A stretch of DNA of 64,000 bases from Dactylonectria macrodidyma (Eukaryota > Ascomycota > Sordariomycetes > Hypocreales > Nectriaceae): positions 4,322,501 through 4,386,500 of the forward strand of contig JAGMUV010000002.1 of assembly GCA_020744425.1 (NCBI GenBank), written 5' to 3'. The position numbers and the translations under genes are program-made. The notes below the pieces were generated by a model. That model was not told the DNA's origin. It made no database searches and worked only from the letters and a program-made list of their open reading frames with translations. Of this stretch, positions 1 to 64,000 are shown piece after piece. Positions within the stretch are counted from its first letter, which is position 1. Each line of letters starts with the position of its first letter.

Positions 1-964
1 AAAAGAAAAAAAAAAGAACAAGAAAAAAGAATAAGACGGAATAGCGAAGAGGACTTGGTGTGGTTCAAGTCGTTGATACAATCTAATGGAGGCGCCAACA
101 GCTAGCTGTAGGCATAATTGATTGATGAATTGACCAGTGACAAGAACGACAATAATGAGGCAAGATGCGTTTCCAAACAGGTGACGATACATTGACAAGG
201 AATGATGAGCCTTGAGTGAGGTGATGGATGGCTCGAGGCACACAAAGGCACGAGACGGGTTGGGTGCGCACATGATGGCCATGCCTGCTAGACTCGTCAT
301 GGCTGCTCTACCCATGCCGTGTCTGAACCTGCGTGCGTAGTGCGCTGTGCGCTGTAAGTTACCTTACCTGCAGGCTGGCAGTGTAAATATCCATGGTGAA
401 GCCCGAGCTGTTAGTGCATCGAGAGGGTCCATGGAACATGGTCTAAAAGGCTTGGTCAGAGCCTCGCCTCCACTGTCGTCTTTGACCACCAGGGGTACTG
501 ACTGGCGTTGGCTTCGGCTTTTGCGGTGATGGATGATGAATTGGTTCTTTTGCCTTCTTTTGCTTTATTTTCCATTATCGGAACTGTCCGTGTGTGTGTG
601 TGCGGGGGCATGTTGTGCTGACTTGAACTGCGCTTCCATGGCTTGGTCATGCTCATGTGTATACGCCTGCCTTGCCCAAAAGTCACTTGCGAATACAGGA
701 TACAGGCTGCTGCTGCGACTGGGTTCACCACCTTGTCAACCTCCCGACCGGCTTACCGACGTACATATTCGCACAGGTCTTCCTAGGTACTTGCCTAGGG
801 TACATAATTAAATACCTACTACTACTCTGAACACATGCCCTTTGTTATTATTAGCCCAAGGGTCTACCAGCGAGCGAGCAAGCATGCATGCGTCTCTCCG
901 TTCGTTCTTTCGTGTGTTCAGTTGGCACCGTGTTTGGAGGGGCCCCTGGGGCTCGGTTGCTCCT

Positions 965-982
965 GGGCTGGGCTGGGCTGGG
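965..982 (+). repeat. GGGCT pentamer run, potential G-quadruplex
   Basis: Four GGG tracts separated by CT occur in succession, fitting the G3-N2 quadruplex pattern. GG tracts and further GGGA/GGGG blocks follow. Folding is inferred from the pattern only. Confidence 0.5.
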
Positions 983-2097
983 CTGGACTGGATGGCCTGG
1001 AACTGGGATGGACTGCACTGGGTTTGGAGTGGAACTGGGATGGCGCCTTGCGTTTTCGTTGTTCTGGCATGGGCCCGGGCTAGTCAAGAGCATGCTTCCT
1101 TTGTTTGCGCATGACCATGGCCATGGCTTTGTCTCTCAATTTTTTTTTCTGTCGGTCTCACTGTCGCTATCAATCCTTACCATGTCTCGCACCTTCGGGT
1201 CTGTCTGTTCCTGGCGTTTGCCCGCACCTTAGCAATGAATTCTAGGTAGGCAGTCTAGGTAGGTATTCCTGAAAAAGCGGGCGGCGGGTCGTGTCAGTGT
1301 AGGTAGGTGGGTGGTGTTGCTTTTTTCGCCTCGCCCTCCGTTTGGCTCGTTCGGCTCATTTGACTCTTTTGGTTCAGCTGGGTTGGATTCCGTTTGCTCG
1401 ACTTTTGTCTTTGCCGTGCGTGTCCCTGGTGCCCATGTCTGTGCCCGCCTCCGTCATGTCCCCTCTTCTCTCATGATTCCATTCCCCTCTTCTGCTCCAT
1501 CTTCCATATCATCCACCAGTGAGTGTGCATGATACTGTAGCCAGCTGCATCCAGCCAGCTCCCACCCACCCAGCTGCAGCCTCCGCTGAACTCTCTGTTC
1601 CGAGTCACTCGGTGCATCACTGCCGTGTGTCACATCCAAATCTGCTGTGGCCCAACTTCCGTCCCCCTAGTCTACATAGTTACGCTCCCTGAACCTGAAC
1701 CTGAACCCCGTCTAGTGCCCGCCAACCCGCTATTCTCTCTCCCGCTGTCTCTGTTCCGTCGTCCATCCCTCTACTGAGTCTACTCCACACTGTTGGGTTT
1801 CTTTTGGTCTCCCTCCCGAACTACATCCGGCCCCGGCTTGGCCGCTGCGGTCTTCTTCCGACGGGCGGCTGGCATCACCAACGAGGGGTGAGGGGTGAAA
1901 ATTGACTTGCCTGTCTACCTGCCTTGGCTCCCGGCAGAGAGGGAACAAGGAGCCTGGCCAGAGCCCAGAGCAGACACTTGTCTACCTAGACCCGACAGGG
2001 TCCGTCGTTCATCGTCGACCCGGGCAAACAGCTCCAGCCCACACCTACGGTTTCCCAAGTCCACACCTACAGCGGCTTACACACACCTTACCGTTAG

Positions 2098-2131
2098 AAT
2101 CAGACTCAGACTCAGACTCAGACTCAGACCC
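2098..2131. repeat. AGACTC hexanucleotide microsatellite
   Basis: About five tandem copies of the hexamer occur in non-coding DNA upstream of the RING gene. Confidence 0.8.
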
Positions 2132-2569
2132 AGTAGGTACACCTGCCGTCTGCCTGCCCCCTCGTCTGTCTCGCCTCGCACGCCTCGCACCTGCCGCGCC
2201 GCCGCCGCCGCCTAGGAGAGACAAGCACGCCCATGTCCACGCCTACCTACTGCGTACGCCCGCGTCTACTCCCACCCAGTTGCAGTACGCCTGCTTGCCT
2301 GGACGGAGCGAGAGCCCTCCTCTGTGCATAGGTCCCGTCCATTCCACGCCTACCTTAAGATAGGTACCTTACCTTAGACCAGGTTTTCCAGCTCGGCCAG
2401 GCCCAGCCCACGACGAACAAACACTGTGAACTGCTGGATGCCGCCCGAGCCTGTCCCTGCAGCCAAGCAAGCATCATCACCAGGCCCAGTTCCAGCTTAG
2501 TCCTACAAGACGTGGCATTCGCTTTTTTTGATTTTGTGTGCATTTCGCTCGTGCCTCTCCTTTCTCTCC

Positions 2570-2660
2570 TTCTCTCTCATCCCCCCGCTCGTCTCCCGTC
2601 TCTCGTCTCCCGTTTCTCGTCTCTCGTCTCCCGTCTCTCGTCTCTCGTCTGTCGCTTGTC
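2570..2660 (+). repeat. CT-rich imperfect tandem repeat (GTCTCCC/GTCTCTC)
   Basis: Roughly ten imperfect copies of TCTCGTCTCC-like units make a nearly pure pyrimidine tract about 600 bases upstream of the RING start codon. Such tracts are common in the promoters and leaders of filamentous fungi; a promoter role here is inferred. Confidence 0.6.
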
Positions 2661-3237
2661 GGCTTGTGCTGGTTTCTTCCTCCTAATTTCCACTCCCACT
2701 CATGCCCTCTCGTGGCGTCGGCTACAGTTCGCAGCCTGAACGCTCTTCGACGCTTCCTCACCCCCCGGACGCCGCTAGAACCCACCGTCATCGTCATCGG
2801 CGCTATCGCCAGACCCCGATAACGAACGACAACCCCTCCTCGTCCGCCGTCTCCGCCTCTCTCTCCCCTCCAACCAACTCCTCGTCTCGGACTCTGGGGC
2901 CTCTGTTCCCATGACCGCGACCCTCCGTGTTTCCCGATCATTTTTCTGTGATCCAGCGCTCCCCCGATAGTCTTAGTCCAGCACTGCTCTTAGGAAAAGA
3001 TACGAACCTTGCCATCGCTTGTCATCGCCAAGCTACCTCTCTGTTTCTCCACCCGCCTCTCTATCCATCGCCTCCTCCGTTCCCATTTGAACCACTCCCA
3101 CCTACCGCTACATTCGCCGTCCTCACCGTCCTCGTCTTGTCAGAAATAATATATCGAACATAAAGTCTGCGTCAGGTCGGGTCCCGCTCGCCTCGCTTGC
3201 TCAGACACGAACTCGTCAACCGAGTCGGTTGCCCGTG

Positions 3238-5458
3238 ATGGATCCCATGGACTACATTTTACACAACCATCCACGGTCTGCCGCTCACTACGAACCCATT
3301 CATGCAGCTTCCGGGCCTTGGATGCCTCACCCCCTACCTTCGCCCGCCTACCCGTGGCAGTCTCACGGACAAGGCGTGCCTCAATCATATCCTCATCATC
3401 CCCTTCAACCTGGAATCCCCATTCCAGGCTCGGATCCATTCCAGCTCCCCCCAAACGGAGGTTTGCCTCCACCGGTGCCGGGCTATCACGGTGGCCCGTC
3501 TCAAGATGCCTTTGTTGGTGCTATGCCGACCCGACACTTTCACCATTCGCCGCACCGCTTCTCTGCTCCTCCCGGAAACCTTACGGTGCCGGGGAACCAC
3601 TTCGGCCCTCATGGAAATGTAAACGATGGGGCGTTTGCCAACCAAGGACCCGGGGGACGATCTCTAGGTTTTCAACCACCTGTCGGCATGGGAATACCAC
3701 CAGCCGGCAACAACTCCGACCCTCATTCACTGCCTCGGCCGCCGTTTTCATTAAACGAAGTCTCAGCAAACAGCTACTCCCACAGCAGCCACCAGCTTTG
3801 GGTTCCTCCAGCACCGTCTCTTGGACCTTTCAACCCAACGCAGACTCGACGAACTCACTTCCCCTCATCTTCTGCGTCTTCGAGACCGCATCGCGAAGTG
3901 AACTCCCCTAATAGTAAGTCTGCATACTCTAGCGCGTATTTCTCTTGGTGCATAGCTACACAAGCGTGAGAGCTGCGAAACCCTCCCCGGTACTCGTGTG
4001 TTTTCTGTCTTGTTTTTCTGTCGCTGACACAGCTACAGGACCATCTCAGTCTACCTCGTCATCTCGCCGCCCGCACCCTAGGTCACGCCGATCGATGTCA
4101 GCACGATTCTTAGCCTCGGATTTGAGTCGGGATGAAGAGGACGATGAGTTGGGGCGACAGCTTTTTCTCGATCACTTAATCCAAAGTTCAGCTGAGCCAA
4201 CAACAGCCTCCATGGACCATAATTCCGTCGATAATGTCCTCGTCCGACAGATTCAACTGGTTAGGGGTGCTGTGTCTAGCAAAATGGTCGCCTCCAAGAT
4301 GACGATACGGTCGCTGCAGAGTGTTGACATTGACGACTTGCCAGAGACCGAAAAGAGTTGGTGTTTCCGTTGCCATAGTTACAGACCACAAGTGTATTGA
4401 GTGCTAACTTCTTTTCAGCTTGCGTCATTTGCTATAATGACTACGGTGTCGAGACTCCCGAGGGTATCAACGAAGCTCCTCTTCGCCTCCCGAACTGCAA
4501 ACATATTTTCGGAGACCACTGTATCAAGAAATGGCTTGAGGACTCTGATAGCTGTCCCTACTGCCGTGACAAGCTCCATGCGGAGCCCAAGCAGCATGGT
4601 TCGTCAGCTAGGGCATTTATGAATATGATGAGAATGCGGGCGGGCAATATCCCTCCAGGGTACGTATCTTGACACCATTTTAGGTTGAGAGCGCCTGATT
4701 TGGCTAACAATTTTAACAGAACTTCTCCGGATGAAGTTGTTAGGCGAGCCTTATCAATGTCACCTGCGGATGCAGAGGCTCTTCGATCCCGGCCGACTTC
4801 CCTGGGCGGCAGACGCTTACCTCCAGACGACGTGGCCGAGCAGCAACGTCGAACTCGACCACGCCATAGCAACTTCGAAACGCGAATTCCCAGCACTGCC
4901 AGTCAGTCTGTCTCATTCGAAGCTCAATCGACATCTGGCCCTTCGCCATCGGGACCTGACAGCTCAGCCGCAACCCACTTCGCGCGCACTTCTCAGCGAA
5001 GCGTTGCTTCGCAAGCTCCTACCCCAGGACAACGACGAGTCTGGCCGGTCGCAGCTGCTAGAGCACCGACAAGGAATCCTTCAAGTGTTTCTCAGCAGCC
5101 CGGGCCTGTGCAGCCATCAAATTCGATGTCTCCCTCGGCACCTAGCTTTTTTCCACGAGCAGAGTTCAGAAACATGATGGAAACTCCGGATATTTCACCG
5201 ACGGGTCTAGCACGGCAGCCATCTTCGTCGTCATCGTCTTCGTTGACGTCGGCGTCGTCGGTGTCGTCATCGTCGTCATCTGCATCGCCATCGAGACTCC
5301 CCAATCACTCGCAATCATCCGACACCGTTGCACGGGGAGGACAGTCAGACGATACGAATGCGCTAGGACTCCGATCGAACGGAGGCAATATGCAGGGAGG
5401 CTCCGGTGAGACCAACCAAATTCAGGCCGCCCAGAACAACAGAAACCGGCCTTGGTGA
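3238..5458 (+). CDS. RING-H2-type zinc finger protein, probable E3 ubiquitin ligase
   Basis: Four exons fit by phase: 3238-3913, 4039-4356, 4419-4659 and 4720-5458, giving 657 residues. The introns end in CAG or TAG-type sites, and the second has a GCTAAC branch site. Residues 1-330 are rich in Pro, Gly, Ser and His. A RING finger spans about 333-380 (CVIC, then NCKH, then CPYC). The last 250 residues are Ser/Gln-rich, with a long serine run near 5223-5285. RING proteins of this type recruit E2 enzymes to ubiquitinate targets; the substrate is unknown. Position 5 of the metal ligand set is Gly instead of the usual His/Cys, with a His two residues later (CKHIFGDHC). The start was chosen at the first ATG of the open frame. 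The function is inferred from the finger alone. Confidence 0.8.
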
Positions 5459-6488
5459 AGTGCGACACGATTACCAGGGCGGAAGACAACACGAGGATCA
5501 GAACTGCGGATAGAGGCAACTTGGCGAACGACGCGAGTGGCAGCCTTGCATCACGTGGATATTATTGACTCCCCACTGGCGTTTAATATGACTGTCGAGG
5601 TGACTGCGCGGACGACCTGAGGGCCTAGGGGTACGAGGTCTCGACAATCGAAAGCTACGGATATGCGCCTAGATCCCGCGTGCCGGCTGGTACAAGATTT
5701 GATACCATGAAATAGGATGGACTGCGAGTTAGAGCACATACGGCAACTTAGGGATCGATTCGGAGGGTTCACACGGTACGGCGTTGGATTTAGCAATGCA
5801 GGGCAATGCAGGATTTTTGATGTAAATTGCACAATGGCTTTTCTTGCGAGGTTTTGGTGGTGCCAACTACAGCAACCCCTAGCACAGGGGTCGGATGGAT
5901 AGCTGTCCTATAACAGGAGCGTAATTAGCGATAATTGCACAACACAAGAAGCAACGCATCCTCTCCGTCATTGATCCATAATTAATATCTCTAGGCGCAT
6001 CCACGAGCGAAACAAAGTCCGCCCTCCACTCCAACGTCCACCGCCCGGTCCATTCTCCTTCACATTCATGGGACGATGCCTCGAATGGAGTTCCAATACG
6101 AGCTAGCACACGATGATGGTTGTATCATATCGGCTAAGCCTCATTGGTGCAGACGAAGCCCCCCGGACCGGGATTTATGATTATGCCAGAGGAGTCCGTT
6201 GGATCGGCGAATCTTCAAGACCGATCGGACGCTTCGAAGCCGTGTCGTTAATTGGGGCATGGAGACGACTCTCAAACACGAAGCGTCTCCCGGCAATACA
6301 CGCTGCACGAGGTCCAAGTCGGGCGAATCGCTTAAAGTCGAGACATCCCGTGGCATCCTGCCGGGCCATTTAGATCTTCAGCGGCCACACTTCTGCTGTC
6401 GCCCGTGTTTCATGTTGCAACTCTTTCTGACTCTCATCTCAACACCACCCCCCAACCCTCTCAATTCAAAACAAAGACAAAGGCGACT
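5459..6488. other. Intergenic region between RING and P450 genes
   Basis: About 1 kb holds the 3' end of the RING transcript and the P450 promoter. I see no coding region, RNA gene or repeat in it. Confidence 0.6.
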
Positions 6489-8218
6489 ATGGCGTTTCCC
6501 TGGGAGAACATCACGGGGGGCGCTTTCGCGAGTACCTTGCTTCGCGCCTGGGCCCAGGACAAGTGGTCGAGATGGTCTCTGATCGGGTCCTTCACTATGA
6601 TGTGGATGGTGGGTCTGATGCTGTGGGTGATCTGGGCCCTGTGGGTGTATCCTATATTCGTATCGCCTCTGCGGCATCTCCCCGAGCCCACGAACAATCA
6701 CTGGCTGTTTGGTCAGGGCAAGCGGATTTTTGCTGAACCTTCGGGCATACCGATGCGAGAGTGGTAAGTTGGTCCCAGTGCGCTGTCCCAGTGTACAACC
6801 CAAGTGTGCCGTAACTCCTTGTATCTCGAAATACTTAAGATAAATGCGGTAGGGTGAACAATATCCCCCACAACGGCATCATACGGTATCGCGGCCTCCT
6901 CAATCAGGAACGCATCCTTGTCGCCTCGCCCAAGGCATTGGCCGAGGTGCTGGTCACCAACAATTACGCATTCGCCAAACCATCACAGGTCCGATGGTCT
7001 CTCGGTCGCATCCTCGGTGTCGGCGTTCTGCTGGCGGAAGGCGAGGAACACAAGATGCAGCGACGCAGCCTGACGCCGGCCTTTGCCTTCCGGCACGTCA
7101 AGAACCTGTATCCTGTGTTTTGGCGAAAGGCCCGCGAGGCAACACAGGCCATGACGGCTGAGTTTGGCACCCAGGGCGAGACGGACGCTGAAGTCATGTC
7201 GTGGGCGTCGCGTGCAACGCTGGACATCATCGGCGTCGCGGGTATGGGCACTGATTTCGGGGCAATTCGCGACGAGAATAGTCTCCTCGCCAAAACATAC
7301 CAGAAGGTCTTCAAACCCTCCAGGCAGGCCCAGATCCTGGCGGTTCTCGGCTTCTTCGTCCCTACTTGGCTCCTCACAGCACTGCCGGTCCGTCGCAACG
7401 AGGACATCAACGACGCCGCCAATGAGATTCGCGCCGTGTGCCGAGATCTCATCAAGCAGAAAAAGGCCAATATTGCCAACAAGGAGCAGCCTGATGTCGA
7501 TATTCTCTCCGTGGCCCTCGAGAGTGGCGGCTTCTCGGATGAGAACCTTGTCGACCAGCTCATGACCTTCCTCGCCGCTGGGCATGAGACGACTGCCTCG
7601 GCTATGACCTGGGCCATCTACCTGCTATGCCGGTATCCCGAGGTCCAGCGTCGATTGCGAGGCGAGGTTCGCGAGAGATTACCGTCCGTTGACTCAGATG
7701 TCGACATTACGAGTCTGGACATTGACCATATGCCTTACCTCAACGCCGTCTGCAACGAAGTTCTCCGCTATTACAGCCCCGTGCCGGTCACGGTCCGCGA
7801 GACGGTTCATGATACGACCATTCTCGGCCACCCGGTCCGCCGAGGCACCCGCATCATGCTTGTCCCGTGGGCGACCAACTTCGACACCTTGCTCTGGGGC
7901 CCGGGTGCCGATCACTTTGACCCGGAGCGGTGGATGCCTTCGGCGGGCGGCGAAGGCGGCGACAGGAAGGTCACGAGCGGGGGCGCCAGCAGCAACTACG
8001 CGTTCCTGACGTTCTTGCATGGCCCGAGAAGCTGCATCGGCCAGAGCTTCGCCAAGGCCGAGTTTGCCTGTCTGTTGGCCGCCTGGGTCGGCCGGTTCGA
8101 CTTTGCCCTCGCGGACCCGGCGCTCGCGGACGAGACGAAGCTTGATATTAGGGGCGGTGTGACGGCAAGGCCCGCCAGGGGGATGCACGTCAAAGTTAAG
8201 GCTGTAAGTGGATATTGA
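6489..8218 (+). CDS. Cytochrome P450 monooxygenase
   Basis: Two exons (6489-6763, 6853-8218) join in phase through a tryptophan codon and give 546 residues, a normal P450 length. An N-terminal membrane anchor lies around residues 30-60 (WSLIGSFTMMWMVGLMLWVI). The I-helix oxygen-activation motif AGHETT is near residue 334. The K-helix ExxR reads EVLR, the PERF-like motif is FDPERW, and the haem loop FLHGPRSCIG places the axial cysteine near residue 486. All catalytic elements are present, so an active ER-bound haem-thiolate monooxygenase using NADPH-P450 reductase is expected. No biosynthetic cluster genes flank it, so the substrate cannot be inferred. I cannot assign the CYP family by eye. 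Confidence 0.93.
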
Positions 8219-9249
8219 TATGCGTGCCATATATATTTTGACTCTTGGTTGGGGCTCATGGACACAGAATGGGTCCATCGCTTGGGAGTGATAGGGCTGG
8301 GAAAGCGATTTGGCTTGGATATTGTAAGTAACAGATAGTGGAGTCTACGCGGTTTAGGAATATTGGGGCCTGGATATCTATGTAATTGATTGGCCCTCCA
8401 TAAATGCTTACTGTATCGTGTTGGTTGCAGTCAATGGCTGTCTCTGGATACCTTCGTGAGTAAGTTTGGCTAACGCTGGGAGGGGGGGCGGGATGGGCCC
8501 AGCGAGACAAGCTGCTGGTATATCCCGCAACCTTATGACGTGTTCCCCAGACACGGCGTCAAGAAGCACAACACCTGAAGTAGAGGGCATCGAGAGCATA
8601 CCAGTCGATTCCTCGTGGATCATGACACTGACGCACATGGTATAGGGTAAGTGACGACGGCCTGCACTGGTATTGGGCGTGGTCGGCGGGCGATAAGCGA
8701 TGGCCAAAGAGAGCGGCCATGGCACGTGTCCTTGCATGTGACTGCCAGCTGGCAATGGGGTGGAGATGACGCATCCATTGGACGATTGGACCAATGTGTG
8801 GCGGCCTGACGATTTAGGTGCGCCATGTCGTCGACTAGTATATTAGAACATCCTTGTCGAGCTCCCTCTTAGACCATTGCCTTCGCTGACTGAAATGGGC
8901 AATCGCATCCCTATGGCCGGTCACCAAACGATCAGTTCTCCTCCGAAGCCCTGAATCACAGGGTCGTGCATTTTTTTGTTTTTATTTTTCGTACCAGGCG
9001 CCCGCGTACCTAAGTTGCCACTTGCCAGGCCTCCAGGTCATCATCCGCTCCCAGCGGCAGATCCAATCTCAGCTCCACCTAATTTGAGCCAACGACAGGG
9101 CCTTAGCGCTTCGGTCAGGTTGAACGACCCCAGCCACCGCCAGTTTAGCGGGCCGGGACGACGGGGTCCCTCGGAGAGCTGATCCAGCTCCCAAAACAAA
9201 CACTTGTAAAACACCACAAGCGACATCGACACGCCGATAGAACGGCATC
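8219..9249. other. Intergenic region, leashin promoter
   Basis: This 1 kb between the P450 stop and the giant gene has no credible coding region. Poly-T sequence lies at 8970-8988. It presumably contains the P450 terminator and the promoter and leader of the large gene downstream. Confidence 0.55.
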
Positions 9250-12200
9250 ATGATGCGAGGAAACCGCGCCCGGAGCCCGGACGGCGATCGGCGGCGGCAG
9301 TATGATCCTCGAGACCCGCGTCAACCGCCGCCAGAGGACTCGTCGCGGCGCGCGATGCCTTCTTACAGCCACCCGCAACCCGAAGAATCTCGCCGCGCGC
9401 GTACACCCTCCCCGACATTCTCATACACCAGCTCCAGCGCCGATTCTCTGGTGGATATTTCGCGGTACAAGGACACCAAGCAGTTCGGCGGTATCTTGGG
9501 CACCTTTTTTCGTGCCCCGTCAGAGCACCACCGGCAGCGCCGCGCCGCCAAGAAGAAGCGGCGCGTTCTCTACTTTGGAAATTCGTCCTCGTCCTCAGTC
9601 AATTCAGATCTGGCGTACGGCGCCGGGTACATCAAAGGCTCCAAGAGCCGCAACTTTAGCCCCCGGAGCCGGAGGTCCTCACAAGAATTCCGGAGGTCCT
9701 CACAAGAATTCCACAGGCCTGACATGCCGCCACAGCAGCCTCCCAGGCGGGAGCGTGAACAGCCATCCAGGTACAAGAGGGATCCGGATGCAGAAATCAT
9801 GAACCTGGGCCGTCAGCTGTCTAACCTGGCAAGGCGGCAACACGAGGACGACCAGCGCCATTCTGGTCGGGGCAAAGCTGCTGCGCTTGGCGCGGCTGGT
9901 GCAATCGGTGCCTCCATGATGGCGTCTAAGTACGGTCGCCACAAGCAAGATAGCAGTCGGGGACTCGGATCCTCAAAGCCCCGGCGCGACTCTTCTGATG
10001 ACGATGATTGGGAGGATGCGTCGGATGACGAGACTTCAAGCAGCGATGGTGCGGACTCAGTGCTCGCATACGGCGGCCCTGCCACCTCGCAAGTGAAGCC
10101 ATCTAGAGTAGCCACTACTGCACCCGCGACTGCGGCCACAGCCGCTGCTGCTGCTGTCATGCCTGGCTTTCGCCCCAGCACAGACTCTCCCTCAGTCTAC
10201 CGCAGCTATGCTGATAAGAGCTCTGTCGTCGACCCTCGCCTCTTTGGTCCCTACAATTCATTGCGTGGGATGATCAATACCCCATGTGGCTTTGGGGACC
10301 TAGAACAAGCCTCACCCTATCACCGCTCATCGGCTCCAATCACGAGTGAGCGGCCAATCTATCCAGTTCCTCCTACCGATACGGCCAGGTTCGAGGCACG
10401 CCGGACCTCTGGCTCCTCCCGCCAAGACCTTCCTCACCACGCGCGACCCGCCCCTGTTCCGCTCCAGCAACCCATCCCCAAGACGCCCGTCTCTTCTAAG
10501 GTGTACAATGCCGAGAAGTTCGAGGACGTGAGTCACAAGGATGCTCGGCATTCTCGCCAAGAATCTGACGACAAGGGCTACTGGGGTGAGGCTGCGGCGG
10601 TTGGCCTTGCCGCTGCTGCTATCGGCACCGCAGTTGCATCTTCGTCCTCCCGCAAGAGTGAGAAACGAGAGCGACCTGAAGTCCGCGTGGAACAGAAACG
10701 AGACAACGACTCACGACGTTACCGAGACGAGGAGTACCAGGACTCTAAGCGTCGAGAACGAGACGAAGAGCGTCATCAGCGTCAGCAAGAAAAAGAACGC
10801 CTCATTTCCAAGCGAGACACCGACTCCACCAAGTATGCTTATGACCAAGACCTCAAGAGGTCTTCAAGATTTGATGATCATGACGATACCGTTAGCAAGA
10901 GAAAAGAAAAGGAGAAGCAGAAGGAAACGCAGATTGTAGTTATACCCCACCAGGAACCGGTGTCCCACAAGCGTCGTGGAGAGAAGATCACAGTCGAATA
11001 TGAACCGGAGAAACGCGTCGCTCATCGCAAGGAAGATGTTCGCGACGAGCGGCGAGAGCTTCCACCGTCAACCATGGCAGGCCAACAAGTTGTTACGGGT
11101 ACAAGCCAACCACCCACGCAACCGACAACCATGGTTGCGACAGTCGACCCATTCCAATACCAGGTTGCCGATGATACCTTCACGACACCAAAACTCACCA
11201 CTCCGCACACTACGCAAAGACCGCTTACACCGACAATTGTCACTGTGGAGCGTGAACCTAACTTTGACTACTCACCGCCAAGGCCTCCAACGACTGACAC
11301 TCGACTGAGCCGCAAGGACTCGTATGATATTGAGAAGATGATTGAGGAATACCGACAGGGAACACAGGAAGCGCCCCGGCAAAAGGATCCTCGAGAAGGA
11401 CATGAGTATGAAGAGGAGGCACACCAAGCCATGTCCATCTACGATCAAGCAAAGCATGCCACTATCCCCGTGGCTGCAGCTGCGTTTGCATCTGCCATCG
11501 CCGTCGAGGAGGAACGCTCCAGGGAGCAGCGCAAGAACAAGTCGTCCGAGGACAGTTCCCGGGATAGTTCTCGACCAAGAGACGTTGTCCAAGACGAAGC
11601 GAACAAGTATTATCGCGAGTCGGTGATCGCGCGCAAGATTGCCTCCGACGAGATTCGCTCTCGCAGTTCTTCTCCAGACCCCTCAGTGGTGGACAAATGG
11701 CGAGACAACTTCGTCGAGACCTACACAATTGCCACGCCCCCAGATATGGAAGACAAAGACACAAAGAAGAGCCCTTACGATGGCCCTGATGCGGACGTGA
11801 GAATTGACAACAAGATTTTCCCCAACGAGGAGAGTCGGTTCCGCAGCTCGTCAAGGGACCTTGAGACGCCAAGTTTCAAATCAAGAGATCCCTCTGCGGA
11901 GCGGGAGCGTCCTGTTCTTAACTTGGTGTATCCTACTCCGATTCCTAGCCGCGAGCCCTCACCGATGCCCGTTGCTAGGGAGACGACAAGAGAAGTTGAA
12001 GAACCGATCACCCAGCCTGAAGTGGATGACATTGTCATTGGACCCAAGGGCGAAGTCATGCATGTCATCCCCCCCTCAAAGTCTGTCAGTTGGGGCGAGA
12101 ACCAGACCAAGAGCTTCGAGGTCGAGAGCCCGGATGCTAGAAGTGACTCCGAGGGTTATATCCGTTCCGAGTCCTCTGAGAAGCCTCGCCCTCGCCTGAA

Positions 12201-15200
12201 TAAGGCTAGCCGATGGGGTGCTATCGCAGCTGCAATGGCCTTCAGCTCCAAGGAGCCTGTTAATGAGCCGGAAATTGAACTCCCTTCTGTCAAAGGCGAC
12301 GAGCTCATCAGAAGCTCCCCCGACGAGGCTCGGGACACCCCTGTGCATACTGCTCAGGTTTATGCGGATGACGCGAGTCAAGAGCCTCCGGTCCCTGGCC
12401 CGAAACCCACCAGCCCAAGAACAGAATTTATGCCTGGTGGTTATGCGGATGATATCGAGTTTGCAGCTACCTTGGCTGCTGGTCTGAAGGACACTGGCTT
12501 TAACCCTGACATGGTCATAGATGATCCCACCTATGCCCGACGAGAGTCTCCCCCCGGAGTCCAAGATGCTAATGGCGACGGCTGGTACAAGACACCTTAC
12601 ACAGACACTGTCTCCGACTTTAACATAGAGCCTGTATCAAAGCGACTACCTGACTCAGGATTCATTCTGGGTGAGGTAGAAACTCCCCAGGACAACACAA
12701 GTGCGCCCGCGTATTCGGAACGAGAACAGCCTTTCGACTACCTTGCCGATCCTCAACCATCTGAATCCCCGGGATCACCGAGTGACGAAGTTGTAGCCCG
12801 CATTGACGACGTTACCCCCCATAGACAGACCAAGAGGGAGCGCAAGCGAGATAAGGTTGTGGTGGTTCAAGATGACGGCATAGGCCGTGTTATGGACCCT
12901 GAGCCAGTCCAACCGCGAGAGATTGGAGAGCCAGTTTGGGAGGATGTTGGCCGACAGAGGTCTAAGAAACACCATCAAAGCCGTGACTATGATGAGGATG
13001 AGGGCTCTAGAGTCTCCGCCCCTATCGATACTCATCATGGCCGTCATTCCCCTCGTGAATATTCGTCTCGGAATGTGAGATCCGACGATGAATGGGAGGC
13101 TCCTAAGCACGACAAGCGAAGGCGTGGCTCTGACAGTGGCGATATGTCTCGTTTCGTTGTACCGGCCGCTGCCCTTGGCGCCCTGGCTTTGGCTGGTCAT
13201 CACTTGTCCAAGGAGAGCCGATCACGATCTCGGTCAAGATCTCGCTCTCGAGAATCTAGACGCCGTGATGAACGGGATGTCTCACGAAAGTCTAAGAACC
13301 GGAAGAGTCGAGACGTTGACGACTGGGACGCTTCGCAGGTGTCCGCTCCCATTGAGTCCTCACACCGTAGACGTTCGCCGAGAGATTCCTCTTCTAGAGA
13401 AGTCCGGTCTGATGATGAATGGGAAGCCCCGAGGAAAATCAGGAGGTACCACAAGGATCGAGAGCTATACAATGACGACGGATCTCGTGTTTCCGCTCTT
13501 GTGGATACCTACGAACGACAATCGTCGACGAAGAGTTCGTCGAGGGACAGGGGGTCTGATGACGAGTGGGACACACCCAAGAAGTCGAGCAAGTCAAAAT
13601 CGAAGCGTGACTCCGCAATCTACGATTCTCCCACACGCTCAGTTGCGCACTCCGAGATTTCGGTTGGCAGTTCCGGCAGCCGCAGAAGCAAGAAAGATAA
13701 GCGAAGAAGCGCAGCTGATGACGATCTCTACGGGCATCATGGTAGCCCGACCGACCGCAGACGAGAACATTTCGACGACCGGGATGTAAGTTCTGTGGTG
13801 TCCGAGTCTCGTGGTGATGACCGTCACAGAGACAGAGACAGAGACAGAGACAGAGACAGAGACAGAGACAGAGATAGGGGGCATCGACGCAGCAAGTCAT
13901 CTCGGTTCGATGATGATGACGCCAAGTCCGTCGCGTCTGCACCCGGGTCCGCCTCGTCTCGCCGAAGTAGGGACCATAAAGACCGTAAGGACTCAGACAA
14001 GAGATCCAGCGGCATCTTCTCCGGCATCTTCAAATCTAACGGCCACAAGGATGGGAAGCGGGATTCTTTTTTAGATAATGCCGACACCCTTGGCGCGGGT
14101 GTCGGCCTTACGGGTGCAGTGGCCGCTGCAGCCCGCTTCAACGCCTCAGACTCCTCGTCCGACCAGGAGCACGACGCTTTTGGAGATATTCCCCGCATCC
14201 GAAGTTTTGATAGATTCGACCCCGAGGTTGCTCCTCGAGCCATTAAACCCGCCATCGACCCTCAATATGGCGATCTTCTTCCCCTCCCCCCCAGCGAGCC
14301 TGGCAGCCCTTCCTCTTCCCCCGGAGAGCTTCCCTCTCTTCCCGACAGTCGACCAGACACTCCCCCCGAACTGCGCACCTTCAAGCGTGAGGTCATGACT
14401 CACCAAAGGCGTCGCAGCCATGACTTGCCCGCCAAGTCCATTAGCCATACCGCGATACCTATCCAGCTCCGGCTCGGGGGTCGTTCAAACCCTCAATCTC
14501 CTATCGGGTACAGGTCCTCACCGCCTGTTGGCTCCCCTGTCACTAACGCCGTGGACTACTCTCCCAGTTCTTCGAGGCGCGCAGCCCGTCCCACTTCCTG
14601 GGACAGCAGCCGTGAATTCAAACCGTTGTATCTCCTCGAACACTCTCGCAACATCCCACCTCTAGACGAAGCAGAACTTCCAGAGCTGCCCCCAAGCGAA
14701 GCAAGCGAGCGGGAAAGTGAGCGGGACAGCGAGCGGGATTCACCCGAGCTTGATGCTCACCGTGGTGTCGATTACTTCGGCCACGGTCTTGCAGGCGTTC
14801 ATTTCTTGGACCGTAGCCTACAAATTGACACGAGTCTGCCACCGACTGTGCAAAGTGACGAGGACGCAGGATCTGGAGAGTCAACTCCCCGGGCCGAATT
14901 CAGGCCAGAGTTCCCCGCACCACCGCCATTCATGGACGCCTTTAGACCAGAGTATTCTCGCGACCCAGTCCTCGCCGATGAGCCGGCTCGGGGTGGTCTC
15001 TGGGCGCCATTGGAAATTGTACCAGAGTCAGAAAGCGAGTCTCCCCGCCGCCGAAACTTCCAAGACCAGTTTGGGCCACCTTTAGTACCAATGGCGCCAG
15101 AGCTGGAGTCATTCCGCAAATCAATTCTTATTAATGAGCCTGAACCATCGATAACGGAGCCGCAGCTTGAGCCTAGGTCTTCCCGCGAGCTGGCCCTTGC

Positions 15201-18200
15201 CAAAGAGCCATTCGCGACCACTCTTCAAGACACACCGGCCGAGGCGTTGAAGCCAGAGCCTGAGCATGTCCGCGAGCTAGTCCTCGCTGATGCGCCGCCT
15301 TTGGACGTTCCCCACGACGCGTCAAAAGAGCAATGGCATGCAGAGCCAGAGCTCTCTCAGGAAGTAGACCTCACAGGTGAACCGTCCAAGGATGTTCCCC
15401 AAGAAGTACTAGTGGAGGAATTACAGCCAGAGCTTGAGGCACCTCGCGAACGAGGCTTCACAGGAGAAGCGCCCAAGGCGATCTCTCAAGACTCACCAAC
15501 AGAGGTATTCAAGCTTGAACCTGGACTTTTCCGCGAGGGACCTCCCGCAGAAGCGGCGCCCAAGGAGGCACCCCAAGACTCAGTCACAGAGGTGTTCAGG
15601 GCAGAGCCTGATCTTCCTCGCGAGCTAGTCCTGGCAGAGGTACCCAAGGAGATTATTCAATACCCATCGACAGAGGTGCTGACGCCAGAGCCTGACACAT
15701 CCCGCAAGGTAGTTCTGACAGCAGACTTGCCCAAGGAGATTCATCAAGACCTACGAACGGAAATGCTGAAGCTAGAGTCTGAGCCATCCCGCGAGGTAGC
15801 CTTGGCGGAAGAGGTACCTGCGATTGCTCTTCAAGACCCACCGACAGAGATGCTGAAGCCGGAGCTTGAAGCTTCGCGCGAGCTAGCTTTCACAGACGAG
15901 CCACCTAAAGATGTTCTCCGAGAACCGTCAGCAGAGGAGCCGCAGCTGGAACCAGAGTCTTCTCGCAAAGTCGATGTCGTAGAAGATGTAGCTAAGGACT
16001 CCGCCCAAGAGCCGTCTACAGAGGACTCGCAACCCGAGCCTGTTGAAGCCACGAACAAGGGCAGAGGTTCTTACCTGCTTAACTTCACACCGCCATCCCT
16101 TAGGACAGCTGGCAACCGACTTTGGGGCAGGGGCTTGTTCAACTTCTCGCAGCAGCCTGCCTTTAGGCCTGCTGAGACGACATCAGCGAAGGAGAAGAAG
16201 CCCGATGATGGCTTGCCTGATGCCCCAGAAGCTGACGAGCATGTCTCGGAAGCTTTGGACGATCTCCCGGCGGACCATGTTCCTAAGAAAAAGAAACAAC
16301 TCGACGCGTCTCCCGAAATCTCTAGAACGAAGGAGCAACCTGCGAAGGTGGACAAACCCCGAGAGATCGTCGACGAGGTTGTCCCCGAGAGGACTGTTGA
16401 ACCGGCTGATGAGCAGTCTGCCAAGCCTGCTACAGAGTCTACGAAGGAAGTCGAGGTCGAGGTCGAGGGAATCGCCCGTGTTGTTACCCCTGAGCCGGCC
16501 GCTGAGCAGGTTCTTGAACAGCCCGCCAAGCCCCCTACGGAGTTTGAAAATGAACTGGTGGTCGGGGATATCGCCCGTGTGGCTCCTCCTGAGTCGGTCG
16601 CGGAGCCAGTTTTTGAACAGTCCGCCGAGCCAACGACGGAGCCAACGAAAGAACTCGAGGTTGACGAAATCGTCCGTGTGGTTCCTCCTGAGCCAGTTGT
16701 TGAACAGCCCATCGAACCTACGGAGCCAACGAAAGAACTGGTGGTCGATGAACCCGCCCGTGCGGTTACTCCCGAGCCGCTCACTGAGCCGATCGTTGAA
16801 CAGCCTGTGGAGCCTGCTACGGAGCCTACGAAAGAATTGGCGGTCGGTGAACCTGTCCGTGCGGCTACTCCTGAGCCCCTCATTGTGCCTCTCATTGAGG
16901 CTGCTGTCGAGCCTACTGAAATTCCGGCTGAACCTCCCACTGACACGGTCGAGAAGCTTGCACCTGAGGATATTGCGAGAGACGTTGCTCCTGAACCTAT
17001 TGTCGCCGCCACCTGTGATTTGCCAACGGTGCTCGATAGCGGACCTGTAGTTGAGGAGATTCCTCGAGGAACCAATCTCGAGCCTGCCAATGAGGCCACT
17101 ACTGAACCTGCCATAGAACCTCCAGTGGCGGCTACTTCTGAGCTCGTCACGGACCTTCTTAGCGAGCCACTCTCCAAGGCTGTTGCCGAATCCAACAGCG
17201 AACCAGCTGTGGAACTTGCACCTCAACCTGCCGAGCCAGTTAAACCTGTTGCTGAACCTCAACTCGAAGCAGCTCCTGAACCCGCTGAAAATGAATACAC
17301 GAAAGAGGCGTGGGAAAAACTGGCAGGAAAGGACAGGAAGAAGATCAAGAAGAACTTGAAGAAGAAGGGTTTGGACTTGGTATTCATCGAACCTGCAGCT
17401 CCCCCTGCATCGACTCGGGAGGACCCCGAAGCTAGCGAGGCTGCTAAGGGTGAGGAGGTTGTCTCCGTTGAAGATCCAAAGGATGCGTCCATTGAGCACG
17501 AAACGACCGAGGAACAGCCCATCTCTATTGTAGAAGAGCATGCAGAGCCTCTTCTGACCGAACCCGGCTCTCTGGACAAATCGACGACAACTGTCCCCGG
17601 CTCCGAAGAGCCGCTGCCCCAGTTTTTGGATGATGCGCCGCCTGCCAAACGGGACCTAGTCGTCCTTGCAGCTGAGAAAACGAATACCATCGCAGAGCTT
17701 GCGGACCCCCTTCCGGTTGTCCCTAACTCTTTGGACGAAGCCGCAACCATAACTTCCAACCCCGAGGAGCCGTTGCCCAAGGTTTTGGATGATGCGCTGC
17801 CTGCCAAACAGGACCTAGACATCCTTGCAACCGAGAAACTGGACGCCGTTGTGGAACCTGAGACGGTCATACCTAGCCTGGATGCTCAAGAGACTGACAC
17901 GATACCCTCTGAGACCTCTCGTGAGCCAAGCACAACTGTGGCCGAGGTAGACAACACGCAACCCCAACCCAAGAGGAGCAAGAAAAAGAAGAAGAAGAGC
18001 AAAGCAGCCGCCGTCGAGGCTGATGAGCCAGCACAGACTGAACCCACGATAGTCGACCACAACCTAGGCTTGGCAACCGCACCGAAAGAACCACTTGACT
18101 CTTCACTGCAGCACGATGCTCTCTCGACCGGCACACCCGTCCCCGAAGTTGAGGCAGATGCTCTTGAAGCTACACATAAACCAGCTGCAGAAGTTGTCGC

Positions 18201-21200
18201 AGAGCCTGCCACCGAACTTAGTTCTGAATCTGCTGCCGGGATTGCCGAGGAGCGTCTCATCAATCCTGTTTCTGAGGCTATCGTCGAGCCTTCCCTAGAG
18301 CCTGCCTTGGAGACTGCTGTTGGGCCCGTCACCGAGTTTACTACCCAGCATCTCGAGAAGTCTGTCATCGAACCGGCGACAGAGCCTGCTGGTGAGCCTG
18401 CTTCAGAAGCTATCATCGAGCCAGCCGTTGAACCAGCCACTGAGCCAGCCGCTGAGACTATTGCAGAGCCTGCCACCGAACTTGCTCCTGAAGCTGCTGT
18501 CGAGATTGTCGAGGAGCATCCCATCGAACCCGTTTCTGAAGTCGTCCTCGAGCCTGCCACTGAGCCTGCCATGCTCGATGACAGAGTCGTCGAACCCAGT
18601 TCTGAATCGGCTCTTGACGCTGTTGATGAGTCTATCGGCAAACCCACTCCTGAAGCTGATGTCAGGCTTGCTACTGAGCCGACCATTGAGCCAACCATTG
18701 AGCCGGTCTTCGAGCCTGTCACTGAGCCTGCTTCCGAACCTGCCGTCAAGGCTGTTGAGGAGTTTGTTAGCGAACCTACTCCTGTAGATACCGTCGAGCC
18801 TGCCACTGAAGCGACCATCCAGCCCATCGACGAGTCCGTCCCTGACCCTGCTTCCGAGCCTGCTGTCAAGGCTGTCGATGAGTTCATTAGCCAACCGGCT
18901 CTCGAAATTCCTGTTGAGACCGTTGACGAGCCTGTTGACAAAGCTACGCATGAAGCTGCTGTTGAGCCTGCCGCCGAGCCTACCACTGAGCCTGTGGACG
19001 AGCCTGCTAATGAGCCTCCCCTTGACATGGCCATTAATGCTGCCGACGAGCCAACGAGCGAACCTGCTCCTGAATCTAGCACTGTGAAATTTGTTAATGA
19101 GCCTCTCTCCGAGCCGAATTTTGAAGCTACCACCGAGGCTGCTGCCGAGCCTACCATCGAACAGGCTGACAGTTCTGGCATTGAACGTGCTTCTGATTTC
19201 GCCGTGAAGGCTGTTGACGAGGCTTCCATCGACCCTACCGACAAGCCTGTCACGGAACCCGTTCCTGAAACTGGTGTCACGTCTGCTATCAAGCCTGTAG
19301 ACCAGCCTCTTACTGATACTGCTTCTGAACCTGGCGTCAAGCCAGAATTCGAAATTGCCGCCGAACCCGTTCTAGACGAGACGTCGGAGGTTACTTTAAA
19401 GTCGAAGAAGAAAAAGAAGAAGAAAAAGAAGGGCGCGCAGTCTGACGGCACTTTGCCTTCCGACACTCTGGAAACCTCCACACCTGCCGAGGAGCCCTTG
19501 CCGATCACACCTAAGGAAGCAGAGCAGTCTAGAGAGGCCGATATCTTCCAAGATGTACCCGAACCGACTGCGGAATCTGTCACAGTCGACGAGTCCTCTC
19601 TTGAAAAACTGGCAACTGCACCTGGGCCCGAGCTTGATCACGCACGTGAACAAGACACGACAGAATCCCCAAGGGGCAAAAAGGACAAGAGAAAGTCAGT
19701 GCATTGGCAGCCAGAAGACACTTTTCAACCCCCCTCGAATGTCCACGAAGACGCCACACAGACTCTATCCCCGGAAACTAGCAACCGATTCGCTGGTGCT
19801 GACGAAACTTCCATTGTCCCTGAAGTCTCCCAGGGGCCCGAGAAGGACGCGACCACAGCCACGAATGCGCCTGGACCTGACACCGAGATTCGTCTAGAGG
19901 GAGAAGCCGCTGCAGATCTCTCAGACGATGCTCTCTCAGCCTGGGACATCGGGACTGATACGCCAGAGATTATCGAAGAGCCCAGCCATGCTGAGAGTAA
20001 GAGGGCAGTCGATTCAGATGCCGACAATGTGGCAGTTGAGACCGTGACTCCTGCTACTCTCGAGTCTTTTGTGTCCGAGCCACTTTTCTCCCAAAGTGAC
20101 ACTGTGATAGAGGATTCTCAGGCAATGTCAACCGACTTCGAGTCTACCCAACCTGTAGAATCCTCCGTTATTCCGGAGGACGTCGGTCGTGATATCCCAG
20201 CCAACGAGGAGCCAGCCAATGTCACCAATGATGCTGAGACCCAGGCACTGGAGACCTCTGCAGTACCTGAGACAACCGAAGTAACAGAAGGAACCTCGAA
20301 GAAAAAGGCTAAGAAGGCTAAGAAGAAGAAGAAGAGCCAGGCTGCTCAAGACGAGGTCACGGAGGAGCTCAAGGTTGAAGAGCCAGCTCCGGACTGTACA
20401 GAGCCTGTGCAAGAACATTCGGAAAGTCTTGCGGAGGAGGCTAAGCCTGAGGAGGTTCTCGCTCCGCCAATTGAGCTTGCGCAAGACTCCGGTGCCCAGG
20501 AAGGCTCCAAACTCGCTGTATTCGAGACGCCCGAGGAAACCCCACAGATTGCGACAACGGACGAGATGAAGGCTGAAGCAACGCTAGTTGAGCCGGTCGA
20601 AGTCATTGAGCAGTCTACAACCAGAACCCTCACAAGTGACCCAGTTGTGGATGATTTCACTGAGGCCGCCCTTGTTGCAGAGATCCCAGTGGCGCAAGAA
20701 GTTCCAGCCGACGAAGTTAGCGCCCCGGTGAGCGGAAAGAAATCAAAGAAGAAAAAGAAGAAGAGCAAGCCCGCATCCCTCGCCGAATCAGACCCAGTGC
20801 AGGACCCGGCGTCTGAGAACTCTGAAAAGTCTCCCGCCATACAAGAGCCTCCTACAGAAAAGCCTGACACGGAAGAGTCTACCGCGAAAGGGTCTGTTGC
20901 GAAAGAGCTTGTTACCCAGGACCCTGTCACAGAAGAGCCCATCACGGAAGAGTCTGCTGCGAAAGAGCTTGTTACCCAAGAGTCTGTCACGGAAGAGCCT
21001 GTCACGGAAGAGCCTGTCACGGAAGAGCCCCTCACACAGGAACCGGAGCAACTCGAAGAGCCTTTTGCAGTCACAGAAGCAGAGCCAACTGCCCGAGAAG
21101 AAGCCGTTGTCTCGACCCCATTAGCGGAGGAAACCCCCAATATCCTTTCAGTTCCTGAGCCCGGGTCAGCTCCACAAGTGACTGTCCAAGAAGAAGCGGT

Positions 21201-24200
21201 TGCTACTCCTCTTACCCAAGAAATCTCCGATGGCCTTCCGCTTGCTGGAACTGAGTCAGGCTCAGAAGTAGCTGTCCAGGAAGAAGTCCCAACTCCACTT
21301 CCAGAGGAAGCCCCCGCCAGCGTTATCCTTGCCGAACCCGAGCCAACCCCAGGAGTAGCCCCTGTTGAGCCGGAGGTCGAATCCGACACTCCAAAGAAGG
21401 GAAAGAAGAACAAGAAGAAGAAGAAAAAGAACTCCCTTTCCATCGAGGACGCAGAAAAACAACTCGAGGGTGAGCCTGCATTGCAGGAGCCTTCTGATTC
21501 GACGCTCCGAGAAGTCGGTCTCAATGATACTGAAGGCCCTGTTATGGATGGAGTCTCCTCCGGTGGTCTCGACGTGCTGAATAAGGACAGCGAGGCGCCT
21601 GTTAATGCTCTCCCTGTTACTGATGAACCCACGCTTCTTCAGGACCTGGAGCAGATCCCCGAAATTACCCCAGAAAGTGATGAGCAGACAAAGCCGGCTG
21701 ATGTCCAAACCCTCCTAGAAACCCCGCCCGTCCAGGATCCAGTAGATGCTCCGGCTGCCGATGCCACCGATGCCTCTGCCCTTACTTCCGATCAACCTCC
21801 TGCTGAGCCCCCGGTCCCGTCCCCCGAGGATCCCGAGCCTCTTACCAAAAAGCCCAAAAAAGACAAGAAAAAGAAAAAGAAGAAGGCTGCTCTCGAGGAG
21901 ACTGCGGAGCCTGAGTCTGGAGTCGCTACCCCATCCGAAGAGACCAGTGCCGGAACTACAACCGACGTGGCCGATCCAATCGTCGACATGTCTGTAGACC
22001 CCACCGAGCAGACCTCGCCAGAGCCCGAGACGACGGAAGTCCCTGCTGCGGAGACTACCACCGAGGCCGACACGACGACGACACCGGTCGACGTCTCTAT
22101 TTTGGCGGCATCCACTGAAACTGGAGAGCCGCCTGCATCTAGTCTGGAGCCAGATGCTATTCCTGAAGACGAGCGGGGTGGGTTCAGTCCGAAGACATCC
22201 AATACGGACAAAAAGATCAAGAAGGCTAAAGACAACGATTCTCAAATCCTACAGGACCCAAAGACCAGCCACCTACCGGAACCGGAACCGCAACTGGAAA
22301 AGGAAAGAAACGTCGCGGCCGACGTTGATGATGGTAACCTGGAGCCTTCCGTGAAGGACGAGGAAGCGAATGGGAAGGAAATCGTCATCGACCTCGAGAC
22401 ACCCGTCGAGTCTGAGGCAAAGCCGGAGCTGGGGCGAGGAACAGAGAAGAAGGAAAATGACGATGAATATGCTGGCATGTCCAAAAAGCAGAAGAAAAAA
22501 TTGATGAGGGCCAAGGCTTTGGCTGCCTTGGAGTCCTCGGTTGAGTTGGAGACGCCAAAAGAAACCGAGACAACCTCAAAGGTAGCGACGGAATCTGCGG
22601 CTGAACCCGACATCGAGCCTGAATTGAAGCCGAAGCCTGAGATTGAACCCGCGGCCGAGACAACCGCCGAGCAAGGCATCGATTCTGGATCGAAGCTTGA
22701 GAATGAGGCAACCTCCACGGTTGAGCCTGAATCCGAGACTGTACCTATAGTTGAACCCGAGACTGAAGCTGAATCGAAGCCCGAAACTGAGACTCAACCT
22801 CTTGTCGACCTTGTGGCTCAATCATCTTTGGTTGAGCCGCTCGTTGTCGAACCCACAGCTGATCCTAACATGGAAACTGAACTGAAGCCTGAGTACGAGA
22901 ATGAATTGGTGGACCGGAATGTTTTGGATGCCCCTAAGCCTGAACCCGCGGCCGGGGAGAGACACGATGTGGAGGCCAACCCTACTGAATCTGCAGCTGA
23001 CTCCGAAATTTTACCACCACCTGCGGAAGCACCCGTTGAACCGATTGAAACCACCCTGACATCGGAACCTATCGTTGTGGATGAGGAAAAGCTCGGCGCT
23101 GAACTTGAGGCAGCACCAGCCGACAAGCCTCTAGACAATGTGTCGACTACACTTTCGAAGAAGGAAAAGAAAAAAGAAGAAGGGTAAGGGTAAGGGCCAA
23201 GAGGCTGAGCTTGAATCACAGCGAGACATTGTTACTTCCAAGGAGGCCGACTCTGCAGGACCTGTAATCACCCCTGTCGGGCCTTCCGCAGAACTTCCCG
23301 CTGAGCCTCCATCGGACGTTGTCGAGCCTAGGCAAGAGTCTCTCGTTGAGCCTCCATCAACTGTTGTTGAGACTTCTACAGAACCTCTCATTGAGCCTCC
23401 ATCGGACGTTGTCGAGCCTAGGCAAGAGTCTCTCGCTGAGCCTCCATCAACTGTTGTTGAGACTTCTACAGAACCTCTCATTGAGCCTCCATCGGACGTT
23501 GTCGAGCTTACGCCAGGACCAGAGGATGTCGTTGAGCCTCCATCTGCCGGTGTCGAGTCTACGCCAGAACCCGTTGAATCCGTTGCCCAAATTCTTGAGT
23601 CTCACTTAGAGCCTATCGGACACAAAGATGAGGCCATCGACCCTACTATTGTACCTGAAGCGGAACTGGACACAAATTTCCGAGACGGACCAGATGCTAC
23701 GCCCAAGGGGCTGGGGGACCAGAAATATCCTACTTTGGATGCTACATTGGTACCAACCGCCTTGGTCGCTTCTGAGGCTGTCGCCGAAGCTGAGCCGGAG
23801 CCAGAGAAGACTGGTGATGAGGAAGCAAACATAGGTCAGACGAAGGAAAAGAGAAAGAAGAAGGAGGGTAAGACCGTTGATCTTGAGGCGTCACAGGAAC
23901 CGGAACAGCCAGTGGCAATTGACACAACCCTTGAATCCGCACCGACTGATACCGTTCAAGCGGGAGCTGCCCCCGCCCCGGATGCTATTCCCGAAGCTGT
24001 CGAGTCCTCCTTCGAGACACCGAATGTTCCTGAGCCTGGCCACGATGCCGAGGTTGAAACCGAAATGGAAGCACTCGTTAACCTAGAGCCCGCATCTGGG
24101 GATGTCACATCCAAATTTGCGGCTCGGTTTGCGGAAGAATCTGTCCCTGAACTAAGCCAAGGGCTTCAAACGGATGCAACAATTTTTCTCGAACAGAGTC

Positions 24201-27200
24201 TTGATGTCATCGATCAGCCGGATGCTGAGACTGTCCGGGAAGACATTATTGCGGAGCTTGAGCCGGAATCTGAGAAGAAAGAGGAGGTAGAAGATCTGAC
24301 ACTGTCGAAGAAGGACAAGAAAAAGAAGAAGAAAAAGAAGGGCAAAGGTTCCGCAGCTGACACTCCAGACGACCGAGAAATGCTGGAGGAAGCTGAGGGC
24401 TCGGTCGCGCCCGAGATTGTTCTTTCTGAGCCGTCCATTTTGGCCGAAGTGAATGAGCTGGTTGAGTCTGTGCCAGTGGCTGATACCACATCTGCTGAGG
24501 TTGTGGGGTCTCTCAAACCTGCCGATCAAGCCAGAATTTCTCAGATCGTGGAGCCCATTGGCATTTCTAAACCTGTCCCTCCTGTCGACGCCATTCAGTC
24601 CGTTGAGCAAGAGGAGCCTACGGAGTCTGCTCGACTAGCCGAACCCGACTTCCCTTCTGGGATTGCTGACACTGCCGAACCTGCTTTCGAAAAGGCATCG
24701 GAGCTTGGCCACCCACTTCAACTAGAGCGAGACCAGGCCCAGGAAGATGACCTTAACACCCCTGCATCCAAGAAGAGCAAGAAGAAAAAGAAGAAGAGCA
24801 AGGACTCGAACTCGACCGTCCCTGAACAGGAAGGGCTCGCACACCCGCCTGAGGCTGCTCTCGTACTCACGCCTGAGCCCATTTTCAAGACCACGACTGG
24901 TCCCTCAATTGAACCTTCTATGGATTCTGTGCCTGACACTGCAGAGCTTGATTCTCAGCTGCTACTCAAGGAGTCACAACAAGATGTCGAGTTCGATCCT
25001 ACTTCATCCAGGAGTATTGACCTTGGTCATGAAAAATTATCTGATTCTCTCCAAACGGCTGAGACACTGATGGAGTCTGCCCCTGATTCATTGATCAACC
25101 CGGAGCCATCGACAGCCGAACCTCAGCCTGAACCTGAACTTGAGCCCACAATATTTCCACAGGATGATGTTGACCCATACGCCGGCCTCTCCAAGAAGGA
25201 GATAAAGAAGCTAAAGAAAAAGGCAAAGGCTGAAGCCGTTCAACGGACAGAAGCCTCCCAGCCCGCCAGGCAAATGGCACCTGACGAGAACGTATCCGAG
25301 CCCCTTGGTGCCACTTCAAGTGTTAACAATGTGCCTGAAACATCGACAAACGAAGCTGAACCAGTCGCAGAGGCAGAGGCTGTTTCGGAGCCTGAAAAGA
25401 CTCCCGAAGATGACCTCATCCGTGAGGTCGAGTCAGACGTCACCTCAGGACCCCAGCCGGAGATCAATCTGGCAGCTGAAATTGCCCCTGAGGCTGGCCT
25501 GAGCCTGGATGCTGAAAGCTCATCAACTATTGCATCTGGGAACGACAACCAGACAGCGACGAAGCCCGAGACAGGTTTTGAGACTGGCCCGCGGTCCAAG
25601 GTCGAACTCAACGCCTCACCTGAGCCAGAGCAAGGAGAGGATAAGCAACAGGACCCCGCCCCGTCCAAGAAGCAAAAGAAGAATAAGGGCAACGCTGTCG
25701 CTTTGGACCTCACACAAACCTCGATACCTATTGAAGAGTCTACGCAGGCATCCGAATTGGACCGAGGTGTTCAAGTAATCGAATCAGTGGTGCCAACCGC
25801 TCAAGAAGCCTCCCTTGTAGAGCCTACTGTTTCCGAGGGGCTCATGACTGCTTTGGAACCTCTAGCAGAGCCTGAAGTTGAGACTACACTGGAACCTCGA
25901 GAGAATATTCAACCTGAGCCCGTGCATAAGCTCAATGTCGAGCCCAAGTCAGATATCCCGTCAGAGCCTGACAACGGGCTGCTCATTCTGCCAGAAGCTG
26001 AAGTAACTGCCCCTAAGACTGCATGGGAGCATGAGTCTCAAGCCTTGGCCGAATTTTCCATAGATGCAGAAGCTGCCACGCCCTACTCTCGGTCTCGGGA
26101 CGATAAGGTGGAAGAGGAGCTACTGGGCCCCACTCCTTCTAAGAAAGACAAGAAGAAAAAGAAGAAGAAGAAGAGCAAGGCTACCGAAGGCGAGCCTGTT
26201 GAGCCAACGGTGCCTGCGATCGAACCAGAACCTACAGTGGGGCCGATGGAGCTATCTGGGACCTCGCCCAAGTCGGGATCCGCTCATCAGTCAAATGAGG
26301 CCCACAACGAAGCTGATACCGTTCTCAGCCAACTGAATCCGACAACGGAGCGCGAGGCTGATACTCATACTGAACTAGCCGAGTGTTCAAAGGAGGCAGA
26401 GGCTGAACCCATGTTCAACCAACTGGACACGGCAACGGAGTGTGAGGTGAATATCCATCCTGAACCAGCTGGGCCTGTCAAGGAAGCAGCGGCTGAAGCC
26501 ATTCTCATCCAGCCGGACACAGCAATGGAGCACGAGGTTCATATCCCTTCCGAATCAGCTGGGCCTGTGAAGGGGGAAGAGGCTGAAGCTGTTCTCAATC
26601 GACCAGAGACGACATTGGGGCATGAGGCCGATCTCCATCCTGAACCAGCTGAATCTGCGAAGGAGGAAGAGGCTGAAGTTGTTCTCAACCAACCAGATAT
26701 GGCAACGGAGCGCGAGACTGATTTCCATCCTGAAGTAGCTATGCCTACGAAGGAAGCAGAAGCTGATCTTGAATTAAAAGAAACGGCTTGGGAACTAGAG
26801 CCCGCTCCGGGACTAACCGAGACAGCCACAAAGCTTGAATCTACTGCAGAGCCAAACTTAGCTTTAAAGCAAGAAATTCTGGCCGAGCGTAATACTTCGG
26901 ATGGGAAAACAAATAAGCCTGCAGCTGAGCCGTTCCTTGATGTCGAGCCCACGAAGGACCATGTCCTTTTTACCGAGCCTTTTGAAAACACTCCGCTACT
27001 TCAGCCTGCCCACGAGCCGGCTGAAGCAGAGCGGCTAGAATCTGCCACGGAGCGTCTTGTGGAGACTACAGCCGATCCAACAAAGACAGAGAAGGATGGC
27101 TTGCGGGGCACAACCATGTCCAAGAAGGCCAAGAAGGAGGCAAAGCAACAGGCTAAGCTCGCTGCACAAGCCGAGGAACATGGCGAGCTGACCGCTCAAT

Positions 27201-30200
27201 TCGTTACTTCACAAGCACCCATGCAACCCAATGTTGAAGAAGCGGTCAGCCAAATTTCCGCCCAAGCCGATCCTCCGCGTTTGGAGAAAGTCCCCGAATT
27301 GAACGACCCACAACGGTACGAGCAAGCTCAGTTGACCGACAAAGATCTGAATGACCATCAAGACATGAAATTGGCGGTCCAAGGTGCAGACTCAATCGCT
27401 TCCCTACCCATCGATGTCCCGAAGGACGCCCAAGTACATCCACTTCATCCTGACACCCCCGCTCATACCTCACTGGTTCAGCCAGAAGTGGTCTCTTCTG
27501 ATACTCGGGTAGAAGATCTGGTTGTGAAGCGCTCAAATAAAGGCAAGAAGAAAGAGGCGAAGAAAGACAACGCCGATACCCTGTTGGAGGATGAGCCTTC
27601 TCGCTCTTCCGCCAAAGACTTGGTGCCTCATGCGAGTGTTGTAATGGGTGACGATGTGCCCATGAGTGAAACAGTACTCTCAACCGGGGAGATATTGGCT
27701 GAGAGCACTAGAGGGCTTTCCAAGGCTCCAACAGAACCCGGGAAGGCCATTTCCAGCGTCAGCGCACCTAGACAAGAAACTCAAATCGGCGAGCAATACG
27801 AAGACCCTCAGACACCGACTCCCAAGAAGGACAAGAAGAAAAAGAAGAAGGGTGGCTCGGTCCAATATACTTTGGAGCCCCCGACTGAACCCATCTCGGA
27901 AGTCCCCCCGGGCTCCGCAGTCAAGCCTATGGAAGTCGATAATTTCACACCTAGCGATGATGCTTTCAAAGGCCTCGTCAAGGACGCCCCCGTCGTTGAG
28001 GCTTCTGCGGTGAACATTCCTATCGCCGATGTTCCTCCTGTCCCGGACATCCCGGCCCAAGAAACTCCCGTACAAGGCGCACATCTGGAGGAACCTGTCT
28101 TCCAACATGCTCCGCTGGGCGACAGTCCCGAGCAAGATAAAGCTGTTGAGGCGGACCTCGTCAAGGGGGTAACCATCAGCGATCTGACCAAAGATGCTTT
28201 TGTCGCTGCTCCTACGCCAGGCGAAGCAAACAACAAACCTGATTTTGAAGCTATCGTCAAGAAGCCTAAGAAGGATAAGAAAAAAGCCAAGAAGCTCGCC
28301 CAGTCATCGGTATCGACTGAATCTTCACCTGCAGGTGAGCGAGTGACTGAAAGACAACAGGAGGTCCCCGCCCTGCATGCCATAGACGAGCTACGGCCCA
28401 ATCATGGAGCTGAAGCGCTATGGGGAGAATCAACATTCGCTATGGCCCTTGACACCGCCAACACCTCACAGGTCGACACCGCCTTGGCTCCCAGCCAAGA
28501 ACCCATGGCGACTGCGGAGTCAGGCTCAGCTGCCTATGGAGACGAGGCTGAGTGGGCCTTGCCCGCGAAGAAGATAGGTAACAAGAGCAGGCTCGGTGAT
28601 GGAACTGCAACATCACTTCCCGATGCTGAAATAGACCTGCTAGCTCTTGTCGAACCCGCCGTTGTAGTTTCGGAACCGCCACGGTTCACTGAACCTGGTG
28701 CTGGTCTTGATATCAGTTCCAAGCAAGAACAGACCAGATCTATTGATGCTGGGGGCTCCCAGCCAACAGAGGCGGTCAGATCGATCGAGAAGGAAGATGA
28801 GCCGTGGAACCTTCCACTCAAGAGGAAGAGCAAGGATGGGAAGAGGGTGTCAAAGACAACGGGCATTGACGTGGATACTCTACGAGAGGACCCCCTACTT
28901 GACAACAAATCCAACTTCAAGCCTCCCAGGGCGCCTAGCAACGCAGCACTTTCGGAACAGGCTCCTCCAAACCCCAGACATATCGACATCGCCATGGGCG
29001 GCCTGAAGGAGTCGTCAATTCAAGATGACAATATACCTGCAATGTTGGTAGGAAAGCAGCGTGCACCAACTCGGATTCTTCAAGACCAGACCCTGCAACC
29101 TGTGGCTATCCCTCAGCGCAGCTACGAGCCAGAAGATGTTGATGACGAACTCAGACACTCTCCTTCTGTGAAAGCCAAGAAAAAGAAGGAGAGAAAGCTG
29201 GGCCCCGCCCAAACCCAACAACAGCCTACACCAGAGGTGACCCCTGATCCAGAAATGCAAACGATTGAGAGATCTATGGCGACGGAAGAACCCGCTATTA
29301 CGGATCAGGCGAAAGTACTCACTCGGACGCGAGTGGTTGATCGCGAGGAGCTCCCTGCCACCCTGCCTCGAGCTCCTCGGGGGATGGGCGATGTGAAATC
29401 TACCACAGATATTAGTCACACACCGGATGCCAAGAAAGAGACAACATCAGCCAGTGAGGTGGTTGCCGCAGTGGCAGTTGCGGCAACTGGAGTCGCGGTT
29501 TTTGCCGACAAGCTTGCAGGCAAGAAGCAAGGAAAAGGGAAGAAGATTGAAGACGGGAGAACGGAGCACGAGGATGGCCTGTTTGAAGATTCAAGAGTGA
29601 AAGACTACAGGCATGCGGAAGAGGCTGTCTCTGTTGAGGAACGTTTGCCAAAGGAGACGAGGAAGTTGAGTCCCAAGCTGGACAGGAATTTAGGGGAGTC
29701 AAGTGGTCTGCCGAGTGAACTGAGCAAAGGGATCAAACTGGACTCCGAGGACCATGCTTTAAATAGAAATGAGGCGAATACGACTAGGGAGTTAAGTAGG
29801 ACTCAAGGTAAGGGGAAGGAAAAGACCAAGGGTTACGAGTCTGTGGCGACAGGCGACAGTTTGTTGGAATCCAGACGGGATCGGAAGGAGAGTACGTCTC
29901 GACAAGGCACGCAACTCCTGGATGACGTGGCAGAGAGCCCTGTACTGGGACGACAAATCGCAGAGTTGCCCCGGTCAGCTCCTCAGGGACTCCTCCTTCG
30001 TCGAGGATCGGACATGGAGGACCCGGTGGGCGGTCTATTGAGGGAAGACACTCAAACACCGACGTCGTTTGGGGACCTAGGGTCCGACTTGGGAGGGTGT
30101 CGACGATCGCCAGCTCGAGGCCTAGAGCCAGTACAGGAAGTGCCAGAGGCAGAGATAGAGCCGACAAAGCGCATGCTGAAGCGGCTGGATGCTAAGCAAG

Positions 30201-32545
30201 AAGCCAAGCGAGACAGCGGCTACGCGGGAGACTCACCACACCCTCAGCGGCGAAGCCTGCCACTGAGCGACGAGCAGCAACGAGACAGCGGTGTTCATAG
30301 CGGAGACTGGAGCGACATGACCAACCAGGACCGTGGGAAGCCGGGCCGTGTGAGTCCGGAGCGTATAAGCGTGGAGTGCGGAAACGTGGAGCGGGCGACC
30401 CGGGAGCGAGCGGGACTTCAAACACCGGAGCCGGCGAGCGAGAGACGACTCCGCCGGTCGCCCCGGGCCACGCCCGTGCTGCGAGAGCCGCCGGCGCAAG
30501 CGGCGACTCCGGAGCCGGAGAAGAAGAAGAAGCAGTACAGCGGCCTGGCGGCGGCGGCGGTGGCCGGAATGGCGGTGTCGGCAGCGGCATCAGGGTTGGC
30601 AGCACGATCATCGACTCCATCTGCGACTTCACCAGCAAATGCTGCAGCTTCCACGCCATCTCGCAGCGTCTCAGACAACCCACCTCTCTCGCGCCAATCA
30701 TCGCCGCGGCCTGAAGCCTTCGCGCGTCGATCCCTGTCCAACACCAGCCTCTCTCGCCGTCGCACGCCGGAGCCACTCAGGTTGCGGCCTGAAAGCCCAG
30801 GCATCCTCCGCACCTCAGGCACCCCCACTCCACCGCTCCGTCGGGTCGACAAGCGAATGAGCGGCGACCTGCGGGCTCTTCGTGACCAAAACAACACCAC
30901 GCCCGTTGCGAATGAAGGTCGTGTCCGCGCCAAGGACATGGCCGATGTTTATGTAAGTCATTCTTTGTGATCTAGTCTACATGGCTTCATCGTCTATCCA
31001 TCTCTCACTCTCACTCTCACTCTCACTCTCGCAGCAGCTGACTAACCCGTCTCTTCTCAGGATGGCTTCGGCGAGGGCCGCATCGGTTCGCCTCGTTCGC
31101 CCACACGGCCCCACAGCATGCGCCGACGACAGAGCATGCAAGTGCTCGAGCTGGAGAACAAGGTCGAGCAGCTCCTAGCCGAGAATCGCGCCCTCAATGA
31201 CGCCCGAACCGTGGCCGAAGCCAGCGCCAGCGTCAGCCAGCGCGCCGCCAACACTCTGGCTGACCGAGACGCCGAGATCGACGCACTGAAGCAGTCCCTC
31301 AAGTTCCTCCGAAACGAAGTCTCGCGCCTGACCGAGGTCAACGATGGTCTTGCCAGCGCCAACGCCGAGCTTGCCAACAAGGACACCGTTCGCTTCACCG
31401 ACCTCGAGACCCGCAATGCTGCAATTACTCGCGAACTCAATGACGCGCGTGGCGCGCAAGGCCAGTTCGACCAGACCTTGGAGCAAAAAGAGGCCGAGAT
31501 TGCGGACCTGCGCGAACAGCTCGAGACCGCCAAAGAGAAGATTCGTGATATGCAGCGCCAGATTCTCGAGACCAAGGCCAGCGACGAACATTTCCTCAAC
31601 CTACGCGACGAGGATCACTTCGACCATCGCTGCCAGCAGCTCTGCTCCCACGTTCAGCAATGGGTGCTGCGATTCTCCAAGTTTTCCGACATGCGCGCTT
31701 GCCGCCTGACGAGCGAGATTAATGACGAGAAGACCATAGACCGCCTCGACAATGCCGTCCTTGACGGCTCCGATGTCGACACCTATCTCAAAGACCGCGT
31801 CAAGCGCCGCGACATTTTTATGTCCATGACCATGAACATGATTTGGGAATTTGTCTTTACCCGCTACCTTTTTGGCATGGACCGAGAGCAAAGACAGAAG
31901 CTCAAGTCACTCGAGAAGCTGCTGACCGAGGTTGGCCCACCAGAAGCGGTGCGTCAATGGCGCGCCGTGACCCTAACACTACTCGCCAAACGCGACAGCT
32001 TCAAGCGCCAACGCGACCTGGATACCGAGGCCGTTGTTCAGGCCGTCTTCCAGACGCTATGCAGGATCCTCCCGCCACCCAGCAACCTGGAGGATCAAAT
32101 CCAATCTCAACTTAGACGCGTGATGAAGGAGGCCGTCGGCCTCTCAGTTGAGATGCGTACTCAGAAAGCCGAGTATATGATGCTACCGCCTCTGCAGCCG
32201 GAGTACGATGCAGACGGCGAGCTTGCCGCAACAGTTCAGTTCAATGCTTCCATGATGAACGAGCGTAGCGGTGGCGCAAGCATGAGCAATGAAGACCTCG
32301 AGGCCCAAGGCGCCGTGGTTCGCGTCGTTCTTTTCCCGCTCGTCGTCAAGAAGGGAGACGACACTGGTAAGGGCGACGAGGAGATTGTGGTGTGTCCCGC
32401 GCAGGTGCTCATCGCACGCTCCAAGCTTCCCTTCGGAGCCTCGAGCGACGTTGGAGCCGGCTCATATGGTGCTCGCAGTCACATCAGCGTCGTGACGGAG
32501 CACATGGGCCAGCCTGAGGCTGAATATTTGGAGGGGGGGATATAG
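9250..32545 (+). CDS. lah: Leashin-type giant Woronin-body tether (involucrin-repeat protein), frame broken once
   Basis: An open frame of 4,645 codons (9250-23187) is followed in the +1 frame by one of 2,610 codons (23138-30970). A phase-0 intron (30953-31060) leads to the last exon (31061-32545). Dropping one A from the A6 run at 23170-23175 joins all of it into about 7,728 residues. In order: a basic N-terminus with RRVLYFGNSSSSS near residue 115, a disordered charged region with RS and RD repeats, thousands of residues of Glu/Pro repeats studded with lysine islands, a coiled coil (about 31136-31590) and a conserved globular C-terminus to 32530. I recognise this as leashin. In Neurospora the lah locus encodes LAH-1 (binds the Woronin-body protein WSC) and LAH-2 (septal pore rim and hyphal apex); other ascomycetes keep one fused protein. 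ATG pairs at 9250 and 9253 are alternative starts. The identity rests on N- and C-terminal sequence recalled from the family. Confidence 0.82.
13025..13600 (+). repeat. Three diverged copies of a ~45-residue SDDEWE repeat in leashin
   Basis: Three units each contain S-x-V-S-A, then a run of Ser/Arg, then R/G-S-DDEW-E/D-x-P-K/R. The first two match closely (RSDDEWEAP in both) and the third is more diverged. A short hydrophobic segment (VVPAAALGALALAG) and an RS dipeptide run (13204-13245) lie between copies one and two. Confidence 0.8.
13825..13875 (+). repeat. GACAGA hexanucleotide microsatellite coding for an Arg-Asp repeat
   Basis: About eight tandem copies of the hexamer lie inside the leashin coding frame and encode alternating Arg and Asp. 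The unit is a multiple of three, so length changes would keep the frame. Confidence 0.9.
15175..16044 (+). repeat. Ten tandem 29-residue (87-nt) repeats in leashin
   Basis: Ten units of 28-30 residues follow each other without spacers. Each has the pattern SRE/K-L/V, a small hydrophobic patch, a Pro-Lys-Asp/Glu step, Gln-Asp, a Thr-Glu-x-Leu/Phe step and a closing Glu-Pro-Glu. Units have diverged to roughly half identity by eye, so the array is old. Confidence 0.85.
16390..16920 (+). repeat. About five ~35-residue EPTKEL...TPEP repeats in leashin
   Basis: Units contain E-P-T-K-E-L-x-V-x-E/D, an Ile/Pro-Ala/Val-Arg step, A/V-x-P-P/T-E-P, and E-Q-P/S-x-E/K-P. They differ in sequence and length from the array immediately upstream, so this is a separate repeat family. 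Confidence 0.75.
23138..23200 (+). other. Frame junction in leashin at an A6 run
   Basis: The upstream frame reads Lys-Lys-Glu-Lys-Lys-Lys-Glu-Glu-Gly and stops at TAA 23185-23187. The downstream frame is open through the same DNA. Removing one A from 23170-23175 gives SKKEKKKKKGKGKG, which matches the sister island at 24303 (SKKDKKKKKKKKGKG). I found no GT-AG intron of plausible size whose phases fit. An ATG at 23138 could start the second frame independently. Confidence 0.85.
23303..23510 (+). repeat. Near-identical 90-bp tandem duplication in leashin
   Basis: A 90-bp, 30-residue unit beginning GAGCCTCCATCGGACG occurs at 23303 and 23393, with a third partial copy at 23483. The two full copies differ at only one or two bases, so this is a recent expansion, 115 bases after the frame junction. 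Confidence 0.92.
26320..26765 (+). repeat. Five tandem ~30-residue (90-nt) repeats in leashin
   Basis: Units carry V/I-L-N/I-Q-P/L-D/E-T, then A-T/M-E-x-E-x-D/N, then I/F/L-H-P-E, then A-x-P-x-K-E and an acidic EAEA end. The sequence is unrelated to the 15175-16044 array but the period is the same. Confidence 0.8.
31000..31036 (+). repeat. CTCTCA repeat inside the last leashin intron
   Basis: About five copies of the hexamer lie in the 108-nt intron 30953-31060, just before a GCTGACTAAC branch site and the CTCAG acceptor. It extends the polypyrimidine tract of the intron. Confidence 0.8.
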
Positions 32546-33177
32546 AAAGCACGACGATGACCAACACTGGTCGTGCAAAATAATGGCGGATGTTTTGATT
32601 AGATATGACACGGTCTACAGCGACGTTTTTCTTTTTTGTTTGTTGTGTTTTGGGCTATTGGGGAGGGAACAAATGGTTCATGATATCCTGGATGATGTGG
32701 TTTCCCTTGATTGTACGGATGAGCATCTATTTTACTACTTGTACGCTGGTTGGACGCCGCGCTGGGTCTTGTTTACTCTGGAGTTATTTGGCTTGGTACT
32801 TACGCATGTTGTAATGGCACACCGCAATATTTATCTGTTCGATCATCTTCATTTACCAGCCTGGCTACATCGATTTGGCTGCCAGGATTACAAAAGAAAT
32901 ACACTACTCTACTGGATACTGCTTCGGTACGCGTTGCTTTCCCTATATTTGTGTGTATATGTATGTTCGCGCGTCTTGGTTGCGTCGCTGGTTTCCATAT
33001 ATCGAATTTTGTGACGTAGACGAACGGAATCTAAGTATTTGCGTACTTGTGGGATCCTCATTCATGCCTACGTAGGGACTCATACGTTAGAGAAATACAC
33101 CCTTGGCCTTCAGTTCGCCGCATGCCCACTTGATCAACACTCATGAGTCCCGTGACACTTCTTCGGACACGGAACGT
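32546..33177. other. Convergent intergenic region
   Basis: This stretch lies between the leashin stop and the stop of the minus-strand gene at 33178. Small open frames exist but none looks coding. It should hold both 3' untranslated regions and terminators. Confidence 0.55.
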
Positions 33178-35367
33178 TCATTCCATGTTGCAGCCAACAC
33201 TATCTGGCCTTCTCATTTGCCGCATTACCGCCTCCAGGGCTTCAGGCCCATCCAGGTTGAAGAGGCCATGTTCTGGTATCTTTTCCGGCTCTTGAATCAT
33301 TGACAAGTCTTTGTCTTTTAGGTCCCCCTTGGCTGCCTCCTTGGCGAGCATTGCCAGTTCTTCCTCGATTTTCTCAATCGTCAGCTTCTCATGGCACTGG
33401 GTGCGGTTCTCGATGGTCCACCGCCACCCTTGGAGCTGATGGAGGACCTTGTCCGCTTCTTCATCTCCCATGTGTTTCTTGATGAGACGTACCATCCAGT
33501 CCAGTCTTTCTTGGCGGCCACGATTCCCGCGTTCCAGATCGCGCAGTATGACCTCAACCATGCAGAGAATCATCTGTGGCGATAAGGTTCTGTCAATTGA
33601 CTGGTACACCGCAAGGCACTCCTCGACGCAGCGGAGGGTTTGCCGCTCGCTGAGGTGATCTGCTTCGAGAAACCATCTCCCCATCAATTCGAGGAGTTCT
33701 GTCTGGCTGTTGATACCACACAGCGCCCTGCCTGGGGCAGCCTCATTGGGCTGGCCCCAATTGAGACCGAGAACCCGCCAAATGAACTTGATGTTCATGT
33801 CTGGATCCTTGATCATGGCCTCGACGTATGGGGTCCATGCCGTCCAGTCCCAGCATCGGATTATGTACGTAATCCCCGACTTGTCACGGACCAACCTCCA
33901 GAGCAGCCGTGCCTTTCGATAATTGCCGCTGGCTATCGCAATCTCCCGAAATAGCCTTGTGTTCCATGGCATTTTCTCTACCAATTGCTCAGCCATGGTC
34001 CGAAATTGCCCAGTCTTGATTGTGGATCGGCATAGCTGTTGAAGAAGAATCTTCCTATCCGTTTCAGGGGCAGTCCATATATCTTTCACTACACTGGCCC
34101 AATCTAGGCTTGCGACGTCCAAGTGCATAAAGGCCGGCACTGAATTGCTCTGGAAACACCCAGTGGCCCAGAGTCTGCCCTTGGTGAAAAGAAATGCATC
34201 TTCGCTGGTCCATTCGCCAGGATAGTTATCGAAGCACTCGCGGCTTGTCACGTAGGGGCTGAAGGACATGGTCATAACTGCTTGATGCTGAAGTCTCGTG
34301 AGATACTCGCCGTTATGCTTCTGGCCAAGAATTTTAAGGACTGCCTTCCACATCAACTCGGGTCTTTCCCGCCCCAAGTGCTTGGTTGCTGCGCTGAATA
34401 TGATGTTGTGACTAGTCGAATGTTTATGCGGAAAGGGGAGGGAGGCCTGAAACTCGACGTATGCTGCCACCATGTCAAAGACGAGGGCTTTGCCGAGGCG
34501 CCTGGAGCGTTTGCGTGGGATAGACTGCGCCAGTCTAAGAAAGTAAAAGTAGGTTTCGAACTGCTTCGTACTCAACTCTCTGAGCAAACCGACGCAAGCC
34601 TTCCAGAATCCGTCGGTATAACGATCAAATTTTTTGTTGAGTCGAGTTACATAAATGGTTCGGACGAGTTGGGTTGCCATTCTCCCGCGTATCGCATCGA
34701 GCAATTCTGGTACTAACTGATTCTTGGTTTGAGAATCGAAAGGATCCAGTGCGACTACGAGATCCTCGCTCGTGATGAGGTTCTCTCGGATCGAGTGTCG
34801 AATGTGGTTTGAAAAAGGCCTGCACGCTACCCACACTGCCATTTCATCCGCATTTGCGAGGTCAAGAGCAGCGAGGCGTTGGTGCAGTGCGGTGAGTGAT
34901 TGCTGGAAAGATGAAGTCATGGTAGCTTCGGCTACATGAGGCTGGGCGGTGGAGGTGATTGATATGTCCGTTGAGGGGTCTTGATCGGGGTTCTCAAGCC
35001 ATCCAAGGAGACGATCTAGATTTCGACGAAGACTGAACTTGTTTTTACTTCGAATTCGGTTACCCGGTTCGGTCGGGGCTTCCCATTTCCATTCGCCGGG
35101 CTGGAGAGGGAGCTCAATGGCCCATGGCGATGGCGCGGATCGTGAGTCGGACATGACGGCGGTCATATGGCGTTTACCGAGGCGACGGCGGCTTTCCATG
35201 GGCCCTGGGATGGAGCTGAGAGTCCGGCACGACTTCGCAGAGACACGGTGGTAGCGGTCAATGGCTTGACGCAGCATCGTGTCGGTGATCCAGATGCTAT
35301 CTGGCGAAGCGATTGGTGCCGCACACCAGCCCGCTCGGGAGCGAAGTGCCACGCATCGCGGGGACAT
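33178..35367 (-). CDS. Uncharacterised protein, probably mitochondrial
   Basis: This is a single uninterrupted frame of 729 codons. I do not recognise a named family. The first methionine gives MSPRCVALRS, but a more likely start is the methionine at 35277: the 40 residues after it are rich in Arg and Ser and poor in acids, as in a mitochondrial presequence. The rest is predominantly helical with many Trp, Arg and Leu residues (for example LWRLVRDKSG, FIWRVLGLNWG), and the last 150 residues are more charged. It could be a helical-repeat protein of mitochondrial gene expression, but no repeat motif is clear. It converges on leashin and diverges from vezA, sharing the 1.2-kb promoter region at 35368-36619. 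Confidence 0.7.
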   Translation of the reverse strand: MSPRCVALRSRAGWCAAPIASPDSIWITDTMLRQAIDRYHRVSAKSCRTLSSIPGPMESRRRLGKRHMTAVMSDSRSAPSPWAIELPLQPGEWKWEAPTEPGNRIRSKNKFSLRRNLDRLLGWLENPDQDPSTDISITSTAQPHVAEATMTSSFQQSLTALHQRLAALDLANADEMAVWVACRPFSNHIRHSIRENLITSEDLVVALDPFDSQTKNQLVPELLDAIRGRMATQLVRTIYVTRLNKKFDRYTDGFWKACVGLLRELSTKQFETYFYFLRLAQSIPRKRSRRLGKALVFDMVAAYVEFQASLPFPHKHSTSHNIIFSAATKHLGRERPELMWKAVLKILGQKHNGEYLTRLQHQAVMTMSFSPYVTSRECFDNYPGEWTSEDAFLFTKGRLWATGCFQSNSVPAFMHLDVASLDWASVVKDIWTAPETDRKILLQQLCRSTIKTGQFRTMAEQLVEKMPWNTRLFREIAIASGNYRKARLLWRLVRDKSGITYIIRCWDWTAWTPYVEAMIKDPDMNIKFIWRVLGLNWGQPNEAAPGRALCGINSQTELLELMGRWFLEADHLSERQTLRCVEECLAVYQSIDRTLSPQMILCMVEVILRDLERGNRGRQERLDWMVRLIKKHMGDEEADKVLHQLQGWRWTIENRTQCHEKLTIEKIEEELAMLAKEAAKGDLKDKDLSMIQEPEKIPEHGLFNLDGPEALEAVMRQMRRPDSVGCNME

Positions 35368-36619
35368 TGGACAGTATGTCGCGGTGGGCCGTAGCGAAGA
35401 GTTTCATCCCCATGCACGACAGAGATGTGCCTCTCGTTGATAATAGTAGAGAGGCTGACACCGTCTTGGAGGAGCGTCGAGGCTGCGGGAGAGAGCTCGT
35501 TTCGAGTTGGAGATGGAAGCTGTGGTGGGATTTCGGTTAGAGCATCTTTTCGGCCGTGGATCAATCAGCCAACCAACCAGGACAGCTCCAATTGGGGAGT
35601 ATTATGTCATGCTGCTTACCTAATTGTCCGGTAGTTTGGTGCCTTTGTTCTCAACGAGGTGACCGCCAAGTGATTCAGGTGAGTGCAGATGGAAGGTGGA
35701 GAAGCTGGGGTCCTCGGGTATTCGGAACATCGTAAGACCGTGGCGCCTATTCCAAACATGACAGTGAACCAATGTGTTCACAGCCACCCCATGACCCATG
35801 CGGGTGCCAACGCCGCTACCGCTTCTCCATGTCTCTGGAACTCGAAATAACCAACCACCGCCTCGCCCGAATTGGTGGCCCCCTGTCACCTGCGTGCCCC
35901 TGCGCCTTGCTACCCACCTAGTTGCTGTTGTATGTATGTATGTACAGTACGTACTTTGCATACAGTGCTGTAATAAGCTAATGAGCTGCTGCTCTTGCGG
36001 AAATCCGGGCCCCTGCAGTGTCCGTCCTGTTCATGCCCCGTCACCCCGTCTCGGTGCGGACGAAGACGACGAAAGCTGCCATCAAGAGTCCGTCCGTCGA
36101 CTCCATCTGCCGACTCCATCCGTCCACCGACCCCAGCTCTCAGAGTAATTACAGAGGCCGACAAAGCACCCTTCAGTACTATCCTGCGGCTCTCTCGCTC
36201 TCATCTCCCCCCGGATATCCCGTTCATGCACGGCGCATCACCGACCTGAACCTCTGCCACTCCGCCTATCGGCTGCCCATCCTTGTCCACCCACCCCAGC
36301 TGGTCACTTGAGCGCACTGGCCGGCGTGGAGCTCCCCAAATAGGAACATCAACAACCACCAGCCTGTCCTTGCCGCCTGTCCTTGTCGCTTGTCCTTGAG
36401 ACCTTGCCGCCTCTCCTGAGCTGCCCTGTTAAACCGTCGACAGACACAACCACGACCACAACCACAGCAAGCCATCCCATCGCCTCGAACTACCCTCTCC
36501 TGCTCGGCTCTGTTATTCTACCTCTCGCGACCCCATCCCCCACTACGTCGATCGCCGCTCGCCACTCCATGGCTCTGCGTGCTTGCTTGTCCTCACTATC
36601 GACGTCACAGCGCTGTTAG
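35368..36619. other. Divergent promoter region between the unknown gene and vezA
   Basis: About 1.25 kb with no supported gene. It contains a GTATGTATGTATGTAC run at 35932-35947 and pyrimidine-rich sequence before 36620. A 133-codon frame at 35163-35564 overlaps the N-terminus of the minus-strand gene and is judged a shadow. Confidence 0.5.
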
Positions 36620-38741
36620 ATGGAGTCCGTGGTATATGAGGAGTCGCCTTTAGCCGAGTACCTCAGAGGTGAGTGTCCTTGTGCCCAACCCCTTTGTACT
36701 CTTCGTCTACTCTCCGCCTGCGGTGTCTTTGAGCTTCTACTAACCTTTGTCCCAAGATGGGGGAGACGAGCCGCAGTTAGACTGGGCGCCTGGCGCAACG
36801 ACTCCGGATCACGAATCCTCCTCGGCTGGTCGATCTAGCCCTTCGCCGCCTTCCAGTCCCTCTCCCTTTGCGCCTACAGGTCGGCCTTTAGTCAAGGCTC
36901 GATTTCGTAAAAAAGTCCCTGGACCCCTCCGCCTCGATGTCCCGAAACCCGTCTCGTTGCGATCAATCCGGAAAAAATATTCGGTTCGTTCACCGCACCT
37001 TTCCCTATGGTGGTTCGCACCCTTTTAACTCTCCCATTTATAGGCCGTGGTAGCAGCGAGTATCGATCGTGCCGATAATGCTAAGTTTCTTGAACAATTT
37101 CGTTACACGATTATTGCCTCTCAATTGTTGAGTGGTCATGCCGGGTTAGGACAGCACCAGCTCGGTGGCGGTGTTGGTGCGGCACCTGCTAATGATGAGG
37201 ATCACTCCATACTCTCGCCGGAGGGTATTGTCGCGTCAGTGCTTGCCGCGTTGGCAATTGCAGTCATTCTCAGCTGGGTTGTGGAAAATGGGGTCACGCG
37301 GAAACGATTTATCTTCCTCATGCTTCTCTGCGCAGCCAGCGTTCTCCTAGGCCAGGTTTACATGAGGAGGCAATGGTTGCGGTATCGACGGTCGCAGTCT
37401 CTGTCCGAAATCACAACGTTTATCGAGAATTCCCACAGCCACGACAGCGCTTCGGGGGCTGCCTTGTCTCTCATCCAGGAAGTGGAATTGGTGTCTCGTG
37501 GGTACCGAATGTCAGTCCCAACATCCCAAACATGATGGCAGAACCCAACTCTAACAATAGTGTAGCAGCGCACCACTGCCCCCGATCAGTCGGATCGAAG
37601 ACCGTACCCAGTCTCGGAAATGCGTCCGGTTACGCAGGGCCCTCAAGAACTCCTTTACCGGCGTTCTGCAGACATATAACCAAGTCTGCACTGTTGTGAA
37701 TGGGTTCGCAGAGCAAACCGACTTAGAAAAGTATTATGACATCTATGATATTAGTGATTTCGACATGTCAGACGCCAAGCGCGGTTTCGACGTGGATGAG
37801 TTTGACGACACGGAGTCATTGAGGACCCTAAAGATTCTCGCCGCCCGGTTTTACACTATCCGTAAAATGTTTCTCTGCGCGCTGCTGGCTCTTGATGCCA
37901 GTGGTGACGCAAACGACTTACTTCGATGGACGACGGCAGTGGAATGTCTTCGGAGCGTCAATGCTTCGACGAGCACTACATATGACAGGCTGCAGAGTAT
38001 CCTCAGTGAGGAAGAGAGTAAGTATCTCTACGCGACCCAACAAATATATTTCTTACTCACATGTGCAAAGCATTCCCATTGTCGCCGAACCCGAAGACGA
38101 CGCTTACACCCGGGAGGGAGCGCTGGCGGGCTCAGCTGCGCAAGCTCAACTCGCTCTCCACCGGGATTAGGGGCCTGCAAGCCAAGCTCCAGCTCCTGCG
38201 CGAAGAGTCAGATAGAACGCTCAACGACTCGAATGACATTTCGGAATTGGGGCCCAACCTCATGTCTCAATTCGAGTCGATTGGCGTGGATCTGAAGGAA
38301 CTTATGGGGGCTTGGGAAGAAGGCCGAGCCGCCTTGGCCCTTGGGATCGATAGAAACGAGAAGAGGCTTTCATCTATGAGCACCTTGATATCCCCGGCCA
38401 GCTCCTTGAGCGGTCTCACCACTGTCGACGAAGGTGGCAGTGCTATTGACGCCTTGAAAGCACTCACGGGCGAATCGCCCCCAGCTTCCGACTATAACGG
38501 CTCAGTCGATCACGAAGCCCCAGAGGTGTTTGAAGCCGTGGCCATGCCGCGGGCCCGACCGCGAAGCATGCTCACCCGAGAGGAGAGAATAGCGAGGATG
38601 AAGGAGGAGCGGGAGCACAAGGCAATTACGCGGCAACACATGGACGCAACGAAGGGTATGCTCCGGGAACTGGAGACGGTCATCAACCTCCGGCCCCGAA
38701 CCCGCATGAGCGCTCCGGCTGGACGGATTGTTTCCATGTAA
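36620..38741 (+). CDS. vezA: Vezatin-like protein (VezA type)
   Basis: Five exons fit by phase: 36620-36668, 36757-36983, 37044-37510, 37566-38017 and 38071-38741, giving 621 residues. Two membrane segments lie near residues 152-172 and 180-199, separated by a short basic loop (ENGVTRKR). A conserved vezatin-type region follows (SRGYRISAPLPPISRIED), then long helices with LREESDRTLND and an Arg/Glu-rich tail (TREERIARMKEEREHK). In Aspergillus nidulans VezA is needed for dynein-dependent early-endosome transport and sits at the hyphal tip; the related yeast Inp2 links peroxisomes to myosin V. Length and architecture agree with this family. The first exon is only 49 nt and carries the chosen start. 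Confidence 0.8.
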
Positions 38742-39083
38742 CACCATCATCGCATCGACCAGCGCCGCCCCTGTCCTGGACACTCTAACGATACAGTATT
38801 TTCAAGCGGCGTTTATTTGCCTTGTTGCTACTATTATGACCAACACCAGCTCGCATGTACCCGTGTGTGGACATGCGCGCGTCTGTTTAGCAAAGTCACG
38901 ACATGCACGATTTTCTTGTGGGGTTAACTATCATATAGACCGGAGCAGGCGCATCACTGGGCATCTGGGGTTTGTTTTTGGCTAGGCTAGATTGCTTTTC
39001 TGCCTCATCATTTTGATTGGTCTTTTGGGATGTATGACTGTACTTTGTACTCCAGCACTTGGATAAGTAAGGTAGGTACCGTT

Positions 39084-39089
39084 ACGCGT
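39084..39089. promoter_or_regulatory. MCB-type ACGCGT element upstream of PCNA (distal)
   Basis: A palindromic ACGCGT lies 642 bases before the PCNA start codon. This is the MluI cell-cycle box bound by MBF in yeasts; the assignment is by sequence and by the known S-phase control of PCNA genes. Confidence 0.5.
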
Positions 39090-39371
39090 TGGTACGTAGA
39101 CGCGAGCTGAGATTCAAGTTGTGCTCAGATATTTAAGCATAGCTAGCAGGTAACGAGCACCTGCAAATTTGTTCCTGCGTTCAAATTATGTCGATACTTT
39201 TCCCTTTATTCTTGTTTGTGTGCAATTTCTTGGTGAAGCTGTACAGTAACTCAATCATTTCTGCGTGTCTGGTAAGTAAGTTAGAAGTCCAAGAAGCAGT
39301 TAGCAAGCTCAGACGCTTGATGATGAATTGGGCTTAGGTCGTCTTGGGCCCCGCGTCTAGTTGGCGTCACG

Positions 39372-39377
39372 ACGCGT
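39372..39377. promoter_or_regulatory. MCB-type ACGCGT element upstream of PCNA (proximal)
   Basis: A second ACGCGT lies 354 bases before the PCNA start codon. Two perfect copies in one promoter of a DNA-replication gene support MBF control. Confidence 0.55.
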
Positions 39378-39730
39378 CTTATCTCCACCACTTCTCGCGG
39401 TCCGCGTGTTAAGTGGTTAAGTGCTTGCGTGCCTTTGGCCAGCTTCAGCCCTTGAGTAATCTTGCATCCGCCATCCATCCCTCTTGCAAACACCACCACT
39501 TTCTCCCCTTCCCGCCTCTTCCCTAACAATCGTCTCTCTAGATACTTGATCCAAACTCTCGATCCTCGTCGTTTTCTTCATCCAACTAGCAACTCACAAT
39601 CCTCAGTCAGTCAGTCAGTAACCCCCTCGTCCACCCCCGCCTTTTTTTTTCATGCAGCTCTTCCGCACCGCCAGATTCACTACTTCCATCAATCTCCCAA
39701 CCAATCTAACATTACGCTCAACTCGCAGAC

Positions 39731-40711
39731 ATGTTGGAGGCACGACTCGAACAGGCCGCCCTTCTGAAGAAGGTTGTCGACGCCATCAAGGATCTCGTCC
39801 AGGATTGCAACTTCGACTGCAACGACAGCGGCATCGCCCTGCAGGCGATGGATAACTCCCACGTCGCGCTGGTGTCTATGATGCTCAAGGCCGAGGCCTT
39901 CTCCCCCTTCCGCTGCGACCGCAACATCTCCCTCGGAGTCAACCTGTCCTCGCTGACCAAGGTCCTTCGCGCCGCCCAGAACGAGGATGTCCTCACCGTC
40001 AAGGCCGAGGACGGCCCGGACGTTCTCAACCTGCTCTTTGAGAACAGCGCCAACGACCGCACCAGCGAGTACGACCTCAAGCTGATGGACATTGACCAGG
40101 AGCACCTGGGTATTCCGGACACCGAGTATGCTGCCACCATTGAAATGCCCTCGGCAGAGTTCCGAAGGATTGTCACCGACTTGGCCGCCATGTCAGAATC
40201 AGGTCAGTCCCGCCCTCTCCTGCCCTCTCCTGTCCCCCCCTCCTGAATATCTCCATCTTTTTTATGAGCACTCAATCTTGATGTCGCTTCTTCCAAGGGA
40301 GTGTCCAATGCTAAGTAATGACTTTTCCACATTAGTCCAAATTGAGGCCTCCAAGGATGGTATCAAATTCATGTCCAACGGCGACATCGGCAACGGCTCC
40401 GTGTCGCTACGAGGTCACACCGACGTCGAGAAGCCTGAGAACAACGTCAATATCGAGCTGACCGAGCCCGTATCCTTGACCTTCTCCCTCAAGTACCTGG
40501 GTAACTTCTGTAAGGCGGCTACCCTGTCGACCCAGGTCAAAATCTGCCTCTCCAACGAGGTGCCGCTCTTGGTTGAGTACCAGCTTGCTGGCCAAAGCTA
40601 CTTGCGATTCTACCTTGCGCCCAAGGTATGGCTACCCCGATTTTGCCTTTGGCAGCACCGCCCAGGCCTCATTTTGTTAATGCACGAGTTTAGATTGGCG
40701 ATGACGAGTAA
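39731..40711 (+). CDS. POL30: Proliferating cell nuclear antigen (sliding clamp)
   Basis: Three exons (39731-40202, 40336-40625, 40694-40711) give 259 residues, the usual PCNA length. The protein opens [20 protein letters not shown], contains the DNA-facing CDRN loop, the interdomain connecting loop [12 protein letters not shown], and ends YLAPKIGDDE. Lys164, the ubiquitin/SUMO site that controls translesion synthesis, is present in EASKDG. The homotrimeric ring tethers DNA polymerases and repair factors to DNA in the nucleus. The last exon codes for only IGDDE plus the stop. Two ACGCGT boxes upstream suggest S-phase transcription. Confidence 0.98.
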
Positions 40712-41914
40712 ACCTCAAAACCCAGCAAACAACATGACACCATCCTACCTACTATCAGCCGGCGTTGTGAGGACGTGGTAATTCTGCTTTGGCGCGCAGG
40801 GCGGATCTGGCGACCGGATGAATACCAGGGGTTTATTTACGGGAGGGAAACGGAAGGGAGATGAGAAGGAGACGCGAAGGGGTCTACAGAATGACATCTG
40901 TTGCTAGAACCAGTACGAGCCTTGACTGTAAGATGGCTCACTGTGGCTGACTCGCGGCTATTTGAGCTGCCCTGACACGATAATGATTTTAAAGCCTTTG
41001 TTTTGGTTGCCCAACGTATTTGAACGTGCCTGCGAGCCAAGCCGATCTTTGGCCCCCATTCAGCCATCCCATGACACCAATACGACATTCAGCCGGTCAC
41101 GCGGTGTCCACTCGGCTGGCCTGCACTACCCATACCTACCTACCCAGGTGTGCGAAGGGCCTGCCTCACTATTAACCACGCCTACCTATAGCCTATCTAG
41201 ATAGCGGGGTGTAATTGATAGTGCACAAATAAGGGAGAAGGATGAGAGAGAGCGCTGAAAAATGAATTGTGACAAGAGATAACTGAACAAATGGAGGACG
41301 TCTTGGTGCGGGGCAAAACGGTATCGTATCGGATCTTCTATGGCGGGGAACACACGTCGCTAATAATTAAGTAGGCCTAGGCTCTATCAAGTGCGGGTTG
41401 AGTCAAAAACGGCCAGTCATTTCAAAGGGCGAACGGGTTTTGGTGCGCATTTCGACTCGCATCGCATCGCATCGCATCTTGATCTCGATTCAAATCTCCC
41501 CCCATCTCTTCCCATCTCTTCAACCTCGCTACCTTCCAGGTTGTCCCCATTGCTCCTGGACTTGTCGTTGTTGCTCTGGCTTGTCATCTGGGATCGTGAC
41601 TCGTCAACCCGCTTGCGCTCATAGCGAAACAGGCTCTCACTCTGCCTCATTCTCTCTCACTCTCTATCGTCACTTTTCAGTCAGCCAGTCACCCTGCCTA
41701 TTCTCGGTACAGAACCTCAAGTCGCACCGTCACATCCCCGTCCGTTGCATCCGCGCAACCAACTCACCCCCCGCCGCCTATCAACCCCATCAGCGCCCGC
41801 CAAGAGGACCCTTCTCTCAGACATATCCGACCTGCGACAGGTTTTAGCCATTCGGCCTAAGACGGGTTTCAATCCATTCAGCCTGCCACAGAATTTTTTT
41901 TTTTTTATAGAGCC
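40712..41914. other. PCNA-pyridoxal kinase intergenic region
   Basis: No supported gene. It contains CCTACCTACC and CCTACCTATAG motifs at 41131-41146 and 41183-41205, a TCGCA run at 41457-41477 and a poly-T stretch at 41894-41906 just before the next start codon. Confidence 0.55.
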
Positions 41915-43323
41915 ATGTCTGACCCTCTACCTATTCCTGACACACGCGTTCTCGCCGTCGCAAGCCATGTATGATATGCCTGCCATCATGACTGCCCCTC
42001 CAATCAAGAATGTCCTAGGCTGACTCGCTGCACTCACTTGCAGGTTGTCTCTGGGTAAGATGCGGCCTTTTTCGTTTTTGATCTCGCATCTTCGCCCGCC
42101 CACCTTATCCCTGGAGTGTGATCCCTGGTCTCTGCTGACTTGGGATGTGCTCAGTTACGTGGGAAATAAGATCGCCGTCTTCGTGCTCCAATCTCTAGGA
42201 TGCGATGTTGCAGCCCTCAACACGGTGCAGTTCAGTGAGTCACGGCCCATCCTCCACTGTGCGCATAGCTGGGACACGCAGCATCTAATTCAACGCCTTC
42301 TCCGCTGTCAAAGGCAACCACACAGGTTACAGGCAATGGAAGGGGACAAAGGTTTCGGCGCAGGAGATTCGAGATCTGTACGATGGCCTGAAGCAGTCGT
42401 ACCTCGATGACTTTGACATGCTGCTCTCCGGATACATCCCCGGCGCCGAGGCTGTCAATGCCGTTGGAGACATCGGCCGCGAACTTCAAGAAAAGTCAAA
42501 GGATACACCCGGCAAATTCTTCTGGGTTCTTGACCCCGTTATGGGCGACAACGGAAGGCTCTACGTCGCCGAGGACGTCGTTCCGGCTTACAGGTCTCTC
42601 ATCCACCATGCCGATCTCATCCTGCCCAACCAGTTCGAAGCCGAGTATGTTCGCCAGGTTTCCTGAGGCTTGCCTAGGCTTCTACCTCTCCCTTGATTGT
42701 AGCTATACGCGCTAACATCTCTCTCTCTCTCTCTCTCGAGGCTACTCTCCGAGTCCAAAATCGTCGACATGGACAGTCTAACCAAGGCCATCCAGGTCAT
42801 GCACGACAAGTTCAAGGTCCCCCATGTTGTCATCACGTCGGTCAACCTCGAGTCCCCCGACCACCCAACCTCACACCTCTCTGTCATCGGCTCCAGCATG
42901 ACCTCAACAGGCAAGGCTCGCCTCTTCAAGATCGTCTTCCCCTCCATCGACTGCTACTTCAGCGGCACCGGCGATATGTTCGCCGCGCTCATGGTCATCC
43001 GCATGCGCGAGGCCGTCCACCACGCCAACGAGGAGCTGCGCTTCACCCCCAGCTGGCTCAGCGACGACAGCGTCCCCGCCATCGAGCTGCCCCTCGCCCG
43101 GGCCGCCGAGAAGGTCATTGCCAGCATGCACGAGGTGCTGTACAAGACGTCGCAGGGCATGCGCAAGGTCGTCGACCGCACAACCGACGACATGGCGCCC
43201 GAGGAGAGGGCCGATGACAAGAAGGTCCACCTGGTAAACAGCAAGGCGGCCGAGCTACAGTTGGTGAGAAACTTGGACTGTTTGCTCTCACCGTCGAAGC
43301 TGTTTCCCGCCAAAGCGATGTAG
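41915..43323 (+). CDS. BUD16: Pyridoxal kinase
   Basis: Five exons: 41915-41968, 42044-42054 (11 nt), 42155-42234, 42314-42644 and 42741-43323, for 352 residues. It phosphorylates pyridoxal, pyridoxine and pyridoxamine with ATP in the vitamin B6 salvage pathway. Visible motifs are the substrate-binding SHVVSGYVGNKIAVF, NHTGYRQWKGTK, DPVMGDNGRLYV, NQFEAE and the ribokinase-superfamily GTGDMFAAL, whose Asp is the catalytic base. The SHVVSGYVG motif is assembled across three exons, including the microexon, which supports that model. The fourth intron has a long TC run before its acceptor. The gene converges on dUTPase, 270 bases away. Confidence 0.95.
42044..42054 (+). other. 11-nt microexon of pyridoxal kinase
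   Basis: The sequence GTTGTCTCTGG lies between a TTGCAG acceptor and a GTAAGA donor. It encodes Val-Val-Ser and two bases of Gly, exactly the residues needed to complete SHVVSGYVG. Without it the frame is lost. Confidence 0.9.
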
Positions 43324-43593
43324 ACGAACATGCATAAAGGATAGAACAAGGGTTCCGGACATGGTCCAATAGACAAAGGCAGACAAAGGCAGAATAGATG
43401 AGCTTGCAAGAAATGAAGAAACGGCGTTGCTCTTGTGTCCCTATTCCATCATCTATGGCGGTTCTCTATCACACCTCTTGTCCCATGTTCCATTTTTCTT
43501 CCTTACCATCCCCTTAAAGCCGAAAAGTCTAGTAGGTTCCCATTGACACCCGGCGAATTCATTGACTCGTGATAAAACTAGCATCAGGTGCGC

Positions 43594-44178
43594 TCAGCCA
43601 GTGCTGCCGAAGCCACCAGCGCCGCGCACGCTCTCGGCCAGCTCCTGGACCTCGACTACCTCGGGGGTGTAGATGCGCTCGAGGATTAGCTGGGCGATGC
43701 GGTCGCCCTCCTTGATCTCGAAGTGGGTCTCGGCGTGGTTGAAGAGAAGCACCTTAACCTGGCCGCGGTAGTCGGCATCAATGACACCGGCGCCCGTGTC
43801 GATGAAGTTCTTGGATGCGAGTCCAGAGCGGGGAGCAATGCGGCCGTCTATTACTCTAGGTCAGCACAGTGCAACGGAGAAGGGCAATGGAGGCGATAAC
43901 GGAGGAAATAAGGAAGATTTCAACTTACAAGTACCATCCGGGATAGCCATGCTAATATCCGTGTCGACAAGGACCTTACCCCGGGCGGGTATGGTGGTGT
44001 CGCGCGCGGCGTATAGATCGTAGCCGGCTGCGAAGGCGCTGCCGCGAGTGGGCAGGCGGCCCTTGTCGGAGAGCTTCTTGATCTGGAGAGGAATTGGCTC
44101 CATGATGGCGGAAGTCTTGATGCGCTTGGCGGGAGGCGACGAGACGTTGGTGTTGTTGGACTCGGGGGCGGCAGACAT
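43594..44178 (-). CDS. DUT1: dUTP pyrophosphatase
   Basis: Two exons on the minus strand (44178-43929 and 43847-43594) give 167 residues. The enzyme hydrolyses dUTP to dUMP, preventing uracil incorporation and feeding dTMP synthesis. All five trimeric-dUTPase motifs are present: [33 protein letters not shown] and the C-terminal [11 protein letters not shown] basic cluster AKRIKT near the N-terminus could be a nuclear signal. The ATG at 44178 was chosen because family members start close to it, but the frame continues upstream without a stop to 44361; see the separate entry. Confidence 0.97.
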
Positions 44179-44361
44179 ATTTGTTGAAGGTGGATGAATA
44201 GGTGGGTGAGGTCGAAAGCGGTGTGTCGAGATTCGGACACGGCCAAGGTTGAACTGTCTTCGTGGAGACGCGACGCGAGGGGCCGGAGCGCGTGAGAATT
44301 GGCCAATAGGGAGGCTTGGAATTAAGTGCTTGCTTCTCCAGCATATCATCTCGGACATCAC
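44179..44361 (-). other. In-frame upstream extension of dUTPase, possible mitochondrial presequence
   Basis: The dUTPase frame stays open for 61 more codons, with ATGs at 44361, 44358 and 44349. From the third, about 57 residues contain many Arg, Ser and Pro and no Asp or Glu until the usual start ([13 protein letters not shown], later [13 protein letters not shown]). This is the composition of a mitochondrial targeting sequence. Whether transcripts begin this far upstream is unknown. Confidence 0.5.
44268..44278. promoter_or_regulatory. Overlapping ACGCGA ACGCGA (MCB-like) elements upstream of dUTPase
   Basis: Two overlapping ACGCGA hexamers lie 90-100 bases before the ATG at 44178 (read on the plus strand). 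ACGCGA/T is the core recognised by MBF. They also lie inside the possible mitochondrial extension, so they could only act as promoter elements for the short form. Confidence 0.4.
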
Positions 44362-44589
44362 TTTGAATAAAAGAGGGTTGAGCTTCGGCTACCTAGATAG
44401 GTAGGCCATGAACAGCTGAATGGGTATGTAATCAAAACATGACTGTCTGAAACGCCAGTTCCTGAATTGATAGATTACAGACGAGGACGGAGAGGCTGTG
44501 CAGCCTTTTCAACCCAGCGAGCCAGTTGATTGCCGATCATCCAGGTTCTGTTAGTCCAAAGTTGTAACTACGCGCCCATGCCCGCGATT

Positions 44590-45623
44590 CTACGCCTCCA
44601 ACTCCCGTCCAAAGTCAACTAGTCTGATCTTCGTAGCATCGTTGTGGTGAAACAGTGCTACTTTCGACCGCACAAGAAATCGCGCCGAGGCAGATTCCCT
44701 GGGTAGCTGAACATACGACGCCTCCGTGTTGCCCTTGGCCGAGGAGAGGGCATTGAGGAGCTCCTCTGTGAGCCGTTTCATCTCTGCGCTGGCAGCGACA
44801 ACCTCGTCCTGAGGCCCAGCTGCGCCGCTCTGCTCGCCGTCGGTAGCCTGGCCCCAGATTTCGTCGATTCGCCGCTGTCGCTTATCGTTGTTACCGCCGT
44901 CCGGGGCCTTCTTCAGTTTTCCTTGCGCATTGAAGCCAGCCGCGAGGTCATCGCGCTCGATATCCATGAGGCCGCCAACGACGGGGCCACCGAGCTCCTC
45001 CGCTACGAGCATCGGTGCGAGCTTGTCGTTAATGAACCCAAGCAGCACTTTCATGAGATTTGATGTTCCCTGATCGTACCCCTTTTTCTTCTCCTTCAGC
45101 TCCTGGAGACGCTCTCGCGCGCCAGCTTCCGGGGTCATATCAGCGCTGGCGTCCAGGTCATTCCGTAAGGATTGGATTCGCGCTTCAAGCGCCTCCTTGA
45201 GCAAGTTTTGGCCTTTCAGTCCAGCCTGGTCTGCCTCCAACTGGCGCGCGACCTGTTCATGGCTGGCACGTTGAGACTCAAGATAGGCATTGGACTCTTG
45301 AATAGTCTGATGCGTCTTGCGTAGAGCCAGTAGGGCCGGTAGGAGGGACCCTGGAAATGGCAGAAAGGGCTCAGAAGCTGTCACCTCGTCCAGGGCAGCT
45401 TTGATTACCTGGGCCTGCCCTGCAGGAGACTGGGGAAGTTCAACAGAGCTCGAACGTAGCTGGTCCCGAGTTAACATCTGCCGGTATGAGGCTCATACGA
45501 GATGACACTTACCTTTTGCAGCTCATTCTCGTGTTCTCTAACTTTCTTCTGGAGCTCCTTGAGCGTGTGATCAAGGTTGGCGGTGTATAGGTGCGCCTCT
45601 GCGTCCTGCGACCTCTCATTCAT
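44590..45623 (-). CDS. Coiled-coil protein, possibly CENP-K/Sim4-like kinetochore subunit
   Basis: Two exons are proposed on the minus strand: 45623-45513 and 45459-44590, giving 326 residues. A 35-nt intron ending at 45478 would also be in frame but is shorter than fungal introns normally are. The 53-nt choice has a TTAAC branch site 11 bases before its CAG and gives a continuous helix (ELQK then LRSSSVELP). Residues 1-40 and 85-160 are coiled-coil-like (HTLKELQKKVREHENELQ, then LESQRASHEQVARQLEAD), followed by a globular region with FINDKLAPMLVAEELGG and a charged tail. The arrangement resembles fungal CENP-K/Sim4 proteins of the inner kinetochore, but this is recalled resemblance without a diagnostic motif. 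Confidence 0.6.
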
Positions 45624-47161
45624 TTTCTAGCGGCGCAAGCTCCACAGGCCCTATTTTCGAAAATCAAGAAGGGACTGGAACCGAGTCACAGATTTTCCAA
45701 TATGCTGTCGAGGGTCTTTGCCCGGGGATAGAGTGGACCAATGTGTATCGCGCAAAACGCAGCGAACTCCTCATTCATGCCCAAGCTGTGGCGGCAGATG
45801 TGGTGTGCGATGTGCTGGACAGGACTAGCGAGTCTTGAATCGGCCACTGGGCTTTTTGGGACAGGCGAGGCCTTGGCAATCAGGGACTGGGATTCAAAGA
45901 GACAAAGATCCCCGGGAATACTCGGCGCCCGGTATGGTTGGTATCGCAAACGTGCAAAACTAGATACGGGAGAAGCTCCGAGAATAGGTACGTGGTAGGT
46001 GACACGGGTATGACAGAATGGTTGCTCCCGTCTGAGCGTCTCGCCCCGGCGCGTCCTGAAGTTTGGAGTTAATGCACTGTGTACCGCACAGTACGGTCTG
46101 ATTACAGCGAGTGAGCGACAGGTCCACCCTCCCCAGAATCCCAGAATCCATAGGTGGCTCCTGAAGGTTTAGGGGCTAGCCTTCGCTCCCGGGCGGCTTC
46201 CCCAGACTAGCTTGCGTTGAATCAGCGCACTGTGTGCTGCCTCCGGACCGAGCCCCCACGTGACTTGCCAGCACATCCAACATCTCATGGCGAAGCCGTT
46301 TCAGCTGCTTCTCCCGCATCTTCTCCCAAACTTACCCCCGACACCCGACTCCCGACTCTGGTCATCTCCCACCCCCCTTTTCACTTGGCCGCTGAGGTAT
46401 ATCATCGTCCTCATTCCCAGCGACTATCGTAGACTGGCCCTGAGGCCTTTTTCTTCCTTCTTTCTCGCTGCCTTTGGATTGGTCTGCCTCGCTGTTCCTG
46501 CCCTTGTCCCCCCCCCCTCCCGGCGCGCGACAGCAACCATCAGAATCGGCGCACCTATCCCGCGAAACGCGCTCCTCCCTCCGTTCGCTGGTATCCCCCC
46601 CATTGTGGCCAGCGACTTGCGACGCGATAAAAAGCCTCTTCTTTCCGCCCCTCCCAACTAATCGGAGCCCGTTTGCGACGCCCAAGGAATCCGTGGTCAC
46701 AAGGTTTGAGCTGAGCACTTGCCTCTTCCTTTCTGCTTTTCAGACCTCTGTCCCAGTATCGATAATCGCTTCACCTCCTCTCCTCAACCACTCAACTTCT
46801 TCATCACAAGCCACTATCTCCGCCCTTTCCTTCCCGCCCACCGTACAAGGAAATCTTCCGGGCACTGCCATTCGACGCCCGTTGCAAGACTTCTGGAGCC
46901 CGCCCTGAGCCCGAGAAAGGATTGCCCTTGAGATCACCTTCTCCTTCCACTCAACCTGTCACTCCGTCACTTTCTGGGCAGCGCCCCTCGCGACACCAGT
47001 CACTTCACGAATACTTCACCGAAGCGCGATCCCACCGATCCAAAGTCACTACACCAGCACGTTTTCCTTCGAAAACCCCCTGAGTGTAAATAAGACGAAA
47101 TAAAAAAGACCGTTTCAAACGAAATAAGACATCCGCCCGTGATCCATTTACATCAAGCAAA
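45624..47161. other. Divergent intergenic region upstream of the KH gene
   Basis: About 1.5 kb with no supported coding region. Frames of up to 144 codons are low-complexity Pro/Ser translations of pyrimidine-rich DNA. It should hold both promoters and a long leader for the KH gene. Confidence 0.55.
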
Positions 47162-48651
47162 ATGTCCGCTTCGCCTCCCCAACCTACCCAATCGGTCAAG
47201 CGCCCCCTCGAGGAGGCGTCTTCTCCTTCGCGCGCCACCGACCAGCCCGATGCCAAGCGACCCGCTCTTGACAAGATCATGAACCACGATGATGACGTCG
47301 AGGTGCCCGAAGCTCCTACCGCCGAACCCACCGTCGTCAGCCAGGAGCAGAACGGCGATGAGAAGACCAATGGCACCAAGTCTGAGGAAGGTGACGCCCC
47401 GGCGACTGAGGAAGTTTCTGACATCAAAGCTGCCGCTGCCGCGACCGTCGCTGCCTCGGCATCGAACGCCGTCACCTCTGCCACGGCCCACGACGAAACC
47501 TCTTGGATCCATATCCGCGCCGTCATCTCTAGCCCGGAGGCGGCGACAGTTATCGGAAAAGGAGGCGAGAACGTCTCCAACATCAGGAAGCTTTCCAACG
47601 CCAAATGCACCGTCAGCGACTATCAGAAGGGTGCCGTCGAGCGTATTCTAACCGTCAGTGGAATAGTGGACGCTGTGGCCAAGGTAGATGACATCCCATC
47701 GGGTTGAGTATTCTTTATGTGCTAACTCTCTCTGAGGCCTTCGGTTTGATCATTCGAACCCTCAACAACGAGCCGCTGAACGAGCCTTCTACCGCTTCCT
47801 CCAAGACGTATCCCCTGCGCCTCCTGATCCCTCACATTTTGATCGGCTCCATCATTGGCAAGGGAGGAGCCCGAATTCGCGAGATTCAAGAGGCTTCAGG
47901 TGCCCGTCTGAATGCGTCAGACTCTTGCCTTCCCATGTCAAGCGAACGCTCCCTAGTGGTCATGGGTGTCGCCGACGCCGTTCACATTGCCACTTACTAT
48001 GTCGGCAGTACCCTACTGGAACAGCTCAATGATAGATTTGGCGGCCCTGCCGCTTCCGCATACGCAACCCGAAGCGGCGCACCTGCTGGCTCCATTCCTG
48101 GAGGCATGCAGGTTGTCCCTTACTCCCCCCAGCCTGCGTCCGGGCACTACGGTCGAAGCGAAAACTACGGCCGCCACAGCGAGCGTCGCCCCCACCACAT
48201 GCCCCCTGCACCTTACCCGCAGCAGTACCCTCCCCATCCGGCAGCTCAAGGGAACCCGGCGATGCCCATGCAGTATGGCGCGCAAGGAGCAGCATATGGT
48301 GCTACCCCTCACATCCAGCCTCATATGGCACCGCACACCGGTCCTCAGCCGCATGGCGGAGCCCCTCAGGCGCAGCCCATGGCCGGAGCCATCCCTGGAG
48401 GCCCGATTACGCAGCAGATCTACATCCCCAACGACATGGTCGGTGCCATCATTGGCAAGGGTGGGCAGAAGATCAACGAAATACGCCAGATGAGCAATAG
48501 CGTAATCAAGATTAATGAACCGCAGGACAACAGTAACGAGCGGCTGGTTACTATCACTGGGACTGAGGAGGCCAACCGCATGGCGCTATACATGCTGTAC
48601 TCTCGACTTGGTGAGGTGCAAAACAAAACCGGTAGTAACATGATATTCTAA
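47162..48651 (+). CDS. Triple KH-domain RNA-binding protein (Rnc1/Pbp2/PCBP type)
   Basis: Two exons (47162-47683, 47737-48651) join in phase 0 and give 478 residues. Three KH domains each carry an invariant GxxG loop: VIGKGGENV near residue 132, IIGKGGARIREI near 214 and IIGKGGQKINEI near 413. The first 105 residues are disordered and acidic, with KRPLEE and AKRPALDK basic patches. A Pro/His/Gln/Tyr-rich linker separates KH2 and KH3. The two-plus-one domain spacing matches poly(C)-binding proteins and yeast Pbp2/Hek2 or fission-yeast Rnc1, which bind mRNAs and control their stability or localisation. The exact orthologue cannot be fixed by eye. Confidence 0.93.
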
Positions 48652-49699
48652 CGCCTTCACTCTCAACAGAATCGGAAAAACATCGCATCTAATTGTGGTG
48701 ACGATGACGACGACGATGACGACGACGAGCTTCCGGGTGCTCTCCGGAGTGCATTATCTCGACGACGAAGTGTTTACAATACTGAAAAAGGGGGGCTAGT
48801 GATCTATGTGGGAGAAGACAAGGAATAGTTTGTGGTGGAAGTCTTTCGATACCTCTTCAACGGCCTAACCAGTGTGTGGTGGTTGAATGGAAAACCAGGG
48901 CCCTTCATCCAAGTTGCAGCTTCATAGTATGGGTCTTGGGCGGGAGGAATGGCATAGACAGGTGTAACAGGATGGGAAATTCGCATTTCATCGAATGGGA
49001 CGAGCTGGCGAGAGTGAAATTGTTTGATTGGAGCAAGGGGCCGCGTTGTAACAATTGACAGCTCTAAGGTACTCGATTCTAATGGCGCATTTGATTCTCT
49101 TTCTTCTTCACATCCAAGCGGTTTATGGTACTCTGACACGTATGGCTTGATGGACAACGGATGTGACTAATCCCAGCTACGTGAATGGATATTTAAATAA
49201 GTCATCTACAAGGCATTCGCATACCCACATGCCCGCAAACCTACCAGAGCTACGCGGTGTGAATCAGCTGCCCAATCTGAGATTGGCCCGATACAGTTGC
49301 CGGGCTCCATTGGAACCCCGAAACGAAGATAGCAAAGATGGTTATTGATGAGAGCTCATTCAATAGATGAGGAGCTTGAGCTTGAGCTTAGACTCATCCC
49401 GCCTGTTTTAGGGTTGGCGGGAGTGAGTGTTTACTTAACACCCGTATTAAGTGGCGGAGTGGGTTTGTTTGGAGTCATCCGGACCTACAATGTGGGTGCT
49501 ATTTGGTGCTGCGTGAACACCATAAATGCTAAGACAGCTTGGCGACTCATTAGACAAGGCCCAAAAGTCGGACTGATCACTCCTTAACCCCGTTCGTATA
49601 TTAATTATACTGAAATTAGGTGAATCGGCACAAGGTCTGGCTCCACCAATACCATACCGTAGCCCGATGCTTGGAGTAGTTTAGCTTCGGTTGATACTA
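48652..49699. other. Intergenic region downstream of the KH gene
   Basis: No convincing gene. A GACGAC trinucleotide run lies at 48697-48729. The sequence from about 49350 becomes more A+T-rich than its neighbours. A minus-strand frame at 48804-49157 and a plus-strand frame at 49345-49587 look non-coding. Confidence 0.5.
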
Positions 49700-49934
49700 C
49701 AGTGGGGTGCAATAAGTTTGAATCCAAATCTAAGCACCGCTAGGAATGAGCTAGCTATATTAGGCTGCAATTTACCACGCTGCCCTAAGAAGATCTCAAC
49801 AAGAAGAAGGGGCTAGGGGAAATCTAGGCTTAGGGTTAGGGTTATTAAAGCGGCGATGTTCGCTTATCCTAATTTAGTTAAGCTCCTTTTTGTGCTGTTC
49901 TTGGATTTGGATTCAAACTTTTTGCACCCCACGG
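49700..49934. mobile_element. Tc1/mariner-type MITE
   Basis: Terminal inverted repeats start CAGTGGGGTGCAATAAG on the left and read CCGTGGGGTGCAAAAAG inward from the right. The homologous arms run about 35 bases (49700-49734 and 49900-49934) with three mismatches. TA dinucleotides flank both ends (49698-49699, 49935-49936), as expected for Tc1/mariner target duplication. At 235 bp it has no coding capacity, so it would need a transposase in trans. Confidence 0.88.
49828..49847. repeat. Telomere-like TTAGGG repeats inside the MITE
   Basis: The tract GCTTAGGGTTAGGGTTATT holds two full TTAGGG units and partial flanking units. TTAGGG is the telomere repeat of most filamentous ascomycetes. The site is interstitial and within the mobile element. 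Confidence 0.8.
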
Positions 49935-49936
49935 TA

Positions 49937-50449
49937 CGTAGCAGGTGCAAGGAAGTACGCGACTACCCGGTACGCGCCTGCGTGTTTGGTGGGAGGAAGG
50001 TACATGTGCAGACCTCGGTGCACCACGCCTTCGTTACCTTCATTTAATAACGGCTGACGACATGGGTCCAATCAAGGCTCCAGGGGGAGAAACCTCAACT
50101 TTCTTTTTCACAGCCTCACCGTCACTGTCTCACATACTCTCCACGCTCCTTTAATCTGGTGGCCTTCTCTTTTCCCCCTCGTTGTCGTCCCTGGCTGAGC
50201 GCTACGTACGAAGTAGAGTCGTATTCGTGGTATTAAACCCACCCGTCCCACGCTCGCGATCCTCGACACCACGGACAACTCATCCATCACGAATCAATCG
50301 CGTCATCTACCTCCTTACAGTCCGATCCGATTCTGCGGCCCACTCTACGTAGCTCCCACTTCAAGTCCCAACTTCAAAACCTACTCACGGATCCAAGACT
50401 CGACTCGACTCTCTCCATCCATTGTCCAGCCAGCCGAGCCACCATCGCC
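49937..50449. other. ISC1 promoter and leader
   Basis: About 500 bases between the MITE and the ISC1 start with no gene seen. The final 200 bases are C/T/A-rich, consistent with a leader. Confidence 0.5.
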
Positions 50450-52177
50450 ATGGCAGTCGCATCCGACTCGGCCGCCGAGAATACCGTCCCGTCTCCCACC
50501 ACCAACACGGCCGTCGCCGAAGATGAAGACTCTCTCCCCACCGAGCTCAACCTCCTCACACTCAACTGCTGGGGTCTTTTGCACATCTCAGCACTCCGCA
50601 CCCCTCGTCTGGACGAGATTGGTCGTCAACTTGCCCTGCTAGCCCCCACCCCTCAGATTGTTGCACTCCAGGAGTGCTGGACCCAAGACGACTACCGTGC
50701 CATCCGTCGCCATACTCGCCAAGTCCTGCCCTATGGCAAGTTCTACCACAGTGGTGCCTTTGGCGGCGGACTCGCCATCCTAAGCCGCTGGCCCATCGAG
50801 GAGAGCACCATGGTCAAATACACTCTCAACGGACGTCCCACGGCCTTTTGGCGAGGAGATTGGTATGTGGGCAAGGGTGTCGCCTGCGCCAAGATTCGCT
50901 TTGGACCTCGGAGGAAGGATGTCATCGAGGTCTTCAACACACATGTAAGTTGTCAATGTTTGTGATCGTCTTCGAGGACCCCAAATCCAGCTTCGTCCGC
51001 CTGCTCTCGGCTGTCCTGTGTAGTACAGATCTGTTCTAACTTCACTCAGACTCATGCGCCTTACGAGAGCGAGCCCAACGACTCATATATCTGCCACCGA
51101 ACTGCTCAGGCATGGGAAATGTCCAAGCTGCTCCGTGGCGCTGCTGAGCGTGGTCACCTCGTCGTAGCCATGGGCGACTTCAACATGCTTCCTCTCTCCC
51201 TTGCACACCGCCTCATCACCGCCCACGCTCCTGTCCGCGACGTTTGGCGAGTCCTCCATCCGAACAGTGCGCTGGGTCCCGCCCATCACCCTGCCGAGAA
51301 GGCTCGCCATAGGCCCATACCCACTGCTGACTACAATCTGCTCGAGAATGGTGCCACCAGCGACTCCGTCCACAATACATGGCGATGGACCAAGAATCAG
51401 CAGAAACTCCTGAAAGCCGGCAAGCCTGGCGGGGTGCCTGGCGATGCCATTGACCCCCGCGGCAAGCGCCTAGATTATATATTTGCCTCCACTGGAGTCG
51501 ACCCGGACGCGCCCCCCACAACTCCTGGCTGGGTCATCAAGACTGCAGTTGTCGCCCTGACAGAACGCCATCCCGACCTACATGTCTCCCTCTCCGACCA
51601 CTTTGCAGTCCAAACAACCCTCACTCGACACATTCCTTCAGTGTTGCCCGCGCCGGGGTATGCTCGATCTGAAACTCCTTCTGCCGCCCTCAAGACGGGT
51701 GCCTACCTCGCTAACAGCAGCCCCGCGAGCAGCATCCGCTCCGTCACCAGAGCGCACCCCTCTGATCCGGATCTCCAGCTATTACATAACCCCAACGATG
51801 AGCCTCTCCCGCTGGCCATCTATGATGAGATCCTCGCCATGATCCACAAGTATTCCCTCCGCGAAGTCCGCCAGCGCTACTGGCGAGGCGTGCACTTCTT
51901 TGGTGCCCTGTTCGTTTGGCTTGCCTGCCTGGTCGGCGTCTGGTTCAGCCCCGCCAACTATGTTGCGTTCATCTTGATGCTAGTCAGCAGTCTAGGATTG
52001 GTCGCTGGTGTTGTGGATGGACTCCTCTCGTTGCTCTTCTTTTCATGGGAAATACGCGGCCTCAAGGAGTTTGATTGGGAGATTCGTAACGCCAAGGCCG
52101 CAGCATCGGGCGAATTAGTTGCTCTTGGTGAAACGGAGGCCGATGGCATTTCTGCTAGCCGTTCGAAAACTCACTGA
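50450..52177 (+). CDS. ISC1: Inositol phosphosphingolipid phospholipase C (neutral sphingomyelinase family)
   Basis: Two exons (50450-50944, 51050-52177) join in phase 0 and give 540 residues. The enzyme cleaves inositol phosphosphingolipids to ceramides, in yeast at the ER and mitochondria. The endonuclease/exonuclease/phosphatase fold is clear: LNLLTLNCWG, metal-binding Glu in ALQECW (near 74), GGGLAILSRWPI, the P-loop-like YVGKGVACAKI, HAPYE, the Asp/Asn pair in MGDFNMLP (near 206), LDYIF and catalytic Asp-His in LSDHF (near 346). Two C-terminal membrane helices (about 447-468 and 470-495) with a short charged tail match Isc1 and nSMase architecture. It converges on the PUK1-like kinase, 200 bases away. 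Confidence 0.94.
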
Positions 52178-52377
52178 GCTGAAAAATGAGTGTGGCTGAC
52201 GCGTTATGTATGAGAATCACGAAGCAGGAAACGTATTTGATGTCAATGTTTAGGAGTAATGAATAAATAGGAGGATAATGTCTAGTAGTAATAACAATAA
52301 CAATACTAATTGTTGTATGCCACGGCTTCTAAGCCTTGTCTCATCCATCGTTCCTCATCATCCGTACCTAAGCTTAT

Positions 52378-55116
52378 TCACTGTAGCCGCTCTCCGCCAG
52401 TCGTTCGCGTTGCAGTATATCCACCTGGTCTCATCCTCCGCCATGTATAGCCCATGAAGGCGGTCCTCTTCCTGATATCCATCACGTCGTCCTTGATATC
52501 CTGGTCTCGCAACAAAATATCTCTTGGCCGTTTGCGGTCCTTCTGGCCATACAGCCTGACAAAGTGCTTGAGCATTTCCTTCTCTTCCAACCGCAGCTCT
52601 CGTGATTCTTGGATCTGGCGGTCCATCTTACGTAACTTTGTTGAGTCGAATGGCGACTCAATGAGTTTAATCGCATGACTCTGCACCCGCGGCTCAAAGT
52701 CGCGTAACACTTGCCGCACGTCGTCAGGGGTCAAAACAACTCCCACTGGCGATGACTCTGACCAATCGTCGATAAGATCTGATTCATCGAAGTAATGGGT
52801 ATCGTCGACGCTATGGATGTGTGGGATGAATGGAGGGGTTATTGACTGCAGGCGATCCCAGGGCACATTCTTGAACCAACGGTGCGACTTGATGTCCTCC
52901 GCATCATCCGGGAAAACGTGACGTCCAAAGAAATCTCTGAAGCGGGAACTGTCAGCATGGCCACGATCCTTCATATAGTATCTCTTCGAGCAGAGTCGGT
53001 GTTGATCATCTTGCATCAGGCGATATATCAAGTCCTTGCATTTGTCGCTGACAAAGGGTTGTGTAGGAAACCCGAAGTGGCTTTTGTAATGCTATCAGTG
53101 CGTGAGCATTTATCGAGCAGTTCGTCTTTGGTCATGAAGTAGGCGGGACTCACCTGAATATTTAGCTTGGTTTGCTTTCGTCCATCATCTGACAGAAAAG
53201 GCGTGTGTCCGTATAGGCACTCGAACAGAATGATGCCGATACTCTACTAATCGCATCTGCCGTCGTATTTTTGCCCCAAGACTACTTCGGGGGCCATGTA
53301 CTGGCTAGTGCCGACAACTGAATTTGCTGCCGTGCGATTTCCATGCTGGTTTCTCCAGCTTATCAGGCTCTCAAGATCTTCGCCGGCGTCGATTGGAAAC
53401 TTCCCATGCCTCTCGAGGCCCTCGACCAGAGATTTGTACCATTCAAACTGCGTGAGAATGCTGCGATTATTCTTTTGGTCAACTTCGTCTCCATTGACCT
53501 TGATCCCGAGTTTGCGGACCAACGAGTATCGATGAGAGTTGAAGTATGAGGCGTCATGGGACCAGTGTCCATCAAATGCGAGTCCAAAATCGGAGATCTT
53601 GAGGTGCCCAGATGCGGAGATGAGAAAGTTGTCCGGTTTGATATCTCGGTGAATGAACTTGAGACGATGAGCTTCCTCGACAGCCAAGATCATCTCTGCG
53701 ATGTAAAAACGCGCGACGGACTCATTAAGAATATTTTCTCGGATCAGCAGCCCCAAGAAGTCGCCGCCTGGCATGTATTCCATCACCAAGTAGAGGTTAT
53801 CGATGTCCTGAAAGCTACATATCAAAGGAACAACCCTGAGTAGTATCGTTAGCACCCTATTCGTCGAGCTTTTTGCCGGGCTAATAGGTGCACTCACCAA
53901 TTCGATCCCTCGGAGGAGACAAGGAAGTCTCTTTCAGCCCTCAAATGGCCCTCCTGGCAGCTGCGCAACATTTCTGACTTTCGGATCACTTTCATAGCAT
54001 ATACTTGCTTCGTGAGAGCATGCCCCGAGGCGTGCCTTTCTTGAACCAACCGTACAACCCCAAAGCTTCCCTTTCCCAAGACCTGGAGGGGCTCGTAATT
54101 GTCAGGGTACCGGTGAGCCGGCGTTTCCACCCCGAGGGTAGGACTTTGCGACTTCATCACCCGTATTTCTCTCAAGTGCCATGTCTCTTGGTTGTTGAAG
54201 GACTCTCGGATAGCCTGTTTCTGCTCCAGGGTAAGATGCGGGCTGTAGAAGAGCTGAGACTCCAAGTACCGGCGTCGTACTCCTCGCATGTCAGGACCGT
54301 GGAACACCCTGCTGTAGGTTGTCTCCAGGTAAATCTTAGCGGCGGCGGCTCTCTCCACAGTCGCAACTGTGGGTTGGATCTGATATATGCCTAGCTCTTG
54401 AATGGTGTTGAGTGTTCCTCCTTCTGGGCTTGAGCGTGTCCAGGGATTTCGTCTGCTGTGTCGCCTGTTTGTCGTAGGTTTGGCGGGGCACGAGAATCGC
54501 GAGTCTACTGACGTCTTTCTTGTTGACTGATAGGTCCCTAAGGACGTCTGCCCCATGTCCTTGGAAGACTGCAAGGTGTCCAAGTCGCTAGATGATGGTG
54601 TTTGAACCCTGGCGAGAGCTTGGAGCGAACCTCGGCTCTTCAAGGGATGTGGGTGAAGAACAACCGTGGTATTTGAAGCGAGGCCCGTTTGTTTAAGACG
54701 CAGGTTTTGTACGAAATCCTTTGGAATCATGCTTTTGACGTGAGATGCTTGGGGAAGAGTGTGTTCATCTTCGTTCATCGCGACGCTCTTGCCATGCCTA
54801 GGCTTGAAAATGATATCTCTAGGAGTCCATTTAGCGACCACGGACTCTCGAGAACCTATCGATTGTCAATTAGGGGCTCGCTGCTGTGTGAGAAATCCCT
54901 ACTGCCATTGCTGCTTCTCCCAATCGCCTTGATCGCTCCACGGATGTCGGACCAGACCTTAGAACTAGTGTGACGAAGCCTCAGCCCCTGACGGTCGCTA
55001 ACGGGGCTCGGAGAGTGAGGAAATGGCAAAGAAAAGTCAACAGTAGAATCCTTTGGCTCAAACGATAACGTGTGGATCAGTGGGTGGCTGCCTTTACTGT
55101 GAAGTATTGGAGCCAT
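52378..55116 (-). CDS. PUK1: NDR-class AGC kinase, PUK1-like, with two in-frame TAG codons (probable A-to-I editing target)
   Basis: Four minus-strand exons (55116-54903, 54855-53898, 53835-53154, 53091-52378) form one frame of 856 codons, counting the final stop and two internal TAGs at codons 587-588. Upstream lie the NDR/Mob-binding helix region (ERAAAAKIYLETTYSRVF, RRRYLESQL), the glycine loop GKGSFGVV, catalytic Lys in YAMKVIRK, HRDIKPDN, DFGLAFDG, a long NDR activation-segment insert and YMAPEVV. After GRCD come TAG TAG, then SIGIILFECLYG; AGC kinases have Trp-Trp there. Downstream sequence is intact, including YFDESD and the hydrophobic motif FMGYTW. Fusarium graminearum PUK1 is known for tandem UAGs in its kinase domain that are edited to UGG in perithecia, and this gene matches that design. 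Unedited mRNA would yield a 586-residue truncated kinase. Confidence 0.85.
53232..53257 (-). promoter_or_regulatory. Predicted hairpin presenting UAGUAG in its loop (RNA-editing site)
   Basis: In the mRNA sense, GAUGC (53257-53253) pairs with GCAUC (53236-53232). GAU (53252-53250) then pairs with AUC (53240-53238), with one bulged G at 53237. The 9-nt loop is UAGUAGAGU. Both candidate adenosines (53248 and 53245) are unpaired, each preceded by U and followed by G, the context preferred by fungal A-to-I editing. Confidence 0.7.
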
Positions 55117-56017
55117 GGTAGTGTTCCAGGGTAACCACCCTAGAAATCGACTGCTAGTAGCGATAATGAAGTAAATTAGGAGCAATCAAGTCTCCGGTAT
55201 AGAAAAGAATGAAACCAATGGAGTGGGGACCGCGGGATTGCGACTTCGGGTAGCGCAGACAATCAATGATGGTGGAAATGTGGGAAAGCTGAGAGTTGTT
55301 GAGCGAGGCCACGAGTGAGGATAGTTAGGAGGCACGCAAGACGCGACTAGCTTTCCTACAGTAGGCCTCGTGAATAGGAAAGAGCAAACAGGAATAGTCA
55401 GGTACGACGATGTAAGCAGTAACACGCCAATCTGCAACTCTGCATCCGACGGGTACCTTACCTGGGTAGGTACCTAGGGGATACCTGAGGTATTTGTGTA
55501 TAGTAGGTTAGGTACCTTTAAGTAGCTTGGGCCTAGGTAGGTAGGTACGTAACCATCTTCGTGCTGCGACGTCGTCTATAGCGAAACAATCTCACAACCA
55601 GTTCATCTGATTAACATAACAAGTCTTTATTGGCAAATCCCTATTACCTACAACCAACAATAATCAACTATCATTGCATTTGTCGAGGGACATCCTACGG
55701 CTTCAAAGAGAAAATCCTTTTCGTAAGACGCCGTTCATGCAACGCAGGTCCTCGCCCCATCATCCCTGCTCTATCCGACCGCGACACGATGTTCTTTTTG
55801 GCGAACATTGGGTCTTTGCGGAAGGCACAGGTCTAAGGCTCCTCATCATCGCATATAACGTACCAAGTGAGTAGATGGAAAGAACCCCGGAACCAGAAAA
55901 TTTTCGTCACCCAGATAGCCCACTCATCCCCATCGGCGGCGGGCCATGGAAGGGTATTAGTACACGCCACCCACTCTAAGTGGCCGCTGGATCATGAATG
56001 CTTGGCATCCCCTTTGT
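55117..56017. other. Kinase promoter and FKBP downstream region
   Basis: About 900 bases with no supported gene. A cluster of GGTAGGTACC-like motifs lies at 55452-55555. The kinase start at 55116 was chosen over an in-frame ATG at 55185 because the upstream extension is hydrophobic and unlike NDR N-termini. Confidence 0.55.
55452..55555. repeat. Cluster of TAGGTAGGTACCT-like motifs
   Basis: At least five overlapping or adjacent copies of GGTACCT / CCTAGGTAGGTAGGTACG occur within 100 bases upstream of the kinase gene. The same motif occurs singly elsewhere in the intergenic DNA of the window. Confidence 0.7.
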
Positions 56018-57702
56018 TCACTTGATTTCGAGGAGCTTAACGTCAAAGGTAAGCTGGCTGTTGGCGGGGATGCCAGGCATGCCACGAGAGCCGTAGGCGA
56101 GGGAGGCAGGAATGGTCAGGCGACGCTCGCCGCCGATGGCCATGCCGACAACGCCGATGTCCCAGCCCTTGATAACCTGACCCTTGCCGACCTTGAAGGA
56201 GAAAGGCTTGCCCTTCTTGTTGGCTGCGGTGTGTTAGCATGTGGATCAATCCTTGATTTTGAGCATCGTCACTCACCATCGAATTGTTGGCCATTGGCGA
56301 GCTTGCCAATGTATCGAACGCCGACAGTGTCGCCATTCTTGGCAGTGCGGCCGTTGCCAACGGTGCGGTCATCAACGGTGACACCCTGAACAATCTTGAC
56401 ACCAGTGGTAGCCTTAGTCTGCTTGGCCTTCTCGCCAGATCCGGTGGGGCCCTGCTCGAGGTTCTTGGCGAACTGCACCTTCTTCTTGCTGTCCTCGGTG
56501 GCAACGGGCTCGCCCTTGTTGTTCTTCAGCTTCTTCTGCTGCTTCTTGGACAGTTTAGTGTCTTCCTTGGTGATTAGCTCATCAAGGCCCTCGGAAGCCT
56601 CCTCAGCAGTGCGCTTGTTCTTGCCCTTCTTGACGGGGACCAGCTTGGGGGCTTCCTCCTCGGAATCGACCTCGGTGACACGGGGGTCATCGAGACCGTC
56701 GAGCTCGTCGCTCTCATCATCGCTCTCGCCCGCACCCATGGCATACTCGAGCTCATCAGGGGAGAGGTCATAGTCGTCATTATCCTCGTCACTCTCCTCC
56801 TCATCATCATCCATGATGTAGTTGCCGGTGAGGTAGACAGTGTGAGTACCAGTGACAACAAAAAAGACCTTCTCACCGTGGTTGACAGTGATGTCGAGAG
56901 GTTGCTGGTAGTTCTGCGCAATGTGTTAGCTTTGGAGACGGGTCAAGAGTTAGGCAAGGGGAAAACTGTTCGTACCCTCTCAGTGTCGAGAGTGCAGATG
57001 ACAAAGTTCTCGAGGTCGGCACCGTCCTCGCTGTCATCATCGGAGTCATCCTCATCGTCCTCGTCGTCCTCATCATCCTCCTCCTCGGTGGCCTTGCCCT
57101 TGCCCTTGGACTTGCCGTTGGGCTTAGCATCCTCCATATCCTCGTCAGAGGACTCCTGGCTAGCCTCGATGAGCTTCTTGATGGCGGCAGCCTGTTTCTG
57201 TTTCTTGGACTTGGCAGGATCGCTGGGGCCACCGTTGGTCTCCTCGTCGTCCTCGTCGTCCTCATCATCCTCATCATCACCAGAGGCGGCGAGGAGGGCT
57301 CTCATGTATTCATCGTCGACCTCGTCGTCCTCATCATCAAGGCCGGGGAACGCGCGCTTGACCAGTCGGAGGGTGGAACGAGGGACAGAGGGGACGTTGC
57401 CCTCGGAATCGGCCTCGGGCTCCTCAGTGGGATCGACAGCAGCCATGGTGATACGGAACTGTGGTTTTCGCGATTAGCAGGCAGATGCGATAGAGACGGG
57501 TATCCATCAAGGGGAGCTGCTGACGGCCACTGGCGAGCGTCGGCGCACTCGAGACAGCGACAAGAAGTTATATAATGGGATTTGACAGCGCCAATGGGTT
57601 GGAGGAAAAACTTACTGAGGCAGGGAACTCCATCGCGGCGGGAATCAGGATCTCGCCCGGCGGGACCTCAAGGCCATAAACGGGGCCGGGAATCGCAGAC
57701 AT
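56018..57702 (-). CDS. FPR4: Nucleolar FKBP-type peptidyl-prolyl isomerase with nucleoplasmin-like domain
   Basis: Four minus-strand exons (57702-57616, 57458-56976, 56913-56277, 56223-56018) give 470 residues. The N-terminal nucleoplasmin-like domain ([26 protein letters not shown], then [17 protein letters not shown] and [10 protein letters not shown]) is interrupted by very acidic Asp/Glu runs. A Lys-rich segment ([14 protein letters not shown]) follows, and the C-terminal FKBP domain begins near residue 361 ([40 protein letters not shown]). Fpr3/Fpr4 and fission-yeast Fkbp39 with this layout act as histone chaperones and proline isomerases at nucleolar chromatin. The first intron (157 nt) is the longest in this gene. 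Confidence 0.95.
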
Positions 57703-58588
57703 TGTGGCGGTAATGGGATGAGATAGATGAATGATGTAGAAAGAGGACAGGTGTGATCGGAGAGAGGGTGATGGGGAATGCGGAAGAGAAGAAAGAGATT
57801 TATGGTGTGAGGTGAGAGATGAAGTTCACGACAGGAGAGAAAACCAAAAGAATCCAGGAAGCATCTTTACAGCTTCGAAATTTTTTTCTGGGTCCTGGGC
57901 AGCCTGCGCCAGGGCGGCCCCACTTCCAAACAGATATGACCAATGGGAGGCAGCGATAAGACCCTTATCGTGATGGGGCGAGCGCTGTCTCAGCAACCAG
58001 AGGATCTCAAAGGACGCCCCGCTGTTGTGCAGATTTTCGGAGTCTTTCCCAGGCCACGCCGCAAAGGCTGCATCAGCGCATGGCAATTCGTACTACGCAC
58101 TATTACATAGAAGCAGCGGCCCGCCTAGAGGCATCTGAAGCGAGCGGCGGCCATGACTGTACGTAGTGCCGAAACCGCTAAACTATGAAGCACGTGGGAT
58201 TCTTAACTTCCCGCCGCCATGTTATTCACATAAGTTGTTGAAACCTCATCAGTGAGGCGAGACCTGAGGCTAGACTCCGGGCAGGTTGGGTCACCCGCAA
58301 TCCAAAATTGGCTGTGCTCGATGAAAAGCCGATTTTGGCATCCTTGTCCTGGTTGATACTTTTTGAAAGCGATCTGGCCCGAATGCAAAAGTAAGAAATG
58401 GTTGCCACGGTTCTCCGTTGAATTTATAATAGCATTTAGCTCTGAGAGACGGCTACAGAGTAGGGGGCGTAATCTACAGGTAGTTATGTAAACTTGGCTT
58501 CAAGCAGCCTCACAGCCAAGCCTGTTTGTTATCAGGCAGGCTTTCTGTTGGCTCTCCCTGAGATGAGGAACATATCGATACAACAACA
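57703..58588. other. FKBP promoter and DJ-1 downstream region
   Basis: About 900 bases with no supported gene. A CCAAT box lies near 57950, about 250 bases upstream of the FKBP start. An 86-codon minus-strand frame at 57826-58086 has no recognisable features. Confidence 0.5.
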
Positions 58589-59433
58589 TCAGACGGACTT
58601 ATCCTTCGGCGTCTCCCGCTTATTATTACCAGACGACCCCACGCTGGCAAACCACCCCTTCAGAATCGTCCAAACCATACCGAACGCAAATCGGCTCGGG
58701 CTCTCGCCGTAAAACTGACCACGGTCACCAACATCCGTCAGAACCGGCCCCAGCTCGGCGATGGGTTGGGCCCAGCGTCCGCACGCCTTAGCGTAGGCTG
58801 CCATGAGGTCGTTGCCGTTGGTTATGCCGCCTGGATTGGCTGTTAGTTCGAGCTGGATACTGACAAAATGAGAAGGAAATTGAAAAACCACCCACCACTG
58901 GACCATAGGTTTCCGTCTTGAACCCAACGGTACTTTTCTCCTACTAACTTCACCCCGGGAAACTTCTTCACCAGATCATCCTGCAACCCCCTCGGCCCGC
59001 TCGCGCTCTTGCCCTCCAAGATCCCCGCCGCGCCGCAGATGTAGATGCCCGTACAGACGCTCAAGATATCAACACCAGGTGTCTTGAACTGCGCGCGGAG
59101 CCACTCGAGGCCGCCCTCCTCGAGCGAGACCTGGGGATCCGGGCCGGGAATAACGACGATATCGAGCTTTCCCGGCGCCACAGCAAGCTCCTCATAGGAG
59201 TGCGTCGCCTTGATGGTCATATTGGCCGTGAGGGGGATCTCCGGGCCCTGCTGAGGCGTCGTGATGTACGAGACGGTCACGTTCGGTGCTAGTCCGGCCA
59301 TGTGCGCCGGGAGCATGGGCAGAACGCTGAGATACTCCTTGGACATGACAGCTAGGACGTCGACGGTCGCGACATCGAGTGTCTGTGCACCCGAGGGAAT
59401 GAAGACGCCGATGTGAATGTGCTTCAAGCTCAT
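58589..59433 (-). CDS. DJ-1/PfpI family protein
   Basis: Two minus-strand exons (59433-58896, 58830-58589) give 259 residues. The glutamine-amidotransferase-like fold is visible as HIGVFIPSGAQTLDVATVDV, IVVIPGPDP and the nucleophile elbow SVCTGIYICGAAGILEGK, with the reactive Cys at 127. Related fungal proteins act as glyoxalase III, isocyanide hydratase or protein-repair enzymes. The signature does not distinguish among these, so no substrate is assigned. The protein has no signal peptide and ends in a basic, Ser/Asn-rich tail (NNKRETPKDKSV). Confidence 0.9.
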
Positions 59434-60379
59434 GGTTGGTTGTCGTGGGTTTTGCTGGCGGCCTGGTCTTAGTCGATGTTATAGCCGATTTTGGCCTGCT
59501 GGGCGTAAATCGCAAAACTTTACGCTTTTACGACTGCATAGAAGGAAATGAGTCGAAAGGGCCTGCGAAGAAAACGTGCCGCCAATTGCTGTTTAAATGA
59601 CTCCATCAGCGGGCTGTATGTCCGTGTGTCGCCGCCTGACTTTGCAACATTTCATCCGTCCGGCTCTGGAGAACACTCGGAGTCGTTTGGTGGTGCTGGA
59701 CCGGCTGGTGATACAGAATGGGCATCTTGCCCGTTTCTGATTGGCCACTACGCACTTAACATCCGAAGCCTATCGGAACTCGGACGCAATACTCACTCCA
59801 CTTCTGCCGCCATCAACGCCGTCGGTGTCCGTGACAGCTCCGATTTGATTGAGTCGCACCGTGTTTTCTCTGTAGACATTGTAGAGGCAATCTGAACTTT
59901 ATCGATGGGAGTTATCAACCATACTGTACCCTCGCATGCCTCCATGATAAGCTGCCATTTATTTGTTGGTATTAGACATTATGGGATTATGTGATTACCT
60001 GTTTCCAACCGTCGGTTCTGCCTTCAATGCAGCCACCCCAAGAGCCTCCTCTAGCTATCATTGCCCCCCGCAAAATTATTACCCTTTCCACATATAGCCC
60101 ATTGACATGTCTACAAACAAGTCTATATAGCTATCCGTGACACCATCGATGCTGATATCAATGTTATCCCTTCAACGCCGGAGGAGTCCCTGAAACTCAC
60201 AAAAAAACACAATGCTGTTAGCCATCTGGGTCGACCAGAAAAGGAATTCCATGCCATAACTAGACTGTAACTTGGTCTATTCTGCCCGTAGCAAAATCAT
60301 GCCATAGTTCCGTAGCATCAATGCATTCATATAGCGCCGTGCTCCCTCACAGCATGTCGACAGCATTCTCGACCGCTGT
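59434..60379. other. Intergenic region between DJ-1 and glycosyltransferase genes
   Basis: About 950 bases containing the DJ-1 promoter and the 3' region of the glycosyltransferase. A plus-strand frame of 115 codons (59548-59895) has no domain and is not called. Confidence 0.5.
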
Positions 60380-62509
60380 TTAGGCCATCTCATCCACTTT
60401 CAGCGCATTCGGCGCTTGTCGCCGAGTTGCCTTCTTGCTGACTGTATAGACTAGGTCTTGGTTCCAAAGCTGACAGATCAACGCCTGAGCGCTAGGAATC
60501 GTGCCATACAATGGTGCTACTAGAGGGACCATGATATAGTCTTTCCAGTTTTTGCGCAGGCTCCGTCGAGAGAAATCCATGCCGTCAGCAAGGCCGGCCT
60601 TGACCATGCACTTTTCGCGGGCAGCGACACCAACGCAATGGAAGCTTTCGTACATGACTAGATAGATGGAGATTTGAAGGAATCCCAATATCCTGATCAC
60701 GTTGCACCAGTTAAAGATCCAAGCCAGATTCTGCGGATCTTCTTTACCCTCCGCGACTTTGACGTATATCGTAGATGCAATGACCAGAATCGCCATGTGA
60801 ACTGGGAGAAAATGTGCCTCGAAAATTCTGTGCACCATGTAAAAGACGTGCTCCCAATGGGGCTCTTTGATCGTATCCTTGGTAATGTCTGAGAAGATAC
60901 CGTTTTCCCTAGGCTGATCCGCGTTGTCGCCCAACCGATTCTCAAGGATGAACAGGTCCGCACCGTTTGCGTGGGTACAGTGAAGAGGTTGATACGCCCG
61001 GGATGTATGCTTTCGCTCTAACCACATCTCGACCAGTTTCCGCATGGCAAAGCCTGTGTCGAGGGCACCCCACATGTGACGAAGGGCCTGCTTATACCGA
61101 GCATTTATATCAGCGAAAGCGCCGCGCCAACCGGAACCGCCGCCGCCAGTCACGTTGCTCTGGCTGACTGGGCAGTTGATAACTCTGCTGGTCAGATTTC
61201 CGTTGAGGGCGAAGAAACACTTGATGTACATGTGCAGATCCTCGCCAATAGCCTCACCGTCGCAATCCCAACCGCCAACACGGTCGATAAGGTCCAGAGG
61301 TAGGGAGTAGACGGAAGTAGGAGGAGCAATGCTGGAACCGGGATATAGACCAGACATGCCTGCGGCAGCCCAGACGACATCGGCAACCCGAACCAAAGCA
61401 TGAACGTTGTGCGCATTGCGATCAAATATGATAGGAGCCGAGTAGAGAGTAGTGGTTGCGGTTTCGGGATAAGACAGATGCATGTTAGTGAGAAGGGTGA
61501 AGTAATCAGCGGCAAGATGACTGTCAGCTGTAGTGTCGAGAATTGGCCTGGTAAGCAGCAAATACAGTGAGAAGAAATCCGATGAGATGCACATACCATC
61601 AATCCCGGTGATGATCACGTCTTTCCTGACTGCCATCGAGTACTTGGCGCTGAGCTTGCGAGCAGCCCAACCGATGTTGCTGCCCTTTCCGGCAGCCTCG
61701 CCGGGAATATCGGACGGGTGCATTGTGAAATCAATTGATCGAAACTTCTTGGCAAATTCTTGGATAAGACGTAGTGCCTTCGTCTCAGCCTCGATTTCTC
61801 GTTGTTCCATACCAAGATATACCTAGTGATGTCAGAAGGAGTTTAAATTAACAATGCTTATCTCCAAGGACAAACAAGAGACGGCATGGGGATTGCGTAG
61901 AGTATTGATGCAAAAGAGGCAGAGGTAACAACCTACATCGTACGAATCCTGGGCGCGTTGGTGGCAAGATAGAACCTCAAGCGTCTCCTTTAGAGTATCA
62001 TACTCCTCCTTGTAGTTTGGAATGATGATGGCATGAATAACGGCGGCTGTGGGAACGCCGTCTGTGTACGACTCGGTGTCGAGGTCACCAGCTTCGCTAG
62101 CGGTAGAAGAGGAACCGTCGTTGTAACTCGATATAAGAGTCTCTGAGCTAGACACAGAGGTGTACGAGCCACGGCGAGAGGTGAGCCTCTTGAGGTCAAG
62201 AAGAGAGTTACTGCGGGCGGAGCGTTCGAGTGTCTTGGTGAGGTTCCAGACGGTCCAGCAGGCTCGCATCGGGAACATGCAAACGAGTACGTGAATGAAG
62301 AGGCAGTAGTAGGCGAAGACGAAGGTCCAGACACCAGCACCGGTGGTGGAGGTTGACGAGTAGTATGAGCCTTGGTTGTTGGGCTGTTCATACTTGTATC
62401 GATGTTGCTGGAGTGATGATTCTTGCGAGATAACCCAGTAGCAGAGCGTGATGAGTACAATCAGGCTCAGGCCACCAGCGCGCCGCGACACCCAGTTGAA
62501 GAGAGACAT
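60380..62509 (-). CDS. Multi-pass membrane family 2-type glycosyltransferase
   Basis: Three minus-strand exons (62509-61937, 61822-61597, 61527-60380) give 648 residues. Two membrane segments lie near residues 13-27 and 59-80. A Ser-rich loop follows, then the GT2-type domain: HAIIIPNYKEEYDTL, KGSNIGWAAR, the nucleotide-sugar-binding Asp motif DADSH (formed across the second splice), GGWDCDGEAIGEDLHMY with the catalytic Glu-Asp, and a QALRHMWG motif resembling the (Q/R)xxRW acceptor site. Three or more C-terminal hydrophobic segments follow. Processive GT2 enzymes make cell-surface polysaccharides; the product here is unknown. The second intron is 69 nt with no in-frame stop, so its retention would insert 23 residues. 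Confidence 0.88.
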
Positions 62510-64000
62510 GGGTGAAGGCTAGAGAGTATATTCAAGGAGGTGCACAGGTCGCAGATGGGGATATGATAATGGGAGAAGGGAGGCCTCAGGGCAGAGAACC
62601 AGAAAGGCACCAACAGCCGTGGGGAGAAGGTGAAGTGAGATGGAGGAGCAGAGATGAGGTGGTGACAGCCATGGGAGGAGTTTTAGGGAAGGAGAGAAGG
62701 GGATGTCAGAAGCAGAAACAGAGGAGAAGTTCAAAGATGGGACGAATGAGCTAAGCCGGAGTGAGAGAGGGAGTGCGTGTGTGAGTGTGTGAAAGAGAAG
62801 GTGCGAGTGGGAGAGGCTGAGCCAACTTGTGGACGACGTCAGTCAAGGGGAAGGTCGGAGCAACACACAAACACACACAAATAAGTGACATCAACGGGAG
62901 AGTCAAATAGAAAACCAACGGGGGTGAGCGAGGAAATAGGCACTGGAAGTGACGGGATGGCCAAGTCTGGACAGCTCATGAATTGGGGCGGTCATTCAAG
63001 TGAGGCACCTGCCTGCCTTGAGGCAGACTGGCAAGGCGGTCTTGTCATAGAAGTCCTCGTCAGGCCTCCTGCGGCTTAACCCCGTTAGCCTATTGACGCA
63101 GGCCCATTTGACCCCCGGCAGTTAGGTTGCAATGAACAAGACACATGATTAGTTCTGGTCCAACCAGGCTTGTGCAGGAGATCCCACGTTGAGGAGGTGG
63201 GCGATAGATGGGGGAAAGGCGAGGGACAGTGGAGTCAAGATCTAACTTGGCAAGCGTCTGCTACACATGTCCCCGGTTCCAACTTACCGAGTCAAGACGA
63301 GATGGGTCAAGCCTGACCACGAGGCTGGGGTAAGAGGACTAGTGGTTCACAGATTCGGGCATGAGTCGGAGGCAGAGGTGCGCGAGATTCGGCTACCTGG
63401 GAGGTAGGTCGGTACATTCCGACGTAGCCTTGGTTACCTCACGACTAGATGGTGCCGGGGACGCGAGAGAGGCTGGGAAGACAGACACACAATATCGAAA
63501 ACTTGTTTGTTGTCAGTTTCCGCCATATGTAGATGCCGACAAAAAGAACCGCGGTATACACGGTCAATACCTCAGGCCTCATGCTGAACCTCCCACACGT
63601 ACCGCTCAGAGCGCAGAGCAAGTAGTTTCAGTCCATATCAGATACACAAGACGAAGCGAGCCACGGAACATCCAGAAAGATAACAGGTCGTCAATTAGCA
63701 CGGCACAATGTGAGAGAGATGATGCGCAGGCCTTACAGAGGCGAATGTGAGTATGGGTCTTTCCGAGACCTGGCTGGCTCGCTACAATTCCAACCTCCAT
63801 ACGACTACTACTACAAGCCAGTTAGTTTGATCCTTGGGCTGTTTCCGCTTCGGGATTTCTTTGGAGATGTGGGATTATCACATGGTCCATTTGGGCACAA
63901 TTGCAAAAACGGAAGAAGTAGGACAGAATACGGTGGGGTGTAGCCAGCAAGCCGTGGATCTAACCAAATGATGGTTTATAGATCGCCGGGCACCGTAACT
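62510..64000. other. Glycosyltransferase promoter region and window end
   Basis: About 1.5 kb with purine-rich sequence at 62540-62720 (the complement of a pyrimidine leader), GT/GA repeats at 62760-62810 and CACA repeats at 62862-62880. I see no supported coding region up to the window edge. Confidence 0.55.

What the first reader, a model, noticed from the sequence alone, without database searches (positions are those of the whole stretch)
53232..53257. Tandem UAG UAG in a kinase catalytic domain, displayed in a hairpin loop: probable A-to-I recoding site
Seen: the coding strand reads GAT TAG TAG AGT ATC GGC where NDR/AGC kinases read Asp-Trp-Trp-Ser-Ile-Gly, and the frame is open and kinase-like on both sides. 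The two target adenosines sit in a 9-nt loop closed by an 8-bp stem with one bulge, each in a U-A-G context. Known: Fusarium graminearum PUK1 has tandem UAG codons in its kinase domain that are edited to UGG UGG during sexual development by an ADAR-independent process. Inference: this is the PUK1 orthologue, and the full-length kinase is made only when the mRNA is edited, probably in fruiting bodies. The hairpin offers a concrete cis-element hypothesis.
Basis: partly seen in the sequence, partly recalled or inferred. Interest (0 to 1): 0.95.

Follow-up and report, generated by a model that had tools for sequence, protein, structure and literature searches.

The report
Fungal kinase gene needing RNA editing
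A fungal kinase gene carries two adjacent stop codons where the enzyme needs two tryptophans, very probably because the fungus corrects them in its RNA during sexual development, as is already known for the same kind of gene in Fusarium graminearum.

Summary
On the minus strand, TAG TAG (53249-53244) interrupts an otherwise open four-exon kinase model at codons 587-588, exactly where yeast CBK1 reads Trp-Trp. The frame after the stops is not decayed, no near copy was found, RIP indices are ordinary, and no credible intron of 40-250 nt removes the stops. It matches Fusarium graminearum PUK1, whose UAG UAG in kinase subdomain IX is edited to UGG UGG in perithecia (PMC4817773 passages). The genome holds Tad2 and an Ame1 with the published Tad3-contact residues; Tad3 was not identified. 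Of five published stop-correction genes looked at, in-frame TAGs occur in this kinase and SPO22, less surely in RID and AMA1, not in DCP1. So: a new member of a known kind, very probably edited. The hairpin exists as drawn but is ordinary against synonymous controls. No RNA data and no orthologue alignment could be had. In passing: ten OLD-type deaminase matches; three of five examined flanks hold a zinc-finger gene, each cut by an in-frame TAG.

The parts
53244..53249 (-). Tandem in-frame TAG TAG, codons 587-588 (CDS nt 1759-1764 of my model); target adenosines 53248 and 53245
53232..53257 (-). Predicted stem-loop: 8 bp with one bulge, 9-nt loop UAGUAGAGU; not better than synonymous alternatives
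54903..55116 (-). Exon 1 of the PUK1-like kinase, putative start ATG at 55116
   Evidence: start codon and intron 1 are inferred from frame and splice signals
54856..54902 (-). Intron 1 (47 nt, GTAGGG...CTAAT...TAG)
   Evidence: inferred
53898..54855 (-). Exon 2: N-terminal region and start of the kinase domain (GKGSFG, YAMK)
53836..53897 (-). Intron 2 (62 nt, GTGAGT...CAG)
   Evidence: inferred
53154..53835 (-). Exon 3: HRDIKPDN, DFG, MAPE and subdomain IX with TAG TAG
53092..53153 (-). Intron 3 (62 nt, GTGAGT...TAG)
   Evidence: inferred
52378..53091 (-). Exon 4: rest of the kinase domain and C-terminal extension; end of the full-length frame

Best explanation
This is the PUK1/STK-21 orthologue (an NDR-related AGC kinase) of a filamentous ascomycete, probably a Sordariomycete. 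The unedited transcript encodes a kinase cut off inside subdomain IX, after its conserved Asp and before the rest of the C-lobe and the C-terminal extension, hence inactive. During sexual development the Tad2-Tad3 deaminase with its activator Ame1 deaminates the A of both UAG codons; UIG is read as UGG, Trp-Trp is restored and the full-length kinase is made for ascospore formation or release. Shown here: gene model, stops, conservation of the frame, Tad2, and Ame1 with its contact residues. Inferred: orthology, editing, stage and function.
For: WW at the site in CBK1 and TGGTGG in 3 of 8 other own-genome kinase loci scanned, the other five showing no DWWSxG match. No decay after the stops: CBK1 identity 108/243 before (kinase part; 131/318 over all of the aligned part before) and 42/110 after; codon score 0.025 bits before and 0.047 after. 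No near copy by protein search, ordinary RIP indices, 12 TGG and 40 CAA/CAG codons intact. Among the other 88 of 91 listed kinase matches, 5 have stops inside and none has TAG alone (83 of 167 candidates were scored). Of 25 frame-keeping GT-AG pairs of 40-250 nt, 0 have good donor, YAG acceptor and branch motif together. Published PUK1 has UAG UAG in the ninth kinase subdomain, edited in perithecia (PMC4817773 passages). Ame1 orthologue L004 has MV, S, E/R, D and H at exactly the published spacing; the two paralogues lack MV and E/R (PMC11087585). Tad2 present. In-frame TAG in SPO22, another published target, and less surely in RID and AMA1.
Against: No RNA was seen, so editing is not shown. 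No orthologue could be aligned: the protein database was off. The hairpin is not above chance. The codon score is weak: an antisense frame scores as high as the sense frame in the 200 codons before the stops (0.093 and 0.084) and higher in the 30 codons of exon 3 after them (0.051 and 0.004). The only DCP1-family match, a published target family, shows no such stop inside its frame. Tad3 was not identified. No MAT alpha-box gene was found, though that search cannot show absence. Relatives with one stop or none (PMC4817773 passages) show that the site drifts.
Confidence: 0.88

Rival explanations
1. A young pseudogene: the stops are plain nonsense mutations and the kinase has been lost.
For: Two nonsense codons in the catalytic domain; no RNA evidence of editing is held.
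Against: Both stops are TAG, side by side, on the two Trp codons, and nothing else in the model is broken; the downstream frame is about as well kept as the upstream one; Ame1 and Tad2 are present and SPO22 has the same kind of lesion.
Confidence: 0.06
2. Repeat-induced point mutation turned TGG TGG into TAG TAG.
For: TGG to TAG is the change that RIP makes in CpA on the other strand (recalled knowledge).
Against: No near copy by protein search and the 18-base core pattern is unique; TpA/ApT 0.55 and (CpA+TpG)/(ApC+GpT) 1.26, with 12 TGG and 40 CAA/CAG left.
Confidence: 0.01
3. The stops lie in a small intron, as automatic annotation of Fusarium PUK1 once assumed.
For: Frame-keeping GT-AG pairs exist (25 of 40-250 nt).
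Against: None has a good donor, YAG acceptor and branch motif together (0 of 25); removal would delete conserved kinase residues around the site; the same intron call was wrong for PUK1 (PMC4817773 passages).
Confidence: 0.02
4. The truncated, unedited kinase is a product in its own right, and editing is a minor or conditional switch, possibly by an OLD-type deaminase.
For: Ten OTT_1508-type deaminase matches in this genome; OLD enzymes also correct UAG in N. crassa zao genes (PMC12754623 passages).
Against: In F. graminearum about 90% of PUK1 transcripts are edited in perithecia, FgTad2 edits PUK1 mRNA in vitro and the fip5 mutant lacks PUK1 editing (PMC4817773, PMC11156358 passages); OLD proteins make only a limited number of edits.
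Confidence: 0.05

Closest known systems
PUK1 (FGRRES_01058), Fusarium graminearum
   Same: Kinase with tandem UAG UAG in kinase subdomain IX (A1831, A1834 there; A1760, A1763 in my model here)
   Different: Somewhat fewer codons before the stops in my gene model; editing, stage and function not tested here
stk-21 (NCU03242), Neurospora crassa, and FVEG_01191, F. verticillioides
   Same: PUK1 orthologues with a stop at one of the same two codons, edited in perithecia (PMC4817773 passages)
   Different: They keep only the first (UAG UGG) or only the second (UGG UAG) stop; here both are stops
Tad2-Tad3-Ame1 mRNA editing of Sordariomycetes
   Same: Ame1 orthologue with MV, E/R and D, and Tad2, found in this genome
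   Different: Tad3 not identified; activity not tested
OLD-ZAO editing module of Neurospora crassa
   Same: UAG stop correction; OTT_1508 deaminases and neighbouring zinc-finger genes with in-frame TAG occur in this genome
   Different: Acts on zao genes in antiviral response; I saw no report of PUK1 as a target

Membership tests
PUK1 / STK-21 kinase | NDR/AGC-type kinase with catalytic motifs | tested here: met
   Pfam Pkinase before and (below cut-off, E 7.4e-5) after the stops; best PDB match CBK1, E 5.2e-73
PUK1 / STK-21 kinase | Orthology by tree or synteny with PUK1 | not testable with these tools
PUK1 / STK-21 kinase | In-frame UAG at one or both Trp codons of subdomain IX (seen in some orthologues, not all) | tested here: met
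Fungal premature-stop-correction editing | UAG with U at -1 in an open, conserved frame, no intron | tested here: met
Fungal premature-stop-correction editing | A-to-G change in sexual-stage RNA, absent from hyphae and DNA | not testable with these tools
   no RNA reads held
Fungal premature-stop-correction editing | Target A in a hairpin loop (a preference, not a requirement) | tested here: inconclusive
   MFE puts both As in a 9-nt loop, but synonymous controls do so in 486 of 2000
Tad2-Tad3-Ame1 editor | Ame1 with MV500-501, E546/R548 and D589 equivalents | tested here: met
   L004 against PMC11087585
Tad2-Tad3-Ame1 editor | Tad2 and Tad3 present | tested here: inconclusive
   Tad2 found; Tad3 not identified among the PF00383 matches looked at
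RIP-made pseudogene | Repeat copies and many C-to-T changes | tested here: not met

The most novel reading that the evidence does not exclude
In this fungus UAG correction is a widespread gene switch run by two editing systems at once: Tad2-Tad3-Ame1 for the sexual genes (this kinase, SPO22, perhaps RID and AMA1) and an enlarged set of OLD-type deaminases for zinc-finger genes with in-frame TAG, with the kinase possibly open to both, so that it could be switched on outside fruiting bodies.
Probability: 0.06. Interest if true: 0.65.

Novelty: new member of a known kind. Interest (0 to 1): 0.36.

Why it matters
It extends the founding example of ADAR-independent mRNA editing to another, unnamed 77-Mb fungal genome that keeps both stops, a state that the passages I read describe for F. 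graminearum only. It lets one ask why the site drifts between zero, one and two stops, and it suggests that a genome can be read for editing from stop codons on conserved tryptophans plus the Ame1 residues.

Tried and rejected
Hairpin as special cis-element: not above chance here. RIP and intron: rejected. SPO22 first TAG (L002 reverse strand 1498-1500): rejected as an intron acceptor with GTAAGG donor and CTGAC branch motif (by eye). SPO22 second TAG (3007-3009): 36 frame-keeping GT-AG pairs, 0 good. RID TAG: kept as likely, but 2 of 56 pairs pass the test, one a 144-nt intron that ends on this TAG. AMA1 TAG: ambiguous, since a strong GTACGT donor lies 32 nt before it; a 39-nt frame-keeping intron with an AAG acceptor would remove it (by eye; shorter than one search scanned; 0 of 42 longer pairs passed). 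A frame change in SPO22 upstream of the TAG was not explained by a normal intron. 5.8S rRNA search to name the species gave nothing. A scan of the window for further stop-correction genes listed none, but its thresholds also miss the kinase itself, so it says little. The PNAS 2017 paper on N. crassa (PMC5604002) is not held. SPO22 gave no useful PDB relative, so conservation of a Trp at its TAG was not tested.

Full report
What is there. The minus strand of 52378-55116 holds a kinase gene. With three introns (54902-54856, 53897-53836, 53153-53092, the last two with GTGAGT donors) the exons join to 2568 nt with no frame break except TAG TAG at codons 587-588, CDS nt 1759-1764. The start ATG and the introns are inferred from frame and splice signals; no RNA was seen. 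The part before the stops matches Pfam Pkinase (131.7 bits); the part after matches the end of the same profile (22.7 bits, E 7.4e-5, below the curated cut-off of 31.7). By sequence the best solved relative is yeast CBK1 (E 5.2e-73), then STK38 and MRCK/ROCK kinases, and CBK1 has Trp-Trp exactly at the two stops.

Is it chance or decay. I scanned nine kinase loci of the own genome for the motif DWWSxG with W or stop at the two sites: one is this gene; of the other eight, three (L019, L020, L049) have it, all spelled TGG TGG, and five show no match to the pattern. Of 91 kinase matches listed in the genome search (83 of 167 candidates scored), 3 are this gene; of the other 88, 5 have stops inside (introns or otherwise) and none has TAG alone. 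Identity to CBK1 is 108 of 243 (44%) in the kinase part before the stops and 42 of 110 (38%) after. Codon-usage scores are alike on both sides (0.025 and 0.047 bits per codon) and negative in the other two sense frames, but the signal is weak, and one antisense frame scores as high in the last 200 codons before the stops (0.093 against 0.084) and higher in the 30 codons just after (0.051 against 0.004). No near copy of the gene was found by protein search: the next matches are 47% over 151 and 50% over 131 residues. Its RIP indices are ordinary (TpA/ApT 0.55, second index 1.26; window 0.64 and 1.22), and 12 TGG, 21 CAG and 19 CAA codons are intact. Of 25 frame-keeping GT-AG pairs of 40-250 nt that would remove both stops, none joins a good donor, a YAG acceptor and a branch motif.

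The hairpin. The drawn stem-loop is the MFE in 64-nt and 104-nt context; the bare 31 nt folds slightly differently. Both As are mostly unpaired in a 244-nt context (0.76 and 0.99). Its stability is ordinary: z -2.05, -1.05 and -0.36 for 31, 64 and 104 nt, with 9, 33 and 64 of 200 shuffles folding at least as well. In 2000 synonymous randomisations around the site both As lie in a hairpin loop 486 times, 333 times with equal or better energy; with the As held open, 489, 638 and 755 of 2000 local folds are at least as stable. In the whole window 376 of 1116 TAGs lie in predicted hairpin loops. So the hairpin fits the published loop preference but is no evidence by itself.

The machinery. The genome (G000, 77.3 Mb, 77 contigs, unnamed) has four DUF726 matches at three places. 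One gene (L004) has Met-Val 31 and 30 residues before the GxSxG serine, Glu and Arg at +15 and +17, Asp at +58 and His at +98. These are the spacings of F. graminearum Ame1 S531, MV500-501, E546, R548, D589, H629; MV replaced KN in Sordariomycetes and is needed for the Tad3 contact, as are E546/R548 and D589 (PMC11087585, section 17 and passages). The paralogues L003 and L005 have Ala-His and Ser-Leu at the ungapped offset, His-Asn and Leu-Asp if one lines up the DNP...AG block by eye, and lack the Glu/Arg pair. Tad2 is present; Tad3 was not identified.

Other published targets. PMC4817773 passages name, beside PUK1, RID, a Dcp1-like gene, a Rho GTPase, a Rho-GAP, AMA1 and SPO22 as genes with PUK1-like editing. 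I looked at five of these seven. PUK1: this gene. SPO22 (L002): one in-frame TAG, reading AYNIGVTKCHV-stop-GLWHLVRIF, in the loop of a predicted stem-loop; 0 of 36 intron pairs pass. RID-like methyltransferase (L032): one in-frame TAG reading LTCR-stop-KLEV in a frame of 653 codons; a 144-nt intron that ends on it remains possible; the name RID rests on the methylase match and on recall. AMA1 candidate (L045): one in-frame TAG, ambiguous because of a possible 39-nt intron. DCP1 family: one match, no stop inside its 259-codon frame; whether it is the published Dcp1-like gene is not known. Rho GTPase and Rho-GAP: not tested. Where the papers place the stops in RID, SPO22 and AMA1 I could not see, so same-site identity is not claimed.

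What is known. PUK1 was the founding case: UAG UAG edited to UGG UGG in perithecia, in about 90% of transcripts; automatic annotation wrongly put an intron in the ninth kinase subdomain; N. crassa keeps only the first stop, F. verticillioides only the second, M. oryzae and C. paspali neither (PMC4817773 passages). Non-editable PUK1 and stk-21 alleles do not rescue (PMC7306014 passages). Loop and U(-1) preferences are published (PMC9600606, PMC11156358 passages). Individual sites are often not conserved between species (PMC5381528 passages). So this is a new member of a known kind.

A second editing system in passing. Ten OTT_1508-deaminase matches occur. I fetched flanks of five of the ten, two of them on one side only. 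Three of the five (L062, L063, L064) hold a zinc-finger gene beside the deaminase, read away from it, and in all three a frame before the fingers is cut by one TAG with like-framed sequence on both sides. In L065 none was seen, and in L061 only one weak finger-pattern match that I took for chance. Gene models were not built, so introns at these TAGs are not excluded. This resembles the OLD-ZAO module of N. crassa (PMC12754623 passages). Over all eight TAGs folded (two here, SPO22, RID, AMA1, three zinc-finger genes), the A lies in a predicted hairpin loop in five (not in RID, AMA1, L062) by my reading.

Verdict. Editing of this site is very likely (0.88) but not shown. It is a good, ordinary member of a remarkable known class.

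Noticed in passing
L062:5973-5975 +, L063:1156-1158 -, L064:1807-1809 - (genome contigs C45, C34, C67): Zinc-finger genes beside OTT_1508-type (OLD-like) deaminase genes, each with one in-frame TAG before the fingers; 3 of 5 examined flanks, out of 10 deaminase matches. Resembles OLD-ZAO modules, possibly enlarged here; introns not excluded.
   Followed up: partly
L002:727-729 - (C56): SPO22 orthologue with one in-frame TAG in a predicted stem-loop; also an unexplained frame change about 130-180 nt upstream.
   Followed up: partly
L032:1246-1248 + (C1); L045:1273-1275 + (C76): RID-like DNA methyltransferase and AMA1 candidate with in-frame TAGs; introns not excluded.
   Followed up: partly
L009 / L027 (C1:5901958): The Tad2 frame also begins right after a TAG, counted as a stop inside the PF14437 match; probably an intron end, not examined.
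   Followed up: no
window 9241-30967 +: Repeat-rich open stretches of 4648 and 2611 codons in two frames that overlap at 23135-23184; an intron or frame change may join them.
   Followed up: no
window 55001-56000 and 2001-3000: The only two of 63 one-kb steps that meet both RIP-index thresholds; 55001-56000 holds the start of exon 1 and its upstream region.
   Followed up: no
genome G000: No MAT alpha-box match; the strain may be of the other mating type or the search insensitive.
   Followed up: no
window 6839-8215 +, 44593-45492 -, 47692-48648 +, 50966-52174 +, 60383-61822 -: Neighbouring open frames with Pfam matches: cytochrome P450, CENP-K-like, KH domains, endonuclease/exonuclease/phosphatase, family-2 glycosyltransferase; four other frames scanned had none.
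   Followed up: no
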